From: an uncultured Pseudomonadales bacterium
Lineage (GTDB): Bacteria > Pseudomonadota > Gammaproteobacteria > Pseudomonadales > Azotimanducaceae
Length of the DNA: 64,000 nt
Reading direction: 5' to 3'
NCBI GenBank assembly: GCA_958296405.1
Contig: OY282519.1
Span: forward strand, 2,774,132 to 2,838,131
Shown here: one piece after another, positions 1-64,000 of the stretch
How the letters are laid out: the number at the start of each line of letters is the position of its first letter
Position numbering within the stretch: the stretch's first letter is position 1
Program-made: the position numbers and the translations under genes
Notes under the pieces: model-generated
The model's database searches: none
What the model was told of the DNA's origin: nothing
Seen by the model: the letters and a program-made list of their open reading frames with translations, nothing else

Positions 1-2
1 CG

Positions 3-32
3 TTGACTTTGCCTCTGCCATGTTGCTATAAA
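3..32 (+). promoter_or_regulatory. Probable sigma-70 promoter of the HU gene
   Basis: A TTGACT hexamer at 3-8 and a TATAAA hexamer at 27-32 are separated by 18 bases, close to the sigma-70 consensus. The -10 lies 53 bases before the HU start codon. This is one of the best full promoters visible in an otherwise GC-rich window. The assignment rests on sequence pattern only. Confidence 0.6.
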
Positions 33-85
33 TCCCGTCGTTGCCCTTGGCATCACGCCCTTCTTCCCGTGCCAAAAGGACTCGC

Positions 86-358
86 ATGAACAAATCGGAA
101 CTCGTCGACCACATCAGCCAAGAGGCTGAGCTCCCACGGAGCGCCGCAGCCAGAGCTCTTGACGCGGCGTTGTCCGGCATCGCAAGCGCCTTGGAGCGGG
201 CCGAGCCCGTGGCGCTTGCCGGCTTTGGAACCTTCAATGTCCGCGAACGCGCCGCGCGCACCGGACGCAATCCGCAGACGGGCGACGCCATCGCCATCGC
301 CGCCTCCCGCGCGGCAGCCTTCAAGCCGGGCAAAGCGCTCAAAGACGCCCTGAACTGA
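86..358 (+). CDS. hupB: HU-family nucleoid DNA-binding protein
   Basis: This 90-residue protein is the normal length for HU, the small dimeric protein that bends DNA and compacts the nucleoid. The histone-like signature is clear at residues 46-65: GFGTF, then RERAARTGRNPQTG, which forms the DNA-embracing beta arm. The start at 86 is chosen over the in-frame upstream ATG at 41 because it gives the canonical N-terminus MNKSELV and has an AAAAGGA ribosome site 6 bases before it. The gene is followed 68 bases later by ppiD, reproducing the lon-hupB-ppiD order common in gammaproteobacteria; lon would lie off the left edge. Confidence 0.95.
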   Translation: MNKSELVDHISQEAELPRSAAARALDAALSGIASALERAEPVALAGFGTFNVRERAARTGRNPQTGDAIAIAASRAAAFKPGKALKDALN

Positions 359-426
359 TCTGCCTCGCCGCTTTCGATGGGCAAGACGCCGCGGCGTAGC
401 CGTGCATCGACCAAGCGGGGTGCTTG

Positions 427-2319
427 ATGCTCCAACGCATGCGCGACGGTGCCCAGACGCTGGGTGCCCGCATCCTTGTCGGCATCATCGTGGTGGTGTT
501 GACGGTGTTTGGCTTTGGCGCCTTCAACCTCTTTGCCGTGGGCGAACCCGTCGCGACGACGGTCGACGGCGTTGAGATCACCGAAGCGGCGGTGGAGGCC
601 GAGGCGGAGCGTCGCCGGCGGAGCATCTTGGATCAGCTCGGCGACGACGCAGACCCTTCCCTCATCGATGCCGCCGCGTTGCGCCAAGCCACCCTCGGTC
701 ACCTCGTGGATCGAACGCTGCTTGAGCAGTTCGCCGAAACGCTCGGCGTCTCCGTCTCCGAGGCGCGCCTGAACCGACAGATCGCAGCCAGCCCGGAATT
801 TCAGGTGGACGGGGCCTTCAACGAGGACCGCTTCCGGGCGGTCCTCGCCGGCGCCGGCTTCTCGCCGCTTTCCTACCAAGAGCGCGTGGCCGCTGACACG
901 CGGCTCACGCAGGTGACCAGCGGCATCGCCGACACCGCCTTGGTTGCGGACCATGAAGTGCGCGACGCCGCCCGCGTGGTGTTGCAGCGCCGCGACATCG
1001 CTTACCTGCCGGTGGCGCGGGAACCTTTCGCCGCAGCCGTTGAGTTGGCGGACGAGGAGATTGAGGCGCGCTACCGCGCCGAATTGGATCGCTACCGCAT
1101 ACCGGAGACCCTTGACGTGGAGTATGTGCGGCTGTCCTTCGCCGACGTGATGGCGGCGCAGGAGATCACCGCAGAGGCGTTGCGCTCCGCCTTTGACGCC
1201 GCGGAACAGGATCGATTGACGGCGCCTGACGCGAGCCGCCGGCGCGGGGCGCACATCCTGCTGCAGGTCGGCGACGAGCGCTCCGAAGCGGAAGCTGTGG
1301 CGCGCTTGGAGGCCACCCGGGCCGAGATCGAGGCCGGTGCGGACTTCGCTGACAAGGCCCGAGAACTCTCCGAAGACCCTGGCTCCGCGGCCGCCGGCGG
1401 CGATTTGGGCCTTTCTGAGCGCGATGCCTTCGTAGCGCCGTTCGCAGAGGCGCTGTGGGGGTTGGAACCGGGTGAGGTGTCGGCGCCGGTGATCACGGAG
1501 TTCGGCGCGCATCTCATCACTTTGCTTGACATCGAGGCAGCTGTGCCGCCAACGTTCGAGGCATCTCGCGATGCGCTCGAAGCGTCGCTGCGGCGCCAGC
1601 GCGCCGACGAGGACTTCGACGAGCGGCTGCGGCAAATGGACGAAATCGCGTTCGAGGAACCGGACACCTTGGCGGGCATCGAGCAGGCGCTCGCGCTCGC
1701 CATTGAAACCACCTCCAGCGTGACGCGGGACGCAGGAGAGGGACCGTTCGCGGATGCGGCGTTGCGGCGCGCGCTCTTTGAGGCCGATGTGCTCGCGGAA
1801 GGCTACAACAGCCCGGCCATCCGCGTGGGGGAGGATGCAGTGGTGGCGCGAGTCGCGGCGCGGCGCGAACCGTCGCAGCGCCCCCTCGAAGCGGTGCAAG
1901 CCGACATTCGCGAAGAAATGGTCGCCGAGCGCGGGCGCGAGCAAGCAGCCCTTGCCACCTTGGCCGCGCTGGCGCGGCTGCGCGAGGGCACGAGCGTCGC
2001 TGCCATCGCAGAGAGCTTGGGTGGTGAATGGCTCGTCCACGAGGGCGTCACGCGGTCTGCAGGCGGCATCCCACCAGCCGTTTTGGATGCGGCCTTCAAG
2101 CTCGACCCACCGGCTCCGGGCAATCGCTCGGCCATCGATGTGGAGACGCCGCCGGACGGCCATGCCTTGGTGGTCGTCACGCGCGTGCAGCCCGGCGACT
2201 ATGGGGCGATGACGGCAGCAGACCGCACCGAGCTGCGCGAACAGCTGGTCACCTTCGCCGAGGGGCGTGATCTTGATGCGCTGTTGGAATCCTTACGCAC
2301 GGACGCCGACATCGAGTGA
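427..2319 (+). CDS. ppiD: PpiD-type peptidyl-prolyl isomerase / periplasmic chaperone
   Basis: This 630-residue protein has the PpiD architecture: a short cytoplasmic N-terminus, one transmembrane anchor at about residues 15-34, a SurA-like N-terminal chaperone region, and a parvulin-type PPIase domain at about 270-370 (starting RGAHILL and ending near HLITLLDIE), followed by a long C-terminal region. PpiD sits on the periplasmic face of the inner membrane next to the Sec translocon and helps newly exported outer-membrane proteins. The length matches E. coli PpiD (about 620). The ATG at 427 is preferred to the TTG one codon upstream. Position directly after hupB supports the call. Whether the parvulin domain is catalytically active cannot be judged from sequence; the E. 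coli one is largely inactive. Confidence 0.93.
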   Translation: MLQRMRDGAQTLGARILVGIIVVVLTVFGFGAFNLFAVGEPVATTVDGVEITEAAVEAEAERRRRSILDQLGDDADPSLIDAAALRQATLGHLVDRTLLEQFAETLGVSVSEARLNRQIAASPEFQVDGAFNEDRFRAVLAGAGFSPLSYQERVAADTRLTQVTSGIADTALVADHEVRDAARVVLQRRDIAYLPVAREPFAAAVELADEEIEARYRAELDRYRIPETLDVEYVRLSFADVMAAQEITAEALRSAFDAAEQDRLTAPDASRRRGAHILLQVGDERSEAEAVARLEATRAEIEAGADFADKARELSEDPGSAAAGGDLGLSERDAFVAPFAEALWGLEPGEVSAPVITEFGAHLITLLDIEAAVPPTFEASRDALEASLRRQRADEDFDERLRQMDEIAFEEPDTLAGIEQALALAIETTSSVTRDAGEGPFADAALRRALFEADVLAEGYNSPAIRVGEDAVVARVAARREPSQRPLEAVQADIREEMVAERGREQAALATLAALARLREGTSVAAIAESLGGEWLVHEGVTRSAGGIPPAVLDAAFKLDPPAPGNRSAIDVETPPDGHALVVVTRVQPGDYGAMTAADRTELREQLVTFAEGRDLDALLESLRTDADIE

Positions 2320-2744
2320 GGGGCTAACGCCAGAACCCGCGCCGCTTGGGCAAGTTCCATCTGGCCCGTGATGGGCACTGCCACGAACCAAGGCCTGAGC
2401 GCGTCGCTGCGTTCCAGCGCGTTGGCCAGGCGCGAGCCATGCGCCAGCGGATTGGCGGCGACAGCAGCGTGGGCGAAGACCCTTGCGAGGTACGTCGCCG
2501 CTTTCTCGGGCAAGTTTTCAAGGGCCGAGCCGACGGCCGCGCCTTGTGTGGCGAGGGCGCCGGCGGGCAGTGTCGGGTTTGAACTGCCACAGCCCGCCGA
2601 CCGGCGTCGCCGGCATGTCAATGCCACGCGCCACCGCCGGCGCCCCACATGGTTGCGGGGCGCACTCTCGCGCTGCGACGACTGTGGCTTTGACCGGCCC
2701 CGGCCATGCTAAGCTCCAAGCTCCAGCCGTTGCATCGGCCCGCA
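2320..2744. other. 425-base gap without a convincing gene
   Basis: Open frames exist on both strands, but none has a recognisable family, and the longest minus-strand frame (2199-2648) runs antisense into the end of ppiD. Part of that frame, between about 2340 and 2590, looks vaguely protein-like, rich in Ala and Leu, so a decayed gene is possible. I see no terminator or RNA gene. The last bases, with TAAGCT at 2709-2714, may hold the promoter of the downstream transferase. Confidence 0.4.
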
Positions 2745-3440
2745 ATGCGTCCAGCGCTTCCGCTCACCCTCGTCATCGCCAACAAGAACTACTCCTCATG
2801 GTCTTTGCGCGCGTGGCTCGCCATGAAGGCAGCAGGCATCCCGTTCACCGAACGCATGGTGAAGTTCGAGTCGGCGGATTGGCGGGACAACATCGCCGCG
2901 CTGTCGCCAACTGGGCTGGTGCCAGTGCTCTGGGAGGGCGAACCGGGAAAGGGCTGCGCCACCTTCGATACCATCGCCATCATTGAGCGCTTGCACGAAC
3001 TGCAGCCAAACGCCGGCATCTGGCCCGCCGCCGCGGTGGCGCGCACCCGCGCCCGCTCCTTGGTGGCCGATTTCCACGCCGGCTGCCGGGCGCTGCGCGA
3101 AGCCATGCCCATGAACATCAGGAGCGCTCATCCAGACAAGGGCATGACACCGGCGGTGCGCGCCGACATCGAGCGGCTCACTGCGCTTTGGCGCGACACG
3201 CGCGCGCAATTCGGCGCTGACGGGCCGTTCTTGTTTGGCAGCGACTACTCGGCGGCGGACGCCTACTTCACGCCAGTGGCCTCGCGGTTCGCCACCTACG
3301 GGGTGGAACTGGACGCGGACACCCGTGCTTACCAGCAGGCGTTGCTGGACACGCCGGCCATGCGCGCGTGGACGGCGGCGGCGCTCAAAGAAACAGAGTT
3401 CGTACACATGGACGAGCCGTACGCGACGGCGCCTGGCTGA
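2745..3440 (+). CDS. Glutathione S-transferase family protein
   Basis: The 231-residue product has the GST layout. The N-terminal thioredoxin-like domain (about residues 1-85) carries NYSSWSLRAWL, where the Ser/Tyr cluster is the usual glutathione-activating position, and the cis-Pro segment LVPVLWEG. The all-alpha C-terminal domain begins near residue 95 with arginine-rich helices. The family conjugates or reduces small molecules with glutathione in the cytosol; the substrate cannot be told from sequence. An upstream in-frame ATG at 2706 would add a basic extension not typical of the family, so 2745 is used. The gene stands alone between ppiD and the methyltransferase-rnhA-dnaQ group. Confidence 0.85.
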   Translation: MRPALPLTLVIANKNYSSWSLRAWLAMKAAGIPFTERMVKFESADWRDNIAALSPTGLVPVLWEGEPGKGCATFDTIAIIERLHELQPNAGIWPAAAVARTRARSLVADFHAGCRALREAMPMNIRSAHPDKGMTPAVRADIERLTALWRDTRAQFGADGPFLFGSDYSAADAYFTPVASRFATYGVELDADTRAYQQALLDTPAMRAWTAAALKETEFVHMDEPYATAPG

Positions 3441-3580
3441 ACGGCATCGCTGCTCTCTTTCGCCCTCCCCCGGTCAACGGGTGAGTCAGCCCACTCCTGC
3501 GCCGTCAGGCGGCTTCCCGCGCTCTTCGCCGCCCAAGAGGACTTGCGCGGCCGCCTAGCGGCAGAGGACAATGCCGCCAT

Positions 3581-4396
3581 ATGCCAAGCCAACCGCTGGG
3601 AACACCGGGCATCGCCAAACCATGCGGCGCCAACGCGCCGGAGCGGGATGCCGTCGCCGCCCTCTCAGATTGGTTCGCGCAGGACTCTGGGCAGGCGCTC
3701 CTGCGCCGCGAAGCGGAACTCATCCGCGAGCGTGTGCGTCGCTTTCATGGCGATTCGATGCTATGGCTCGGCCCGGTGGAACAGGTCGTGGGAGCCACCT
3801 CCCGCTGCATGGTGCGCGCTCGCCTGCATGGCGCCCCCGCGGCGCCGGCCAACCCCTTGGGCGACGTGCCGGCGTGCGTTGTGGCACCAGCGTCGCTGCC
3901 AATCGCCTCGCACAGCATGGATGGCGTCGTGGTGCATCATGGCTTGGAGTACGCGCGCGACCCGCGCGCGGCCATCCGCGAAGTGGCGCGGGTCATCCGC
4001 CCAGGGGGGCGCTTGCTGGTGTGCTGCTTCAACCCCTTGTCGCTATGGCGTCTTGGCCCCCTGCATGGGCGGGTGCGCCCGGTGACGGCATGGCGCTTGA
4101 GCGACTGGCTGGCCGTGCTCGGCTTCCGCGACAGCCAAACGCGGTACCTGAACTACCGCGCCACGTTGAACCTCAAGCTCACGCATCCGCGTTGGAAGCG
4201 CTTGAGCGATTGGTTGGAGCGCAAACAAGCGCCAGTGGGCGGCGCGTACATGACTTTCGCCATCAAGGAAGCATTCGGCGCCACCACCCAAGGCCAAGAA
4301 TTGGCTGCGCGCGCCGCGCCGATGCCGGCGCTGTCGGTGCCCGGCGCGGCCAAGCTGGTGGCGTTCAGCCCACGGTCCACGCATGGCGGTCGCTGA
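3581..4396 (+). CDS. Class I SAM-dependent methyltransferase, YafS-like
   Basis: The 271-residue protein resembles a type 11 methyltransferase: after a variable N-terminus the stretch SMDGVVVHHGLEYARDP followed by REVARVIRPGGRLLV is the typical post-I region of class I methyltransferases. The glycine-rich SAM loop is degenerate here (WLGPVEQVVGAT), as in the E. coli YafS family. It lies 15 bases before rnhA, which overlaps dnaQ, giving the same order as E. coli yafS-rnhA-dnaQ and supporting orthology. The substrate of YafS is not established. The ATG at 3581 is the first reasonable start. Confidence 0.85.
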   Translation: MPSQPLGTPGIAKPCGANAPERDAVAALSDWFAQDSGQALLRREAELIRERVRRFHGDSMLWLGPVEQVVGATSRCMVRARLHGAPAAPANPLGDVPACVVAPASLPIASHSMDGVVVHHGLEYARDPRAAIREVARVIRPGGRLLVCCFNPLSLWRLGPLHGRVRPVTAWRLSDWLAVLGFRDSQTRYLNYRATLNLKLTHPRWKRLSDWLERKQAPVGGAYMTFAIKEAFGATTQGQELAARAAPMPALSVPGAAKLVAFSPRSTHGGR

Positions 4397-4411
4397 GCCG
4401 ACGCCGCCGCA

Positions 4412-4885
4412 TTGACCGTCCAAGTGGTAGACATCTTCACGGACGGCGCCTGCCGCGGGAACCCAGGCCCCGGCGGCTGGGCGGCACTCCTCAAGCGCGG
4501 CGGAGAGGAGCAGCGCCTGCAGGGGGCGGAGCCGCTCACCACCAACAATCGCATGGAGTTGATGGCCGCGATCGAGGCGTTGGCCGCGCTGGAAGGCCCT
4601 TGCCGAGCGCGCCTCACCACCGACTCTCAGTATGTGCGCCAAGGCATCACCCGCTGGATGAGCCGCTGGAAGGCGAATGGCTGGCGCACCGCGGCGCGCC
4701 AGCCAGTGAAGAATCGCGACCTGTGGGAGCGCCTCGACGAACTCGCACGGCGCCACCACATCGACTGGAAGTGGGTGAAGGGACACAGCGGCCACATTGA
4801 GAACGAAGCGGTGGATGCCGCAGCCAACGCGGCCATTGACGCGATGCTGAACGATGCGGCAGCCGCCGACGGCGGGCGCGCATGA
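4412..4885 (+). CDS. rnhA: Ribonuclease HI
   Basis: RNase HI cuts the RNA strand of RNA-DNA hybrids and removes R-loops and Okazaki primers. The full metal-binding set is present: Asp11 in [13 protein letters not shown], Glu49 in NNRMELMA, Asp71 in TTDSQYV, His125 in KGHSGH and Asp135 in ENEAVD. Each is one position beyond its E. coli counterpart (10, 48, 70, 124, 134). The product is 157 residues. The start must be the TTG at 4412, since no ATG precedes the first catalytic Asp; a GTG two codons later is the alternative. The stop overlaps the dnaQ start by four bases (ATGA), implying translational coupling. Confidence 0.97.
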
Positions 4886-5595
4886 GGCAAGTCGTCCTCG
4901 ACACGGAGACCACTGGCCTCGAGCCCGAACGCGGTCATCGCGTGCTGGAGATCGGCGCTGTGGAGGTGATCGACCGGCGGCCCACCGGCGAACACTTCCA
5001 CCGCTACATCCATCCTCAACGCGACATTGACGATGCGGCCGCCGAGGTGCATGGGCTGACGCTGGAGTACTTGCGCGACAAGCCGAAGTTCGAGGAGGTG
5101 GCCCGCGAGTTCCTGGACTTCGTGCGCGACGCGGAAGTCATCATCCACAACGCGCCCTTCGACGTGTCGTTCATCGACTACGAACTGTCGCTGTTGCCGG
5201 ACGCGCCGACACAGATCACCGACATCTGCAAAGTGACGGATTCGTTGGCCTTGGCCCGGCACAAGCACCCAGGGCAACGGAACAACCTCGATGCCCTGTG
5301 CCGTCGCTACGAGGTGGACAACTCGCAGCGCGAGTTGCACGGCGCCTTGCTCGATGCGGAGATTTTGGCGGACGTTTACTTGGCCATGACGGGCGGCCAG
5401 GCATCGCTCTTCGCGTCCGACGCGCCGGGCGCGGATGCCGCCGCGGAGGAGTTCCGGCTGCCGGCGGACCGTCCGGCGCTCGTCATCGTGCGCGCCACCG
5501 AGGCCGAACGCGCTGCGCACGAAGCGCGGCTCGACAGCTTGGATGAGCAGTGCGAGGGCGGCAGCGTGTGGCGTCGGCTCGCCCGCGCCAGCTAG
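4882..5595 (+). CDS. dnaQ: DNA polymerase III epsilon subunit (3'-5' proofreading exonuclease)
   Basis: Epsilon is the proofreading exonuclease of the replicative polymerase core. The 237-residue product shows the DEDDh exonuclease motifs in order: Exo I DTETTGL at residues 7-13, Exo [13 protein letters not shown], and Exo [18 protein letters not shown] with the catalytic His and Asp. The C-terminal tail after about residue 185 is the region that binds the alpha subunit in E. coli. It starts inside the rnhA stop, unlike E. coli, where the two genes are divergent, so here they are probably one transcript. Confidence 0.96.
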
Positions 5596-5619
5596 CAACG
5601 GCGAAGGGAGGAAAGCGCC

Positions 5620-6477
5620 TTGTCGTATCACTGGCCGATTGAACCAGACCCATTTGAGTCCTTGACGAGCGCGCCGACGGACGCCGATGGCGGCGATGCG
5701 CTCTACTTCGCCTACATTGACGACGAGATCCTCTGCGTCAGCGAGGGTGGCGTGCCGCGGCCTGTCACCCGGGACGAGTTCCGGTGGCTGGACGTGGAAG
5801 TCTCTTGGAAGCATTTCCTGGGGCGCTGGCAGGGGCGCTCTTGCTACGCGCTGGCCATCACCGGCGCCGCGCCCCAAGGCTTCGCCCGGGTGGGGCTAAG
5901 GGCGTGGCTTGGGCGCGTGGAGCCGGCGTTCTTCTATCTGGCCGGCCGTGCCAAGCAGATCGTTGAATGGCACCGCGACCATCGCCACTGCGGGCGCTGT
6001 GGCGCCCCCATGAGCGAGCACGACGTGGACCGGGCCATGCACTGCGAAGGCTGCGGCCTGACGAGCTACCCGCGCATTTCGCCCAGCATCATCGTGCTGG
6101 TGCGCAACGGCGAGGAGATGCTGCTGGCGCGCAACGCCCGGTGGCCGGCGGGCATGTTCAGCACGCTGGCCGGCTTCGTCGAGCCGGGCGAGTCCATCGA
6201 ACAGACGGTGCATCGCGAGGTGCGCGAAGAGGTCGGCATCGCGGTCACCAATCTGCGCTACCTCGGCAGCCAGTCTTGGCCGTTCCCCAACTCGTTGATG
6301 CTCGGTTTCCACGCAGACTATGCCGGCGGAGACATCGTGTGCGCGGACGACGAAATCTCCGAAGCGCACTGGTTTCACTACAGCCGCCCGCCGAACGTGC
6401 CGCCGAGCACCGCCATCTCCGGTTGGCTGATCGATGCCTTCGTGAACGAGGCGCAAGGCGGTACCGCGCAGGGCTGA
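5620..6477 (+). CDS. nudC: NudC-type NAD(H) pyrophosphatase / RNA de-NADding Nudix hydrolase
   Basis: NudC hydrolyses NADH to NMNH and AMP and removes NAD caps from RNA. The 285-residue protein has the expected three parts: an N-terminal domain, a four-cysteine zinc ribbon (HCGRCGAP...HCEGCG), and a Nudix domain with the box GFVEPGESIEQTVHREVREEVG. The NudC-specific SQPWPFP signature is present as SQSWPFPNS, with Ser in place of Pro. Translation starts at the TTG at 5620, directly after a strong GGGAGGAAAG ribosome site. It follows dnaQ by 24 bases and may be co-transcribed. Confidence 0.95.
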   Translation: MSYHWPIEPDPFESLTSAPTDADGGDALYFAYIDDEILCVSEGGVPRPVTRDEFRWLDVEVSWKHFLGRWQGRSCYALAITGAAPQGFARVGLRAWLGRVEPAFFYLAGRAKQIVEWHRDHRHCGRCGAPMSEHDVDRAMHCEGCGLTSYPRISPSIIVLVRNGEEMLLARNARWPAGMFSTLAGFVEPGESIEQTVHREVREEVGIAVTNLRYLGSQSWPFPNSLMLGFHADYAGGDIVCADDEISEAHWFHYSRPPNVPPSTAISGWLIDAFVNEAQGGTAQG

Positions 6478-6567
6478 CGCCGGCGGCCGCAAGCGGCGTT
6501 TGAGCAGGGGCGCCGAGCGGCTGCGCGCACTGAAGCCAGCGCACCGTCCAGCACGGCCTCGGCGCCG

Positions 6568-6936
6568 CTAGGGCGGGGTGGCCATCGCAGCGCCGCCGAA
6601 CGCGGCCATCAGCGGGAAGGTGAGGGTGAGGTGGCCATCGGCGCGGAACTTGCCCGCCATGAACGCCGCGAACAAGTCGCCATCGCCGCCGAGCAGGGCA
6701 AGCGCCGTCTCCGGGCAATCGAAGCGAAACATGGCTTCGGCAGTAAGGCTGTCGTCGAAGTGGACGCCAGCGTCCGAGACGGAACACACCAACGGCGCCA
6801 AGTCGCCGATGGCGAGGGCCACGCGCACATCGCAGCCGCCGGCGACCCCGGCGCGGCCACGAGCGGCGAGGGCATCGCGCAAGCGAGCGCGCGTTTGCGC
6901 TGCGTTGTCGCCTGTCATGGGCTGTCCGCCTGTCAT
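6568..6936 (-). CDS. SCP2 sterol-carrier-domain protein
   Basis: This 122-residue reading frame matches the SCP2 fold: the segment LFAAFMAGKFRADG followed by hydrophobic LTLTFPLMAAFG is the typical C-terminal lipid-cradle part, with a weaker strand-rich region before it. SCP2 proteins bind lipids; bacterial members include the ubiquinone-pathway accessory factors UbiJ and UbiT, but this protein is too short and generic to assign to either. It is convergent with nudC and divergent from sohB. A second Met at residue 7 is an alternative start. Moderate confidence, because the gene is short and GC-rich. Confidence 0.7.
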   Translation of the reverse strand: MTGGQPMTGDNAAQTRARLRDALAARGRAGVAGGCDVRVALAIGDLAPLVCSVSDAGVHFDDSLTAEAMFRFDCPETALALLGGDGDLFAAFMAGKFRADGHLTLTFPLMAAFGGAAMATPP

Positions 6937-7036
6937 CTGTCCGCCTTGCGCCGTGTGGTAGATTACCGCGCTTCGCCGTGCTTGCCCGCCTTGCCGTTTT
7001 CCCGTCTTGCCGCGCTTCGCGGAGGGCGATCTTGGG

Positions 7037-8056
7037 ATGCTGATGGATTACCTGTTCGATTATCTCGGCTTTCTCGCCAAGACGGTGACCGTCCTCGCCG
7101 CCGGCTTGGTGCTGCTCGGCGCCGCGGCGGCGCGACGCCACCGACGCCCAGCCCCGCACATCGAAGTGATTTGCTTGAACGACCGGCTGCGTGAGCTGCG
7201 CAATGCGCTGCAGCAAGCGATTTCGGCGCCGGCGCAATTCAAGAAGCAGATCAAGCAAGAGAACAAGCAGGCCGAACGCGAGTTGAAGGCCGGCGACGAC
7301 AAGCCGCGCATCTTCGTCGTCAATTTCAAGGGCGACATCGAGGCATCCGCGCTGTTGAATCTACGCAACGAAATCACCGCCATTCTCACCAGCGCCAAGG
7401 ATGGCGACGAGGTGTTGGTGCGCATCGAGAGCGGCGGTGGTCTGGTGCATGCCTACGGCCTCGGCGCGTCGCAGCTAGCGCGCATCAAGAGCAAGGGCGT
7501 CCGCTTGGTGGCGGCCATCGACAAGGTGGCGGCGAGTGGCGGCTACCTCATGGCAGCCGTGGCAGACCGCATCCTCGCCGCGCCATTCGCCGTGGTCGGC
7601 TCCATCGGCGTTGCCGCGCAGCTGCCGAACCTGCATCGCTTGCTGAAGAAGCACGATGTGGACTTTGAAGTGCTCACCGCCGGCGAGCACAAACGCACGC
7701 TCACGGTGTTTGGGGAAAACACGGCAGCGGGGCGGGAGAAGTTCTTGGAGGAGTTGGAGGATGTCCACGCCCTCTTCAAGCAGTTCGTTGGCGACAATCG
7801 CCCGGAACTGGATGTCGCCGCGGTGGCGACCGGGGAGAGCTGGTACGGGCAACGCGCCATCGACCGCAACTTGGTGGATGAGGTAAGCACCTCGGACGAG
7901 TACCTGATGGCGGCTTGCGACGACAAGAACGTGTTCGAGGTGTCGTGGATTGAGCCCAAGAAGCCGATGGAGCGCATCGTCGAACGGATGGCCGAATCAG
8001 CGATTTGGCGGCGCGCGCTGGGTTGGCTGTCGGGCGGCGCGCGCGGCGTCGGCTAG
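7037..8056 (+). CDS. sohB: SohB-type membrane-bound S49 serine protease
   Basis: SohB is an inner-membrane peptidase related to signal-peptide peptidase. The 339-residue product has an N-terminal transmembrane helix (about residues 8-27), a charged S49 N-terminal extension rich in Lys/Glu, and the protease core. The Ser-Lys dyad is visible: Ser167 in AASGGYLMA and Lys219 in GEHKRTLTV, with the usual spacing for the family. The ATG at 7037 is used rather than the more upstream one at 7007. A second S49 protein, SppA, is encoded at 44.5-46.3 kb. Confidence 0.93.
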   Translation: MLMDYLFDYLGFLAKTVTVLAAGLVLLGAAAARRHRRPAPHIEVICLNDRLRELRNALQQAISAPAQFKKQIKQENKQAERELKAGDDKPRIFVVNFKGDIEASALLNLRNEITAILTSAKDGDEVLVRIESGGGLVHAYGLGASQLARIKSKGVRLVAAIDKVAASGGYLMAAVADRILAAPFAVVGSIGVAAQLPNLHRLLKKHDVDFEVLTAGEHKRTLTVFGENTAAGREKFLEELEDVHALFKQFVGDNRPELDVAAVATGESWYGQRAIDRNLVDEVSTSDEYLMAACDDKNVFEVSWIEPKKPMERIVERMAESAIWRRALGWLSGGARGVG

Positions 8057-8057
8057 A

Positions 8058-8117
8058 GGCACACACAGCGTAGGCCGCATAGGCCGCGCACAGGGTAAGG
8101 CCGCACACAGCATAAGG
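8058..8117. repeat. Short degenerate tandem repeats
   Basis: Between sohB and the reductase gene, a unit close to CACACAGCGTAGGCCG occurs about three times in imperfect form, with the last copy running into the AAGGAGAG ribosome site of the next gene. It may be slippage-prone leader sequence; no function is evident. Confidence 0.5.
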
Positions 8118-8127
8118 AGAGAAGTGG

Positions 8128-9123
8128 ATGAGCGTCTTCAAGGCATTCTGGGTGGAGAAGGACGCGGCCGGCGGCTTCCAACGCGCCGTCGTCGAGCGCG
8201 ACGACAGCGACCTGCCGGCCGGCGAACTGCTCGTGGAGGTGCGTTACTCCTCGCTCAACTACAAGGATGGCCTCTCGGCGAGCGGCAGCCCCGGCGTCAC
8301 CCGCAACTATCCACACACCCCAGGCATCGACGCTGCCGGCGTGGTGCTGCAATCCACGGATGCCGCCTTCAAGCCCGGCGATGAGGTCATCGCCATCGGC
8401 TTCGACCTTGGCATGAACACGCCCGGCGGCTTCGGCCAGCGCATCCGCATCCCCGCGGGTTGGGCCGTGCCATTGCCGAGCGGCTTGAGCCTTGAAGACA
8501 GCATGATCCTCGGCACCGCCGGCTTCACCGCAGCGCTGTGCGTGGACAAGCTGGAAGGCGCTGGAATGAAGCAGGACGGCGGCCCCGTGCTGGTGACCGG
8601 CGCCACCGGCGGGGTGGGCTCCGTGGCCGTCAAGCTCTTGAGCCAGCTTGGCTACGAGGTGCATGCCGTCACCGGCAAGGAGAGCCAGCACGGCTTCCTG
8701 CGCGGCTTGGGCGCGAGCGAGGTGCTGTCGCGGGAAGCGGCGTTGGAAGGCACCGGCAAGCCGCTCTTGCGCGAGACGTGGGGCGGCGTGGTGGACACCG
8801 TCGGCGGCGACATGTTATTCAACGGCGTGAAGTCGCTGAAGTACGGGGCGAGCCTCGCCGCCTGTGGGCTGGTCGCCTCGCCGGCGTTCTCCGCCACCGT
8901 GCTGCCTTTCATCCTGCGGCATGTGAACTTGCTCGGCGTGGACTCGGTGCAGTTGCCGCTGGCCGCCAAGCGCGACATCTGGGGCAGGCTCGCTGGCGCC
9001 TGGAAGCTCAGCGGCTTGGCCGAACTGAAGCGCAGCCTGACGCTGGACAGCCTGTCGGGCGCCATCGACGAGATTCTCGCCGGCCAAATGGTCGGGCGGG
9101 GCGTGGTGGACCTCTCCGCCTAA
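8128..9123 (+). CDS. acuI: Acrylyl-CoA reductase / YhdH-type quinone oxidoreductase
   Basis: A 331-residue zinc-independent medium-chain reductase of the YhdH/AcuI group. The N-terminus MSVFKAFWVEKD, the motif SSLNYKDGLSASG, the PGIDAAGVV segment and the nucleotide loop TGATGGVGSVAVKLL (about residues 157-171) are characteristic. In bacteria that use DMSP or 3-hydroxypropionate, AcuI reduces acrylyl-CoA to propionyl-CoA with NADPH and thereby detoxifies it. No other DMSP genes are near, so the metabolic setting is open. A strong AAGGAGAG ribosome site precedes the ATG. Confidence 0.9.
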   Translation: MSVFKAFWVEKDAAGGFQRAVVERDDSDLPAGELLVEVRYSSLNYKDGLSASGSPGVTRNYPHTPGIDAAGVVLQSTDAAFKPGDEVIAIGFDLGMNTPGGFGQRIRIPAGWAVPLPSGLSLEDSMILGTAGFTAALCVDKLEGAGMKQDGGPVLVTGATGGVGSVAVKLLSQLGYEVHAVTGKESQHGFLRGLGASEVLSREAALEGTGKPLLRETWGGVVDTVGGDMLFNGVKSLKYGASLAACGLVASPAFSATVLPFILRHVNLLGVDSVQLPLAAKRDIWGRLAGAWKLSGLAELKRSLTLDSLSGAIDEILAGQMVGRGVVDLSA

Positions 9124-9177
9124 GGGCGAATCGCGGCGCGGGCGCGTGGCGGAAACAGCGCCGCACCGGGCGCCGCG

Positions 9178-10347
9178 TCAATCCCGGCGCAACGCCGCCG
9201 CCACCGCGATGGGGCTCGGATACCTGAAGATCACCAGGTAGATCGACGCCACCAGCGTGATGACTGTGGCCCCTTGCAGGACGTGGGCCGCGGCGGCATC
9301 CAATAGCCCGCCATGCATGGCCACCGCGGTCACCAGCAATGAGAACTCACTCGCTTGGCCGAGGCGGCAACCAACTTCCCAGGCCGTCTCGCGGGTCTCG
9401 CCCTGCCATGCCAGCAAGAAGCGAAACGTGAGCGGCTTGATCGCCAGCAACAATCCGCCGAGCACCAGAGCCGGCGCCATCACCTCAAGCAGCAACGCTG
9501 GGTTGATGGCGGCGCCAACGGAGAAGAAGAACAGGATGAGGAAGAAATCCCGCAGCGGGCGCAGCATTTCGGTGATGTATTGGGCGATGGGCGAGTTGGC
9601 GAGCGACACCCCCGCAATGATGGCGCCCACCTCAAATGACATGCCCGCCAGGTGGGCGACGCTTGCCACCGAAAGGCACCAGCCCACGGCAAGCAGGAAG
9701 ATGAACTCGCCGAACACATCGAACCGCTTGAGCAGCGGAATCACCACGAACTTGACGCCCGCGAACGCCGCGGCACCGACGGCCGGCAGGGCGATGGCCG
9801 CCTGCCCCAGATTGGCGAGGGAATTGCCGGCGCCCGGCGCAAAGCCCGCCAACAGGATGAGCGCGACGATGGCCAGCAAGTCTTGAATGAGCAGCAGGCT
9901 GATGACCACCTCGCCCGTGTGGCGGTGGTGCAGCACGGTGGTGGGCAAGAGCTTGATGCCGACGATGGTGCTGGAGAACATGCTGGCGATGCCGGCGATC
10001 AACGCCACCTGCGTGGAAAAGCCAAAGCCCTTGAGCGCGACGAAGCCCAAGGCGAAGAACGCGGCGGAACTGGCCAGCGCCGTGACGATGGAGGCGCCCG
10101 CCATGTTCTTCAGTTTGCTTGGCGGCAAATCCAAGCCGAGCAAGAACAACAGGAAGATGATGCCGATTTCGCCAATGTCTTGAATGAACGCCGCGTCTGG
10201 AATCCACCCCAAGGCATGGGGCCCCAGCACCACGCCGATGCCGATGTAGGCCACCAGCAGGGGCTGGCGCGTGTAGAGCGCCGCCGTCGCCAACACCGTG
10301 GCGCCGGCGAAGATCAGGAAAAACGATTCAATGACGCCGATTTGCAT
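9178..10347 (-). CDS. CPA2-family cation:proton antiporter (membrane domain only)
   Basis: The 389-residue protein is hydrophobic throughout, with about 11-12 predicted membrane helices. It carries CPA2 hallmarks: VAYIGIGVVLGPHALGW near the N-terminus, SMFSSTIVGIKLLP and LLIQDLLAIVAL. These match the KefB/KefC/YbaL exchanger core. The cytosolic RCK/TrkA-N domain that regulates Kef proteins is absent, since the protein ends about where the membrane domain does. It is probably a K+ or Na+/H+ exchanger; the ion cannot be inferred. It is convergent with acuI. Confidence 0.88.
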   Translation of the reverse strand: MQIGVIESFFLIFAGATVLATAALYTRQPLLVAYIGIGVVLGPHALGWIPDAAFIQDIGEIGIIFLLFLLGLDLPPSKLKNMAGASIVTALASSAAFFALGFVALKGFGFSTQVALIAGIASMFSSTIVGIKLLPTTVLHHRHTGEVVISLLLIQDLLAIVALILLAGFAPGAGNSLANLGQAAIALPAVGAAAFAGVKFVVIPLLKRFDVFGEFIFLLAVGWCLSVASVAHLAGMSFEVGAIIAGVSLANSPIAQYITEMLRPLRDFFLILFFFSVGAAINPALLLEVMAPALVLGGLLLAIKPLTFRFLLAWQGETRETAWEVGCRLGQASEFSLLVTAVAMHGGLLDAAAAHVLQGATVITLVASIYLVIFRYPSPIAVAAALRRD

Positions 10348-10395
10348 GGCGAGGCACGGTGAGCCGCGGCGGCGCGAGCCGTGCGCCGATGGGCG

Positions 10396-10908
10396 TCAGC
10401 CTACCCCTTCGGCGGCGTCTCGCGCTAGCCGCCGAAACGCTGGCAGCGGCGCCGTCGCAGACGCTTGGTAGTGGCCGGTGATGGCGCCCACGGCTTCAAT
10501 GGCGGCATGCGCCGCGCGGTCATCCGCCAGCACGAATGCATCGAAGCCGCAGCGGTGCAGGTAGGGCGCGAGGTCGGGGAGGATGTCGCCGAAGGCGCGC
10601 AACTCGCCGCCAAACCCATAGCGCGTGCGCAGGAGCGCCCCCAATGACAGGCCGCGTCCATCGGCGAACGCGGGGATGTGTATCGCGAGCAAGGGCAGGG
10701 CGGCGAGGGCTGCCGCGTTCGCCTCTGGGTCCGCATCGCCGGCCAGCCACACGCCCATGTCCGTTCGCGCCTTGAAGGCGGCGCCACCCTCCAGCCATGC
10801 GGCCAACGGCAGAATCGCGCGCTCCGGCACATGGGGGGGCGCAACCGGCGCCTCCAAGAGCGTCCAATCGTCACGGGCAACGCCCAAGTTCTTAACCAGC
10901 GTTGGCAT
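10396..10908 (-). CDS. DUF934 protein linked to sulfite reductase
   Basis: A 170-residue member of DUF934, found almost only beside sulfite/nitrite reductase genes in proteobacteria and thought to help assimilatory sulfate reduction; its biochemical role is unknown. Visible family features are the central block DGRGLSLGALLRTRYGF and FGDILPDLAPYLHRCGFDAF. The start codon lies within the last codons of cysI (17-base overlap), so the two are probably translationally coupled. A longer in-frame start at 10989 would lie deep inside cysI and is not used. cysH, often the next gene, is absent here. Confidence 0.88.
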   Translation of the reverse strand: MPTLVKNLGVARDDWTLLEAPVAPPHVPERAILPLAAWLEGGAAFKARTDMGVWLAGDADPEANAAALAALPLLAIHIPAFADGRGLSLGALLRTRYGFGGELRAFGDILPDLAPYLHRCGFDAFVLADDRAAHAAIEAVGAITGHYQASATAPLPAFRRLARDAAEGVG

Positions 10909-12550
10909 AGGCGCGCTGCCGGAACGGTTCGATGCCGATGCGCCGCACGCAGTGCAGGAACGGTTCGGCTTCGCGCCGCTCCTGCACAAAGACGTCGAGG
11001 ATGCCTTCGATCACGTCTGGCACTTCCTCGCGCCCAAAGGACGGGCCCAGAATCTTGCCCAGCGAGGCGTCGTCTCCGGCGTTCCCACCCAAGGACACCT
11101 GATAGAACTCGGCGCCCTTCTTGTCCACGCCGAGGATGCCGATGTGGCCGACATGGTGGTGCCCGCAGGCGTTCATGCAGCCGGAGATGTTGAGGTCGAT
11201 TTGGCCAAGGTCGTGCAGATAATCGCGGTCGTCAAAGCGACGTTGAATCGCTTCGGCGAGGGGGATGGACTTGGCATTGGCCAAGGAACAGTAGTCGCCG
11301 CCGGGGCAGCACACCATGTCCGTCAGCAGGCCCAAGTTGGCTGCCGCCAAGCCTTGCGCCGTGGCGCGTTCCCAAAGCTCTGGCAACTGCCCGAGCGGCA
11401 CATCGGGCAGGATGAAGTTCTGCTCGTGGCCGATGCGCACCTCGCCGTGTCCATAGGCGTCGGCCCAGTCTGCCACGGCGTCCATCTGCACATCGGTCAC
11501 GTCGCCGGGTGGAACGCCGGTGAGCTTGGTGGAGAGCGTGACGATGGCGTAGCCGGGCGCTCTGTGCGCCGCCACGTTGTTGCGCATCCACGCATTGAAG
11601 GCCGGCGATGCGAGGCGACGTTCGGCGAGGAGCGCGGTCGCGTCCGCTTGCTGGGCATAGGCAGGGGGTGCGAAATGCGCCTTGACGCGCTGGATTTCCG
11701 CCGCCGTCAAGGTGCCCGGCCCGTCCTGCAAGTGTGCCCACTCTGCGTCCACCCGTTCTTTGAGGCCGGGCAGGGTCATGGCGCGGGCGAGAATCTTGAT
11801 GCGCGCCTTGTATTTGTTGTCGCGGCGGCCATAGCGGTTGTAGATGCGCAGGATGGCTTCCAGATAGGTGAGCAGATGCTCCACCGCCAAGCCCTCGCGG
11901 ATGACGCCGCCGATGGCGGGGGTGCGACCCAAGCCGCCCCCCACGAGGAAATCGAACACGTCTTGGCCGGCAGCGTCGCGGCGCACCCGGATGCCGATGT
12001 CGTGGACTTGCGTTGCCGCGCGGTCTGCCGCGGCGCCGTTGAGGGCGATCTTGAACTTGCGCGGCAGCCAGTCGAACTCTGGATGCTGGCTCGACCATTG
12101 CCGCGTGATCTCGCAGTAGGGGCGCGGATCAACGGCTTCGTCCGCGGCGACGCCGGCGAACTGGTCCGTGGTGATGTTGCGGATGCAGCTGCCGCTCGTT
12201 TGGATGGCGTGCATCTCCACCGTTGCGAGGTCTGCCAGAATGTCTGGCACCGCCTCCAAGGTCGGCCAGTTGAACTGCACGTTCTGGCGCGTGGTGAGGT
12301 GGCCGTAGCCCTTGTCGTAGCGACGCGAGATGTCCGCCAACGCCCGCAACTGGGTGGCGGAGAGCGTCCCGTACGGCACCGCCACGCGCAGCATGGGCGC
12401 CAAACGCTGGATGTAGAGGCCGTTGCGCAGCCGCAACTGCTGGAATTGCTCGTCCGTCAACTCGCCGGCGAGATAACGCCGGGTTTGCTGCCGGTACTGC
12501 GCGACGCGCTCATCGATGAAGCGCTGGTCGAACTCGGTGTAACGGTACAT
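10892..12550 (-). CDS. cysI: Sulfite reductase (NADPH-type hemoprotein) / nitrite-sulfite reductase
   Basis: A 552-residue siroheme-[4Fe-4S] reductase catalysing six-electron reduction of sulfite to sulfide in cysteine synthesis. The two duplicated ferredoxin-like halves are visible, and the four cluster ligands are intact: CPGGDYC (C-x5-C) followed by CMNAC (C-x3-C). TSGSCIRNITTDQFAG and the arginine-rich substrate pocket are also present. The flavoprotein partner CysJ is not in the window; members linked to DUF934 commonly take electrons from ferredoxin-like donors. Transcription probably starts in the 12551-12698 gap, which contains no gene. Confidence 0.93.
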   Translation of the reverse strand: MYRYTEFDQRFIDERVAQYRQQTRRYLAGELTDEQFQQLRLRNGLYIQRLAPMLRVAVPYGTLSATQLRALADISRRYDKGYGHLTTRQNVQFNWPTLEAVPDILADLATVEMHAIQTSGSCIRNITTDQFAGVAADEAVDPRPYCEITRQWSSQHPEFDWLPRKFKIALNGAAADRAATQVHDIGIRVRRDAAGQDVFDFLVGGGLGRTPAIGGVIREGLAVEHLLTYLEAILRIYNRYGRRDNKYKARIKILARAMTLPGLKERVDAEWAHLQDGPGTLTAAEIQRVKAHFAPPAYAQQADATALLAERRLASPAFNAWMRNNVAAHRAPGYAIVTLSTKLTGVPPGDVTDVQMDAVADWADAYGHGEVRIGHEQNFILPDVPLGQLPELWERATAQGLAAANLGLLTDMVCCPGGDYCSLANAKSIPLAEAIQRRFDDRDYLHDLGQIDLNISGCMNACGHHHVGHIGILGVDKKGAEFYQVSLGGNAGDDASLGKILGPSFGREEVPDVIEGILDVFVQERREAEPFLHCVRRIGIEPFRQRAYANAG

Positions 12551-12698
12551 GGCTGCCTCAATGCCGCGCGCAACTTAGCAGGTCATCCGCGCTGCCGGAA
12601 CGAATTGTTTGCTCTATGCATGGAACCACGTTTTGACGCCGGGCACGGGCGCTCATGGCCTCGCGCGGTGGACGGGCGCCAGGCCTTTGCCGGTTGGC

Positions 12699-13097
12699 CT
12701 ATGCCGCCGAGCGGGCCGCGGCGATCACGCGAATCTCCACACGGGCGCCGGGCAGCGCCAGCGCTGTGATGCCGATGGCGGTCCACGCCGGCCAAGGCGC
12801 TTGCAGGAACTCGTCCTTCACCTTCATGAACGCGCCCATGTGGCTGGGCAGATCGACGTGATAGCTGGTGAGCTCCACGATGTCCTCGTAGCCGAGGCCG
12901 GCGGCGTCCAACACGCGGCCAATGGAGCGCCATGCGTTCCTGAACTCCTCTTTCGCATCCTCCGGGATCTTGCCGTCCGCGCCGGCGCCGATCTGGCCAG
13001 AGCACACCAACAGCCCGTTGGCGAGCACGCCCGGGGCGAAGTGGAAGTTGTCATAGGTGTTCCGGTCCGCATCGGTGAGGACGACGTCGCGTGGCAT
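12699..13097 (-). CDS. RidA-family (YjgF/YER057c) protein
   Basis: A 132-residue protein of the Rid family, trimeric enzymes that hydrolyse reactive enamine/imine intermediates released by PLP enzymes. Family features are [17 protein letters not shown], a long amphipathic helix, the segment [17 protein letters not shown], and [12 protein letters not shown] near the end, containing the Arg that binds the substrate carboxylate in RidA itself. The start at 13097 is chosen as [11 protein letters not shown]; in-frame codons further upstream overlap the divergent nfuA promoter. Subfamily (RidA versus Rid1-7) was not resolved. Confidence 0.88.
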
Positions 13098-13225
13098 GGC
13101 GTGGCTCCGGCGGTGGCAAAGCATGGATGATACGCTGCCGGCGTCGTCGCATGGACAGTGCGCGTGCGTGGCGGCACCGCCTAGGCCGGCCAAAATGGAG
13201 TACGATGCCAACATCATGGTCAGGA

Positions 13226-13819
13226 ATGGCGGGGCAAGGCGTGGTTGACATCTCCGAAGCGGCGCAGGGCTACCTGCAGGAGCTCTTGGCCAAGCAAGAA
13301 CCGGGTTGCGGCGTGCGCATCTTCGTCGCGCAGCCGGGCACGCCCCATGCGGAGACCTGCATCGCCTACTGCCGCCCCGGCGAAGCCCACGAGGATGACG
13401 AGCCGGTGGACTATGGCAGCTTCACGGCCTACTTCGAGAAGCGCAGCGAGGCGTATCTCGTCGATGCCGCGGTGGATTTTCAGGAAGACCAGATGGGCGG
13501 CCAGCTCACCATCAAGGCGCCCAACGCCCGCACCCCGAACGTCGGCCCCGATTCGCCGCTCGAGGATCGGATCAACTATGTGCTCTACAACGAGATCAAC
13601 CCCGGGCTAGCGGCCCATGGCGGCATGGTGACGTTGGTGGAACTGGTGGACGGCGACACCGCGGTGCTGCAGTTCGGCGGCGGCTGCCAAGGCTGCGCCG
13701 CCGTGGACATCACGTTGAAGCAGGGGGTGGAACGGGCGCTGTTGGATCAACTGCCCGAGCTCGTGGCCATCAAGGACGCCACCGACCACACCGTCACCGA
13801 GCACGCCTACTATCGCTGA
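13226..13819 (+). CDS. nfuA: NfuA iron-sulfur cluster carrier
   Basis: NfuA receives 4Fe-4S clusters from the Isc/Suf machinery and delivers them to apo-enzymes. The 197-residue length fits E. coli NfuA (191). The N-terminal degenerate A-type domain (about residues 1-100) lacks the A-type cysteines, and the C-terminal Nfu domain has the cluster ligands in [15 protein letters not shown]. The ATG at 13226 is used; the frame is open upstream to 13091, but that extension is arginine-rich and unlike the family. TACGAT at 13201-13206 may be the -10. Clients in this window may include MoaA and ETF-QO. Confidence 0.94.
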
Positions 13820-13843
13820 AGGTGCTGGACGGCTGCTTGGCGC

Positions 13844-14920
13844 CTAGCCGGCGCGCTTGAGCTTCACCCGCGCCAACAGCGGCTCCGCCAGCCGCTCCGC
13901 GAGTTCCAGCAACAGCGCCTCGGTGTCCTCCCAGCCAATGCATGCATCGGTGATGGACACGCCGTAGTCCAGCGCGTCGCTCAACTGCTGATTGCCCTCG
14001 AACAGGTTGCTCTCGATCATCATGCCGATGATGGAGCCGTTGCCTTCGGCGATCTGGCTCGCCACCTCGCGCGCGACCGCCGGCTGGCGGCGATGGTCTT
14101 TCTCCGAGTTGGCGTGCGAGCAATCGACCATGATGTTGGGCGCGAGCCCCGCCGCTTGCAGGCTCGCCTCGCACTCGGCGATGGCGACGGCGTCGTAATT
14201 CGGCCCAGAGTGGCCGCCCCGCAGCACGATGTGGGCGAGCTCATTGCCGCGCGTGTGAATCACCGCCACCTGGCCGGACTGGTTGATGCCGAGGAAGCGG
14301 TGCGGCTTGGTGACGGAACGCAGGGCGTTGATGGCCACTTCCAAGCCGCCATCGGTGCCGTTCTTGAAACCCACCGCCGACGACAGCCCAGACGCCATCT
14401 CCCGATGCGTTTGCGATTCCGTGGTGCGGGCGCCGATGGCAGACCAAGCGATGAGGTCATGCAGGTACTGCGGCGCGATGGGGTCCAGCGCTTCCGTCGA
14501 GATCGGCAGGCCGACTTCGCCGACGTCGATGAGCAGGCGCCGCGCAATGTGGATGCCATCCTCGATGTGGAAGGAATCGTCGAGATACGGATCGTTGATG
14601 AGCCCCTTCCAACCCACGGTGGTGCGCGGCTTCTCGAAGTACGCCCGCATCACCACGAACAGGCTGTCCGCGGTGCGCTGCGCCAGTGCCTCCAAGCGGC
14701 GCGCATACTCTAGCGCGGCGTCCACGTCGTGGATGGAGCAGGGGCCTGCCACCACCAGCAGGCGATGGTCGCGCCGTTCAAGGATGTTGCGCACCACATG
14801 GCGGGCGGCGGCAATGCGCTCCGCCAGCGCATCGGGCACCGGCAGCGCTTCCTTCACGGAGTAGGGGGTTGGCAACACCTCGTTGGCCAGCACGTTAAGG
14901 TTCTCCGTCGGTCTGTGCAT
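13844..14920 (-). CDS. aroG: 3-deoxy-D-arabino-heptulosonate-7-phosphate synthase, class I (AroG/F/H type)
   Basis: This enzyme condenses phosphoenolpyruvate with erythrose 4-phosphate, the first step to Phe, Tyr and Trp. The 358-residue product carries the family landmarks LLVVAGPCSIHD, FEKPRTTVGWKGLI, GARTTESQTHREMASGL and MVDCSHANSEK, with metal and substrate ligands intact. The short N-terminus is where feedback inhibitors bind, so the isozyme class cannot be read directly. The start at 14920 follows a GGAGG ribosome site. An apparent leader-peptide attenuator precedes it (15086 to 14930), with Trp, Phe and Tyr codons, suggesting transcriptional control by aromatic amino acid supply. The symbol is family-level; aroF or aroH remain possible. 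Confidence 0.93.
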   Translation of the reverse strand: MHRPTENLNVLANEVLPTPYSVKEALPVPDALAERIAAARHVVRNILERRDHRLLVVAGPCSIHDVDAALEYARRLEALAQRTADSLFVVMRAYFEKPRTTVGWKGLINDPYLDDSFHIEDGIHIARRLLIDVGEVGLPISTEALDPIAPQYLHDLIAWSAIGARTTESQTHREMASGLSSAVGFKNGTDGGLEVAINALRSVTKPHRFLGINQSGQVAVIHTRGNELAHIVLRGGHSGPNYDAVAIAECEASLQAAGLAPNIMVDCSHANSEKDHRRQPAVAREVASQIAEGNGSIIGMMIESNLFEGNQQLSDALDYGVSITDACIGWEDTEALLLELAERLAEPLLARVKLKRAG

Positions 14921-14929
14921 ATGCCCTCC

Positions 14930-14969
14930 AAAACGAAAGAACCCCGATGGACGCTGCCTGTCGGGGTTC
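14930..14969 (-). terminator. Intrinsic terminator of an attenuator before the DAHP synthase
   Basis: In the transcript, GAACCCCGA (14969 to 14961) pairs perfectly with TCGGGGTTC (14947 to 14939) around a 13-base loop and is followed by TTTCGTTTT, a classic intrinsic terminator, placed 9 bases before the gene's start codon. Such a terminator inside a leader must be conditional. A competing hairpin is possible: GCTGCCT (14983 to 14977) with AGGCAGC (14959 to 14953), whose loop would sequester the terminator's 5' arm. A further upstream stem follows the leader stop codon (about 15016 to 14989). Confidence 0.75.
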
Positions 14970-15017
14970 CGGGAGGAGGCAGCTTGGTGCGCCCCTCGAT
15001 GAATCAAGCGAGGCGCT

Positions 15018-15086
15018 CTAACGCAGGCGATAGCCAAACCAAGAGCCCGACCAATCGGTTCGCAGCGAACCTTGGCCGGGCGACAT
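15018..15086 (-). CDS. Aromatic-amino-acid leader peptide (attenuator peptide)
   Basis: A 22-codon reading frame ends with TAG at 15020-15018, 98 bases before the DAHP synthase start. Near its end it encodes WSGSWFGY: two Trp, one Phe and one Tyr codon within eight codons, extreme enrichment for the three products of the pathway. A GAGG ribosome site lies 11 bases before the ATG at 15086; an in-frame ATG at 15113 would give 31 codons. The terminator described at 14969-14930 follows. This is the layout of ribosome-mediated attenuation: stalling at scarce aromatic tRNAs would favour the antiterminator. The peptide itself probably has no other function. Confidence 0.75.
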   Translation of the reverse strand: MSPGQGSLRTDWSGSWFGYRLR

Positions 15087-15214
15087 CACGCCAACTGCCT
15101 CGTTGAGCCTCATGCGCGGCATTGTGCTGCGTATTCTGGGAAAAATCAACAACTGCCGAACGCGGTGCGCGGAATGGTAAAGTTGATCGTCGTCCCGTCG
15201 CCATTGGAGCCACC

Positions 15215-15547
15215 GTGCGCATTGCCCGGCCCGTTGCCATTGCGTTCCTCTTGAGCCTCGCTGGCTGCCAGAGCTACACGGATCCCGACGCCGGGCGCAC
15301 GGTGGGCGAGGTGACGGATGACGCCAGCATCTTGATGCGCGTCAAGGGCGCGTTGCTGGCAGACCGCAAGGTGAGTGGGTTGCGCATCAACGTGGAGGTG
15401 CATCAAGGAGTCGTTGCGCTGCATGGCCGCGTGAAGAGCGAGGCACACCGGCTGCGGGCTTTGGGCATCGCCCGGGATGTCTCCGGCGTGGTTGAGGTGA
15501 AGGATCATCTTGAAACTGCCGGGGAGGCCACGAAAGAGCCGCGCTAA
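15215..15547 (+). CDS. BON-domain lipoprotein
   Basis: A 110-residue protein with a lipoprotein signal (hydrophobic AIAFLLSLAGC, lipidated Cys18) and a single BON domain at about residues 40-100 (AILMRVKGALL-like helix, then GVVALHGRVKSEAHRLRALGIARDVSGVVEV). BON domains bind phospholipid or other envelope partners; OsmY and DolP carry two, this protein one. The GTG at 15215 is chosen because it gives a clean signal peptide and has GGAG 6 bases upstream; there is no suitable ATG. It is divergent from the DAHP synthase leader and convergent with hemF. Confidence 0.8.
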   Translation: MRIARPVAIAFLLSLAGCQSYTDPDAGRTVGEVTDDASILMRVKGALLADRKVSGLRINVEVHQGVVALHGRVKSEAHRLRALGIARDVSGVVEVKDHLETAGEATKEPR

Positions 15548-15635
15548 GCGTGGTCGTTGAGCAATCGTCCGTACTGAATTGATTTCAGGCGTTTTTGAGA
15601 CGCCACTCCCCCTAACTGCTCAGTCCGCGTGACGC

Positions 15636-16592
15636 TCAAGGTTCGTCTGCACGGGAGAGCCAATCTCGGGGCGGCAGAAAGCGTTCCGCCAACTCCGCTT
15701 CAGGCGAACCGGGCGCGGGGCGCCAGCCGTAGCGCCACTGCGCTCTGGGCGGCAGCGATGCCAGCACGGATTCCACCCGCCGCCCGGACTGCAGGCCGTA
15801 GCGCGTGCCGCGGTCAATGGCGAGGTTGAACTCGGCGTAACGGCCGCGGCGCAGCAACATGAACGCTTCCTCGCGCTCGCCCCAAGGCATCGCCGCGCGG
15901 CGCTCGAAGATGGGCGCGTAGCCGCGCAGGAACGCGCTCCCCACGGCATCGACGAAGGCGAAGCTGGCGTCGAAGCCGCCGCGCGTCCAGTCGTCGAAGA
16001 AGATGCCCCCCACGCCGCGAGCTTCGCCGCGGTGCTTGAGGAAGAAGTAGTCGTCGCAGTTGCGCTTCAGTTCGGCGTGGAAGCCGCCATGCGCTTCGCA
16101 TGCGTCGCGCGCAACGCGGTGCCAATGCACCACATCCTCTTCGAACGGATAGTGGGGCGTGAGGTCGAAGCCGCCGCCAAAGTGCCAGGCTGGCACCTCA
16201 GGTGGGTGGGCGGGGACAGGGCGGGGAAGGGTGGCCGCGACGAGGAAAAACCGCAGGTTCATGTGCGCGGTGGGCACATACGGATTGCGCGGATGCACGA
16301 TCAACGAAAGGGCAACGGCTTGGAACGGCTGGCCGGCAAGATGCGGATTGCGCTCGGTGGCGGCGGCCGGCAAGGCCGCGCCGACGCTGTGGGTGAACAG
16401 CACCGCGGCCTTCTCGATGGCAGCGCCATCCTGCAGCACGCGCGGCCGCGACAGGCCGCCGCCAGGGGTTGCCAAATCCTCGCCGCTGAACCGCCGCGCG
16501 CCGTCAAGCCGCTCCAGCTCGCGGATGATGGCGGCTTGTCGCTTGAGGAAACAGCGCCGCACGGTGGCGACCCAAGCGGCTTCGTCCATCAT
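15636..16592 (-). CDS. hemF: Oxygen-dependent coproporphyrinogen III oxidase
   Basis: HemF performs the aerobic decarboxylation of coproporphyrinogen III to protoporphyrinogen IX in heme synthesis. The 318-residue protein shows GGGLSRPRVLQDGAAIEKA near the N-terminus, HPRNPYVPTAHMNLRFF, WHFGGGFDLTPHYPFEED and the conserved C-terminal segments ending ARFLPPRDW-like. The first motif is somewhat diverged from the usual GGGGSRVLQGG form, while the HPRNPYVPT block is intact. Its start lies 17 bases from a 110-bp block that is duplicated at 17674-17783, so hemF and the acyl-CoA dehydrogenase were once divergent neighbours. Confidence 0.94.
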   Translation of the reverse strand: MMDEAAWVATVRRCFLKRQAAIIRELERLDGARRFSGEDLATPGGGLSRPRVLQDGAAIEKAAVLFTHSVGAALPAAATERNPHLAGQPFQAVALSLIVHPRNPYVPTAHMNLRFFLVAATLPRPVPAHPPEVPAWHFGGGFDLTPHYPFEEDVVHWHRVARDACEAHGGFHAELKRNCDDYFFLKHRGEARGVGGIFFDDWTRGGFDASFAFVDAVGSAFLRGYAPIFERRAAMPWGEREEAFMLLRRGRYAEFNLAIDRGTRYGLQSGRRVESVLASLPPRAQWRYGWRPAPGSPEAELAERFLPPRDWLSRADEP

Positions 16593-16608
16593 GGCTATCC
16601 TCTAGGCC

Positions 16609-16718
16609 GCGACGCTTTGCCACGGGAGTGGAAGGCGGATTTTGCAGTATCCTGCGGCGAATTTGACGCGAGGCGGGAGGGCGCTTGGCCATGATCCACG
16701 ATGACGCTGCCGTGGCCG
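16609..16718. repeat. 110-bp direct repeat, left copy
   Basis: This block is identical to 17674-17783 except for one base (T at 16618, C at 17683), at a constant offset of 1065. It contains the upstream region of the acyl-CoA dehydrogenase gene plus its ATG (16691) and the first 28 coding bases, after which the two sequences diverge abruptly. The left copy is therefore a truncated 5' end of that gene. Confidence 0.93.
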
Positions 16719-16904
16719 CGGCGCACACCGTCGGAAGGCGCCGCAGAAGCGCCGCTGGCTGCACTCCCCCTCGAAGGCGGCCACGACTCCGAGCCGCCGT
16801 ACACCTCTGAGGGGTCCTGCCTTCGGGCGGGCCTGCCAAGGAGAAGGATCTGCGAAGCCGACCATGCGGCTCCCCCGGGGACGGGCACCGGGCCGCGGCC
16901 AGTT

Positions 16905-17480
16905 TCAACGCTCGCGCACTACCTCACCAACGAATTGCTCGATGGCTACTCTATCGTCCACAGCGGACCAGAGCTCGTTTGCATAGGTTGAACGGGGGCC
17001 ATGCACAAGCCAGACGCTCACGCCCTCTCCTTTCGCGGCCTCAACTGCAGGGAGCAGATCGCTATCTCCAGATACCACTGCGGCGTGTGTGATCCGGCTC
17101 TTGGCCGCTAGGAGCGCGATGTCCAATCCGATCATCAAGTCCACCCGCTTCTGCTGGAAGATCGGCCGTCCAGCGGAGTCTTCGCCTCGATGCATTAGCC
17201 GTCCTTGGCGCACGGTGTATCTCGGCAGACGCTCCAGAGCTGCGAAGAACCCGCGCTTCTGGCCGAACCGCCGCGCCTCGTCTTGGGTGGGCGGGTCGCT
17301 CTGATAGGGGAGGCAATCGTAGTGGTACGTTCGCAAGAGATCCACCGTGCCTTCCGTTCTAGTGCGGATGATCTCCGTGATCTTCGAACTGAGCTTCTCG
17401 TAGTCTATCCATAGACGAAAGTGGGCTTCGGCGATTTTCGCAACGTAGCCACCATCGATGTAAATGGCCAACCTCGCCAT
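16905..17480 (-). CDS. NYN-domain (LabA/DUF88-like) putative ribonuclease
   Basis: A 191-residue single-domain protein of the PIN-like NYN superfamily, which are metal-dependent RNases. Acidic residues at the expected places are Asp9 in YIDGGY, Asp114 and Asp120 in KRVDLMIGLD, and Asp139 and Asp141 in VSGDSDLLPAV. The start MARLAIYIDGG is typical. Related proteins act in RNA processing and some are toxins or defence effectors; which applies here is unknown. The gene is the sole cargo of a segment bracketed by a 110-bp duplication, suggesting horizontal gain. Codon choice looks less GC-biased than neighbouring genes. Confidence 0.88.
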   Translation of the reverse strand: MARLAIYIDGGYVAKIAEAHFRLWIDYEKLSSKITEIIRTRTEGTVDLLRTYHYDCLPYQSDPPTQDEARRFGQKRGFFAALERLPRYTVRQGRLMHRGEDSAGRPIFQQKRVDLMIGLDIALLAAKSRITHAAVVSGDSDLLPAVEAAKGEGVSVWLVHGPRSTYANELWSAVDDRVAIEQFVGEVVRER

Positions 17481-17599
17481 TGCTCGATAGCCTCGTCATG
17501 GGAAGGAACAAAGCAGGCGGCCATAAGCCGCCCTTATACGGAAACTGCCTGACATGCAGTGCCTATGGGCATCTGGACGCCAGGGGGCATTTGCGATCC

Positions 17600-17628
17600 A
17601 TTAGGCACCTACGCCCAAGACATGTCAA
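17600..17628 (-). promoter_or_regulatory. Possible promoter of the NYN gene
   Basis: On the minus strand a perfect TTGACA (17628-17623) is followed after 17 bases by CCTAAT (17605-17600), four of six matching the -10 consensus. It lies about 120 bases before the NYN start, leaving a leader that contains the GGCGGC/GCCGCC hairpin. Pattern evidence only. Confidence 0.4.
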
Positions 17629-17673
17629 CCCTGTGAACGAGCTCAGCAACGAGCTCAGCACCTTCTGGACGGT

Positions 17674-17783
17674 GCGACGCTTCGCCACGGGAGTGGAAGG
17701 CGGATTTTGCAGTATCCTGCGGCGAATTTGACGCGAGGCGGGAGGGCGCTTGGCCATGATCCACGATGACGCTGCCGTGGCCG
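17674..17783. repeat. 110-bp direct repeat, right copy
   Basis: The right copy of the repeat at 16609-16718. This copy leads into the intact acyl-CoA dehydrogenase gene (ATG at 17756), so the duplication has preserved that gene's native upstream sequence despite the insertion. Confidence 0.93.
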
Positions 17784-19378
17784 AAGCGTGTGCGCTCATC
17801 GCCGCCGCTGGCCGGCAGGTGCGCCACGCCGCAGCGGGGCTGGACGAAACTGCGCAAATCCAGCTCTACGACCTTGCCTTTTCCCGCGCCGAACTCGCCG
17901 CCGCCGAGGCCCTCGTGGACTATGCCGCGCTCGCAGCGCCGCCGGCCGAGGCGGCCTTGAAGACGGCCCTTGCCTTGGGCTTTTGCGCCGAAGCGGTGGG
18001 CAACTTCCAGCAACGCTTGCGGCTGCGGCCCAGCGCCTACGGCCTGCGGGCGGGGGACTTGGCCGACGACCACATCGCGTTCACCGAGCGCCATTTGGCG
18101 CCCGCCAACCTCTGCGCCGTCGGCGCCGCGCTGCGTGAACGGGGCGGGCGGTTGCCAACGGATCATCTAGATGAAGAGAAGGGCCTCATCCGCGAGACCT
18201 TTCGGCAGTTCGCCGACGAGCGGGTGGCGCCGCTGGCCGCGGACATCCACCGCCAAGACATGATGGTGCCAGACAGCATCATCGACGGGCTGCGGGAACT
18301 CGGCTGCTTCGGCCTATGCGTGCCGGCGCGTTACGGCGGCCTGCAGCCTGATGACGCCGAAGACAGCTTGGGCATGGTGGTGGTCACCGAGGAGTTGTCG
18401 CGCGCCTCGTTGGGGGCGGCCGGCAGCTTGATCACGCGCCCAGAGATCATGGCACGGGCGCTGTTGGAAGGCGGCACGGAAGCGCAGAAGCGCCGTTGGC
18501 TGCCGGGGCTTGCGGCCGGAGACCCGCTGTGCGCCATCTCGGTGACGGAGCCGGCCACGGGTTCGGATGTCGCTGCGGTGGCGCTGAAAGCGACGCCGGT
18601 GGATGGCGGCTGGCGGCTGAACGGCGCCAAGACGTGGTGTACGTTCGCCGGCAAGGCCGGCGCCATCTTGGTGTTGGCGCGCACCGACCAAGCGGCACGT
18701 CCGCCGCACCGGGGCTTGTCGCTCTTCGTGGTGGAAAAGCCCGCGACGGACGCCCGCGAGTTCGAACATGGCGATGGCCGCGGCGGCTGCGTCTCAGGCC
18801 GCGCGATACCCACCATCGGCTATCGCGGCATGCATTCCTTCGAGATGTTCTACGATGGCTTCTTCGTGCCGGCGGACGCCTTGGTGGGCGAGGCCCAAGG
18901 GCAGGGCAGAGGCTTCTACTACACCATGCGCGGCTTTGCCGGGGGGCGCCTGCAAACCGCTGCCCGCGCCGGCGGCCTCATGCGCGCCGCGTTCGAGGCG
19001 GGGTTGGCCTACGCCGAACAGCGCGAGGCGTTTGAACAGCCGGTGGCGAGCTATCCGCTCACATTGCAGAAGCTGGCGCGCATGGCGATGCACGTGACGG
19101 CTTGCCAACAGTTTGCCTACCAGACGGCGCGGCGCATGGACGCCGGCGGCGGCCAGATGGAAGCGAGCTTGGTGAAGCTCCTCGCCTGCAAGGCGGCGGA
19201 GTGGGTCACCCGCGAGGCGATGCAGATCCACGGTGGCATGGGCTATGCCGAGGAGGTGGCTGCCAGCCGTTACTTTGTGGACGCGCGGGTGCTGTCGATC
19301 TTCGAGGGCGCCGAGGAGACGCTGGCGCTGAAGGTGGTTGGCCGCGCGCTGCTTGCGGAAGCGGCCAACACGGATTGA
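17756..19378 (+). CDS. Acyl-CoA dehydrogenase with extended N-terminus
   Basis: A 540-residue flavoprotein dehydrogenase that would oxidise an acyl-CoA thioester to the enoyl-CoA and pass electrons to ETF. The catalytic core from about residue 140 has the N-terminal helical domain (RETFRQFADERVAPLA), the FAD-binding beta region with ISVTEPATGSDVAA, and the C-terminal helices with QIHGGMGYAEE, the usual signature. The first ~135 residues are an additional helical region not seen in the ~385-residue classical enzymes. The substrate is not predictable. ETF and ETF-QO are encoded at 34-40 kb. Start ATG at 17756; a TTG two codons upstream is possible. Confidence 0.92.
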   Translation: MIHDDAAVAEACALIAAAGRQVRHAAAGLDETAQIQLYDLAFSRAELAAAEALVDYAALAAPPAEAALKTALALGFCAEAVGNFQQRLRLRPSAYGLRAGDLADDHIAFTERHLAPANLCAVGAALRERGGRLPTDHLDEEKGLIRETFRQFADERVAPLAADIHRQDMMVPDSIIDGLRELGCFGLCVPARYGGLQPDDAEDSLGMVVVTEELSRASLGAAGSLITRPEIMARALLEGGTEAQKRRWLPGLAAGDPLCAISVTEPATGSDVAAVALKATPVDGGWRLNGAKTWCTFAGKAGAILVLARTDQAARPPHRGLSLFVVEKPATDAREFEHGDGRGGCVSGRAIPTIGYRGMHSFEMFYDGFFVPADALVGEAQGQGRGFYYTMRGFAGGRLQTAARAGGLMRAAFEAGLAYAEQREAFEQPVASYPLTLQKLARMAMHVTACQQFAYQTARRMDAGGGQMEASLVKLLACKAAEWVTREAMQIHGGMGYAEEVAASRYFVDARVLSIFEGAEETLALKVVGRALLAEAANTD

Positions 19379-19383
19379 GCGCG

Positions 19384-19992
19384 CTACGGCTCGGCGGAAA
19401 GGCGGCGCGGCGCGCGGCGGCGCGGCCGCGCATCTTTGTCCGTCCCGCGTCGCGCGCGGATGACGCTCGCCGGCCCTAAGTCGAACAGGAAAATGGAAGC
19501 GATGCCGAGGCCCAAGAGCGCCGGCGCCATCGCCAACGGCACTGGCAGCGTCAACGCGCCGACAAAGGTAGTGGCGGCGGCGACCAGCAGCACCATGGGC
19601 CGCGCCATCCACCAGTTCCAAACGCGGTGGCGCCGGAACGTGGCATGGACGATGTTCACCGCGGCGCGCCCCCAAGCGGCGTTCTCGCCACCGCACATCA
19701 CCTTGGCGTGGGTGAACCAAGTGCCTTTGCCGTCGCACACCATGATGACGCGCTTGTCGCCGGCGGCGAACGCGAAGTCGAACTTGCGCAGCGTGTCCGG
19801 CACTTCGGAGCCGGCCACCTCGGCCAACGAGTCGAAGCTGATCTCGCGGTTGCCGACATAGACGGTGAGCTGGGAGATGGGCCGCTCGGATTCATTGAGG
19901 TGCCCCTGAAGCGACCAGTGCAGCATGCTCAAGTCTTCAATGTCGATGTCGAATGCATCGATGCGCAGCCGGTGGCTGAAACTGGTTTTCAC
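19384..19992 (-). CDS. Uncharacterised membrane protein
   Basis: A 202-residue protein I do not recognise. The first ~125 residues look soluble and mixed alpha/beta, with a repeated FAFAAGDKRVIMVCDGKG-like strand region. Two hydrophobic segments follow at about residues 132-150 and 155-172 (MVLLVAAATTFVGALT and ALLGLGIASIFLF), and the last 25 residues are very basic (RRGTDKDARPRRRAPRR). Likely an inner-membrane protein with a cytosolic basic tail. It is convergent with the acyl-CoA dehydrogenase, 5 bases apart, and divergent from the acylase gene across an AT-rich palindrome. Confidence 0.7.
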   Translation of the reverse strand: MKTSFSHRLRIDAFDIDIEDLSMLHWSLQGHLNESERPISQLTVYVGNREISFDSLAEVAGSEVPDTLRKFDFAFAAGDKRVIMVCDGKGTWFTHAKVMCGGENAAWGRAAVNIVHATFRRHRVWNWWMARPMVLLVAAATTFVGALTLPVPLAMAPALLGLGIASIFLFDLGPASVIRARRGTDKDARPRRRAPRRLSAEP

Positions 19993-20073
19993 TTGAGCGC
20001 TCTACAGGGCAGTCGGCATGTGAAGCCCGATTCTAGCCGAAAACCCTGCCTAGGATGCCTCCATCTAATTTCG

Positions 20074-20089
20074 CATAATACATATTATG
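20074..20089. promoter_or_regulatory. AT-rich palindrome, candidate operator
   Basis: CATAATA and TATTATG form a perfect inverted repeat of 7-base arms with a 2-base spacer in the divergent gap between the membrane-protein gene and the acylase gene. It stands in an AT-rich pocket quite unlike the surrounding DNA, and TATTAT can serve as a -10 on either strand. It could be an operator, a promoter, or both. Confidence 0.45.
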
Positions 20090-20184
20090 TTAAATTAAGT
20101 CGTCGAGGTGCCAAGGGCGGTTTCCGGCTAGGCCGACAACGGCCGGCAGAGCGCGCCACAGAGCAGTTGCGCCGCCACGCTGCC

Positions 20185-20190
20185 TATAAT
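20185..20190 (+). promoter_or_regulatory. -10 hexamer of the acylase gene
   Basis: A perfect TATAAT ends 20 bases before the ATG at 20211. The -35 region is poor (no TTGACA-like hexamer at 16-18 bases), so the promoter may need an activator. The predicted untranslated leader is very short. Confidence 0.45.
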
Positions 20191-20210
20191 GGGCGCCTTC
20201 CTTGGCGGAG

Positions 20211-22556
20211 ATGCGAGTGAGGGCGCTTCTAGGCGCGCTTGCGCTGGGCTTTGCAGGCCAAGCGCACGCTGCGACGCCCACTGAACAGCCCCCGGGCGAG
20301 CAAGCGGCAGCCATGCCCTGCTCCCCGGAGAGCGTGTGCGGCGACATGAGCCGCATGCCGCGGCGCGTCCACCAAATCGACGGCCTTGAACGGCCAGTCG
20401 AGATTCTGGTCGATGCGTGGGGTGTGCCGCACATTTATGCGACCACTCACTACGATGCGTTCGTCGCGCAAGGCTTCAACGCGGCGCGGGATCGGCTGTG
20501 GCAAATCGACTTGTGGCGGCGGCGCGGCCTCGGCCAGCTCGCAGCCGTGCTCGGCTCAGACTATGTGGCGCAGGATCGCGCCAATCGCCTGTTCCTCTAC
20601 CGCGGCGACATGTACCGCGAGTGGCTCGCTTACGGCAGCGACGCCAAGCGCATCGCCACCGCGTTCGTCGCCGGCGTCAACGCCTTCGTGGAGTTGGCGC
20701 GCGCCGACGCGGCGTTCTTGCCGGTCGAGTTCGAGTTGCTCGGCTACTTGCCGGAGCGCTGGCAGGCGGAAGACGTCGTGCGCATTCGCAGCCACGGCCT
20801 GTGGCGCAACGTCGTCTCGGAAGTGACGCGCTCGCGCCTTGTCTGCCAAGTCGGCGTGGCCAAGGCGAGCTTGTGGCGGCGGCTGCGGCCGGATTGGTCG
20901 CTGCAGGTGCCAGATGGCCTCGACCCATGCTCCATTCCCGCGGACGTATTGAAGGACTACCTGTTGGCCACAGCGTCGGTCCGGTTCGATGCCGCTGTCG
21001 AGCCGGAGCCGGAGCCGGAACCGGATGCAGAGCTGGGCACGGCCGCCGGCAGCAACAATTGGGTCATCGCGCCGGCGCTCGCCGCCGGCGATAGAGCCAT
21101 CCTCGCCAACGACCCGCATCGTGGCCACGCGGTGCCCTCGCTGCGCTACATCGCGCACTTGGTGGCGCCCGGCCTCAACGTCATCGGCGCCGGCGAGCCG
21201 TCGCTGCCCGGCGTCTCCATCGGCCACAACGAGCGCATCGCCTTCGGGTTGACGATCTTCGCCATCGATCAGGAAGACCTCTACTTCTATCCGGCGACGA
21301 CGCCAGTGCGCGTCATCGAAGAGACCATCGACGTGAAGGATGGCGAGCCAGTGCCGGCCACCCTTGAGTTCACCCGCCACGGACCGGTCATTCATCGGGA
21401 TGCGGGGCGCATTTACGCCGTGCGCGCCGGCTGGCTTGAGCCTGGCATGGCACCCTACTTCGGCAGCGTCGAATACATGCGCGCGGAGAATTGGCGCGAG
21501 TTCCGCGCCGCGTTGAACCGCTGGGGAGCGCCTTCCGAGAATCAGGTGTACGCCGATGTCGAGGGCAACATCGGCTACAAGCCGGCCGGGCTGTTTCCGC
21601 GCCGGGACACCCACGATGGCCTGCTGCCGGTGCCTGGCGATGGCCGCTACGAGTGGCGTGGCTTCTTCGACATGGATGCCTTGCCGGAGGAGTACAACCC
21701 CGCGCGCGGGTTCATCGCCACGGCGAACGCCAACACGCTGCCGCCGGATTACCCCATTGGGGCGCGACGGGTGGGCTTTGAGTGGGCAGCGCCGTGGCGG
21801 CAGGAGCGCTTGACGCGGGTGCTGTCGGAAGGCGGCGGCCACACGCTGCGCGCCTCCTTGGCGCTGCAGCGAGACTATGTTTCCACGTTGGGCCAAGCGT
21901 TGGTGGCCCTGTTGCCGCCGAGCAGCTTCTTGGCGGGTTGGGATGGCGTCATGGCGGCGGATTCGCCGCAAGCCGCGTTCTTCGCCGTTTGGTACTACCG
22001 GCACCTGAACCCTGCCCTCACGCGCCGGGCATTGGGCGAGCAGGACGCGGTGTCGGCGCTGGACTCCACCGTCATCGTGGACCTCGCGCGCGAGCCGGGG
22101 GCCGGCGCCGTCATCGCCGAAACCCTAGCTGCCGCTTGGGCGGAGACGAGCGCCCTGCTCGGCGCCGATTCGCGCCAGTGGCGTTGGGGCGCGCTGCATC
22201 GCATGGCCTTCGCACATCCCCTGCTGCCGCTGGCAGACGCGCCGCTGGCCGCGCAAATGCGCATCCGCGAGTTCGGCCGCGGCGGCGACGGCCATACTGT
22301 GAACAACAACGGCTTCGACTTGATGGACTTCAAGGTGCGCGGCGGCGCGTCGTGGCGCATGGTGGTGGCGCCGGGCGATTGGGACAATGCTCGCATGACC
22401 AATGCGCCGGGCCAGTCCGGCGACCCGTCAAGCCAGTTCTATGACAACTTGGCGGAAGGTTGGGCCAACGACGAGAGTTTCCCCCTGCTCTACTCGCGCC
22501 CCGCCGTGGAGCGACACACGACGCTCAAGATCGAGTTGCGGCCAGCGGCGCCGTAG
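20211..22556 (+). CDS. Penicillin acylase family N-terminal-nucleophile hydrolase (secreted)
   Basis: A 781-residue periplasmic precursor of the S45 penicillin acylase family, which hydrolyse amide bonds in beta-lactams, acyl-homoserine lactones or other N-acyl compounds. A Sec signal peptide (MRVRALLGALALGFAGQAHA) is followed by the alpha chain, a short linker rich in Glu-Pro repeats, and the autoprocessing site AAGSNNWV, where Ser281 would become the N-terminal nucleophile of the beta chain. Other motifs are ANDPHRGHAVPS and the conserved Asn in the C-terminal part (NNNGFD). Two codons upstream a TTG could start translation, but the ATG gives a better signal peptide. Substrate unknown; quorum-quenching acylases belong to this family. 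Confidence 0.9.
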   Translation: MRVRALLGALALGFAGQAHAATPTEQPPGEQAAAMPCSPESVCGDMSRMPRRVHQIDGLERPVEILVDAWGVPHIYATTHYDAFVAQGFNAARDRLWQIDLWRRRGLGQLAAVLGSDYVAQDRANRLFLYRGDMYREWLAYGSDAKRIATAFVAGVNAFVELARADAAFLPVEFELLGYLPERWQAEDVVRIRSHGLWRNVVSEVTRSRLVCQVGVAKASLWRRLRPDWSLQVPDGLDPCSIPADVLKDYLLATASVRFDAAVEPEPEPEPDAELGTAAGSNNWVIAPALAAGDRAILANDPHRGHAVPSLRYIAHLVAPGLNVIGAGEPSLPGVSIGHNERIAFGLTIFAIDQEDLYFYPATTPVRVIEETIDVKDGEPVPATLEFTRHGPVIHRDAGRIYAVRAGWLEPGMAPYFGSVEYMRAENWREFRAALNRWGAPSENQVYADVEGNIGYKPAGLFPRRDTHDGLLPVPGDGRYEWRGFFDMDALPEEYNPARGFIATANANTLPPDYPIGARRVGFEWAAPWRQERLTRVLSEGGGHTLRASLALQRDYVSTLGQALVALLPPSSFLAGWDGVMAADSPQAAFFAVWYYRHLNPALTRRALGEQDAVSALDSTVIVDLAREPGAGAVIAETLAAAWAETSALLGADSRQWRWGALHRMAFAHPLLPLADAPLAAQMRIREFGRGGDGHTVNNNGFDLMDFKVRGGASWRMVVAPGDWDNARMTNAPGQSGDPSSQFYDNLAEGWANDESFPLLYSRPAVERHTTLKIELRPAAP

Positions 22557-22609
22557 CACTCCCCTGCCCGTGCCGGCCGCGGCGCGGTTTCGTCGCTGCC
22601 GCAGATGGG

Positions 22610-23158
22610 CTACCGGATGCGAAAGTGCGCATTGACGAGGCCAGGCTCTTCCTGCCCGTGGATCGACGCGGTGGCGACGCGCAGGCCGTGCTCCGCGGCC
22701 AAGCGCTCGGTCCACTTCAAGATTGGGTTGAACGGCTGCCCTTCGATCACCACCGTCACGCCGCCGTCGCTGTCCGGCTGATAGCGGGTGAGGCGCAGGT
22801 CGAATGCTTTGGCCGTGCTGTCCACCAGCGTCAGCAAGGACTGGCCAGAAGAGCTTGGCGCGGTTTGCGTTCCACTGCGCCGGGCGCGCGCCTCGTGGGC
22901 CTGCATCCATTGCAGGCGCGATTGGTGCGTCAGATAGTTGGCGATGGCCGCGGTGCGGTACTCGGCGATTGGCTGATACACCCCCGCGTACAAGAGCATG
23001 GCCACCGCCGCGGCCAAGCCGATGTTGACGGCGCGCCGGTCCCGTGCGCCGAGCCCGATGTAACGCCGCGCGATCGGCGAATCCCGCCATGCGAAGCCCA
23101 ACTTGCCCCGCTGCCCGAAGGCCGCGCGCAGGCTGGCGATGCCGAGCGGCGGCGTCAC
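22610..23158 (-). CDS. gspM: Type II secretion system protein M
   Basis: GspM is a small inner-membrane protein that pairs with GspL in the assembly platform. The 182-residue product has the expected single transmembrane helix near residues 46-62 (VNIGLAAAVAMLLYAGVY) and a periplasmic ferredoxin-like domain, preceded by a somewhat long cytosolic N-terminus. It is the last gene of the operon and overlaps gspL by 4 bases. Recognition rests mainly on gene order and topology, since GspM is poorly conserved. Confidence 0.85.
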   Translation of the reverse strand: MTPPLGIASLRAAFGQRGKLGFAWRDSPIARRYIGLGARDRRAVNIGLAAAVAMLLYAGVYQPIAEYRTAAIANYLTHQSRLQWMQAHEARARRSGTQTAPSSSGQSLLTLVDSTAKAFDLRLTRYQPDSDGGVTVVIEGQPFNPILKWTERLAAEHGLRVATASIHGQEEPGLVNAHFRIR

Positions 23159-24396
23159 CCCGCCAACTCCAAGCGCAACCGGGCATGCACCTGCCCTTCC
23201 CGCTCTTCCGCCGAGCCGATGTCCACTTGGAGCCCCTGCTCCTCCAGGCGCTCGCTCAAGCCGTCCAGGTCGGCGTAGCCGGCGAGCTTGACCTCCGTGG
23301 CGAGTTGCGCCCGCTTCTCGTCGAACGACAGGGATTTGAGCTCCGCGCCGCCTGAGCCGCTGCCCATGCCGGCGGCGAGCCCGCCAAGCAACAAATGGAA
23401 CTGCGCTTGGTCGTCACCCGTTTGGCCGATGCGCCGTCGCATCTCGGCATAGACATTCCGGGCCGGTCGTTCATCCGGGTAGATGGCTTGGTAGAGTGCC
23501 TGTGCTTCCGCGCTCAATGCGCCGGCCTTGCGTTCCGCCCACACCCCCTCGGCCAAAGCGCCACCGATGAAGATTGCGCCCATGAGCGCCGCCAGCGCGG
23601 CGACGCTGCGCCAGCCGGCCGCGCTGGGCTGGCGACGCCGGGCGGGCTGGTAGGCCCCCTGCAGCAGGTCGATGGCGGCGGCTTGCGGTGGCCAACGCGA
23701 GGCGAGGTATGCCAGCGGCCCGTCTGGCAGGGCAATCTCTGCCGCCGGCGGCGGCAAACCTGGGGCGTCGATGTCTGCCAACGTGCCGCCGATCAACGTC
23801 AGCGGCGCTGCATCGGCGCCGACGCTGCCGTCGAACGCGGCGCGCAGCACCTCAGGCAGCAACCGGACATCAACGCGGGCCATGTGCTCCGGCGCCCGGA
23901 CGACCACGTCATCTCCGTCAAACAGCGCACTGACGCCCCCGGCGTCCCCAGGCAGCAGGCTCGCGTCCGCCACGGCGTGCCGCGGCGACAGGCCGGCATC
24001 GCGTAGGCATGCGAGCCAATCGGACAAGAGCGCATCGTCAATCGCGGCGCAGCGCACCGGCCGGCCGCGCGCGATGGGCGCGTGCGCCAAGTGCATGGTT
24101 TCGATGTCTTGGGCTAGGAACTCCTCCGCGGCGAACGGCAATGCGCGGCGGATCTGGGAGCTGCTGCGCCCCGGCACAGACAGCGTGAGCCAAGTGACGC
24201 ACTCAATGGGCACGAGCAGCACGATTGCCTCGGCGTCCCCCGCCCAAGGTTCATCGGCCAGCCCTGCCAGCGCGTCCGCATCCCCTGCCCCTTGTGCCAC
24301 CACCGTTCCGGCGGCATCGCGCGCGAGCCACTCGATGTGGATGCGCCACCCGGCTTCGGTGTCGCGGGCTGGCGTGCGTGGACGAAGAAAGAGCAT
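23155..24396 (-). CDS. gspL: Type II secretion system protein L
   Basis: A 413-residue bitopic protein. The N-terminal ~230 residues form the actin-like cytosolic domain that binds GspE (VTWLTLSVPGRSSSQIRRALPFAAEEFL and later strands). A transmembrane helix lies near 265-285 (SVAALAALMGAIFIGGALAEG), and the periplasmic C-terminal part is a ferredoxin-like domain ending in KLAGYADLDGLSERL-like sequence. It passes ATPase action from GspE to the platform. Its ATG overlaps the gspK stop by one base (TGATG). Confidence 0.9.
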   Translation of the reverse strand: MLFLRPRTPARDTEAGWRIHIEWLARDAAGTVVAQGAGDADALAGLADEPWAGDAEAIVLLVPIECVTWLTLSVPGRSSSQIRRALPFAAEEFLAQDIETMHLAHAPIARGRPVRCAAIDDALLSDWLACLRDAGLSPRHAVADASLLPGDAGGVSALFDGDDVVVRAPEHMARVDVRLLPEVLRAAFDGSVGADAAPLTLIGGTLADIDAPGLPPPAAEIALPDGPLAYLASRWPPQAAAIDLLQGAYQPARRRQPSAAGWRSVAALAALMGAIFIGGALAEGVWAERKAGALSAEAQALYQAIYPDERPARNVYAEMRRRIGQTGDDQAQFHLLLGGLAAGMGSGSGGAELKSLSFDEKRAQLATEVKLAGYADLDGLSERLEEQGLQVDIGSAEEREGQVHARLRLELAG

Positions 24397-25421
24397 CAGT
24401 ATGGTGTGCCTTCGCCAGTCTCTGCCACGGCCTCGAAGCGGCGCCCGAAGTCTCGCGCCAACGTGCGCACGGCGCCGGTGGTCGGGTCGCGATGCAGCGT
24501 TGACGTGAGTTCGGCGCGCACCCCTCTCAGTTCGACCCGCGCCGACACCGAGAAGAACTCGCTGGTGACGGCGAGCGCGTCAACGCTCGAGCCCAGCGCC
24601 GCATGGTCGGCCGCCGCAGCGGCCACGTCTGCATACTCGCGCTCGGATTCTACCAGCCTCTCGGCCGCGTCCTCCGGCAGATTCAGGCAACGCAGCACCT
24701 CGTGGCCGGCGGTGTTCACGTTGATGCGTGGCTTTGCCGCCGGCGTCGCGGCCACATGCGGGCGCAGCCGCTCGTACGCCTCGGCGTCGACGACGGCGAG
24801 CAGCTCGCTCAACCCCGCTGCCGGCCGATTAGCCGCACGGTACGGCGGGTCGGCCAATAGATAGGCGTCGTCCTCGGCGCCAAAGCCGTGGACGTCCCGG
24901 TCTTCGTCCACCCAGTCCAGCCACGCGTCGGCAAGGTTCGGATCCAGCGCAAGATTCTGCAGCAAGCACTTGAATCGCGCCAGATTGTCGGGGCCGCTAT
25001 CTCCAGTGACGCCATTCAGGTCAAGGCGTCGGTCGAGATCCGTGATGGCGAGCTGGAGCTCGCCCCCCTCAATGGTGAAGGGCGCCTTGGCGGTCGCCCA
25101 ATCCTCCAGCAACGTGTCTGCGATGCGGGTGTCTTCCTCCGCCCAATCCTCATGCAGGAGTTGGCGCGCGAACGCCTCGGCGCCCAATACGTACTCCCGC
25201 GCTTGGCCGCCCTCGAAGGATTGCCGGGCGTGGGCGATGGTCAGCGCATGGCGCGAGATCATCTGGTAGGCCAAGGCGCTCGCCAGCGCGACGATGAGCA
25301 GCGTGCTCACCAGTGCGACGCCGCGGCCGCGCTCGGCTGGCGGCACTGCAAGCCACCGCTCGATGGCTGGCGCCGGCGCGCGGCGCGGCAGCACACGGCG
25401 ACTAGGCGAGGCCATCGACAT
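24396..25421 (-). CDS. gspK: Type II secretion system minor pseudopilin K
   Basis: A 341-residue minor pseudopilin that caps the pseudopilus tip with GspI and GspJ. The N-terminal prepilin-like helix is RGVALVSTLLIVALASALAY, which, as usual for GspK, lacks the Glu5 conserved in other pseudopilins. The large globular domain includes DLDRRLDLNG and the helix-hairpin region RINVNTAGHEVLR. It starts inside the end of gspJ: ATG at 25421 (or 25415), an overlap of about 20 bases. The N-terminus ahead of the helix is long (about 31 residues) and rich in Arg. Confidence 0.92.
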   Translation of the reverse strand: MSMASPSRRVLPRRAPAPAIERWLAVPPAERGRGVALVSTLLIVALASALAYQMISRHALTIAHARQSFEGGQAREYVLGAEAFARQLLHEDWAEEDTRIADTLLEDWATAKAPFTIEGGELQLAITDLDRRLDLNGVTGDSGPDNLARFKCLLQNLALDPNLADAWLDWVDEDRDVHGFGAEDDAYLLADPPYRAANRPAAGLSELLAVVDAEAYERLRPHVAATPAAKPRINVNTAGHEVLRCLNLPEDAAERLVESEREYADVAAAAADHAALGSSVDALAVTSEFFSVSARVELRGVRAELTSTLHRDPTTGAVRTLARDFGRRFEAVAETGEGTPY

Positions 25422-26151
25422 CCGCCGCTCCGGGTTCGTCTGGCGGCTCGTCCGCGTCGTCGCCGTCTGCTTCGCCCTCGTCATCGAACAACTCGTCGTC
25501 TGCGGCCGGCGCCGCCGGCGCCGAAGGCACCACCCACAGCCGCTCGATCTCGCCGTAGCGCGGCAGCGTGATGCGCACCACCACCGCGGCCAGTTGCGAC
25601 TCGCCGCCCTCGGCGGTTGGCCAGTAGCCGTGTTCCTCGCCATCTTCGTCGATGCCGAGCACGGCCACCTCCGTGACGCCGGCCAGCAGCAGTTGCGGGA
25701 TGGGCTGCGTGTCCTCGGCGCGATCCAGCACCGGCCAGAAGAGGCGCTGCAGGCCCTCTGGCGCCACGCGATACGCCACGCGCTGCAGTTCGGAGCGCCG
25801 CTCCCGCAAGGGGTTGGCCCAACCGCGCCGCGTGAACTCCAGCAACGCGCGTTGGTTGATTTCCACCGCGTGGCCAGCATCGCCGAGTTCATCGCGCACC
25901 GGGCGGTGGGCAAGCTGCTGAACGTCGCGCCCGATGATGTCCGCGGCGCGCTGCAGCGCCACCAATTCATCGGAGAAGCGTCGGGTCTTGTCGCCCATGT
26001 CCGCGATCTGGCGCACGAGTTGGGTGGACATGACGCCGATGACGGCAAACACAGCGAGCGCGATGAGCATCTCAAGCAGCGTGAACCCGCCGCCGGCGCA
26101 ACTGCTGCGCCGCGGCTGCGCGCCCCCGAGCGCTGGCCGTCTCTCGCGCAT
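25402..26151 (-). CDS. gspJ: Type II secretion system minor pseudopilin J
   Basis: A 249-residue minor pseudopilin with the prepilin peptidase site G-FTLLEMLIALAVFAVIG, Glu5 present, and the GspJ core QRAADIIGRDVQQLAHRPVRD. The last ~32 residues are a very acidic, probably disordered tail (DDELFDDEGEADGDDADEPP). Known GspJ proteins bind calcium; whether this tail matters is unknown. The ATG at 26151 is chosen because it overlaps the gspI stop by one base (TGATG); an upstream in-frame extension lies within gspI. Confidence 0.92.
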   Translation of the reverse strand: MRERRPALGGAQPRRSSCAGGGFTLLEMLIALAVFAVIGVMSTQLVRQIADMGDKTRRFSDELVALQRAADIIGRDVQQLAHRPVRDELGDAGHAVEINQRALLEFTRRGWANPLRERRSELQRVAYRVAPEGLQRLFWPVLDRAEDTQPIPQLLLAGVTEVAVLGIDEDGEEHGYWPTAEGGESQLAAVVVRITLPRYGEIERLWVVPSAPAAPAADDELFDDEGEADGDDADEPPDEPGAADVDGLA

Positions 26152-26534
26152 CAGTGCTGCCCCACGAACGCGGTGACGCTGTCCACCGGCCCGACTTCGG
26201 CGTTCTCTTGGATGGCGAACACATCGATTCGCAGGCGTCGCAGCAGCGGATGCGAGGTCTGCCGGGTGGTGACGGCAACCGTCCACCGCAGCCCCGCGAA
26301 GGTGACGCGGCGGCGCGTCGCGCCGAGCGCCGGCGGCGCCTCGCCGCGGCGGCGTTGCAGGCGCGCGCGTTGGATTGCGTTTTGCGCCACCATGTGCGCG
26401 AGCGTCCGGCGTTCGAGGCTGTGCAATTGCGCCATGGTCTCACCACCGCGCAGATAGACTGTGGATGCGACGACCGCGACCACGGCTAAGGCGATCATCA
26501 GCTCGATGAGCGTGAAACCCCGGCCTCGCTTCAC
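26151..26534 (-). CDS. gspI: Type II secretion system minor pseudopilin I
   Basis: A 127-residue minor pseudopilin with the cleavage site RGRG-FTLIELMIALAVVAVVAS and the GspI pattern HMVAQNAIQRARL in the N-terminal helix. Translation begins at the GTG at 26534, directly after an AAAGGAGG ribosome site; no ATG fits. The GTG overlaps the gspH stop by four bases (GTGA), a sign of coupled translation. Confidence 0.92.
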   Translation of the reverse strand: MKRGRGFTLIELMIALAVVAVVASTVYLRGGETMAQLHSLERRTLAHMVAQNAIQRARLQRRRGEAPPALGATRRRVTFAGLRWTVAVTTRQTSHPLLRRLRIDVFAIQENAEVGPVDSVTAFVGQH

Positions 26535-27094
26535 GCGGCCTCCTTTAACGTGGTGTCGCTGCCTTCGCGCCAAGCGCGGGTGCGCTGAATGCCGTCGGAC
26601 TCGACGATCCAAGGGGCCCCGTCCCACTCAGGGATCAGCCGCACGGAAAACGGGGTCTGTTCGCCGCTTGAGAGGATGAGCACCTGCGGCGTCGCTTGGC
26701 GGCTGCGGCGCTCTGCCACGGGCGCCTCGTCGTCGCCGCTGGCCGGGCGCCGGCGACGTTCCACGGCCACCACCAAGGACACGCCCGCTGGGGTGGGGCG
26801 GGAACGGAATGTGCCGGCATCATGCCGCCGCCAGCGGCGCGCAGCCTCATCGTAGGCGGCGAAACCGTATTCGGCAGCGTGGACGTAAAGCCCCCACGCC
26901 TCGTTGCGCGCCACGGATTCCACGCGCGCGAGTTCCACCAACGCGGCAAGCCGCTCCGCCTCGGTCTGCAGCGTTCGCTCACGGCTCGCGCCGGCGAAAT
27001 TGAACGCGACGACGCCGGCCAGCACGCCGATGATGGCGAGCACCACCAACAGCTCCACGAACGTGAAGCCGCGCCGCGGCGCTGCAGTGGCCAT
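26531..27094 (-). CDS. gspH: Type II secretion system minor pseudopilin H
   Basis: A 187-residue pseudopilin with the prepilin site RRG-FTFVELLVVLAIIGVLAG, Glu5 present, and a following helix containing AERLAALVELARVESVARNE, the GspH signature. The globular domain includes WGLYVHAAEYGFAAYDEAARRW. It connects the major pilin GspG to the K/I/J tip. The start at 27094 gives a normal eight-residue leader before the cleavage site. The upstream gspG stop is 34 bases away. Confidence 0.92.
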   Translation of the reverse strand: MATAAPRRGFTFVELLVVLAIIGVLAGVVAFNFAGASRERTLQTEAERLAALVELARVESVARNEAWGLYVHAAEYGFAAYDEAARRWRRHDAGTFRSRPTPAGVSLVVAVERRRRPASGDDEAPVAERRSRQATPQVLILSSGEQTPFSVRLIPEWDGAPWIVESDGIQRTRAWREGSDTTLKEAA

Positions 27095-27128
27095 GCGCTG
27101 AAGCGGCCCGGCGCCGGCAGCCGCCCCG

Positions 27129-27554
27129 CTACAGTTCGTTGTAGCGGATGTCTGCGCTGTTGCCCTCGCCACCCTCGGTGCCGTCGGCGCCCAGCGAATA
27201 GAGCTCGAAGCGCCCTTCGTTTGCGGCGTAGACGTAGGGCGACCCCCACGGGTCTGTCGGCAGCTTCTTGGCGTAGCCGTCGGGGCTGTAGTTCCTCGGC
27301 TCCGGGTAGCCATCCGGCTTCTCGACGAGCGCCTGCAGGCCTTGGCTCGTGGACGGATAGTGGGCGTTGTCCAGCCGGTACAAGTCCAGCGTGGCGCCGA
27401 TGCTGCGCAAGTCGTTCTCCACCGCGGTGCGCCGCGCTTGGTCGCCGCGGCCGATGATGTTCGGCACAAACAGCGCACCGAGAATGCCGATGATGACCAC
27501 CACCACCATGATCTCGATGAGCGTGAAGCCGCGCGCGCGGCGTTTTGCATTCAT
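27129..27554 (-). CDS. gspG: Type II secretion system major pseudopilin G
   Basis: The major pilin of the pseudopilus. The 141-residue product has the short leader MNAKRRARG, then FTLIEIMVVVVIIGILGALFVPNI, and the GspG domain with DLYRLDNAHYPSTSQGLQALV and DPWGSPYVYAA, the calcium-binding loop region. Length and motifs match the family closely. It sits 3 bases after gspF in the same transcript. Confidence 0.96.
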   Translation of the reverse strand: MNAKRRARGFTLIEIMVVVVIIGILGALFVPNIIGRGDQARRTAVENDLRSIGATLDLYRLDNAHYPSTSQGLQALVEKPDGYPEPRNYSPDGYAKKLPTDPWGSPYVYAANEGRFELYSLGADGTEGGEGNSADIRYNEL

Positions 27555-27557
27555 TCT

Positions 27558-28772
27558 TTAGGCCACCAGTTGATTCATCGTGAGTATGGGCAACATGATC
27601 GCCAACACAATGATAATCACCACAACGCCCATGAACAGCATCATCAGGGGCTCGAACAGGCGCACCAAGGTCGTCACCACGCGCGCCAGTTCTTCCTGCT
27701 GATAGTCCGCCACCTTGCGCAGCATGGCGTCCAGTTCCCCGCTCGATTCGCCGCTCGCCACCATGTGCAGGAACATCGGCGGAAAGTGCCCGGCGGATTC
27801 CAGCGCTGCGCTTAAGCTCGCGCCCTCGCTCACCCGCGTCACCGCGCCTTCCAGCCGCGCCTTCAGCCAGTGGTTGGCGACCACTTCGCCGGCGATGCGC
27901 ATGGCGTCCACCAACGGCACGCCGCTCGACGTCAGGATGGAGAGCGTGCTGGCATAACGGGCCGTGGCGCCGCCCCGGGCGATGCGCCCAATCAACGGCA
28001 TGCCGAGCTTGCGCCGATCCCAACCGAGCCTGGCGCGCGGTTGGGCGAGCAGCCGCTTGACGCCGAGCACGGCGAGCGCTGCGGCGATGGCGATGAGCCA
28101 CAGCCATTCGCGCAGGAACTCGCTGGCGCCGATCATGGCGCGGGTGAGGAATGGCAGCGCCTCGCCGGTGTCTTCGAAGACGCGCGTGATGTCCGGCACC
28201 ACATAGATGAGCAAGGCGCCCACGATCAACAACGCGAAGCCGAGCAACAGCGCCGGATAGAGCAGCGCCATCTCCACGCTGCGGCGTGATTGGAAGCGCC
28301 CCTCCACATAGTCCGCCAAGTTCTCGAGCACCGCGGCGAGATGCCCGGACTGTTCGCCGGCGGCGATGGTGGAGCGATACAGGTCTGGAAAGGTTGCCGG
28401 AAACTCGCCCAACGCCGCGGCGAGGGCGTGGCCTTCGCGCACCCGCCCGCGCACCGTGACGATCATGGCGCGGGCGCTGCGCTTCTCGGTTTGCTTGGCG
28501 ACGGTGTTGAGCGCTTCCTCCACCGGCAGCCCGGCGGCGATGAGCGTGGCAAGCTGCCGCGTGAAGAGCGCGAGCTCCAACAGGGTGAGCCGGCGCGTCG
28601 CGAGCCAGCTAAGGCCGCCGCCCGCTTGCCGGTCGATGGTTTGGTCGACGCTGAGTGGCGTCAACCCCTCGTCGCGCAGGGCTTGGCGCGCTTGGCGGCG
28701 GCTGTCCGCCTCGCGCACGCCCTTTTGCCGTCGGCCGCGCGCGTCGAGGGCGACGAACTCAAATGCCGCCAT
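27558..28772 (-). CDS. gspF: Type II secretion system inner-membrane platform protein F
   Basis: GspF is the polytopic platform protein that interacts with GspE and GspL. The 404 residues include two homologous cytosolic GspF domains (about 70-195 and 270-395), each with a glutamate-glycine helix and a hydrophobic hairpin, and three membrane segments near 170-190, 220-240 and 375-395. Motifs AFEFVALDARGRRQKGV at the N-terminus and LPVEEALNTVAKQTE are typical. It starts about 50 bases after gspE ends. Confidence 0.95.
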   Translation of the reverse strand: MAAFEFVALDARGRRQKGVREADSRRQARQALRDEGLTPLSVDQTIDRQAGGGLSWLATRRLTLLELALFTRQLATLIAAGLPVEEALNTVAKQTEKRSARAMIVTVRGRVREGHALAAALGEFPATFPDLYRSTIAAGEQSGHLAAVLENLADYVEGRFQSRRSVEMALLYPALLLGFALLIVGALLIYVVPDITRVFEDTGEALPFLTRAMIGASEFLREWLWLIAIAAALAVLGVKRLLAQPRARLGWDRRKLGMPLIGRIARGGATARYASTLSILTSSGVPLVDAMRIAGEVVANHWLKARLEGAVTRVSEGASLSAALESAGHFPPMFLHMVASGESSGELDAMLRKVADYQQEELARVVTTLVRLFEPLMMLFMGVVVIIIVLAIMLPILTMNQLVA

Positions 28773-28820
28773 CCCCTGCCCTGCGTTGACGGCCCGCGCG
28801 CTGCCGCGGTTGGCCGCGCG

Positions 28821-30332
28821 TCATGGGCGTTTGTCTTCCAGCGTCACGCGCAGCACTTCTTCCACGGTGGTGACGCCGGCCAGCACCTTGGCGCGGCCAT
28901 CGGCGCGAATGGTCGGGAAGCGCTCGCTCGCATGGGCCGCCAGCGCATGTTCGGCGGCGCGGTCATGGATCAGTTCGCGCAAGTGATCGTCGAGCAGGAT
29001 GAGTTCATAGATGCCGACGCGGCCCTTGAAGCCGGTGTGGCCGCAGGCCTCGCAGCCCACTGCTCGCCACACCGGCGCCGGCGCGGCGTCGCCAAGGAAG
29101 CGCTGCTCGAACGCATCCGGCTGAGATTCCCGCTTGCAGTGCTCGCAAAGCACGCGCACCAGCCGCTGCGCCAACACCCCGGCTAGGCTCGACGCGACCA
29201 GAAACGGCTCGACGCCTTGGTCCACCAAGCGCGTCACGGCGCCGATGGCGGTGTTGGTGTGCAGCGTGGACATCACCAAGTGCCCCGTGAGGCTCGCTTG
29301 GATGGCGATCTGCGCCGTTTCCAAGTCGCGAATTTCCCCCACCATCACCACGTCTGGGTCTTGCCGGAGGATGGCGCGCAATCCCCGCGCGAAGGTCATG
29401 TCCGCCTTCTCGTTCACCTGCGTCTGGCCGATGCCGACGAGGTTGTACTCGATGGGGTTCTCGATGGTGAGGATGTTCATCGTGCGCGTGCTGAGCTCGG
29501 TGAGCGAGGCATACAGCGTGGTCGTCTTGCCGGAACCGGTGGGGCCGGTCACCAAGAAGATGCCGTGCGGACGCTCGAGCACGCCCTTCAAGCGGGTGAG
29601 CGTATGCTCCCCCATGCCGAGGTTGGGCAGCGTCAGGCGCCCGGCTTGCTTGTCGAGCAGGCGCAGCACCACGCGCTCGCCATGCGCGGACGGCAGGGTG
29701 GACACCCGCACGTCCACTTCGCGCGCGCCGATGCGCAACGCGATGCGGCCGTCCTGTGGGGTGCGCTTCTCGGCGATGTCGAGTTTGGCCATCACTTTGA
29801 TGCGTGACACCAGGAGCGCCGCCAAGGCGCGTTTCGGCCGCACCGCCTCGCGCATGACGCCATCCACGCGGAAGCGCACCACCAAATCGCGCTCGAAGGT
29901 TTCGATGTGGATGTCGGAGGCGTCTTCCCGAATCGCCTCCGCAAGCAAGGCATTGATGAGGCGGATGATGGGCGCGTCGTCCTCCTGCTCTAGGAGATCT
30001 TCCGTTTCCGGCACGGATTCGGCGAGGCGCGCAAGGCTCAAGTCCTCGCCCATGTCCTCGACCATCTGCCTAGCCTCGGAGGGGTCCCGGGCGTAGAGCT
30101 GCGCCAACAATTCGTCGAAGCGCGCGTCGCCGACCGCCTTCACGTCGAGCGCACGGCCGGCGAAGCGGCGCGCCTCGGCCAAGGTGGCAAGCGGTGGCAG
30201 CCGCTTGCAAATCAACGTGACGCGGCCGTTCCCCGCGGGCGCTTCGCCGGCGAGGGCGACGCCAAAGCGCCGCGCAAACGCAAATGGCAAGCGCTTGAGC
30301 TCCGTGTCTCTCTCGAGGGCCATCTCGGCCAT
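28821..30332 (-). CDS. gspE: Type II secretion system ATPase E
   Basis: The cytosolic hexameric ATPase that powers the system. The 503-residue protein carries Walker [10 protein letters not shown] (Lys near residue 269), the Asp box DASDIHIE, Walker B with [14 protein letters not shown], the His box [14 protein letters not shown], and the four-cysteine zinc module CEHC...CEAC. An N-terminal N1E-like domain is present but short. This is the first gene of the operon; no gspC or gspD precedes it. The start at 30332 gives MAEMALERD; a second Met at residue 4 is possible. Confidence 0.96.
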
Positions 30333-30426
30333 GCTGTTCGGTGCCGGCGCCGCAAAGTGGGGATGATAGCAGCGTGCCCCCGGCCGCCGCTGTCACATGG
30401 CGCCGGCGCGTTCCAACCATGCAAAC

Positions 30427-30445
30427 ATTATTGCGAATCATTATC
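30427..30445. promoter_or_regulatory. Fur box before the FecA-like receptor
   Basis: The 19-base site ATTATTGCGAATCATTATC matches the Fur consensus (GATAATGATAATCATTATC) at 14 of 19 positions, the right half perfectly. It lies 45 bases before the receptor start, where Fur-Fe would block transcription. The gspE start is 95 bases to the left on the other strand, so that operon may share this region. Confidence 0.65.
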
Positions 30446-30489
30446 GTTTGCGTTAGTGTTCGCAGCTTTGGTGACGGAGCATTCACAAC

Positions 30490-32754
30490 ATGACGTTCAG
30501 GAAGCTGACGGGCATGGCCCTCTTAGCAGCCGCACCTCTCGCGGCGGGCGCCGAGTCGGCAACGCCGGATGCGCCGGATGCCCCCGAAGCGATGCCTCAT
30601 CTCGAGACCATGACCATCGTCGAACGACGGGATTCGGCGCGGCCGATCGCCGGCGCCGCCCATGTCGTTGACCAAGACGCCTTGGAGCGGTTCGAGTACG
30701 CGAACATCCAGCGCATCATGCGGCTCGTCCCAGGGGTGTCCTTGCAGGTGGAGGACGGCTATGGCTTAAGGCCGAACGTCAGCATCCGCGGGGTGGCCAG
30801 CGAACGCAGCGGGCGCATCACGCTGCTTGAGGATGGCGTGCTGATCGCGCCGGCGCCCTACTCTGCGCCGTCGGCGTACTACTTTCCCACCCCCGGCCGC
30901 ATGCACGCCTTCGAGGTGTTGAAGGGGCCTGCCGCCATCACCCAAGGCCCCTACACCATCGGCGGCGCGCTCAACATGATTTCCACGCCCATCCCCGCCG
31001 TGCGCAGGGGCAGCTTGATCGTCACCGGCGGGCAGCACGGCGAAGGCCGCCTGCATGCGACCTACGGTGGCGTCAGCGATGGCGGCTTTGGGTTTCTCGT
31101 TGAAACGCATCAGTGGCGCGCCGACGGCTTCCAAGACATCGACCGCGGCGACCGCGACACCGGGCTCATCGTGCGCGACCACATGCTGAAGGCGAGCTAC
31201 GCGCCGCGCGGCGGACGCCACGCGGTGCGCGTCAAGCTGCAATGGGCGGATCAGGTCTCAAATCAGAGCTATCTAGGGCTGACGGATGAGGATTTCGCGG
31301 CAGACCCATATCGCCGCTATGGCCTGTCCGCGTTGGACCGCATCGACGCGCAGCATGAGCAAGCGATTCTGCGCTACCAGTTCACCGTGCATGAAGATTT
31401 CCGGTGGGCAGTCACTCTGTATCGGAACGAACACGCCCGCAACTGGTTCAAGACCGAAGGCATCGACGTGGACGGCAGCGCCGACGCCGGCGCGTTTTCC
31501 AGAGTCGGTTGGAACGGCGTGCTCACCGCGGTGAACCGCGGCGAGCAACTGCAAGGGCTGGGCAGCGACGCGCTGCTGGCCATCCTGCATGGCGCGGACA
31601 CCCTGCCAGGCAGCATCCAACTGCGCGCCAATGACCGAGAGTACGTCTCGCAAGGCGGGCAAATCGGCTTGGATTGGGAGCGGCGCATCGGCTCGGCGTT
31701 GCATCGCATCGAGGCCGGCGCGCGCGTGCATGAAGACACGTCGCAGCGGCTGCAGCGCAACAGCACCTATCAACAGCTTGACGGCGCCTTGACGCTCACA
31801 GACCTCGGCCAACTCGGCAATGCCGGCAACCGGGTGCAGGAGGCGCATGCCACTGCTTGGCACATCCGCGACGAGATCACCTTGGGGCGTTGGACGTTCG
31901 TGCCCGGCTTGCGCTATGAGGACATCGATCAGCGCCGCAAACGCTTTGAGATCCGCGCCGGCCGCACCACCGACCCGGCTTCCCGCGCCGCGGACAATGT
32001 GCGCGACCAGCGCAAGAACGCCACTCGCATCTGGCTGCCCGGCTTTGGCGTCAGTTTCCACCCGAGCGCGGCTTGGCGCGTCTTCGCCGGCGCCCACAAG
32101 GGCTTCACGGCGCCGAGCAATGCGCCGGGCGTGGATGCCGAGGAAGCCAACAACTACGAGCTGGGCGTGGCGTTCGACGGCGGGGCGGCAGCCATCGAGG
32201 TCACAGCTTTCCTGAGCGACTACGACAACCTGCTCGGCGTCTGCACGGCATCCTCAGGCGCCGACTGCGAGGTTGGCGATGCCTTCAATGGCGACGCCGC
32301 GACGGTGCAGGGCGTCGAGGCGCGGCTCGAGGCGGAGCTGGGCGCTGGCAGTTTCCCGCTGGTGGCCAATTTCACTTGGATGGACGCGCGCTTCGATGCA
32401 GACATCGCGAACACAGATTTCTTCGGCGATGTGCGCCGCGGCGACCCGATCCCATACATTCCGCGTTGGCAGGGCCAAGTCACGCTCGGCTGGAGGCGCG
32501 GCCAGTTCGACGCATACGCCGCCGTCAGTTACGTCGAAGGCGTTTGCGTGCGCGCCCGCTGCGGCGCTTTTGAGGAAACGGATGCGGAACTCACGCTGGA
32601 TGTGTCCGGTGCTTGGACCGTGAGCGACGCGGTGCGGTTGTTCGCGCGGGTGGAAAACCTCACCGGCGCCGACGGCATCCGCGGCCGGCAGCCGTATGGC
32701 GCACGGCCAAACAAGGGTCGGACGGCTACGGCGGGGCTGCGCTTGGCTTTCTAG
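30490..32754 (+). CDS. TonB-dependent receptor, FecA-like (probably iron chelate uptake)
   Basis: A 754-residue outer-membrane receptor. A signal peptide (MTFRKLTGMALLAAAPLAAGA) precedes a plug domain with the phrase LVPGVSLQVEDGYGLRPNVSIRG and GRITLLEDGVLIAPAPYSAPSAYYFPTPGRM, strongly FecA-like. The barrel follows, with typical alternating strands and a terminal aromatic residue (LRLAF). A TonB box is likely near residues 38-46 (HLETMTIVE). There is no N-terminal signalling domain of the FecA-FecR type. A Fur box upstream supports iron-regulated uptake; ferric citrate is possible but not proven. Confidence 0.92.
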   Translation: MTFRKLTGMALLAAAPLAAGAESATPDAPDAPEAMPHLETMTIVERRDSARPIAGAAHVVDQDALERFEYANIQRIMRLVPGVSLQVEDGYGLRPNVSIRGVASERSGRITLLEDGVLIAPAPYSAPSAYYFPTPGRMHAFEVLKGPAAITQGPYTIGGALNMISTPIPAVRRGSLIVTGGQHGEGRLHATYGGVSDGGFGFLVETHQWRADGFQDIDRGDRDTGLIVRDHMLKASYAPRGGRHAVRVKLQWADQVSNQSYLGLTDEDFAADPYRRYGLSALDRIDAQHEQAILRYQFTVHEDFRWAVTLYRNEHARNWFKTEGIDVDGSADAGAFSRVGWNGVLTAVNRGEQLQGLGSDALLAILHGADTLPGSIQLRANDREYVSQGGQIGLDWERRIGSALHRIEAGARVHEDTSQRLQRNSTYQQLDGALTLTDLGQLGNAGNRVQEAHATAWHIRDEITLGRWTFVPGLRYEDIDQRRKRFEIRAGRTTDPASRAADNVRDQRKNATRIWLPGFGVSFHPSAAWRVFAGAHKGFTAPSNAPGVDAEEANNYELGVAFDGGAAAIEVTAFLSDYDNLLGVCTASSGADCEVGDAFNGDAATVQGVEARLEAELGAGSFPLVANFTWMDARFDADIANTDFFGDVRRGDPIPYIPRWQGQVTLGWRRGQFDAYAAVSYVEGVCVRARCGAFEETDAELTLDVSGAWTVSDAVRLFARVENLTGADGIRGRQPYGARPNKGRTATAGLRLAF

Positions 32755-32875
32755 GCACGGGTGCGCCATTGCGACGCGCTGACGCGGCAGGGGTCCGCCG
32801 CAGACGGCATCCTTCAGCCGTGCAGCCCGCTGTTGCAGTGGCCGGCGCCGCGTCCGCATCAAGGCGCCGGGGCGA

Positions 32876-32881
32876 TAGAAT
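32876..32881 (+). promoter_or_regulatory. -10 hexamer of pyrB
   Basis: TAGAAT lies 33 bases before the pyrB ATG, in an otherwise GC-rich gap. The -35 is weak. No pyrimidine attenuator (U-rich leader and terminator) is visible in the 160 bases before pyrB. Confidence 0.35.
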
Positions 32882-32914
32882 CCCCTAGCTGCCCCGAGAG
32901 CCGCCACGCCCCGA

Positions 32915-33934
32915 ATGGATTTCGTAGGCCAGAGCATCCTGTCCGTCGATCAGTTCGAGCGCAGCGACGTGGAGCGGCTCTTCGACATCGCCGATGCGAT
33001 GGCGCCCTACGCGCACCGCACGCACATCACCCGGGTGCTGCGGGGCGCCATCCTCTCCAACATGTTCTTCGAGCCGAGCACGCGCACCCGCATCTCGTTC
33101 GGTTCTGCATTCAATCTGCTTGGCGGCGAAGTGCGCGAGACCACGGAGATCCGCGAGACGTCCTTCGCCAAGGGCGAATCGCTGCAGGACACGGCGCGGG
33201 TGCTGTCTGGCTACAGCGACATCGTGGTGATGCGCCACCCGCAGCCGGGTTCGGTGAGCACATTCGCCGGCGCTTCCCGCGTCCCCGTCATCAACGGCGG
33301 CGATGGCGCCAACGAGCACCCAAGCCAAGCGCTGTTGGACCTATACACAGTGCGCAAGGAGATGGCCGCCTTGGGGCGCGACATCGATGGCCTGCGCATC
33401 GCGTTGGTGGGCGACCTGAAGTACGGCCGCGCCGTGCATTCGCTGTGCAAGCTGCTGGGATTGTTTGGGCGCGTTGCCTTCAACCTCGCATCGCCGCCGG
33501 GGCTGGAAGCGCCGCCGGAGATCGTCGAGCAGCTGCAGGCGCAGGGCCATGTGGTGCAGCAAAGCCACCACTTGGAGCGCAGCATCCACCATGTGGACAT
33601 CGTCTATGTCACGCGCACCCAAGAAGAGCGCTTTGCTTCGCCGGCCGAGGCGAACCGCTACCGGGGGCTGTTTCGCTTGAATCAAGCGGTCTACACCGAA
33701 CATTGCGAGCCAAACACGGTCATCATGCATCCCCTGCCCCGCGACTCGCGGTCAGAGGCGCGGGAGCTGGATGACGACCTGAACGCCAATCCCAACCTCG
33801 CCATCTTCCGGCAAACCGACAACGGCGTCCTCGTGCGCATGGCGTTGTTCGCGATGGTGCTCGATGTCGTGGAGCAAGTTCACCGGCATGCCATGCCGGT
33901 CACTTGGTACACGGGCAAGCGCACGCCGCGGTAA
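32915..33934 (+). CDS. pyrB: Aspartate carbamoyltransferase catalytic subunit
   Basis: PyrB joins carbamoyl phosphate and aspartate in the first committed pyrimidine step. The 339-residue protein carries the carbamoyl-phosphate site STRTRISF, HPSQALLDLYT and the aspartate-binding HPLPRDSR. It is longer than the classical ~310-residue catalytic chain. No pyrI or dihydroorotase gene follows, so the oligomeric class is unclear. It is convergent with etfA. Confidence 0.95.
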   Translation: MDFVGQSILSVDQFERSDVERLFDIADAMAPYAHRTHITRVLRGAILSNMFFEPSTRTRISFGSAFNLLGGEVRETTEIRETSFAKGESLQDTARVLSGYSDIVVMRHPQPGSVSTFAGASRVPVINGGDGANEHPSQALLDLYTVRKEMAALGRDIDGLRIALVGDLKYGRAVHSLCKLLGLFGRVAFNLASPPGLEAPPEIVEQLQAQGHVVQQSHHLERSIHHVDIVYVTRTQEERFASPAEANRYRGLFRLNQAVYTEHCEPNTVIMHPLPRDSRSEARELDDDLNANPNLAIFRQTDNGVLVRMALFAMVLDVVEQVHRHAMPVTWYTGKRTPR

Positions 33935-34025
33935 CGCTGCTCGAAGGGGCTGCGCCAGTGCAAGTGCCGTGCGCCCGCCACTCCAAGCGCCGGCGGGAGG
34001 GGGAAGAAAGAAGCGGGCGGTGGCG

Positions 34026-34955
34026 CTAGAGCGCCGTTTCGAGTTCGGGCACCGCGTTGAATAGATCCGCCACCAACCCGTAGTCTGCCACTTGGAAGAT
34101 GGGCGCGTCCTCGTCCTTGTTGATGGCCACGATCACCTTGGAGTCCTTCATGCCGGCGAGGTGTTGGATGGCGCCGGAGATGCCTACCGCGATGTAGAGC
34201 TCGGGCGCCACGATCTTGCCTGTCTGCCCCACTTGCATGTCGTTCGGCACGAACCCCGCATCCACCGCGGCGCGGGATGCGCCCACGGCCGCGCCGAGCT
34301 TGTCCGCAACGGCGTTCAACAGGGCGAAGTTGTCGCCGTTCTGCATGCCGCGGCCGCCAGAGACCACGATGCGGGCGGCGGTGAGCTCCGGGCGTTCAGA
34401 CTTCGCCATCGCCTCGCCGACGAACGACGACAACCCAGCGTCATGGACGCTCGCCACGGCTTCGATGGTGGCCGTGCCGCCCTGCCCCGACGCTGGGTCG
34501 AAGCCAGTGCCCCGCACAGACACCACCTTCTTGGCGTCGTGGGACTTCACGGTGGCGATGCCGTTGCCGGCGTAGATGGGCCGCCGGAACGTGTCCGGCG
34601 CATCGACGCCGATGATGTCAGACACCATCGCCACGTCGAGCAGCGCAGCCACGCGCGGCAGGAAGTTCTTGCCGGTGGTGGAGTGCGCCGCGAGGATGTG
34701 TTCGTAGCCAGCGCCAAGTTCGGCGACCAGCGCCGCCAAGTTCTCCGCGAGCTGATGCTCGTAGGGCGGCGCATCCGCGCACAGCACCTTGGCGACGCCT
34801 GCTGCCGCGGCAGCCTGCTCCGCCACCGGCGCGCAATCGGCCCCAGCGACCAGCACATGGATGTCACCGCCAATCGCCTGCGCCGCGGCGAGCACGTTCA
34901 GGGTAACGGGCTTCAGCTCGCGGTTGTCATGCTCCGCAACGACGAGAGCCGTCAT
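34026..34955 (-). CDS. etfA: Electron transfer flavoprotein alpha subunit
   Basis: EtfA binds FAD and forms the ETF heterodimer that takes electrons from acyl-CoA dehydrogenases. The 309-residue product has the C-terminal FAD-binding domain with [33 protein letters not shown] and the terminal domain typical of EtfA. Its ATG overlaps the etfB stop by four bases, so the pair is coupled. The acyl-CoA dehydrogenase at 17.8-19.4 kb is a plausible donor and the ETF-QO at 38.6 kb the acceptor. Confidence 0.95.
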
Positions 34956-35704
34956 TCGATCACCTTCGCTTCGTTTTTCAGTTTATCGACGAGTTCCGCA
35001 ACGTTCTCCACCTTCACGCCGGCAGCGCGCTGCGGCGGCGGCGTAACGCTCTCGATGGTGAAGCGTGGCGCCACATCCACGCCCAAGTCCTCTGGCGAGA
35101 CGATCTCGAAGGGCTTCTTACGCGCCTTCATGATGTTCGGCAGCGAGGCATAGCGGGGTTCGTTCAAGCGCAAATCTGTGGTGACCACCACCGGCAATGC
35201 GAGCGCGACCGTCTGCAGGCCGCCATCGACTTCGCGCACCACCTGCGCCTTGCCGTCGGCGATGGTGAGTTCGGAAGCGAAGGTGCCCTGCGCAAGCCCG
35301 GTGAGCGCGGCGAACATTTGCCCCGTTTGGCCGTTGTCGCCATCAATGCTCTGCTTGCCGAAGATCACGACGCCGGGCTGTTCCCGGTCGTAGATGGCCT
35401 TGAGCGCCTTGGCGACGGCGAGCGGCTGCATCTCGGCGTCCGTCTGCACCAGAATGGCGCGGTCGGCGCCCAACGCGAGGCAGGTGCGCAACTGTTCTTG
35501 ACACGCTTGGGCGCCCATGGAGACGGCCACCACTTCTTCGGCGACGCCGGCCTCCTTCAACCGCACGGCTTCCTCGATGGCGATTTCGCAGAACGGGTTC
35601 ACCGCCATCTTCACATTGGCCAAGTCGATGCCGCTGCCATCTGCCTTCACGCGCACCTTCACGTTGGCATCCACGACACGCTTGATGGGGACGAGTACCT
35701 TCAT
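34952..35704 (-). CDS. etfB: Electron transfer flavoprotein beta subunit
   Basis: EtfB holds AMP in place of FAD in the ETF dimer and contacts the dehydrogenase. The 250-residue product matches the family from [19 protein letters not shown] through [21 protein letters not shown] to the recognition-loop region [15 protein letters not shown]. First gene of the etfBA operon; its upstream gap (35705-35868) contains two GC hairpins downstream of the receptor gene on the same strand. Confidence 0.95.
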
Positions 35705-35771
35705 TGCATCCTCAACGAGTTACTTGGGCATCCGCAAAAGAGCCACTGAGCGCCTGACGCCGGCTGGGGCG

Positions 35772-35818
35772 CGTCCGCCAAGCGGACGGAGGCGACGGCG
35801 CCGGCGCATCGCCGGCGG
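35772..35818 (-). terminator. Two adjacent hairpins downstream of the second TonB receptor
   Basis: CGTCCGC/GCGGACG (7-base stem, 3-base loop, 35772-35788) is followed by a second perfect GC hairpin GCCGGCG/CGCCGGC at about 35801-35817. Both lie just after the receptor gene on the minus strand. There is no U-tract, so efficiency as intrinsic terminators is doubtful. Confidence 0.35.
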
Positions 35819-35868
35819 TCCAAGCCGCACCCACTCCAGCGTCGGCTGCAGGGGCCGAACACCCAATG

Positions 35869-38421
35869 CTACTCCATGTCCCAGATGGCCCGCAGGTAGT
35901 AGAAGCCGCCGTTGAACCCGTATGGAGAACCCTCTGGATAGGTTGCGCCGACGCCGGCGATGGCGCCGGGATGGTTCTTCTCCGGGTATTCGTCGAAGGC
36001 GTTCTGCGCGCCGACCACCGCGGTGAAGGCATCGAAGCTGCGCGCCAATTCGACATCCGCGAACCAGCGCGGTTCCGGGCTGTAGCCCCAAGACGCCACA
36101 TCAGCTTGGGCGACAAAGAAATCGCCGTAGTAGCGCACCCGGCCCAAGAAGCGCCAATCGCCCTGCACATGGTTCAGCGTCAGGGAGAAGCGCGTCTCCG
36201 GCAGCGCGCCTTCGAGCTGCCGCACCCGGTTGTCGTCGATGATGTCTGGATTGCGCGAATCCACCTCCGTTTGGTTCCAGTTGGCGACGAACGTGAGATC
36301 TGTGCTGCCGTCGAACAACTGCATCGGCAAGGTGGCCACCAGATCGACCCCGCTCGTGGTGGTGTCGAAGTCGTTGGTGAAGAACCGCACGCCGGTGAAG
36401 CTGCTCGCGTCCGCCTGCCCCAAGGCCAGCAACGCGGTGATGTCTTCAGGCGTGAGCACTTGCGTGCTGGTGAGCGCAATCCGGTCTTCCACGGCGATGT
36501 TGTAGTAGTCCAGCGTGACGCTCAGGTCGCCAATGTCGAACACCGCGCCAAAGGTGAGGTTCACGGACTCCTCTGGGTCGAGCGCTTGGCCGCCCTTCTG
36601 CACGGCGATTGGATGCGTGGGCGGCAGCGTCGCTTCGTCTGCGAGCACGCCGGCCGTGAAGGCCGTGGTGACGTTGCGCACATTGGCCTGGCCAGTGGTC
36701 GGCGCCCGGAAGCCAGTGCTCACGGCACCCCGCAGCGCGAACGCTGGGTTCACCTGCAGCCGCGCCGTCAGCTTGCCGTTGAGCGTGTTGCCGAAATCCT
36801 CGTAGTTCTCGTAACGCATCGCGGCGCCGAGCAGGAAGTTCTCGGACAAGTTCTTCTCCATGTCCACATAGCCGGCCCAACTGTTGCGCGAAGATTCGCC
36901 GGCGTCTTCAGGCTTGAAGCCCGGGAAGCCGTTGGAGCCAATGCCGAAGCCCTGCGCGGCCAGGCTGGGGTGGATGTAGTAGGAGTTCGGGTCGCCGCTC
37001 TCGATCTTGAACGTCTCGTCCCGATACTCGACGCCAGCGGCGAAGTACAGCGGCGCAGCCGGGTCGCCCAAGGGCTTCGCCAACACGAAGTCCACCACGC
37101 GGTCGGTCTCGGTGTAGGCGCCGGGCCGATAGCTGGTGGGAATGTCCGTTTCCTGATGCGCCAGCTGCGGGTTGATGGTGTTCTTGATGAAGAACTGCGC
37201 GTTGCTGCGCCCCACCACGGCGCTCAAATCGTAAGACCAGTCGTTCTCGAGGTCGCCACGCACGCCGAAGGCGATGCTTGCGTCGTGGACGTCGCCGCCG
37301 AACTGCGGCGTGAAGCCACCGGGGAAGCGCTCGTTGAACGCGAAGCAGTTGGGATTGGCAGCCACCGCCGCGAGGGCGCTGGCATCCGCGACGTTGTTCA
37401 TCACGTTCACCACCGGGCAGTTGCCGGTGCCGTCGGCGGTGAGGTCCGCCACTTTCACCGTTGGCGTGCCGTCCACCACCGGGCCGCGGAAGATGCCGCC
37501 TCGGGTGTGTGGATTGCGGTAGTAGAAGCCCCCTTCCACGGTGCGTTCCGCCCAGTTGCCGAAAGCGTAGGCTTCGCTGCCGTTGCCCAAATCAATGCCG
37601 AGGTTCGCGAACAGCTTGAAGTCGCCGCGGATTTCCGGAGCGCCCCAGATTTGCGCCGCCGGTTGCCGCACCGCGTTATTGCCGGCGGCGATGAGGCCGG
37701 CGGCGTCCGCGCGTTGCGTGCTGCGGCTGGTGGGATCCGCCTGCTTGAATTCGCCGCTGAAGTTGGCGAATCCAGAATCCGTCAATGGCAGGCCGATGTT
37801 CGCCGCCACCACGGTGACGTCGCCATCGCCTTCGTAGTTGCGGCCCCAGCGCGCTTCGATGCTGCCGCCTTCCGCAGCGTCCTTCAGCACGAAGTTCATC
37901 ACGCCGGCGATGGCGTCTGAGCCGTATTGCGCCGAGGCGCCGTCGCGCAGGATTTCCAAGCGCTTCACGGCGATGGCGGGGATCACCGACAGGTCTGGCC
38001 CTTGCGCGCCGTCATTGACGCCGCTGCCCAAGAAGCTGATGACCGCGGCGCGGTGACGGCGCTTGCCGTTCACCAGCACCAAGGTGGCGTCGGACGACAA
38101 GCCACGCAGGTTCGCGGGACGGATCAACGTGGCCGCGTCGCTGATGGGCTCTTGGTTCACGTTGTAGGAAGGCACGAGCGCCGCCAGCAGCGAATCCATG
38201 TCGGAATCGCCAAGGTTGCGGAACTCGTCGCCGCCGATGACGTCCACGGGCACCGGCGAGTCTGCCGCGGAGCGGTCTTGGCGGCGCGAGCCGACGACGA
38301 CCACTTCCTCGACGACGCCGGCCGCTTCTGCATCTTCAGCATAGGCGACCGGGCCGATCAAGGCCGCGCTCATCGCAACGCAACTTGCCAAGATGCCATG
38401 CGCGAGTGGGAATTGCTGCAT
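35869..38421 (-). CDS. TonB-dependent receptor (large, substrate unknown)
   Basis: An 850-residue outer-membrane receptor with a signal peptide ending near VAYA, a plug domain carrying VVVVGSRRQDRS as probable TonB box and VLVNGKRRHRAAVISFLGSG and ILRDGASAQYGSDAIAGVMNFVLKD, and a barrel with plentiful aromatic strand ends. The plug motifs resemble the large receptors of marine proteobacteria used for carbohydrates or other complex substrates. The start at 38421 is used because AAGGAGAC precedes it; a second in-frame ATG at 38442 lacks a good site. Minus-strand TATAAT at 38485-38480 is a likely -10. It separates etfBA from the ETF-QO gene. Confidence 0.92.
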   Translation of the reverse strand: MQQFPLAHGILASCVAMSAALIGPVAYAEDAEAAGVVEEVVVVGSRRQDRSAADSPVPVDVIGGDEFRNLGDSDMDSLLAALVPSYNVNQEPISDAATLIRPANLRGLSSDATLVLVNGKRRHRAAVISFLGSGVNDGAQGPDLSVIPAIAVKRLEILRDGASAQYGSDAIAGVMNFVLKDAAEGGSIEARWGRNYEGDGDVTVVAANIGLPLTDSGFANFSGEFKQADPTSRSTQRADAAGLIAAGNNAVRQPAAQIWGAPEIRGDFKLFANLGIDLGNGSEAYAFGNWAERTVEGGFYYRNPHTRGGIFRGPVVDGTPTVKVADLTADGTGNCPVVNVMNNVADASALAAVAANPNCFAFNERFPGGFTPQFGGDVHDASIAFGVRGDLENDWSYDLSAVVGRSNAQFFIKNTINPQLAHQETDIPTSYRPGAYTETDRVVDFVLAKPLGDPAAPLYFAAGVEYRDETFKIESGDPNSYYIHPSLAAQGFGIGSNGFPGFKPEDAGESSRNSWAGYVDMEKNLSENFLLGAAMRYENYEDFGNTLNGKLTARLQVNPAFALRGAVSTGFRAPTTGQANVRNVTTAFTAGVLADEATLPPTHPIAVQKGGQALDPEESVNLTFGAVFDIGDLSVTLDYYNIAVEDRIALTSTQVLTPEDITALLALGQADASSFTGVRFFTNDFDTTTSGVDLVATLPMQLFDGSTDLTFVANWNQTEVDSRNPDIIDDNRVRQLEGALPETRFSLTLNHVQGDWRFLGRVRYYGDFFVAQADVASWGYSPEPRWFADVELARSFDAFTAVVGAQNAFDEYPEKNHPGAIAGVGATYPEGSPYGFNGGFYYLRAIWDME

Positions 38422-38479
38422 TGATAGGGTCTCCTTGTCCATCAATGGGGCCGCGGACGCTGCCCTCCGTGGGGCGGCG

Positions 38480-38485
38480 ATTATA
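38480..38485 (-). promoter_or_regulatory. -10 hexamer of the second TonB receptor
   Basis: A perfect TATAAT on the minus strand lies 58 bases before the receptor start. The -35 region is GC-rich and poor. No Fur box is visible, unlike the receptor at 30.5 kb. Confidence 0.4.
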
Positions 38486-38596
38486 TGGGCATTGCGCCTT
38501 GACGTGGGAACGCTGCGCGAGCCGGTTGAGGAGTCGTTGAATGCGTTGCCGGGCGCGGCAACGCAGCGGCGAGACGGCTCGCCGGCGCCGGCTTGA

Positions 38597-38602
38597 TATA
38601 CT
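38597..38602 (+). promoter_or_regulatory. -10 hexamer of the ETF-QO gene
   Basis: TATACT, five of six to consensus, lies 28 bases before the ETF-QO start and 112 bases from the divergent receptor's -10. No good -35 is present. Confidence 0.35.
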
Positions 38603-38630
38603 GCCATCTTGGTGCGTGGCCGGAACCAGA

Positions 38631-40289
38631 ATGTCCGATCCTGAACGGGAATCCATGGAATTCGACGTCGTCATCGTCGGCGGCGGGCCGGCGGGTTTAG
38701 CGGCCGCCATCCGGCTCTCCCAGCTTGGCGCGGAGCAGGGGCGTGAAATCTCCATCTGCTTGGTGGAAAAAGGCTCCGAGATCGGCGCGCATATCCTGTC
38801 CGGCGCTGTCTTCGAGCCCACTGCCTTGAACGAACTGCTGCCGGATTGGCGCAACGAAGGCGCTCCGCTTGGCCAGCCCGTCTCGGAAGACCTGTGGTAC
38901 TACCTGCCAAACGGCGTCAATCGGCTGAAGGTGCCACGCTTCGGCATCCCGAGGCCGCTGCGCAACGATGGCAAGCACGCCATCAGCCTGGGCAACCTGT
39001 GTCGCTGGCTCGGTGAACGGGCAGAGAGCATGGGTGTGAACGTGTTTCCCGGCTTCGCCGCGGCCGACGTGCTCTACGATGGCGAACGGGTGGCGGGCGT
39101 CGCCACCGGCGATGCCGGCATCTCCGCCGCCGGCGAACGCAAGGCCACCTATCAGCCGGGTTACGAGTTGCGCGCCCGCTTCACCCTGTTCGCGGAAGGC
39201 TGCCGCGGCCATCTCGGCAAGCAGCTCATCGCGCGACACGGCTTGGCGACCGGCACCCAGCACTACGGCATCGGCTTGAAGGAGCTTTGGCAGACGGCGC
39301 CGGGACGCCATGTCGAGGGCCGCGTCATGCACACGCTGGGGTGGCCTTTAGGCCACACGGCCATCGGCGGCGCTGGCGGCGGCGGCTTTCTCTACCACTT
39401 GGAGAGCGGCCAAGTGGCGGTGGGGCTCATCGTCGATCTTGCGTATCGAAACCCGCACTTGAGCCCTTTCGACGAGTTCCAACGTTTTAAGCATCACCCC
39501 GCCATCGCCCACGCCTTGGAGGGCGGCGAGCGGGTGGCCTACGGCGCCCGCGCGATCGTCAAGGGCGGCCTGCAAGCGCTGCCGGAGACCACGTTCCCGG
39601 GCGGCATGTTGATTGGCGACGACGCCGGCTTTCTGAACCAACTGAAAGTGAAGGGCTCCCACACGGCCATGAAGTCTGGGATGCTCGCCGCCGAAGCGGT
39701 GTTCGATGCGCTGGCCGCGGACGAACCGGACCTAGAGCCGGAGCGCTTCGCCGAGCGCTTGCGCGGCTCTTGGCTCTACGCGGAATTGCACCGCTCGCGC
39801 AACGTGGCGCCGGCCGTGCATCGCCTCGGCACCCTGCCCGGCGCCATGTATGCCTGGTTCGACCAAACCATCGCCCGCGGGCGCATGCCCTACACGCTGC
39901 GCGACCCACGCCCAGACCATGCGCAGTTGCAGCCGGCGGCGAAGGCGCGGCGCCTCGACTACCCGAAGCCAGACGGCGCGCTGAGCTTCGACAAGCTGTC
40001 GTCCGTGTTCCTCTCCAACACCAACCACGAGGAAGACCAGCCCTGCCACCTCGTGCTGGCAGACGCGGATGTGCCGGTGCGCGACAACCTGCCGCAGTTC
40101 GACGAGCCGGCGCAGCGCTACTGCCCCGCCGGCGTGTATGAAGTGGTGGAGCAAGATGGCGCAGCGCGCTTCCAGATCAACGCGCAGAACTGCGTGCATT
40201 GCAAAACCTGCGACATCAAAGACCCCGCACAGAACATCAACTGGGTGGCGCCGGAGGGCGCCGGCGGGCCGAACTACCCGAACATGTGA
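38631..40289 (+). CDS. etfD: Electron transfer flavoprotein-ubiquinone oxidoreductase
   Basis: ETF-QO is a membrane-associated FAD and 4Fe-4S protein that moves electrons from ETF to ubiquinone. The 552-residue product has the FAD site VIVGGGPAG near the N-terminus, the family motif VGLIVDLAYRNPHLSP, a large central domain and the C-terminal cluster ligands in CPAGVYE and CVHCKTCDIKDP. The start at 38631 (MSDPERESMEF) is preferred over in-frame codons that overlap the divergent promoter region. Its partner etfBA lies 3 kb to the left, with the second TonB receptor between them. Confidence 0.94.
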   Translation: MSDPERESMEFDVVIVGGGPAGLAAAIRLSQLGAEQGREISICLVEKGSEIGAHILSGAVFEPTALNELLPDWRNEGAPLGQPVSEDLWYYLPNGVNRLKVPRFGIPRPLRNDGKHAISLGNLCRWLGERAESMGVNVFPGFAAADVLYDGERVAGVATGDAGISAAGERKATYQPGYELRARFTLFAEGCRGHLGKQLIARHGLATGTQHYGIGLKELWQTAPGRHVEGRVMHTLGWPLGHTAIGGAGGGGFLYHLESGQVAVGLIVDLAYRNPHLSPFDEFQRFKHHPAIAHALEGGERVAYGARAIVKGGLQALPETTFPGGMLIGDDAGFLNQLKVKGSHTAMKSGMLAAEAVFDALAADEPDLEPERFAERLRGSWLYAELHRSRNVAPAVHRLGTLPGAMYAWFDQTIARGRMPYTLRDPRPDHAQLQPAAKARRLDYPKPDGALSFDKLSSVFLSNTNHEEDQPCHLVLADADVPVRDNLPQFDEPAQRYCPAGVYEVVEQDGAARFQINAQNCVHCKTCDIKDPAQNINWVAPEGAGGPNYPNM

Positions 40290-40294
40290 GGCTT

Positions 40295-40315
40295 GCCAGC
40301 CGGCTTGCGGCTGGC
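40295..40315. terminator. Hairpin in the convergent gap
   Basis: GCCAGCCG and CGGCTGGC form a perfect 8-base stem with a GCTTG loop, between the convergent ETF-QO and DUF1285 genes. It lacks a U-tract on either strand. It may act in both directions or with Rho. Confidence 0.4.
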
Positions 40316-40344
40316 GCAGGACGGCCCCTCAACGGAACGCCGCG

Positions 40345-40878
40345 TCAAGCCGCCGGGCCCAACACGAAGCGCTCGCCGGCGCTCCAAACTTCGAGTTCGC
40401 CGCCGGCCTCGTCGCAGCAATCCACCAACCGATAGAAGACGCTGCGGGCGATGCGCGCCCGCAAGCCATCGCGCACGTCGAGGTAAGGCCGCGGCGCCAC
40501 CGCGGCATCGAACACCGTGATGCGGTGCTCGGCGCCGGCCAGCACATGGTCGCCAACGTTGGTGGTGAAGATGAGCCGCCGCGCCGCAGCCACCCCATCG
40601 GATTCCATGTCGATGGCGAGGAACGGCGCATCCTCCACCACGATGCGCAGTTTCTCCGCCGGCGTCACCAAACAGTGCCCGTCCGCGTCGAGCCGCAGCA
40701 CGCTGGCGAACAACGCCACCAGCCGCTGGCGCTTGATTTCGCGCCCCTCGTGGAACCAGCGCCCATCGGCCGCGATGCGGATGTCGATGTCGCCGGCGCG
40801 GGCGGGGCGCCACTGCCCCACCGGCGGCAAGCGCTGGTCGCGGGCGGCGGCGAGCAGTTGCTCGAATGCGTTCGTCAA
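40345..40878 (-). CDS. DUF1285 family protein
   Basis: A 177-residue member of DUF1285, a two-domain beta-rich family of unknown function. Recognisable parts are GDIDIRIAADGRWFHEGREI, LVALFASVLRLDADGHCLVTP and the end LRARIARSVFYRLVDC. The only sensible start is a TTG at 40878 that overlaps the moaA stop (TTGA), implying coupling to moaA; an alternative frame start further upstream would lie inside moaA. Conservation next to moaA hints at a shared transcript, not necessarily shared function. Confidence 0.8.
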   Translation of the reverse strand: MTNAFEQLLAAARDQRLPPVGQWRPARAGDIDIRIAADGRWFHEGREIKRQRLVALFASVLRLDADGHCLVTPAEKLRIVVEDAPFLAIDMESDGVAAARRLIFTTNVGDHVLAGAEHRITVFDAAVAPRPYLDVRDGLRARIARSVFYRLVDCCDEAGGELEVWSAGERFVLGPAA

Positions 40879-41837
40879 CCGCCGATGAACTTCATCACCG
40901 TCACTTCGCCGGTGAACGCGGAACGTTTGTCCTGGAGCGCGGCGGCGAGCACCTGCTTGAGCCCGTCCCGCGCTTGCTGCTCGGGCGCCTCCAACAGCGC
41001 GCTCACGTCGTGGCTGTTGGCGTTGGACAGGCACCCGTACAGCCTGCCGTTGGAGGACAACCGCAAGCGTGTGCAGGCGCTGCAGAACGGCTCGCTCTCG
41101 TTGGCGATGATGCCGAAGTGGCCGCGCCCCGGCACTTCGTAGCGCACGGAGGTGGAATCGTAGGGCGCGTCTGTGCGGGTGAACTCGTAGCGTTCGCCAA
41201 TGGCGTCCAACAGGTCGTCCATGCCGATGAAATCCCGCCGGTACTGTCCGCCGTAGCGCAGATGGCCCATGTTCATGAGCTCGATGTAGCGCAACTCGAT
41301 GCCGCGCCCAAGGCAGTAGTCCAGCATGGGCAGTATCTGGTCTGCATTGGCCGTGCGCATCGGCACCATGTTGACCTTCACCTTGAGGCCGGCGTCCAGC
41401 ATGGCGTCGATGCCTGCCAACACGGTGGCCAAGTCGCCGGAGCGCGCGATGTGGCGGAAGCGGCCGGCATCGAGGGTGTCCAAGCTCACGTTGATGCGCT
41501 TGAGGCCGGCGGCCCTGATGAGGTCTGCCTTGCGCGCCAGGAGCTGCCCGTTCGTGGTGACGGCGACATCTTTGAGCGGCAGCGCCATGGCGGCCGGCAG
41601 GAATGCGTCGAACTTCGGCGACAGCAGCGGTTCGCCGCCGGTGACGCGCAGTTTCTCCACGCCCGCCAAGTCGATCAACATGCGCGTCGCTTTGAGCAGC
41701 GCCGCCGCGGAGAGCTCATGGCGCGCGGCTTGCAGGCGTTTGCCGTCTGGCACGCAGTAGCCGCAGGCGTAGTTGCACGCCGCGGTGAGGCTGACGCGCA
41801 GGTTGCGGAAACGACGCCCTTGGGCATCGACGATCAT
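40875..41837 (-). CDS. moaA: GTP 3',8-cyclase (molybdenum cofactor biosynthesis)
   Basis: MoaA is the radical-SAM enzyme that, with MoaC, makes cyclic pyranopterin. The 320-residue protein has the radical-SAM cluster CNYACGYC, the second cluster region FCSACTRLRLSSNGRLYGC with its three Cys, and the double-glycine C-terminus FIGG needed for catalysis. Start ATG at 41837 with a GGAG site; an upstream TTG adds only five residues. No moaC, moaD or moaE lies nearby. Confidence 0.93.
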   Translation of the reverse strand: MIVDAQGRRFRNLRVSLTAACNYACGYCVPDGKRLQAARHELSAAALLKATRMLIDLAGVEKLRVTGGEPLLSPKFDAFLPAAMALPLKDVAVTTNGQLLARKADLIRAAGLKRINVSLDTLDAGRFRHIARSGDLATVLAGIDAMLDAGLKVKVNMVPMRTANADQILPMLDYCLGRGIELRYIELMNMGHLRYGGQYRRDFIGMDDLLDAIGERYEFTRTDAPYDSTSVRYEVPGRGHFGIIANESEPFCSACTRLRLSSNGRLYGCLSNANSHDVSALLEAPEQQARDGLKQVLAAALQDKRSAFTGEVTVMKFIGG

Positions 41838-41890
41838 GGCGGCTCCACGCAAGGCCGGCGGCGAACGGCCAGCCCGTCCGCATCATACCG

Positions 41891-41896
41891 TAAGAT
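41891..41896 (+). promoter_or_regulatory. -10 hexamer of the YiiX-like gene
   Basis: TAAGAT lies 33 bases before the ATG at 41930. As at several other genes here, the -35 is GC-rich and weak. Confidence 0.3.
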
Positions 41897-41929
41897 GGCG
41901 CCACCGCCGGTTGGCGCGCCGACACCGTC

Positions 41930-42799
41930 ATGGGGTTCCTTGCCCGCCTCGTCTCTGAGCCGCTCACCCGCTGGCTGACCACGCCCACGGCGGCGCGGAC
42001 CTTTCCCCTTTCCCACTTCGACCGCATCCGTCAGGAACTCAAGCCATGCGATGTGCTGCTCGTGGATGGGCGCAGCCGCATCAGCGAGGTGGTGAAGGTG
42101 GTGACGCAAAGCGCTTGGTCTCATGCCGCGCTGTATGTGGGGCGGTTGCACGACATCGAGGACGACGATGCCCGCGCCATGTTGGCGGTGCATGTCGGCG
42201 AGCGTTCGCCGAGCGAGCAGTTCGTCATCGAGAGCCACTTGGGCCAAGGCACCATCGCCCGGCCGTTGGCGGCGTATCGGGAAGACCATCTGCGCATCTG
42301 CCGGCCGGCGGGCCTGAGCTTGAGCGATGCGCGGACGATCCTTGCCTATGCGGCGAGCCGGCTCAACACGCCCTATGACGTGCGCCAGATATTGGACTTG
42401 GCGCGTTTCCTGCTGCCGTGGGGCATCCTGCCCCGGCGGTGGCGCTCGTCGCTGTTCCGCGCCTCTGCAAACGACGCCACCCGCACCGTCTGTTCCACCA
42501 TGATTGCCGAGGCGTTCAACGCGGTGCAGTTTCCCATCCTGCCGTTGGTGCAGGCAGACCAAGATGGGCAATTGAAGCTCTTTCGCCGCAACCCGAAGCT
42601 CTGCACGCCGAGTGACTTCGACTACTCCCCCTACTTCGAGATCATCAAGTACGCCTTCATGGACTTCGGGCATCACGCCAACTATCGGCTGCTGCCCTGG
42701 TCTGAGGCGGACGTCGGCGGCGCATCCGGCGCGGCACAAGTGCCTAGGGATGCCTTGGCGGCGGCGCGGCGCAGGCCGGAGGAAGGGGAACTTTCATAG
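41930..42799 (+). CDS. YiiX/YebB-like permuted papain-fold hydrolase
   Basis: A 289-residue protein of the circularly permuted NlpC/P60-like group typified by YiiX and YebB. The catalytic His comes first (AWSHAALYVG, about residue 64) and the catalytic Cys later (TVCSTMIAEAFNAVQFPI, about residue 186), the order diagnostic of permuted members. Members of this group hydrolyse peptidoglycan peptides or other amide/ester bonds; the substrate here is unknown. There is no clear signal peptide, so a cytosolic or membrane-edge role is possible. It is convergent with murF. Confidence 0.82.
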   Translation: MGFLARLVSEPLTRWLTTPTAARTFPLSHFDRIRQELKPCDVLLVDGRSRISEVVKVVTQSAWSHAALYVGRLHDIEDDDARAMLAVHVGERSPSEQFVIESHLGQGTIARPLAAYREDHLRICRPAGLSLSDARTILAYAASRLNTPYDVRQILDLARFLLPWGILPRRWRSSLFRASANDATRTVCSTMIAEAFNAVQFPILPLVQADQDGQLKLFRRNPKLCTPSDFDYSPYFEIIKYAFMDFGHHANYRLLPWSEADVGGASGAAQVPRDALAAARRRPEEGELS

Positions 42800-42810
42800 T
42801 TTATTCAAAG

Positions 42811-42845
42811 TGCTTAGGGCGTTTCCTCAAGCGTTGAACTAAGCA
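42811..42845. terminator. Possible bidirectional terminator
   Basis: TGCTTAG (42811-42817) and CTAAGCA (42839-42845) can pair with a 21-base loop in an AT-richer gap between the convergent YiiX-like gene and murF. Weak stem; low confidence. Confidence 0.3.
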
Positions 42846-42906
42846 TTGAAGAGATGTTGCCTTGCGCGAATGCCCTTTGGCGCGAGCGCCCCGAAAAACG
42901 GGCGAC

Positions 42907-44286
42907 TCACGGCGATGATGCCCCGCCCCCCAGCTGTGCGCCGAGCTTGGCGGCGAAGCCACGCGCCCAGAAGACGCGATTCGACCCTTTGAGCAACACG
43001 ACGTCGCCGGGCGCCAACAGCCCTGCTGCCCAGTTCACGTCCAGCGCTGCCGCATCGTCAACGTGCCCTAAGCGTTGCGCGGCCGGCAGCCGCTCGTGAA
43101 GCGCCTGCATGGCCGCGCCGACGCACAGCACGCCATCGATGCCGACGCAGTGCGGCGCCAACCCCGCGTGCAGGCGCTCGCTGTCAGCGCCGAGTTCCAG
43201 CATCTCGCCTAACAGCGCGATCTTCCTGCCGGCCGGCGCCGCCGCCGCAGTGAGCCCATCCAGCGCTGCCGCCATGCTGGCCGGATTGGCGTTGTAGCTG
43301 TCGTCGATGAGGGTCACTGCGCCGGCTTGGATGCGATTGCCCCGCCCCGCTGGGGGCGCCGCATCCGCCAAGCGTTCCACGGCCCGCGGATCCGCTTCCA
43401 AGGCGACGAGGGCCGCGGCCACCGCCGCGACGGACAGCGCGCGGTGTTCGCCGCCGCCAGGCACGGGCGCGGTGATGCGGCCAGCCGGCGTGTCGAGCAC
43501 CGCGGTGGCGCCGTTGACGCTGCGCAAGCGCACATCGGCGCTGGCGCTGGCGCCGAACGTCAGCGTCTGCGCCGCCACGTTGGTGCCCTGCAGCGCGTCG
43601 AGGCAGACGAGTTTGCCGCCAGTGCGCAGGCCGTTGGCGATGGAGAGCTTCTCCTCGCGCAACGCCTTGATGTCGTCGAAGAACTCGATGTGGGCGGGAT
43701 GTACGTTCAGCACGATGGCCACATCCGGCTCGGCCAAGCGCGCCAATGGCTCGATTTCCCCCGGATGGTTGGTGCCGATCTCATACACAGCGAATGTGCG
43801 TTCAGCGGGCGTTCTGGCTAGGGACAGAGGCACGCCCAAGTGGTTGTTGAGGCTGCCTGGGGTGGCGAAGGCATCGCTCAACACTGCGCTCAAGAAGGTC
43901 TTCGCCGTCGTCTTGCCACTGCTGCCGGTGACGGCCGCCACCTTGCCGCGGAACCGGCGCCGCGCGGCGCGGCCCAAGCTCCACAAGGCGTCGAGCGTTT
44001 CCGGCACGACGATGCAGGGGCCGTCCGCCGCAACGGAACGATGCACCAGCGCGCCGGCCGCCCCGGCGGCGAATGCCGCGGCGACGAAATCGTGCCCGTC
44101 GCGTTGCGATCGCTGGCTCACGTTGAAGCGCGGCCCCGGGTCTCCCGGCAAGGCGACGAACAGGTCGCCGGGGCGCAGCGAGCGCGTGTCGATGCTGACG
44201 CCGGCGATGTTCGGCCCGTCCACGGCCCCCGCGCCCACTGCGGCGCTGGCGTCAGCCCACGTCCACAGCGGCATGCCTTCGCTCAT
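42907..44286 (-). CDS. murF: UDP-N-acetylmuramoyl-tripeptide--D-alanyl-D-alanine ligase
   Basis: MurF adds D-Ala-D-Ala to UDP-MurNAc-tripeptide, the last cytosolic peptidoglycan step. The 459-residue product shows the N-terminal substrate domain with DTRSLRPGDLFVAL, the ATP loop VTGSSGKTTAKTF, YEIGTNHPGEI, LNVHPAHIEFF and the terminal ligase domain with DDSYNANPASMAAAL. It stands alone, outside the usual mur/fts cluster, which is unusual but not unknown. Confidence 0.95.
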   Translation of the reverse strand: MSEGMPLWTWADASAAVGAGAVDGPNIAGVSIDTRSLRPGDLFVALPGDPGPRFNVSQRSQRDGHDFVAAAFAAGAAGALVHRSVAADGPCIVVPETLDALWSLGRAARRRFRGKVAAVTGSSGKTTAKTFLSAVLSDAFATPGSLNNHLGVPLSLARTPAERTFAVYEIGTNHPGEIEPLARLAEPDVAIVLNVHPAHIEFFDDIKALREEKLSIANGLRTGGKLVCLDALQGTNVAAQTLTFGASASADVRLRSVNGATAVLDTPAGRITAPVPGGGEHRALSVAAVAAALVALEADPRAVERLADAAPPAGRGNRIQAGAVTLIDDSYNANPASMAAALDGLTAAAAPAGRKIALLGEMLELGADSERLHAGLAPHCVGIDGVLCVGAAMQALHERLPAAQRLGHVDDAAALDVNWAAGLLAPGDVVLLKGSNRVFWARGFAAKLGAQLGGGASSP

Positions 44287-44499
44287 GAGCGGATGTTAGC
44301 GCGACGCGAGGCGCAACCGGCGCGGCGATGAGCCGTCAACGCAAGGTAGAGATGTCCCCTTTTGTGCTGGATGGCTGGTGTCGCAGTGTCGGCGAACCGT
44401 TTCAGCGAGTGCTGCAGGCAACGGATTGGCGGGGTGCGGCGTTTGACCGCCGCGGCGCCTGACGGGACAATCGCCCTTCTCTCCCAGCGCTGGTGCCTC

Positions 44500-46305
44500 A
44501 TGTCCTTTCAGCAAAACGTCCGCGGATTCTTCGCCGCCATGGCGCGCGCGTTTGCCTTCATGCGCGTGGCGCTGGGCAACATGATCGTGCTGCTCGTGCT
44601 GCTTCTTTTCATTGCGCCGGCGGTTGTGATGATGAGTTCGGACGGGGGGCAGACGTCCGCTGGCGGAGCGCTTGCCTTCAAGCCGGAGCGCATCAGCGAG
44701 CAACGCGCCCTCCCCGCCTTTTCCCCGTTCTCCGGCCTGTCTGCGCCGGAGAGCGTCACCGTGGTGGATGCGGTGCAGGCCCTCGAACGCGCCGCCGCCG
44801 ACGAACGCATTGAAGCGCTCGCCATCGACCTCTCGGAGCTCCGTTCCGGCAGCATGGCGAACGTGGCGGCCATCGGCGCCGCCATCGAGGAGTTCCGCGC
44901 CGCCGGCAAGACCGCGGTCGCGTTTGCAGACCAATTCAGCCAAGGCCAGTACCACTTGGCAAGCTTCGCGGACGAGGTGTACCTGCATCCGTTCGGCATC
45001 ATCGAACTCGATGGCTTTCCCCTGTACCGCATGTACTTCGGCGGTCTGCTGCAAAAGTTGAAGGCTAGCGTGCATGTGTTTCGGATGGGCGCTTACAAGT
45101 CTGCCGCCGAGCCTTATGAGCGCTCGGACATGTCCCCCGCCGCGCGGGAGGCGAATCAGTTCGTGGTGGATGGCCTGTGGGACGAGTACGTCACCCGGGT
45201 AGCTGCCAACCGCGGCCTGACGGCCGACGCCATCAACCGTTACGCCAAGGAATACGACCAGCTGCTGGGCGCCGCGGATGGCGATGCGGCCCGCGCCGCG
45301 CTGGAGCATGGCCTCGTCGATGAGCTCATCACGCGGGACGCGGTGAAAGGGCGCCTGATCGCGCAAGTGGGCAGCGACGGCCGCGGCGGCTACCTGCGCG
45401 CCAACTTGTCGGACTATCTGCGGTCTCTGCCAGACCCTGCCCCATCGGGAGACTTGGTCGCCGTGGTTGTCGCCGAAGGAACCATCTTGGAGGGCGATCA
45501 ACCGCGTGGCCGCATCGGCGGCGAATCCACCAGCGAGTTGATTCGCAAGGCGCGCCGGGATGATGACGTGAAAGCCATCGTGCTGCGCGTGGATTCGGGT
45601 GGCGGCAGCGCGTTTGCCTCGGAGCAGATTCGCGAAGAGCTGGAACTCGCGCAAACCGCCGGCAAGCCGGTGGTGGCGTCCATGGGCGGCGTGGCGGCTT
45701 CCGGCGGCTACTGGATCTCCGCCACTGCGGACGAAATTTGGGCCGCCCCGACGACGTTGACCGGGTCGATCGGCGTCATCGGCCTCGCGGTGACGCTGGA
45801 AGACACCTTTGCGGCAGTGGGCGTGGCGACGGACGGCGTGGACACGGGCGCGGTGGCCGGCGACTTGGCAAGCGGACGCGGCATGACGGAGCGCTACGGC
45901 AACTTGGTGCAGGCCAACTTGGGTTTCGTGTACCGGCGCTTCGTGAATCTGGTGGCGCGGGGACGCGACATGTCCTTCGAGCAGGTGGATGCCCTCGCCC
46001 AAGGCCGCGTCTGGACCGGCCGGCAGGCTCTTGAGCGCGGGCTGGTGGATGGGCTTGGCGATCGCGGCGAGGCCGTGGCCGCGGCGGCCCGCCTAGCGGA
46101 ACTCGACGACTACGACGTGGAGGTGTTCCAGACGGATTTGTCGCCGCAGGATGAAGTGCTGCTCCTATTGGCGGAGCGCTTGAGCTTGGCGCCGGCGCCG
46201 GGAGCGGCTTATCTGGAACGCTTGTTCGCCAAGGCCCAAGAGTTTTCCGAACTCTCAGACCCAAGGCAGGTGTACGCGATCTGCGAAGTGTGCCAAACGT
46301 TCTAA
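44500..46305 (+). CDS. sppA: Signal peptide peptidase SppA (67-kDa type)
   Basis: SppA cleaves remnant signal peptides in the inner membrane. The 601-residue protein has one N-terminal transmembrane segment (about residues 25-45) and two tandem S49 domains. The catalytic Lys200 lies in GAYKSAAEPY in the first domain and Ser401 in AASGGYWISA in the second, matching E. coli Lys209 and Ser409. The start at 44500 gives MSFQQNVRG; in-frame codons back to 44362 are not supported. Confidence 0.95.
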   Translation: MSFQQNVRGFFAAMARAFAFMRVALGNMIVLLVLLLFIAPAVVMMSSDGGQTSAGGALAFKPERISEQRALPAFSPFSGLSAPESVTVVDAVQALERAAADERIEALAIDLSELRSGSMANVAAIGAAIEEFRAAGKTAVAFADQFSQGQYHLASFADEVYLHPFGIIELDGFPLYRMYFGGLLQKLKASVHVFRMGAYKSAAEPYERSDMSPAAREANQFVVDGLWDEYVTRVAANRGLTADAINRYAKEYDQLLGAADGDAARAALEHGLVDELITRDAVKGRLIAQVGSDGRGGYLRANLSDYLRSLPDPAPSGDLVAVVVAEGTILEGDQPRGRIGGESTSELIRKARRDDDVKAIVLRVDSGGGSAFASEQIREELELAQTAGKPVVASMGGVAASGGYWISATADEIWAAPTTLTGSIGVIGLAVTLEDTFAAVGVATDGVDTGAVAGDLASGRGMTERYGNLVQANLGFVYRRFVNLVARGRDMSFEQVDALAQGRVWTGRQALERGLVDGLGDRGEAVAAAARLAELDDYDVEVFQTDLSPQDEVLLLLAERLSLAPAPGAAYLERLFAKAQEFSELSDPRQVYAICEVCQTF

Positions 46306-46331
46306 GCCGGTCGCCGTTCAGGGCGAAGCCG

Positions 46332-46901
46332 TTAGAACAGCTTCACCCGCGTTCCACCGTGGGAGTACCCGCGCGACCGCCGGCGCCGCCGCATGCGTTG
46401 ATGCAGTTCACGCCGCTTGGCTTCGAGCCACTCGTCGCGGGTGACGTTCGGGCTGCGATTGCGCGATCGCTCCTCGCGCCGGTAGCGGCGGAAATCCTCG
46501 AACGCATCGATCTCGGGCCGCAAGTCCTTGACGATGAGCTCGATCATGATCGCATCGTCGATGTAGCCGAGCACGGGCACGGAATCCGGGATGATGTCCT
46601 CTGGCTCCGCGAAATACGTCAAGGCTGACAGCACGTTGGCGCGTTCCGGCGCCGGCAGCGCCCACTCGGCATCGCGCAGCATGTCGATGAGGCTTGCCAC
46701 CCGCTCGATGCGCTGCATGACGAAACTCGGCGCCGCGCTGGTGCGCACCGTTTGCACCACGTTCTCTGCGCGGGCGCAGACATCCTCGTCCAGCTCGGGG
46801 TCGGTGGCGCGTTCGGCGCTCTTCTCTTGTGCGCGCTTGATGACGGTGCGGAAATAATTGAGGTCTCTGTCTTCGAGATCGAAGGTGACCCTGAGCGCCA
46901 T
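46332..46901 (-). CDS. YkvA-like DUF1232 protein
   Basis: A 189-residue protein with a DUF1232 domain at about residues 92-128 (LTYFAEPEDIIPDSVPVLGYIDDAIMI), the conserved core of this family. The N-terminal part is helical and charged, and the C-terminus (after 140) is unusually basic, with a run of Arg. Function unknown; some members are membrane-associated. It lies 26 bases from the convergent sppA end and one base after the alkaline phosphatase stop on the same strand. Confidence 0.85.
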   Translation of the reverse strand: MALRVTFDLEDRDLNYFRTVIKRAQEKSAERATDPELDEDVCARAENVVQTVRTSAAPSFVMQRIERVASLIDMLRDAEWALPAPERANVLSALTYFAEPEDIIPDSVPVLGYIDDAIMIELIVKDLRPEIDAFEDFRRYRREERSRNRSPNVTRDEWLEAKRRELHQRMRRRRRSRGYSHGGTRVKLF

Positions 46902-46902
46902 T

Positions 46903-48471
46903 TCAGTCCCCGTGCTTAGCCTCGGCGGGCGGCACTATAGCATCATCAGCAGCGTCGCCGGCGCCATCGGCGCCAACGCGCGCCGCCAGCTGTGGCAACG
47001 CGCTGCGCAACACGCCATACAGGGCGTGCTGATCCATCACGCCGCGCACTTGGTTCGCTGCCGGGCCGCGCGCATAGGCCGCCACGTCCTCCCCACCATG
47101 CGTCTCGGAAGGCAGCGGCCATGCCGTTGGCTGCAGGAAACCCGGCGCCAGGGGATCGTCGCCACCCGTCTCGCCGGGCTGGTCGAAGCCGACGGCGCTG
47201 ACGATGCGCGACCACAGGTTTCCGACCACGCCACCTTCCCGGAAGCCCGGCCCATTGGCATAGCTCAAGGTTGTGTAAGGCCGCCCCAGCGTGTCCCGCT
47301 GCACGCCGTCTGCGCCCCCGGCGTGGCCCAGAATGGGATTGCCGCGGTCTGGATAGCCGCTGATGGTGAGGGTGTGGCTGTGGTCCGCGGTGACCAAAAT
47401 GAGGGTGTCGGCGGCATCCGTCGCTTCGATCGCCACTTGCACGGCAGCCGCGAATGCCACCGTGTCCACCAGCGCGCGGTAGGCGTTCGTGAAATGGTGC
47501 GCATGGTCGATGCGGCCGCCCTCCACAATCAGGAAATAGCCACGCGACGCTCCCGCCAGCCGCTCGATCGCGGCCCGCGTCATCGCCGCCAACGAGGGTT
47601 CGCCGGCCGCGTCTTCGCCGCGGTCTGCCTCATATTGCATATGCGCGGGCTCAAACAATCCGAGCAGCTGGCCGGTTGGCGCGGCAGCGCGGAATTGCGC
47701 GTCATTCCAAACGTATTGCCGCGCCGGCTGCGCCGCGAGCCACTCATCGATCAGGTGCCGCCGGTCGCCGCGCTGGCCGGATTCGTCCGCGTGCTCCGGG
47801 TCTGCCGTGCCCTTCGGCATGAACATGCCGCGGCCGCCGCCCAAGGCCACGTCCACGCCGTCGCCATGCCCGAACTCCACGAATTGGCGGGCGATGTCGC
47901 TGCAGTGGGCGCGCTGACTGGCGGGCACCCGCGAGTCCGCCTCCCAATCGCGCTCGGGCGAGTGGGCGTAGGCGGCCGCTGGGGTGGCATGGGTGATCCG
48001 CGTGGTGGTGACGATGCCGGTTAGGAGACCGGCGGCTTCTGCGTCCTCCAACAGGGTGGGCACCGCCGCGGCCGCTGTGTTCTCGCAATCGCCCCGCAAC
48101 AGTGAGGGTTTCACGCTCAGCACACCGGCGCGGGTTCGCAAGCCAGTGAGGATCGCGGACATCGTGCCGGCGGAATCCGGCACCTGCTTATCCGTGTTGT
48201 AGGTTTTCACCAGCGCCACATTGTTAAAACGCTCGAAGCTCAGGGTGTTCTCTTCCCCCGGTTCGCCGCGCTGTTGGCCAGCGAAGATGCGCGCCGCGGT
48301 GACGGTGGAGACGCCCATGCCATCGCCGATGAACAAGATGGCATTGCGCCCCGCCGCGCCGGCGGCATGCGCCACCGCAAGACAGCCGATCAAGGCCAAC
48401 GCTCCCCTGCCCCGCCGCATTGCGCTGCGAGCGTTCAAGGCCAGCGCCGGCCGCGCCCCGGACCGGCTCAT
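46903..48471 (-). CDS. Alkaline phosphatase (PhoA superfamily)
   Basis: A 522-residue periplasmic phosphomonoesterase. Metal and nucleophile motifs are present: AILFIGDGMG, the Ser nucleophile in VPDSAGTMSAI, DHAHHFTNAYR, VTADHSHTLTISGY and the late His in ETHGGEDVAAY. A hydrophobic signal sequence ends near AHAAGA. The first Met overlaps the gor stop by four bases (ATGA), which suggests coupling, while the Met at residue 18 (48420) gives a more ordinary signal peptide. No Pho box is evident, so phosphate regulation is unproved. Confidence 0.9.
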   Translation of the reverse strand: MSRSGARPALALNARSAMRRGRGALALIGCLAVAHAAGAAGRNAILFIGDGMGVSTVTAARIFAGQQRGEPGEENTLSFERFNNVALVKTYNTDKQVPDSAGTMSAILTGLRTRAGVLSVKPSLLRGDCENTAAAAVPTLLEDAEAAGLLTGIVTTTRITHATPAAAYAHSPERDWEADSRVPASQRAHCSDIARQFVEFGHGDGVDVALGGGRGMFMPKGTADPEHADESGQRGDRRHLIDEWLAAQPARQYVWNDAQFRAAAPTGQLLGLFEPAHMQYEADRGEDAAGEPSLAAMTRAAIERLAGASRGYFLIVEGGRIDHAHHFTNAYRALVDTVAFAAAVQVAIEATDAADTLILVTADHSHTLTISGYPDRGNPILGHAGGADGVQRDTLGRPYTTLSYANGPGFREGGVVGNLWSRIVSAVGFDQPGETGGDDPLAPGFLQPTAWPLPSETHGGEDVAAYARGPAANQVRGVMDQHALYGVLRSALPQLAARVGADGAGDAADDAIVPPAEAKHGD

Positions 48472-49820
48472 CGCGCCGCCTCGCGCATGGTGACGAACTC
48501 CTCAGCGGCGGTGGGATGGATGCCGACGGTGCGGTCAAAGTGGGCCTTGGTGGCGCCGGCGGTGATGGCGACGGCGAGCCCCTGCACGATTTCCCCCGCC
48601 TCGGGGCCGACCATGTGCGCCCCCACCACGCGGTCGCTGTCGCCATCCACTAAGAGTTTCATCAAGGTGCGTTCCTCGCGTCCGGTGAGCGTGTGTTTCA
48701 TGGGGCGGAAGGTGGACTCGAATACTTGAAGCGCGGGATGCCGCTCGCGCGCCGCGGCTTCCGTGGGGCCAACCGTGCCGATGTTCGGCTGGCAGAACAC
48801 CGCGGTGGGCACGCCGGCGTAATCCACCGAACGGGATTCACCAGCAAACAAGTTGTAGGCAATGCACATGCCTTCGGCGATGGCCACCGGCGTGAGTTGC
48901 GCCCCGCCGATGACGTCGCCAATGGCGTAGATGTGCGGCACGTTGCTGCGGTAGCGCCCATCCACTGGCACCGCCCCCGCCGCGTCCGTCTGCACGCCGG
49001 CGCGCTCCAGCCCCAGCCCCTTGGTGTTCGGCGCGCGGCCGGTGGCCTGCAGCACCACATCGGCTTCAATGGCTTCCCCGGCTTGCGTATGCACGATGAA
49101 CCCGTTGGCGCTGCGCTCCACCCGTTCCACCTGGGTGTTAAAGCGCAAGTCCACCCCTTTGCGGCGCACTTCGTCGGCGACGAATTGCCGAATGCCGGCG
49201 TCGAACCCGCGCAGGAACAACGGACCGCGATAGAGCAAGCTGGTCTCTGCGCCGAGGCCTTGGAAGATGCCCGCGAACTCCACCGCCACATAGCCGCCGC
49301 CGACGATGACAGCCCGCTCGGGGAACGCATCCAAATAGAACGCTTCGTTCGAGGTGATGCAGTGCTCGGCTCCAACGATGGGCGGCAGGTTGGGCCAACT
49401 GCCCGTGGCCACGAGCACGTTCGCCGCGGTGACCGTGGCGCCGCCCACGTCGATGGCATGGGGCCCGATGAACGTCGCCCGCGCTTCCATGATCGTCACG
49501 CCCGCCCCGTCGAGCAGGTTGCGATACACCCCGTTTAGGCGCTCGATCTCGCGCGTTTTGTTGTCGCGCAAGGTCGGCCAATGGAAGGCGGCCGCCGGCG
49601 GTGGCGTCCAACCATATGCGGCGCTGTCCGCGAAGTCTTCGCCGTAATGCGAGCCATACACGAAGAGCTTCTTCGGCACGCAGCCGACGTTGACGCAGGT
49701 GCCGCCGAGGTAGCGCTCTTCGGCCACGGCCACCCGGGCGCCGAGCGCCGCGGACATGCGCGCCGCGCGCACGCCGCCGGAACCGGCGCCGATGACGAAA
49801 AGGTCGTAGTCGAACTGCAT
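48468..49820 (-). CDS. gor: Glutathione-disulfide reductase
   Basis: Gor reduces oxidised glutathione with NADPH. The 450-residue flavoprotein has the FAD site VIGAGSGGVRAA, the redox pair Cys42/Cys47 in GGTCVNVGCVPKK, an NADPH-binding GGGYVAVEFAG, and the C-terminal HPTAAEE with His435 and Glu440. The start is placed at 49820 because MQFDYDLFVIGAG is the standard beginning; the frame remains open much further upstream as an artefact. Coupled to the alkaline phosphatase gene by a four-base overlap. Confidence 0.95.
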   Translation of the reverse strand: MQFDYDLFVIGAGSGGVRAARMSAALGARVAVAEERYLGGTCVNVGCVPKKLFVYGSHYGEDFADSAAYGWTPPPAAAFHWPTLRDNKTREIERLNGVYRNLLDGAGVTIMEARATFIGPHAIDVGGATVTAANVLVATGSWPNLPPIVGAEHCITSNEAFYLDAFPERAVIVGGGYVAVEFAGIFQGLGAETSLLYRGPLFLRGFDAGIRQFVADEVRRKGVDLRFNTQVERVERSANGFIVHTQAGEAIEADVVLQATGRAPNTKGLGLERAGVQTDAAGAVPVDGRYRSNVPHIYAIGDVIGGAQLTPVAIAEGMCIAYNLFAGESRSVDYAGVPTAVFCQPNIGTVGPTEAAARERHPALQVFESTFRPMKHTLTGREERTLMKLLVDGDSDRVVGAHMVGPEAGEIVQGLAVAITAGATKAHFDRTVGIHPTAAEEFVTMREAAR

Positions 49821-49928
49821 GGCGTGGTGGGGCCGAAGGGGAGCGGCAAGTATTGCAAAAGCTGCCTTGAACCGCGAACCTTCGCTTCCGTTTGGCGCCC
49901 CCTCAGCCGCTGCCGCGTTGGAATCCGC

Positions 49929-51269
49929 ATGAACCTCACGCTGTTTGGCGCTGGCTATGTGGGGCTGGTCACCGGCGCCTGCTTCGCAGAGATGGGCAAC
50001 GAAGTGGTGTGCGTCGATGTGGACGCGGCGCGCATCGATGGCCTGAACCGCGACATCCTGCCGATTCACGAACCTAGGCTGCAAGCGATGGTTGCCGCCA
50101 ACCGCCGCGCCGGGCGATTGAGGTTCACCACCGACGCCGCGCTCGCGGTGGCGCATGGCGAGATCATCTTCATCGCGGTGGGCACCCCGCCCGATGGGGA
50201 CGGCGGCGCAGACCTCAGCCAAGTGCTGCAAGTGGCCGACGCCATCGGTCGCCACATGCGGGAACCCAAGCTCATCGTGGACAAATCGACGGTTCCCGTC
50301 GGCACCGCAGACCAAGTTCGCGCTCGGGTGCAAGCGGCGCTCGCCGAACGGGATGCGGCGCTGGCCTTCGATGTAGTCTCGAACCCGGAGTTCCTGAAGG
50401 AAGGCGCGGCCGTGGCAGACTTCATGAAGCCAGACCGCATCGTCATCGGCAGCGAGAGCGATGCGGCGGCGCGGCGCATCGAGCGGCTCTACGCGCCCTT
50501 CAACCGCAACCACGACAAGATCGTGCGCATGGACACGCGCTCCGCGGAACTGACGAAGTACGCGGCCAACGTGATGCTGGCGACGCGCATCAGCCTGATG
50601 AACGAACTCGCCAACCTCGCCGAGCGCTTGGGCGCGGACATCGAGGCCGTGCGGCGCGGCATCGGCGCAGACCCGCGCATCGGCACCAGTTTCCTTTACG
50701 CCGGCATCGGCTTCGGCGGCTCCTGCTTTCCGAAGGACGTGCGGGCGTTGATCCGCACCGCCCGCGAAGTGGACTTCGACGCCGCCGTGGCGCGCAGCGT
50801 GGCAGCGGTGAATGTGCGCCAGAAAACCATCTTGTTCGACAAGATGCGCCGCTACTTTGACGACGACCTTGCCGGGCGCGTATTCGCCCTCTGGGGCCTC
50901 GCCTTCAAGCCCAACACCGACGACATGCGCGAAGCGCCAGGACGCGCCTTAATGGAGCGCCTTTGGGAAGCCGGCGCCGCAGTGCGCGCCTACGACCCCG
51001 CGGCGATGGAGGCAGCGCGCCGCAGCTACGGGGAACGGCGGGGCTTCACGCTGTGCGCAAGCCGGGAAGCCGCCTTGGAAGGCGCGGACGCGCTAGTGGT
51101 GGCGACGGAGTGGAACGAGTTCCGCGCGCCAGACTTCAACCGCATCAAAGCAGCGCTCAAGCGGCCAGCGATCTTCGACGGCCGCAATCTGTACGACCCA
51201 GCCACGCTGCGGGGGATGGGGTTGGATTACTTCGGGGTGGGGCGGGGGTCCTTGCCCGGTCTGACGTGA
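49929..51269 (+). CDS. ugd: UDP-glucose 6-dehydrogenase
   Basis: Ugd oxidises UDP-glucose to UDP-glucuronate with two NAD+. The 446-residue product has the NAD loop GAGYVGLVTGACFAEMG at the N-terminus, the hinge GTPPDGDGGAD, EFLKEGAAV, and the catalytic Cys266 in GGSCFPKDVRAL. It would supply UDP-glucuronate to the epimerase at 61.0 kb. The 9.7 kb between the two is occupied by accessory genes and imuABC. Confidence 0.95.
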   Translation: MNLTLFGAGYVGLVTGACFAEMGNEVVCVDVDAARIDGLNRDILPIHEPRLQAMVAANRRAGRLRFTTDAALAVAHGEIIFIAVGTPPDGDGGADLSQVLQVADAIGRHMREPKLIVDKSTVPVGTADQVRARVQAALAERDAALAFDVVSNPEFLKEGAAVADFMKPDRIVIGSESDAAARRIERLYAPFNRNHDKIVRMDTRSAELTKYAANVMLATRISLMNELANLAERLGADIEAVRRGIGADPRIGTSFLYAGIGFGGSCFPKDVRALIRTAREVDFDAAVARSVAAVNVRQKTILFDKMRRYFDDDLAGRVFALWGLAFKPNTDDMREAPGRALMERLWEAGAAVRAYDPAAMEAARRSYGERRGFTLCASREAALEGADALVVATEWNEFRAPDFNRIKAALKRPAIFDGRNLYDPATLRGMGLDYFGVGRGSLPGLT

Positions 51270-51933
51270 GCGCTGTTGCCGCCGCCACAGCGCGGTTAGC
51301 CACGCATCCAGCTTTGTGACCGGCCATCGCCACGTAGCCTGCTCGATGCCGTGCGTTCGCTGTGGGGCCCTCCGACTTTCTAGACGACCACTGGTCATAT
51401 GGTCACGTTTGGGCGACCATGCAGCCTGTGACTGGGTTACAAAACTGTCCAATGGGGTGCGCTGGTGCTTAACGCTGAAGCGCCCCTCGTCGCAGGGCCA
51501 ATATCGGCCGGGCCTCCACGCTCGAGCGCGGGATGCGGGCGACCGCAGCCTCGGACAGAGGCCGCCCCGAGTGTCGCTCGACCAGATCGATGGCCATCCT
51601 TGCCCGGCTGCCTACCGCGTCCCGCGCGAATGTGCGTCGCAAGCGCGGCATGGTTCATCATCCACTGCCGGCCCGGATGCCTGCGGGTCGGCTGCTGCGC
51701 GGGGACCAAGCCCGTGACGACGCCCCCGGCTGGAGTGTGCCGGCATCCCCTCGATCCCCTAGGATCGACCGGCCGGCGCCACGCTTCCGCATCTTCCATC
51801 TCATCCACTCGGATGCGCGTCGACACAACGCTTCATCCTGTGCGAACATCCGCATGTCTGGTCTCTAATGCCGCCTGCAACCCATAGGCTGTCGCACTAT
51901 CGTCCACAACATGCCTCCCTTAGGAGCGGTTGT
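51270..51933. other. 664 bases without a recognisable gene
   Basis: Between ugd and the methyltransferase gene, no reading frame has a recognisable family or good start signals. Base composition is less biased than the core. Minus-strand frames near 51469-51651 and 51437-51826 have protein-like stretches (MAIDLVERHSGRPLSEAA and similar) that may be remnants of a regulator, but I cannot assign them. A direct repeat TGGTCA-TA-TGGTCA lies near 51392. I see no tRNA. Confidence 0.4.
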
Positions 51934-52069
51934 CTAGAAGGTGTTGAGCCAGCACGAGCAATGGACAAGCGAACTTGGCGAAATACAGTGCGTTTCGGTG
52001 GCAGCATCGATGCCGTTCCGCCAAGAGGCCTCAGCCAAGTTCATCTGCCTCTATGCAACACCTCACTAG
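51934..52069. repeat. Nested inverted repeat, MITE-like, flanked by CTAG
   Basis: Three nested inverted pairs share roughly one centre: AGGTGTTG (51939) with CAACACCT (52056-52063), GAACTTGGC (51971) with GCCAAGTTC (52034-52042), and the central palindrome GCATCGATGC (52004-52013). CTAG flanks both ends (51934-51937 and 52066-52069). IS5-family elements make 4-bp YTAR target duplications, so CTAG would fit a small non-autonomous element of that kind. No transposase is present. It ends 21 bases before the methyltransferase ATG and so may affect its expression. Confidence 0.5.
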
Positions 52070-52090
52070 GTTTGGATTAGAACGCCGAGC

Positions 52091-53740
52091 ATGAAACTCA
52101 GCCATGAGGTACATCCTGTCAAGTTGCGAGGCGGCTACTATACTGATGCGCCACTTGTGGACTGGTGCATTGAACGAGCTACTCAACTGACGCAGTTGAC
52201 TCCGCGGCGGTGGCTAGAACCATCTGCCGGTGATGGTGCCTTTATCCGGGGCCTAGCGCGTCTGCAGTCGCGACTATCGTGCAGTGAGATACATGTCGAT
52301 GCCATCGAAGTGATAGCTGAGGAGGCGCAAGCGTGCCGACGCGTGTTGTCCGACAGCGCACCGCAGGGGCTGAGAGGGTGTATCGCTAACGAGAGTTTCT
52401 TTGCTTGGGCAAAGCACCGACAGCCGACTTTCGATGCTGTGGTAGGCAATCCACCCTATGTCCGTTACCAATTCGTCAACGCCAAGGATCGACAAGCTGC
52501 CCAATCGCTGGCGGCCAGACTAGGTGTGGAATTGCGAGGTGTTTCCAATCTCTGGATTCCGTTCACGCTGGTGAGCCTGTCGTTGCTGCGACCGAGGGGA
52601 GCATTCGCACTTGTATTGCCTAGTGAGCTATTCTGCACGGTGTCGGGGGGGCAATTCCGATCCACTGTGATCCGCGACTTCTCGTGCCTACGCGTCGATC
52701 TCTTTCCGAGACACACCTTTCCGACCATTCTGCAGGATGTTGTGGTCGTGAGCGGCCGCCGTGCCGACCGCCAAGCCACGGCACGTACCGTCACGTTCTG
52801 CGAGCACGGTCGAATGGACGACTCCCGATGGCAACACGAGATAGATTTCTCACAAGACTCTTGGCAGCGCTACCTGTTGGCACCGAATGAAATCGCTGTT
52901 TTCAAGGCTGCTTGTAAACTGCCGAACGTGTTCCCGCTAGGCGGCATTGCACGGGTCGGCGTGTCCATCGTGACCGGTGCGAATCCGTTCTTCACAGTCG
53001 ATGATCCAACCGTTGCAGAATACGCCCTTGAACCTTGGGCACGCGCCCTGCTCGCACGGACGGCAGATGCACCGGGCTTCGTTTTTCGCCCGGATGACCA
53101 TGCGGCCGCTCGAGCGCGAGGCAGCCGGGCGTGGCTTCTGGACTTTTCTGCTGATCGTCCCGATCCAACGAGCTGTAACCGTGTTCTTGACTACTTGGCC
53201 AAAGGGGAAGCGCAAGGCCTGCACGAACGATACAAGTGTCGCATCCGATCTCCTTGGTACCGTGTGCCACAGATCAAAGCGGGCAGGCTGATGATGCCAA
53301 AGCGGGCGCACCAGCATCATCGCTTGCTGCTAAATCAAGCCAACGTGGTCACAACAGACACGGTGTACAGGGGCGAAATGCTAGAGCTTTTCGCTGACCG
53401 GGAGGAGGATTTTGTGTCGGGGTTCCAGAATACGCTGACGCTCCTCTCGGCAGAAATCGAAGGCCGCACCTATGGCGGCGGCGTGTTGGAGTTGGTGCCC
53501 TCGGAAATCGCTCGCTTGCAGGTGCCGCTGGCAAGGACATCGACCCGCTTAGGTGAACTGGATGCCTTGAGCCGTGTGAGTGGGGGCCAGAGGGATGCAA
53601 CCGCAACCGTGATTGAAGCTACGGACTTGGCGCTGAGTGAACAGATGCCAGACTATGCCGATCTGTTGCCAGTCCTCCGTCGGGCCAGGTGCAGGCTAGT
53701 TGGTCGTCGGCTCAATGTACCATTTCCTAGTCTTGGCTAG
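52091..53740 (+). CDS. N6-adenine DNA methyltransferase (TaqI-like, probable R-M modification enzyme)
   Basis: A 549-residue gamma/alpha-class adenine methyltransferase. The SAM motif is LEPSAGDG (residues 42-49) and the catalytic motif VVGNPPY (NPPY from residue 120). A long C-terminal region (about 250-549) is probably the target-recognition domain, with no nuclease domain visible. It is followed by a convergent PLD-type nuclease gene only 68 bases away, the usual proximity of a restriction-modification pair. Base composition is clearly lower in GC than the chromosomal core, and a MITE-like palindrome sits just upstream. Confidence 0.85.
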   Translation: MKLSHEVHPVKLRGGYYTDAPLVDWCIERATQLTQLTPRRWLEPSAGDGAFIRGLARLQSRLSCSEIHVDAIEVIAEEAQACRRVLSDSAPQGLRGCIANESFFAWAKHRQPTFDAVVGNPPYVRYQFVNAKDRQAAQSLAARLGVELRGVSNLWIPFTLVSLSLLRPRGAFALVLPSELFCTVSGGQFRSTVIRDFSCLRVDLFPRHTFPTILQDVVVVSGRRADRQATARTVTFCEHGRMDDSRWQHEIDFSQDSWQRYLLAPNEIAVFKAACKLPNVFPLGGIARVGVSIVTGANPFFTVDDPTVAEYALEPWARALLARTADAPGFVFRPDDHAAARARGSRAWLLDFSADRPDPTSCNRVLDYLAKGEAQGLHERYKCRIRSPWYRVPQIKAGRLMMPKRAHQHHRLLLNQANVVTTDTVYRGEMLELFADREEDFVSGFQNTLTLLSAEIEGRTYGGGVLELVPSEIARLQVPLARTSTRLGELDALSRVSGGQRDATATVIEATDLALSEQMPDYADLLPVLRRARCRLVGRRLNVPFPSLG

Positions 53741-53808
53741 AAAGCCCGATCGTGTCCCTGTGCAGGAACGAGGGTGTTTCGTGCGGATATGTCGCAGCGT
53801 CCGCCATG

Positions 53809-54975
53809 TTAGGTGGACCGGTGAGGGGCCCAGATCGGTTCCGTGTCTTCAATCCGTAGCCGATACTCGCCTTCGTCATCGCGTTCAATGACGACCCACT
53901 TGTCAGTCTGATCGTTGCCCTGCAGCCATTGACCAAGCGTAAGACCCCAATGGATGAGCGTAACTACGTTGTTCTGGCCAGCCTCGCGATGAGGCGCATG
54001 ATCAACCAATAGCACCTGCTGATCGGAGTCTCTTTCCGGGAACTCGACGTTGAATGTGACGTGGGCTTCCTCGTATTCCTTGCCTCTCCTCGAAATCGAG
54101 ATCCATTTCGCCGAGCCGAAGAGTAGCTCGCGGAACCAAGTATTTTGATCGATTTGATGTCGCGCACGCCCGAGCCGCAATGTCCCGGTGGGATTGGTTC
54201 CCGTAGCAGTCTGCAGTGCGTCCGATCTCGATAGCTTCTTGCACCAGCGGTGGATGATTGGCGATGGATCAGCACGGTCGTCCAGTCGCTCGCCCTCTTC
54301 CTCAGCTATTTCCTTTGAAAGTAATGGGCCCCAACGACGGCCGCGGCTGCCGCGGGCAGCTATAGAGGGTGCGTGAAACGTGCTTGATCTTTCGCGTTGG
54401 GTGCGCTGAGTGATGAGAACGCCCTGTTTTTGAAGCCTGTCAGCATCGATGGAGCTTGCGATTTGGAAAATGCCACTCTCGTTAGACGAGTGCCACCAAT
54501 CCGTCGCCCGGACGATCTCGGCCAACACGCCATTGTCCGCTGGTGTTCCGGAGGACATCTCGACCCAAGCTTCGACGTTCGCGCCCAACGCGGCGGACGT
54601 GAGGTTCGCGGAACCCACCACCGCTGCCTCAGCCCCGTCGGCGCGGATGACATGCGCTACCTTCGGGTGAAAGAGGGCGTTACCGTATGCGACGACGGTG
54701 AGATGGCATGCATCGCCCTTTGCCATGCAATCCAAGATCGACATGACGTCCTCAATGGTCAGCGGGTCCGTCGCGTTGGATCCGAGCACTAGATTGACGG
54801 GTTTGTGTTCTGCCGCGATGCGCTCAAGAACGGGCGCATATTGCTGTAACGCACTGTAGCGGAAGAATCCGAATTGGCCGCGAAACGCTTGGACCCCTTC
54901 GACCAAGTGGTTGTCGAACCAAGCACCTGGGCAGACGTTTTTGTCTCCAGTGGCGCTGTCTCGAAATCGAGCCAT
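53809..54975 (-). CDS. PLD-superfamily nuclease (probable restriction endonuclease)
   Basis: A 388-residue protein with one HKD-type phospholipase-D motif: His103 and Lys105 in FHPKVAHVIRADG, followed by GSANLTSAALGANVE (Gly121, Asn124). This pattern and the C-terminal beta-rich domain resemble the BfiI/NgoFVII type of metal-independent restriction enzymes, which act as dimers with one HKD motif per subunit. The neighbouring convergent methyltransferase would protect host DNA. The start at 54975 gives MARFRDSATG; a longer start at 55074 is possible. The recognition sequence cannot be inferred. Confidence 0.75.
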   Translation of the reverse strand: MARFRDSATGDKNVCPGAWFDNHLVEGVQAFRGQFGFFRYSALQQYAPVLERIAAEHKPVNLVLGSNATDPLTIEDVMSILDCMAKGDACHLTVVAYGNALFHPKVAHVIRADGAEAAVVGSANLTSAALGANVEAWVEMSSGTPADNGVLAEIVRATDWWHSSNESGIFQIASSIDADRLQKQGVLITQRTQRERSSTFHAPSIAARGSRGRRWGPLLSKEIAEEEGERLDDRADPSPIIHRWCKKLSRSDALQTATGTNPTGTLRLGRARHQIDQNTWFRELLFGSAKWISISRRGKEYEEAHVTFNVEFPERDSDQQVLLVDHAPHREAGQNNVVTLIHWGLTLGQWLQGNDQTDKWVVIERDDEGEYRLRIEDTEPIWAPHRST

Positions 54976-55169
54976 GCGCGGGTCCGCCCCTGCTCTATCG
55001 ATGCACGTTATTGTACGCGACGAGACGGCGATCGCTCCCAGTACCGCGTGACTTCGTCCTGCGAGGAAGAGCATGTGGGCCAGTGCGCCGGTTCCTCATA
55101 GCCGAACTCGTTGGTGGCTTTCCGCAGGAGCGTCGCCCCCATGAACTTCTGGCCCCCGCTCCCTTGATA

Positions 55170-55185
55170 CTGTAATCACATACAG
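55170..55185. promoter_or_regulatory. LexA (SOS) operator of imuA
   Basis: CTGTAATCACATACAG fits the gammaproteobacterial LexA box (CTGT-N8-ACAG) perfectly. It sits in the spacer of a promoter with TTGATA (55164-55169) and GTTAAT (55185-55190). The imuA ATG is 34 bases downstream. LexA binding would cover the promoter until DNA damage. Confidence 0.85.
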
Positions 55186-55219
55186 TTAATCTGACGGGCC
55201 CGTTGGGAATGGGCTTGTC

Positions 55220-56086
55220 ATGGCTGCTGCCCCGGCCGCCTCGTCGCGCTACGCCGTCGCGCTAGGCGGAGCCCCCGTGCGCCCTATCGGCGATGTGACG
55301 GCGCTCTTGAGCCATCCGCATCTGTGGCGGGCGCGGCATTTGCCCAACGAGCCGGGGCGCTCGGGCCATGCCACCGGGTTCGCCGTGTTGGATGACGCGC
55401 TGCATGATGGTGGCTGGCCTGTCGCTGGCCTCATGGAAGTGCTGTGCGCAACGCACGGCATCGGCGAGTTGCGTCTCTTGATGCCGGCGTTGGCGCGGCT
55501 CAGCCAATCCGAGGCGCGTTGGATCGTGTGGGTCGCGCCGCCCTGCCTGCCCTATGCGCCGGCGCTTCTTGAGGCGGGCGTCATGCCCGGCAAGGTGTTG
55601 TTGGTGCGTCCGCAACGCCAGCGCGATGCCTTGTGGGCTGCGGAAAAGGCGCTCAAGAGCGGGGCCGCTTGCGCCGTTCTCGCGTGGCTCGCTGAGCCGT
55701 CCCTTGAGGTACACGCGCTGCGGCGCCTGCAATTGGCCGCGCAGGAAGGCCAGGCTTGGGGAACGCTCTTTCGTCCGGCGGCCGCGGCCAATCGGTCATC
55801 GATGGCCGAGTTGCGCATCTTGGTCGAAAGCGAACGCAGCCAAACGTGCGACAGGCTGGCTTTCTCTGTGCTCAAACGGCGCGGTGGCTGGGCCGGCGCA
55901 CGCACGGCGCTCAAGGTTGGCCAAGCCCCCATCCGCCACGGGCGGGAGGGCTTCAAGGAGCGTCTCGCCAAGTGGCTTGGCACAAGGCGTTCGGCCAGCA
56001 CGGCGCTAGCTGACAATGCCGCATCCAATCGCGGTGCTGGCGTGCGTGGTGGCGGCACGACCGACGCCGTGGATGAGCGCACATAG
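55220..56086 (+). CDS. imuA: ImuA, SOS mutagenesis cassette protein
   Basis: A 288-residue RecA/SulA-like protein of the translesion cassette imuA-imuB-dnaE2. Family features include LLSHPHLWRARHLPNE, TGFAVLDDALHDGGWPVAGLMEVL, and GIGELRLLMPALARLSQSE; the Walker A is degenerate. ImuA is thought to work with ImuB as an accessory in error-prone repair. A LexA box lies directly upstream and imuB follows by two bases. Confidence 0.9.
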   Translation: MAAAPAASSRYAVALGGAPVRPIGDVTALLSHPHLWRARHLPNEPGRSGHATGFAVLDDALHDGGWPVAGLMEVLCATHGIGELRLLMPALARLSQSEARWIVWVAPPCLPYAPALLEAGVMPGKVLLVRPQRQRDALWAAEKALKSGAACAVLAWLAEPSLEVHALRRLQLAAQEGQAWGTLFRPAAAANRSSMAELRILVESERSQTCDRLAFSVLKRRGGWAGARTALKVGQAPIRHGREGFKERLAKWLGTRRSASTALADNAASNRGAGVRGGGTTDAVDERT

Positions 56087-56088
56087 CC

Positions 56089-57594
56089 ATGTGGTTCGGC
56101 GTGCGTTTTCCGGCCATGGGCCTCGAGTTGTTCGAGCGCCGCCAGCCGGCTGGAAACACAAGGCCGGCAGTGCTCATGGAAGACAGCCGGGTGCTGCTGG
56201 CGAACGCCGCGGCGCAAGCGGCCGGCGTCACGCCCGGCGCCAGCCTCGCCACGGCCCTCAGCATCGTCGGCCACCTCAAACATTTCGAGCGGGACACCGA
56301 CGAAGAGCGCAAGCGCCTGCGCCATCTGGCGGAAGCGGCGTATCGCCACACCCCATGCGCGAGCCTGTGCGAGCCAGACAGCCTCGTGCTGGACATCGGC
56401 GCCAGCCTCAATCTATTCGGTGGCGTGGCGGCGCTGGCAGGAGAGTTGGATGCACTGTTCCAACGGCTGCAACACGTTTCCCGCATCGCCTTCGCCGCCA
56501 CCCCGGCAGCGGCGCTGGCCCTCGCCCACGCGGATGAAGCGTTTGACTTGGCGGGCGTCGCGCCGGGCGAGCAAGGCATTGCCGGCGCCATCGCGCACAG
56601 CCGCGCAGCATTGCGCCGCGCCTCCTTGCGCTGCGCTGCCCTTGATGCGCGCGACATCGAGCGCCTTGCAGACATGGGCATCTTCAGCATCGGCCAGTTG
56701 TTGGATTTGCCTCGGAACGAACTCGGCGCGCGCTTTGGCTCGGCATTGCAGGATTATCTCGCCCGGCTCGTTGGCGCAGCGCCGGATCCGCGTGTGCCCG
56801 TCACGCCGCGGGAGCGGTTCGCATCGGCCATTCACTTGGTGGAATCCGTCTCCAACAAGGCCGCGCTGCGCTTTCCCATGCGCCGCCTCGCCGCGGAACT
56901 CGCAGCCTGGCTGCAGGCGCGGCAACTCGGCGCACTGCGGCTGGCGTGGCGCTTCGAACCGTTGCTTGGGGGCGCGGCGCGAATTGAGGCGCGGTTCGCG
57001 GATGCCCGCACAGACGCCAAGGGCCTCTTGGAAGTGAGCTGGCTCAAGCTGGCCAGCGCCACGTTGCCAGACGATGTGATGAGCGTGCGGCTGCGCGCCG
57101 TGGACGTGGCGCCGCTCACGGCTGCCAGCGACAGCTTGTTTGGCCCGGCGGCGGCTGCATCCACCGCGCCGCTCGCGTTGGTGGACGCGCTGGCGGCGCG
57201 GCTTGGCGACGGCGCGGTGCTGGGGCTCAACGCCGTGGACGACCATCGCCCGGAGTTCGCATGGGCGTCGCGGTCTCCGGGCGGCGCATGGCGCGGGCGG
57301 AACAACACCGCCCCGAAGGCCTTGCGGCGCCCGCTCTGGCTGCTTGAGGCGCCGCGGCCGGTGGCGCTCGGGCAACTCCGGCTGTTGAGCGGCCCGGAAC
57401 GCATTGAGTCTGGCTGGTGGGGCAACTCGGTTGCCAGGGATTACTACGTCGCCGTCGGCGCGGATGGCGCCCAGCTCTGGGTGTTCCGCGAGTGCGCGAT
57501 GGATGCCGCGCACGGCTTTGGCAGGCATGTGCCCCCTGCCGCCGAACGTGGCGACGCTGCGCAACGCTGGTTCCTGCATGGCTATTTCGCCTGA
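56089..57594 (+). CDS. imuB: ImuB, inactive Y-family polymerase homolog
   Basis: A 501-residue Y-family-like protein that in other bacteria lacks polymerase activity and bridges the beta clamp to ImuC/DnaE2. The N-terminus MWFGVRFPAMGLELFERR and the region GVTPGASLATALSI match the family. Members replace catalytic carboxylates of DinB; here the equivalent positions are also not the usual DxD/E, which fits. Clamp-binding and ImuA-binding tails are at the C-terminus. Overlapped slightly by the alternative dnaE2 start. Confidence 0.9.
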   Translation: MWFGVRFPAMGLELFERRQPAGNTRPAVLMEDSRVLLANAAAQAAGVTPGASLATALSIVGHLKHFERDTDEERKRLRHLAEAAYRHTPCASLCEPDSLVLDIGASLNLFGGVAALAGELDALFQRLQHVSRIAFAATPAAALALAHADEAFDLAGVAPGEQGIAGAIAHSRAALRRASLRCAALDARDIERLADMGIFSIGQLLDLPRNELGARFGSALQDYLARLVGAAPDPRVPVTPRERFASAIHLVESVSNKAALRFPMRRLAAELAAWLQARQLGALRLAWRFEPLLGGAARIEARFADARTDAKGLLEVSWLKLASATLPDDVMSVRLRAVDVAPLTAASDSLFGPAAAASTAPLALVDALAARLGDGAVLGLNAVDDHRPEFAWASRSPGGAWRGRNNTAPKALRRPLWLLEAPRPVALGQLRLLSGPERIESGWWGNSVARDYYVAVGADGAQLWVFRECAMDAAHGFGRHVPPAAERGDAAQRWFLHGYFA

Positions 57595-57607
57595 GCGCAA
57601 GCAACCG

Positions 57608-60600
57608 ATGCCGGCCGCTGCCTTCGCGGAGTTGCATGCCGTGTCGAACTTCTCGTTCCTGCGCGGCGCCTCGCACCCAGAGGAACTGGTGGAACGGGCA
57701 TGGCAGCTTGGCTATGCCGCCATCGCCATCACGGATGAATGTTCCGTGTCCGGCGTGGTGCGGGCGCATGTCGCTGCGAAATCTTGCAACGAGGAAAGCG
57801 AACGGAGCGGCCGCGCTGGCATCAAGCTCATCGTCGGCGCTGAGTTTCGCCTTGCCGAAGGCGTCCATATCGTGCTGTTGGCGCCGAACCGCCGCGCTTA
57901 TGGGCAGCTTTGCGAACTCATCACGCTTGGCCGGCGGCGCAGTCCGAAGGGTGCTTACTCATTGCAAATGAATGATCTGCAAGGTGCTGTCGATGCGTGT
58001 CTTGCGCTCTGGATGCCAGCGCTCAAGCCCATTTCGGAACTCCTTGAAGAAGGCCGCCGGCTGCAGGCGCTGCTGCCGAATCTGCGCTTGGCACTGGAAA
58101 TGGCCCTCGAACCCTTTGATGTGGACAAAGCCGCCCATGTGCTGGTGCTCGCCTCGCGCCTCGGCCTGCCCATCATCGCCAGCAACGATGTCCACATGCA
58201 TGTGCCGGAGCGCAAGCCCTTGCAGGACGTCCTCACCGCCATCCGCGAACGCGCGACGGTGGCGGAACTCGGCAGCGTGGCGCAATCGAACTGCGAACGC
58301 TATCTGCGCCCCCTGCCCCGCTTGGCGGAGCTTTACCCAGAGGAGCTGCTTGCCGAAACCATCGCAGTGGCGCAAGCGTGCGACTTCTCCTTGGATGCGC
58401 TGCGTTACGAATATCCAGAGGAGGTGGTGCCGGCTGGCTTGGCACCCGGCGCCTATTTGCGCCAGCTTGTCTTCGCCGGCGCCAAGGAGCGGTGGCCAGA
58501 CGGCGCGCCGGAAGCGGTGGCAACGTTGCTGGAGAAGGAGCTCAAGCTCATCGGCGAGCTTGCCTATGAGCATTACTTCCTCACCGTTTATGACATTGCT
58601 CGGCAAGCGCGGGAACTCGGCATCTTGTGCCAAGGCCGCGGCTCCGCGGCGAACTCGGCAGTGTGCTACTGCCTGCATGTGACGGAAGTGGACCCATCGC
58701 GTCAGCACGTTTTGTTCGAGCGTTTCATTTCCAAGGAGCGCCACGAGCCGCCAGACATCGACATCGACTTTGAGCATGAGCGGCGCGAGGAAATCATCCA
58801 GTACATCTATGGGCGCTACGGGCGGGAGCGCGCGGCGTTGGCTGCCACGCTCATCACCTACCGGCCGCGCAGCGCCATCCGAGACGTCGGCAGCGCCTTG
58901 GGGCTGGATGTCGGCATGCTCGACGGATTGGCGAAATCCATGGCGTGGTGGGATGGCCGCGAGGCCATCGAGGAGCGCCTCGCCGTCGCCGGCATGGATC
59001 CGCACAGCCTCGTCGCCCGGCAATTCTTTGCCTTGGTGAACGAGGTGCTCGGCTTTCCGCGGCATCTTTCGCAGCATGTCGGCGGCTTTGTGATTGCCCG
59101 CGGTTCCCTGTCGCAGCTAGTTCCCATCGAGAACGCAGCCATGCCAGAACGCACCGTCATCCAATGGGACAAGGACGATTTAGAGTCTTTGGGCTTGTTG
59201 AAGGTGGATGTGCTGGGGCTCGGCATGCTCACGGCGATTCGGAAGACCTTGGCCCTCGCCAATGACTTTGAGCGCCGCCACGGCAACCCAGCGGCGGCCG
59301 GCCTCACTGTGGAGAACATTCCGGCGGAAGACCCAGACACCTATGCAATGCTGCAGCGGGGAGACAGCGTTGGCGTGTTCCAAGTGGAATCCCGCGCGCA
59401 AATGGCCATGTTGCCGCGGCTGCGCCCAGAGTGCTTTTACGATTTGGTGATTGAAGTGGCCATCGTGCGCCCAGGGCCGATTCAGGGCGACATGGTTCAC
59501 CCCTACCTGCGTCGGCGCCGCGGCGAGGAACCCATCAGCTACACCAACGATGCAGTGCGCAAGGCGCTGGGCCGCACCTTGGGCGTGCCGATCTTCCAAG
59601 AACAGGTGATCGAACTCGCCATGACCGCGGCCGGCTTCACTGGCGGCGAGGCGGATCAGCTGCGCCGCGCCATGGCCGCTTGGCGCCGCCGCGGCGGGCT
59701 CGAGCGTTTCGAGCAGAAGCTCATCAACGGCATGTTGGAACGCGGCCACGAGCGGCAGTTCGCCGAGCGCGTGTTCCGGCAGATCAAGGGCTTCGGGGAA
59801 TATGGCTTCCCGGAATCCCACGCGGCGAGCTTCGCGCTGCTGGTGTATCAATCCGCGTGGCTGAAGCGCCACGCGACCAGCGCTTTCTACTGCGGGCTGT
59901 TGAACAGTTTGCCGATGGGCTTCTACAGCCCTTCGCAACTCTTGCAGGACGCGGCGGCGCATGGCGTGGAGGCGCGCGACGCAGACGTGCAGGCGAGTGG
60001 TTGGGATTATCGTTTGGAACCCGCGCAGCGGGAGCGCAAAGCCGTTGGCCGGCTGCGCTTCCAAGGGGCCGAGGCGCCGCCGGCCATTCGCATCGGCCTG
60101 CGGCAGGTCAAGGGGATTGCCGAGGAAGCGGCGCATCGCATCGCCGCCGCGCAGCCTTTTCGGGATGTGGGCGATCTTGGCCGCCGGGCTGGCCTGGACA
60201 AAGGAGAACTCAAGTTTCTGGCCCGCGCCGGCGCGCTCAAGGGGCTTGCCGGGCATCGCCACCAAGCGCATTGGGACGCCGCCGGGGTGGACGACCCAAG
60301 CGCGATGTGGCGCGCCGCGGACGCCCATGCGCCGTATCGCACCCAAGCGCGCTTGCCAAGCCCCAGCCCCGGCGATGATCTGATCGCAGACTACCGCTAT
60401 CTGGGCCTCACTACCGGCCCGCACCCGATGGCGATGCTGCGCGAAGACGCCGCATTGCGCGCCTGCCTCACCGCCACCGATCTGCTCGATTGCCGGACGC
60501 ATCGGTTCGTGAAGGTGGCTGGCGTCGTTACTTGCCGGCAGCGCCCCGGCACGGCCACCGGCGTGATCTTCATGACCCTTGAGGACGAAACGGGCAACAG

Positions 60601-60808
60601 CAACATCGTGATTTGGAACACGGTGCTGCAACGCTATCGCGCCGCGTTGCTGCAAGGCCGGCTGCTGGCGATCAAGGGCACCGTGGAGCGGGACGCCGAG
60701 GTGGTGCATGTGATTGCCGGCCATGTGGAAGACCTGACAGACAAGCTCATGGGGCTGTCGGCGCGGCCGGATGCGGGCACGTCATTCCGCAGCCGGAACT
60801 TCCATTGA
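57608..60808 (+). CDS. dnaE2: Error-prone DNA polymerase III alpha-type subunit (ImuC)
   Basis: A 1066-residue C-family polymerase that performs translesion synthesis after SOS induction. The PHP domain begins FAELHAVSNFSFLRGASHPEELV; the palm carries PDIDIDFEHERREE with the catalytic Asp pair, followed by the finger and beta-binding regions and a C-terminal OB fold. Shorter than replicative DnaE, as expected of ImuC. The start at 57608 is preferred; 57578 would overlap imuB by 17 bases. Confidence 0.93.
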   Translation: MPAAAFAELHAVSNFSFLRGASHPEELVERAWQLGYAAIAITDECSVSGVVRAHVAAKSCNEESERSGRAGIKLIVGAEFRLAEGVHIVLLAPNRRAYGQLCELITLGRRRSPKGAYSLQMNDLQGAVDACLALWMPALKPISELLEEGRRLQALLPNLRLALEMALEPFDVDKAAHVLVLASRLGLPIIASNDVHMHVPERKPLQDVLTAIRERATVAELGSVAQSNCERYLRPLPRLAELYPEELLAETIAVAQACDFSLDALRYEYPEEVVPAGLAPGAYLRQLVFAGAKERWPDGAPEAVATLLEKELKLIGELAYEHYFLTVYDIARQARELGILCQGRGSAANSAVCYCLHVTEVDPSRQHVLFERFISKERHEPPDIDIDFEHERREEIIQYIYGRYGRERAALAATLITYRPRSAIRDVGSALGLDVGMLDGLAKSMAWWDGREAIEERLAVAGMDPHSLVARQFFALVNEVLGFPRHLSQHVGGFVIARGSLSQLVPIENAAMPERTVIQWDKDDLESLGLLKVDVLGLGMLTAIRKTLALANDFERRHGNPAAAGLTVENIPAEDPDTYAMLQRGDSVGVFQVESRAQMAMLPRLRPECFYDLVIEVAIVRPGPIQGDMVHPYLRRRRGEEPISYTNDAVRKALGRTLGVPIFQEQVIELAMTAAGFTGGEADQLRRAMAAWRRRGGLERFEQKLINGMLERGHERQFAERVFRQIKGFGEYGFPESHAASFALLVYQSAWLKRHATSAFYCGLLNSLPMGFYSPSQLLQDAAAHGVEARDADVQASGWDYRLEPAQRERKAVGRLRFQGAEAPPAIRIGLRQVKGIAEEAAHRIAAAQPFRDVGDLGRRAGLDKGELKFLARAGALKGLAGHRHQAHWDAAGVDDPSAMWRAADAHAPYRTQARLPSPSPGDDLIADYRYLGLTTGPHPMAMLREDAALRACLTATDLLDCRTHRFVKVAGVVTCRQRPGTATGVIFMTLEDETGNSNIVIWNTVLQRYRAALLQGRLLAIKGTVERDAEVVHVIAGHVEDLTDKLMGLSARPDAGTSFRSRNFH

Positions 60809-61021
60809 TGCGGCTTGACGCCGCCACCGGGCGGACTACCGTAGGCACTTTACTTGGCGCGGTGGCTGAAGCGCCCCGTGCGCGGTCCGCTCGGAACGGG
60901 GTGCCGGCACCATGAGCGCGGGGTACCGCGGCCGCGTGTGGCAGCGTTGGATGGGGCTAAGCGGCTTGGCCGCCAAGCGTTGCGGCCAAACATCGGCGCA
61001 GGGCCGCCGGCGAGGTGAACA

Positions 61022-62044
61022 ATGCGGGTGCTCGTGACAGGCGCGGCTGGATTCATCGGCTCCTTCGTGGCGCAGCGGCTGCTTGAACGGGGCGACGCCG
61101 TGATCGGCTTCGATAACCTGAACGCTTACTACGACGTGGCGTTGAAGGCAGCCCGGCTCGCTCGCCTGCAACGCCATGACGCCTTCGAGTTCGTGCGGGG
61201 AGACTTGTGCGATCGGGCGGCGGTGGCGGCGCTCTTCGGGCGACGCCCAGAGCGCATCGTGCATCTGGCGGCGCAAGCCGGCGTGCGCCATTCGCTGGAC
61301 AATCCGGGCGCCTATGTCCAAACCAACGTGGTGGGGTTCCTCAACCTGCTTGAGGCGGCGCGGGAGGCGGGCACGGCGCATCTTGTATACGCCTCGACGA
61401 GCTCTGTTTACGGCAACCATGCCAAGCTGCCCTATGCCGTTGGCGACGGCGCAGACCACCCGCTGAGCCTGTACGCGGCCACCAAGAAATCCAACGAAAT
61501 GATGGCCCACGCCTATAGCCACCTGTTCGGCATGCCCACCACCGGCTTGCGTTTTTTCACGGTGTACGGGCCGTGGGGGCGGCCAGACATGGCGCTCTGC
61601 GTGTTCGCTAAGCGGATGCTCGCCGGGCAGCCCATCGACGTGTTCAACCGCGGGCGCCACACGCGGGACTTCACTTACATCGACGACGCCGCGGACGCTG
61701 TCGTGCGCACCTTGGACCGCCCCGCCGCGCCGCACGCGGATTTCCAACCCGCCGCGCCGAACCCCGCGGTCTCCTCGGCCCCTTACCGCCTCCACAACGT
61801 CGGCGGCGGCGCACCCACAGACCTCATGCGGTGCATCGCGCTCTTGGAGGCGGCGCTCGGCGTGAAGGCAAAGAAGCGGCTCCTGCCGGCGCAACCGGGA
61901 GACGTGCCCGACACCGCCGCGGACGCTGCCACGCTGGTGGACGCGACAGGCTGGCAACCCACAACCACCATCGAACAAGGCATCGCGCGCTTCGCCGATT
62001 GGTACATGGCCCACTACGGGGCGGGTGGGGCGGGCGCGTGCTAG
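61022..62044 (+). CDS. UDP-glucuronate 4-epimerase family protein
   Basis: A 340-residue extended short-chain dehydrogenase. NAD binds at TGAAGFIGSFVAQRLL, and the active-site triad is visible as STSSVYG and Tyr151/Lys155 in YAATKKSNE. The signature FDNLNAYYDVALKAARL and RHTRDFTYIDD points to UDP-glucuronate 4-epimerase (UDP-GlcA to UDP-GalA). UDP-glucuronate would come from Ugd encoded at 49.9 kb. The 213-base gap before it has a GCTTGG/CCAAGC hairpin but no gene. Confidence 0.9.
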   Translation: MRVLVTGAAGFIGSFVAQRLLERGDAVIGFDNLNAYYDVALKAARLARLQRHDAFEFVRGDLCDRAAVAALFGRRPERIVHLAAQAGVRHSLDNPGAYVQTNVVGFLNLLEAAREAGTAHLVYASTSSVYGNHAKLPYAVGDGADHPLSLYAATKKSNEMMAHAYSHLFGMPTTGLRFFTVYGPWGRPDMALCVFAKRMLAGQPIDVFNRGRHTRDFTYIDDAADAVVRTLDRPAAPHADFQPAAPNPAVSSAPYRLHNVGGGAPTDLMRCIALLEAALGVKAKKRLLPAQPGDVPDTAADAATLVDATGWQPTTTIEQGIARFADWYMAHYGAGGAGAC

Positions 62045-62202
62045 GATGCCGCGGCATGCACAACATGGCCCGCTACCGCAGCGTGGCGGTGTGGTGCATT
62101 GTGGAGCTTGGGGTGGCTGCCGAACGGCTGGGGAGTATATGAGCGTCTTGCATTCCCAACCGCCTCAGCGACTTGGCACCCACTTAGGGATTGCCCCTTG
62201 GG

Positions 62203-62229
62203 TTGCGCCGCGACATCGTTTTATATACA
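62203..62229 (+). promoter_or_regulatory. Possible promoter of the terminal pair
   Basis: TTGCGC (62203-62208) and TATACA (62224-62229) are 15 bases apart in an AT-richer patch, 37 bases before the GTG at 62267. The spacing is short, so this is tentative. Confidence 0.3.
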
Positions 62230-62266
62230 GTGCTTCGAGTGTTGTGGGATATGGGAGTGCTCTCCG

Positions 62267-63088
62267 GTGGCGGTAGAATTGCCCCAGTGGCTAGAGGACC
62301 TGCGCCGCGCCGAGGTTGTTGATCGAGTTCGGAACGATCCGCGGTCTGGATCGGGCAGGTTCTTTGGCTTGAGCGGGCACACGGCAATGAATGCCATAGG
62401 GTGGGGACAAGCACCGTTCGATGAACCTTGGGGCGATCTTTCTCCTGAAGATCGCGCCTTGCTCTACGCCTACTTCAACCAGAAGGGGCATTTGGAGGAG
62501 CTTACAGAGGCATTTCGCCAGATGTTTCCGAATCGAACGCCTGACGATCTCATTGTAATCGACGTGGGATGCGGTCCCTGCACTGGCGGCTTGGCTTTGG
62601 CCGGTGTGCTCGATCCTCCCACCTTCGACTACATCGGTTTGGACTCGTCGGTCACCATGCGCGACCTTGGCGAGCGTATGGCAGCCAGCTTGCGCCGGCT
62701 CAAGGGCATGAGACGGTGCTGGGCGAGCGGACCCGCGGCCGTCGATTGGGATAGAGCACCAAGCTGGCGATCTGTGCTGGTAATCGTTTCATATCTCTTG
62801 GCTAGCCCGACCTTGGATCCCGCTCAACTCGTCACGGACCTTGACAAACTCCTTGCCAAGCTAGGAAAAGGCAGGGTTTCTGTGCTTTACACCAATTCTC
62901 CAAAAGCCTCCGCCAATCGGAACTTTCCGAGTTTTCAAAAGGCAATGCAGGATGCTGGCTTCGACATGCCGGCCGACGGGACTGGTGAGATTGTCGTTGA
63001 GCGATGGGAAGGCGACCAACAGCGGCATCTTCGATACGCAGTGTTCCATCGTCCTGCACAAAACCGGCTTCCGCTTGGAGGTGGCTAG
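62267..63088 (+). CDS. Class I methyltransferase-like protein of unknown function
   Basis: A 273-residue protein with a Rossmann methyltransferase core: SAM motif VIDVGCGPCTGG (Asp at residue 99), YIGLDSSVTMRDLG and the later strand VLVIVSYLLASPTL. The substrate is not recognisable, and the usual catalytic motifs of DNA methylases (NPPY, DPPY, PC) are absent. The GTG at 62267 with GGGAG 9 bases upstream is chosen; earlier codons lie in a region without family resemblance. The next gene starts immediately after the stop, so the two are probably one operon. Composition is lower in GC than the core. Confidence 0.7.
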   Translation: MAVELPQWLEDLRRAEVVDRVRNDPRSGSGRFFGLSGHTAMNAIGWGQAPFDEPWGDLSPEDRALLYAYFNQKGHLEELTEAFRQMFPNRTPDDLIVIDVGCGPCTGGLALAGVLDPPTFDYIGLDSSVTMRDLGERMAASLRRLKGMRRCWASGPAAVDWDRAPSWRSVLVIVSYLLASPTLDPAQLVTDLDKLLAKLGKGRVSVLYTNSPKASANRNFPSFQKAMQDAGFDMPADGTGEIVVERWEGDQQRHLRYAVFHRPAQNRLPLGGG

Positions 63089-64000
63089 ATGCGGTTGCCA
63101 ACTTGGGAAGATCTTGAGAGCGTGGACGAGCAACTCGATGTGCTCGAGTGGCCATTGGACGAGGCGCTCTTCGTTGCGGGCCCTCCGGGATCGGGCAAGA
63201 CCGTCCTTGCTGTGCGAAGAGCCCAGATGGTTGCCGAAAGCGAACCAGATGCCGTCATGTTGACGTACAACCGTATGCTTCGCCGGCTGATGAAACTGCT
63301 AAGCGAACAGAGCAGGATGGCGCAGGCCGATGAAACCCCTGCCTTTCCCGGGTCTATAGCGACGGTGCAGAGCTATGTATGGCGTGACTACTTGGAAAGA
63401 ACGAGAAGCAAACCGCCAACGTCGCCGGACGACCCGTTCGCCTACATCTGGAGCGAGATGCTTCACATCCTCGAACAGGGCGAGAACGCTCCGAACAGGT
63501 CTCATTTGATCGTAGACGAGGGACAGGACTTGGCCGAGGGATTCTTCGAGTACGCATCGCATTACATCTCGGAAACGATGTCCGTATTCGCGGATGATGA
63601 TCAGGCTCTTGCCAATCAACGCACGACATTGGAGCAGATCAAGCGTGCGGCCAATCTGCCCGATCCCATCATCCTTACACAGAATCATCGAAACACGCCT
63701 CAGATCGCTAGTCTAGCCGAACACTTTCATGCGGGGCGGTTGCCGGCGGCCGCGGTTCGGCGATCGTTCTCAGGGGAAGTACCGCGTCTCGTAGAGCATG
63801 CATCGCTTGACACGATAGCACATCGAGTTTCCAACTCGATGCAAACTCAGGGTGGCAGCATAGGTGTTGTCGTCGATCAGAACGAAACAGGGAAGCTTCT
63901 GCTCCACCCGCTCCGCGAGCAACTCCCACAGCATCGCGTCGAGTTCTACACGAACAGCCTTAGGAATGAAGATCAGATTAACGTGCTCGAAGATGGCGTG
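63089..64000 (+). CDS. UvrD-like superfamily I helicase, N-terminal part (cut by window end)
   Basis: At least 304 codons, running off the right edge. Motifs of UvrD/Rep helicases appear in order: Walker A AGPPGSGKTVLA (Lys37), Walker B LIVDEGQDLAEG (Asp143, Glu144), motif III-like FADDDQAL and motif IV-like LTQNHRNTPQ (Asn199 to Asn202). It begins one base after the stop of the methyltransferase-like gene (TAG then ATG). A partner of this type next to an unknown gene in an accessory region suggests a defence or repair role; this is inference. The C-terminus is not visible. Confidence 0.8.
   Translation, partial: MRLPTWEDLESVDEQLDVLEWPLDEALFVAGPPGSGKTVLAVRRAQMVAESEPDAVMLTYNRMLRRLMKLLSEQSRMAQADETPAFPGSIATVQSYVWRDYLERTRSKPPTSPDDPFAYIWSEMLHILEQGENAPNRSHLIVDEGQDLAEGFFEYASHYISETMSVFADDDQALANQRTTLEQIKRAANLPDPIILTQNHRNTPQIASLAEHFHAGRLPAAAVRRSFSGEVPRLVEHASLDTIAHRVSNSMQTQGGSIGVVVDQNETGKLLLHPLREQLPQHRVEFYTNSLRNEDQINVLEDGV

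Follow-up and report, generated by a model that had tools for sequence, protein, structure and literature searches.

At the first step of the aromatic pathway, Escherichia coli serves the three end products with three isozymes and two repressors. In the textbook layout of the trp and his attenuators, the 3' arm of the antiterminator is the 5' stem arm of the terminator, and the enterobacterial ilv and thr leaders answer to several amino acids. The trpL of Sinorhizobium meliloti is leaderless, answers to Trp only, and stands in front of trpE(G). The aroR-aroF attenuator of Corynebacterium glutamicum (Neshat et al. 2014) carries a Phe-Tyr-Phe leader and responds to Phe only, Tyr being without effect, according to the consulted parts of PMC11802643 and PMC4046766. 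The excerpted parts of three further sources describe the uORFC-13-1 motif before aroF in Acholeplasma, in which at least one Phe is encoded by a U run (PMC8632094), an early proposal concerning E. coli aroF (Camakaris 1980, via PMC8632094 and PMC2659441), and the LEU element before leuA in Actinobacteria, in which Leu codons pair with the Shine-Dalgarno box of leuA (PMC1262725). Neither aroG nor DAHP occurs in the portion of a survey of premature terminators at hand (PMC2965389). In the portion of the literature on leader attenuation of DAHP synthase, aroG or aroF covered here, no Trp/Phe/Tyr leader was found; Neshat 2014, Panina 2001 and Vitreschak 2004 lay outside its scope.

The window analyzed here, a stretch of 64,000 nucleotides from an uncultured Pseudomonadales bacterium whose genome is 3.8 Mb in a single contig, carries on its minus strand a short leader ORF, a GC-rich stretch, an intrinsic terminator and a DAHP synthase gene (Table 1). 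As judged from sequence comparison, the locus very probably subjects the DAHP synthase gene to ribosome-mediated transcription attenuation. An earlier note had proposed an attenuator here from a minus-strand leader with Trp, Phe and Tyr inside eight codons before the stop, a 9-bp terminator just before the gene, and a competing 7-bp hairpin hiding the 5' arm of this terminator. All of these elements were confirmed: the eight codons run from W21 to Y28, the terminator has an additional outer G-U pair and an interrupted T-tract, and the competing helix has its 3' arm in the terminator loop. The proposal as a whole is supported by the conserved codons, terminator and helices described below, and a helix further upstream (z:a) was added to it, which offers a means by which a ribosome that has reached the stop codon could set the switch. 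In the translation of the window, an earlier in-frame ATG would add three N-terminal residues to the leader peptide.

Table 1. Features of the putative attenuator locus, with positions counted from the first letter of the window.
Feature	Position	Strand	Description and basis
Weak sigma-70-like promoter	15149-15121	-	TTGATT 15149-15144, 17 nt, CACAAT 15126-15121, 7 nt before leader ATG
Leader ORF	15113-15018	-	31 codons, ATG 15113-15111, peptide MRLNEAVGVMSPGQGSLRTDWSGSWFGYRLR, ending DWSGSWFGYRLR before stop TAG 15020-15018
Leader Trp codons	15053-15051 (W21), 15041-15039 (W25)	-	Sequence reading
Leader Phe codon	15038-15036 (F26)	-	Sequence reading
Leader Tyr codon	15032-15030 (Y28)	-	Sequence reading
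Segment z, GCGCCTC	15010-15016	-	Directly after stop codon; predicted to pair with a
Segment a, GAGGGGCGC	14989-14997	-	Predicted partner of z or b; swap test, folding, column counts
Segment b	14973-14983	-	Core GCTGCCT 14983-14977; predicted to pair with a (termination) or b' (antitermination)
Competing helix b:b'	14983-14977 / 14959-14953	-	7 bp; loop contains terminator 5' arm; 3' arm in terminator loop
Intrinsic terminator	14969-14939	-	9 Watson-Crick pairs and one outer G-U; 13-nt loop
Segment c, terminator 5' arm GAACCCCGA	14969-14961	-	Sequence reading, column counts
Segment b', AGGCAGC	14959-14953	-	Within terminator loop; predicted antiterminator partner of b; covariation, swap test
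Segment c', terminator 3' arm TCGGGGTTC	14947-14939	-	Sequence reading, column counts
T-tract TTTCGTTTT, interrupted	14938-14930	-	Sequence reading
Shine-Dalgarno GGAGG of DAHP synthase	14929-14925	-	Outside every named helix
DAHP synthase, class I AroFGH type, 358 aa	14920-13844	-	TIGR00034, 504.6 bits, above cut-off

Upstream on the same strand, an ORF of 318 aa ends at 15636, about 520 nt before the leader. A BON-domain ORF (PF04972; 15122-15547, plus strand) lies between the two and starts divergently beside the putative leader promoter. On the other side, an ORF with NifU-like and Fe-S biosynthesis domains (PF01106 and PF01521; 13091-13819, plus strand) is convergent with the DAHP synthase gene, and a similar reading frame was found at the same place in several relatives. 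Across the whole window, the Rfam families (amino-acid leaders, T-box, riboswitches) gave no match at the gathering score. A simple promoter and terminator scan, at its thresholds, found neither before the DAHP synthase gene; the terminator was missed because the 8-nt loop limit of this generic scan excludes a loop of 13 nt.

The sole DAHP synthase found in the window genome is the one class I enzyme, a class II enzyme having been sought and not found. This genome holds a second PF00793 match, which is presumably KdsA. Neither TrpR nor a TyrR-type HTH was found in the genome, and this fits the contrast drawn in the earlier note with the control of E. coli by TyrR and TrpR. No such leader or terminator was seen by eye upstream of trpE in the window genome. 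Two to three class I matches were found in 27 of the 37 genomes of family f1 (the GTDB family of the window genome, which has many genera); therefore, the leader does not depend on there being only one isozyme.

A leader followed by a terminator precedes a DAHP synthase gene in 30 of these 37 genomes, including G024 and the atypical G020, in which 86 nt separate the leader stop from the terminator. The leader was absent from the copy read in five genomes. In G014, G029 and G030, the sole DAHP synthase found is more distant (49-53% identity) and has no leader; in G017 and G028, the closest copy, which was the copy read, has none, and second copies exist. G031 possesses a leader-like ORF with the terminator absent, and G025 is interrupted by a contig end. 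Outside f1 in the same order (21 genomes), leader plus terminator was seen in none of the 11 best-copy upstream regions read by eye, three of which (L021, L025 and L029) hold small ORFs with at least three aromatic codons. Among the best 80 public loci, the leader was found in five, all of uncultured gammaproteobacteria: COS4_bin_44 (L053), SZUA-307, Pseudomonadales cluster4_bin.67, TMED1 and RHO1_bin_72. For the remaining 75, the script reported no terminator or one upstream of a small ORF (L113, L122 and L128); it reported none for L053 and L081, and some terminators can escape it.

In a second family of the order (f24, 61 genomes searched), an aromatic leader was found in all four searched genomes of genus g60 (sites L165, L238, L241 and L253), an example of which, read by eye, ends with ...VGYSVGYWYWFRNGHA before the stop. 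Genus g330 carries a leader ending with ...GVFFYGYWFSRISRV before the stop at L239, the single site read of its four genomes. By eye, the f24 leaders precede genes that read as another type of DAHP synthase. At these five f24 sites, a b-like partner was again seen by eye in the terminator loop.

The covariance-model tallies (matches in at least 162 of 200, at least 214 of 369 and at least 52 of 61 sampled genomes) are not counts of the attenuator. Matches that read as ordinary terminators score 16.8 to 42.8 bits in this model, so only the sites with both the downstream gene and the leader read were used. Nine class-wide matches were read, and one of them (L165) is a DAHP synthase leader. L164 was rejected, as no DAHP synthase lies behind its Trp and Tyr codons, and L177, L178 and L180, situated before a membrane protein gene, were left out for want of a convincing leader peptide.

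The statistics on leader codons cover 79 distinct f1 leaders, those identical over the last 16 codons being collapsed into one. Six rows were set aside: L053; L224, for which no aromatic leader turned up; L233 and L234, which showed no DAHP synthase and may be thrS sites; and L146 and L236, which have unknown or masked letters within the leaders. By tblastn, a DAHP synthase was found downstream of 77 of the 79 leaders, two of the matches being weak (L045, E 0.001; L038, E 0.041); the two leaders with no match have too little sequence behind them. The leaders with a weak or missing match (L038, L040, L044 and L045) had been obtained as upstream regions of DAHP synthases to begin with. Of the 79 leaders, a set that includes that of the window, 69 carry all three of Trp, Phe and Tyr among their final 20 codons. 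Counted singly over the same 20 codons, 78 leaders have Tyr, 75 have Phe and 74 have Trp. Those without Trp are L141, L145, L040, L081 and L181; Phe is lacking from L151, L227, L228 and L033, and Tyr from L183. The distance to the stop peaks at 10 codons for Trp, 4-7 for Tyr and 3-6 for Phe, and the last aromatic codon stands at a median of 4 codons ahead of the stop. The aromatic share is 44-50% at codons 1-10 before the stop and falls to 4% by codons 21-25. The aromatic fraction amounts to 0.365 in the leader frame and to 0.077 and 0.132 in the two others. Since the leader frame had been selected for having the most aromatic codons, a blind test and controls were added.

The blind test relied on a model (R1) that was built from the RNA from the stop codon onward and includes no leader codons. 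For 52 R1 sites, the sequence was retrieved with the leader codons still unseen; at least three of the last 15 codons are aromatic in 49 of them, the failures being L224, L233 and L234. When L181, L183, L184 and L186, which were retained after their leaders had been seen, are counted in, the R1 sites outside the training set number 56, of which 53 have at least three and 51 at least four such codons; many of the blind-test sites share genera and are not independent. Of 20 control matches not belonging to DAHP synthase, one reaches three or more aromatic codons and none reaches four, and the corresponding proportions for shuffled upstream regions are 10% and 3%.

Behind the stop codon, the segments follow in the order z, a, b, c, b', c', with b' often identical in sequence to a. 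The helices a:b and b:b' both use b and are mutually exclusive, while c:c' is the terminator. The antiterminator arm b' lies in the loop of the terminator, not in its stem, and overlaps the top of the stem in a few relatives, for example L018 and L034. In a swap test on 27 sequences, the arms of one and the same sequence paired more stably than swapped arms for z:a (-12.1 vs. -9.2 kcal/mol), a:b (-16.5 vs. -13.1 kcal/mol) and b:b' (-13.1 vs. -10.6 kcal/mol), each with 0 of 20000 permutations. The controls z:loop and z:b had no effect (8204 and 5074 of 20000). The z:loop pairing was stronger than that with shuffled loops (0 of 300), probably because a and b' are alike. The border between a and b was taken from the a:b fold (by hand for L010, L040 and L081), so that the test favours a:b; the windows for z and the loop were not set in this way. 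L053, L033 and the near-duplicates L002, L004, L006 and L009 were omitted from the test.

By column counts, 85.1% of the b:b' cells are paired in alignment A3 and 86.0% in alignment A4, the latter being fitted to a:b and c:c' and not to b:b'. The middle pair of b:b' (60:98 on A4) is UA in 36 rows, CG in 35, UG in 5 and GC in 1, and is unpaired in 6. On A4 (84 distinct rows), 92.6% of the a:b cells and 97.9% of the c:c' cells are paired, as measured on an alignment fitted to both helices. The weakest helix by column counts is z:a, with 68.5% of cells paired and a covariation score reached by 15 of 500 shuffles. For b:b' on A3 and A4, for a:b and c:c' on A4 and in a further helix test, both the covariation score and the count of cells with changes in both partners beat all or nearly all of 500 shuffles, with the cells being sequences and not independent events. 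Counted by pairs instead of cells, changes on both sides exceed the shuffles only for a:b and c:c' on A4 (0 of 500); shuffles were as high in 102 (b:b' on A3), 98 (b:b' on A4), 270 (z:a) and 285 (the further helix test) of 500, because most of the covariation falls on one or two pairs in each helix. The letters of a, b and b' co-vary (G-C-G in 34 of 85 rows, A-T-A in 21, others mixed), and the b:b' run falls below four pairs at the aligned columns in 7 of the 85 rows, partly owing to alignment shifts. An opposite-strand artefact in A4 (L157:1461-1540) was kept for the column counts and removed for the 85-row tallies. A conserved leader ORF with covarying stems, which the earlier note had put forward as a check in relatives, was thus found, the stems covarying chiefly at one or two of their pairs.

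Folding for alternative structures, another check named there, was applied to the window. The minimum free energy (MFE) structure of the post-stop region of the window comprises a:b and the terminator (-34.3 kcal/mol); with b:b' enforced, the energy is -30.2 kcal/mol, 4.1 above the MFE, and the z:a helix forms unforced. In the full-length MFE structure, computed for the window alone, b pairs with the start of the leader ORF. RNAalifold on a MAFFT alignment of the post-stop region recovered the terminator only, an outcome probably due to the mutual exclusion of the remaining helices. If b:b' and c:c' were to form simultaneously, the connecting loops would be about 6, 1 and 5 nt, and a full pseudoknot would therefore be tight. 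Altogether, the comparison of sequences backs the leader codons, the terminator, and mutually exclusive predicted helices that fit their own sequences.

A TANNNT hexamer was found 6-10 nt upstream of an in-frame ATG in 57 of the 79 leaders, 7 being the commonest spacing. Within the same stretches, 62 of the 155 ATGs that are in frame have the hexamer at this spacing, compared with 3 of the 69 remaining ATGs. The 30 leaders with a spacing of 7 share the consensus TTGCA...CGCTATnAT..CCGCC-ATG. Given the spacing of these -10-like hexamers, the leader mRNA probably has its 5' end at the AUG or immediately before it, and may be leaderless in most of the relatives. The leader of the window is not among the 57, its hexamers being weaker and below the scan threshold. 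Judging from the -10-like hexamers of the relatives, transcription in the window may start upstream of 15113, the hexamers of the window being weak.

The second-best R1 site in the window genome (48.9 bits) lies before thrS (TIGR00418, 584 bits), and the third (30.9 bits) reads as an ordinary terminator. The leader at the thrS site (L190/L170; G000:C1:1588955-1589045, minus strand, outside the window) is rich in Thr and ends with ...MRFLSHTATTNATLVGWAA before the stop. Eleven f1 sites before thrS-like genes have 2-10 Thr in the last 20 codons; the frame was taken as the richest in Thr with no control, and the gene was assigned by family search for one of the 11 and by reading for the others. 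At the thrS sites, which were selected through R1 matches, the terminator loop again offers a complement to b (-16.6 kcal/mol with its own loop vs. -15.1 with a swapped one, 69 of 20000). These data support, and do not prove, a common RNA platform behind the leaders of DAHP synthase and thrS.

We propose that the switch would operate as follows. RNA polymerase would start at the leader AUG or a few bases before it, and a ribosome would translate close behind. With Trp-, Phe- and Tyr-tRNA all charged, the ribosome would arrive at the stop codon with its footprint over z; a:b would then form, b' would stay unpaired, the terminator c:c' would fold, and transcription would end. If one of the tRNAs were uncharged, the ribosome would stall about 3-10 codons ahead of the stop and z would be exposed. 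Free z would pair with a, and b, thereby released, would bind b' before c' is made. The helix b:b' would trap c in its loop (or in a tight pseudoknot), and polymerase would read into the gene. A ribosome covers about 12-14 nt beyond its A site. Since z adjoins the stop codon and most of the aromatic codons precede this stop by 3-10 codons, a ribosome that has arrived there would cover z and a stalled one would largely leave it free; we infer both the ribosome positions and the direction of the response. From the codon content, all three amino acids are likely sensed.

It is rather unlikely, in our judgement, that the attenuator answers in practice to one or two of the aromatics, with the other codons tolerated or serving to slow the ribosome. 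Such a restriction has a precedent in C. glutamicum aroR, where Phe limitation alone acts on a Phe-Tyr-Phe leader according to the part of PMC11802643 consulted, and it would suit both the 10 of 79 leaders in which one of the amino acids is missing and the position of Trp, usually the farthest from the stop (10 codons). However, the near-constant presence of each amino acid (78 of the 79 leaders for Tyr, 75 for Phe and 74 for Trp) is hard to explain for a codon that is not used, and the losses strike different amino acids in different leaders.

Two further readings leave the attenuator out or give its parts another role. Terminators close before genes can serve to end upstream transcription, and the same-strand ORF that ends at 15636 could supply such transcripts, with the leader ORF as a chance frame of the kind that reaches the aromatic counts in 10% (at least three) or 3% (at least four) of shuffles. 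Yet the codons, the stop position, the helices and the -10 spacing are conserved, and the opposite-strand BON-domain ORF intervenes between the upstream ORF and the leader; we regard this reading as the least credible of all. Only slightly better placed, and still very improbable, is the reading that the leader peptide or the short terminated RNA acts in trans, or that the structure governs translation of DAHP synthase. An attenuator peptide acting in trans has been reported from S. meliloti (peTrpL; PMC7298713, in the part consulted), but the N-terminal parts of the leaders appeared by eye to be very different between genera, and the Shine-Dalgarno sequence in the window takes part in none of the named helices. 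Roles in trans may exist in addition to attenuation in cis.

Returning to the preferred reading, attenuation in cis by a translating ribosome, one RNA element appears to integrate three end-product signals in a genome in which neither type of repressor was found. The natural leaders that lack one amino acid, together with the thrS form and the loop antiterminator, open the design rules of attenuators to direct tests. With somewhat less than even confidence, we put forward a wider view in which one family uses a modular platform: a fixed RNA switch, whose loop antiterminator captures the terminator in a competing or pseudoknotted structure, would be combined with exchangeable leaderless peptides (Trp/Phe/Tyr for DAHP synthase, Thr for thrS), distinct from the trp and his type, and would act as a true three-amino-acid sensor where TrpR and TyrR were not found.

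Leaders before DAHP synthase genes are already known from C. glutamicum, and the Trp/Phe/Tyr version is a new variant. The aroR-aroF system resembles the window's locus in its leader peptide before a DAHP synthase gene, its aromatic codons and the proposed stalling of the ribosome; it differs in belonging to an actinobacterium, in its Phe-Tyr-Phe codons, with Trp unmentioned in the parts of the sources consulted, and in the response to Phe only. The uORFC-13-1 motif, as far as its source was consulted, shares a short ORF and a terminator before a DAHP synthase gene, and is of another phylum and another structure, with Phe encoded by a U run. In S. meliloti trpL, as may hold for the leader ORF studied here, the ORF begins at the 5' end of the transcript, whereas its response is to Trp alone and its gene is trpE(G). 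The LEU element has a leader peptide and a conserved pseudoknot as well, but is built on pairing of Leu codons with the Shine-Dalgarno sequence, and a terminator-loop antiterminator is not described in the part of that source consulted. With the enterobacterial trp, pheA, his, ilv and thr attenuators, the locus shares a leader rich in end-product codons, alternative helices and an intrinsic terminator, and the alternation among z, a, b and b' resembles the helices of the his type. In contrast to those attenuators, which use the 5' stem arm of the terminator, that of the window uses the terminator loop. What stands out most in the system is this use of the loop and the existence of a thrS counterpart, and its three-amino-acid codon content is strong.
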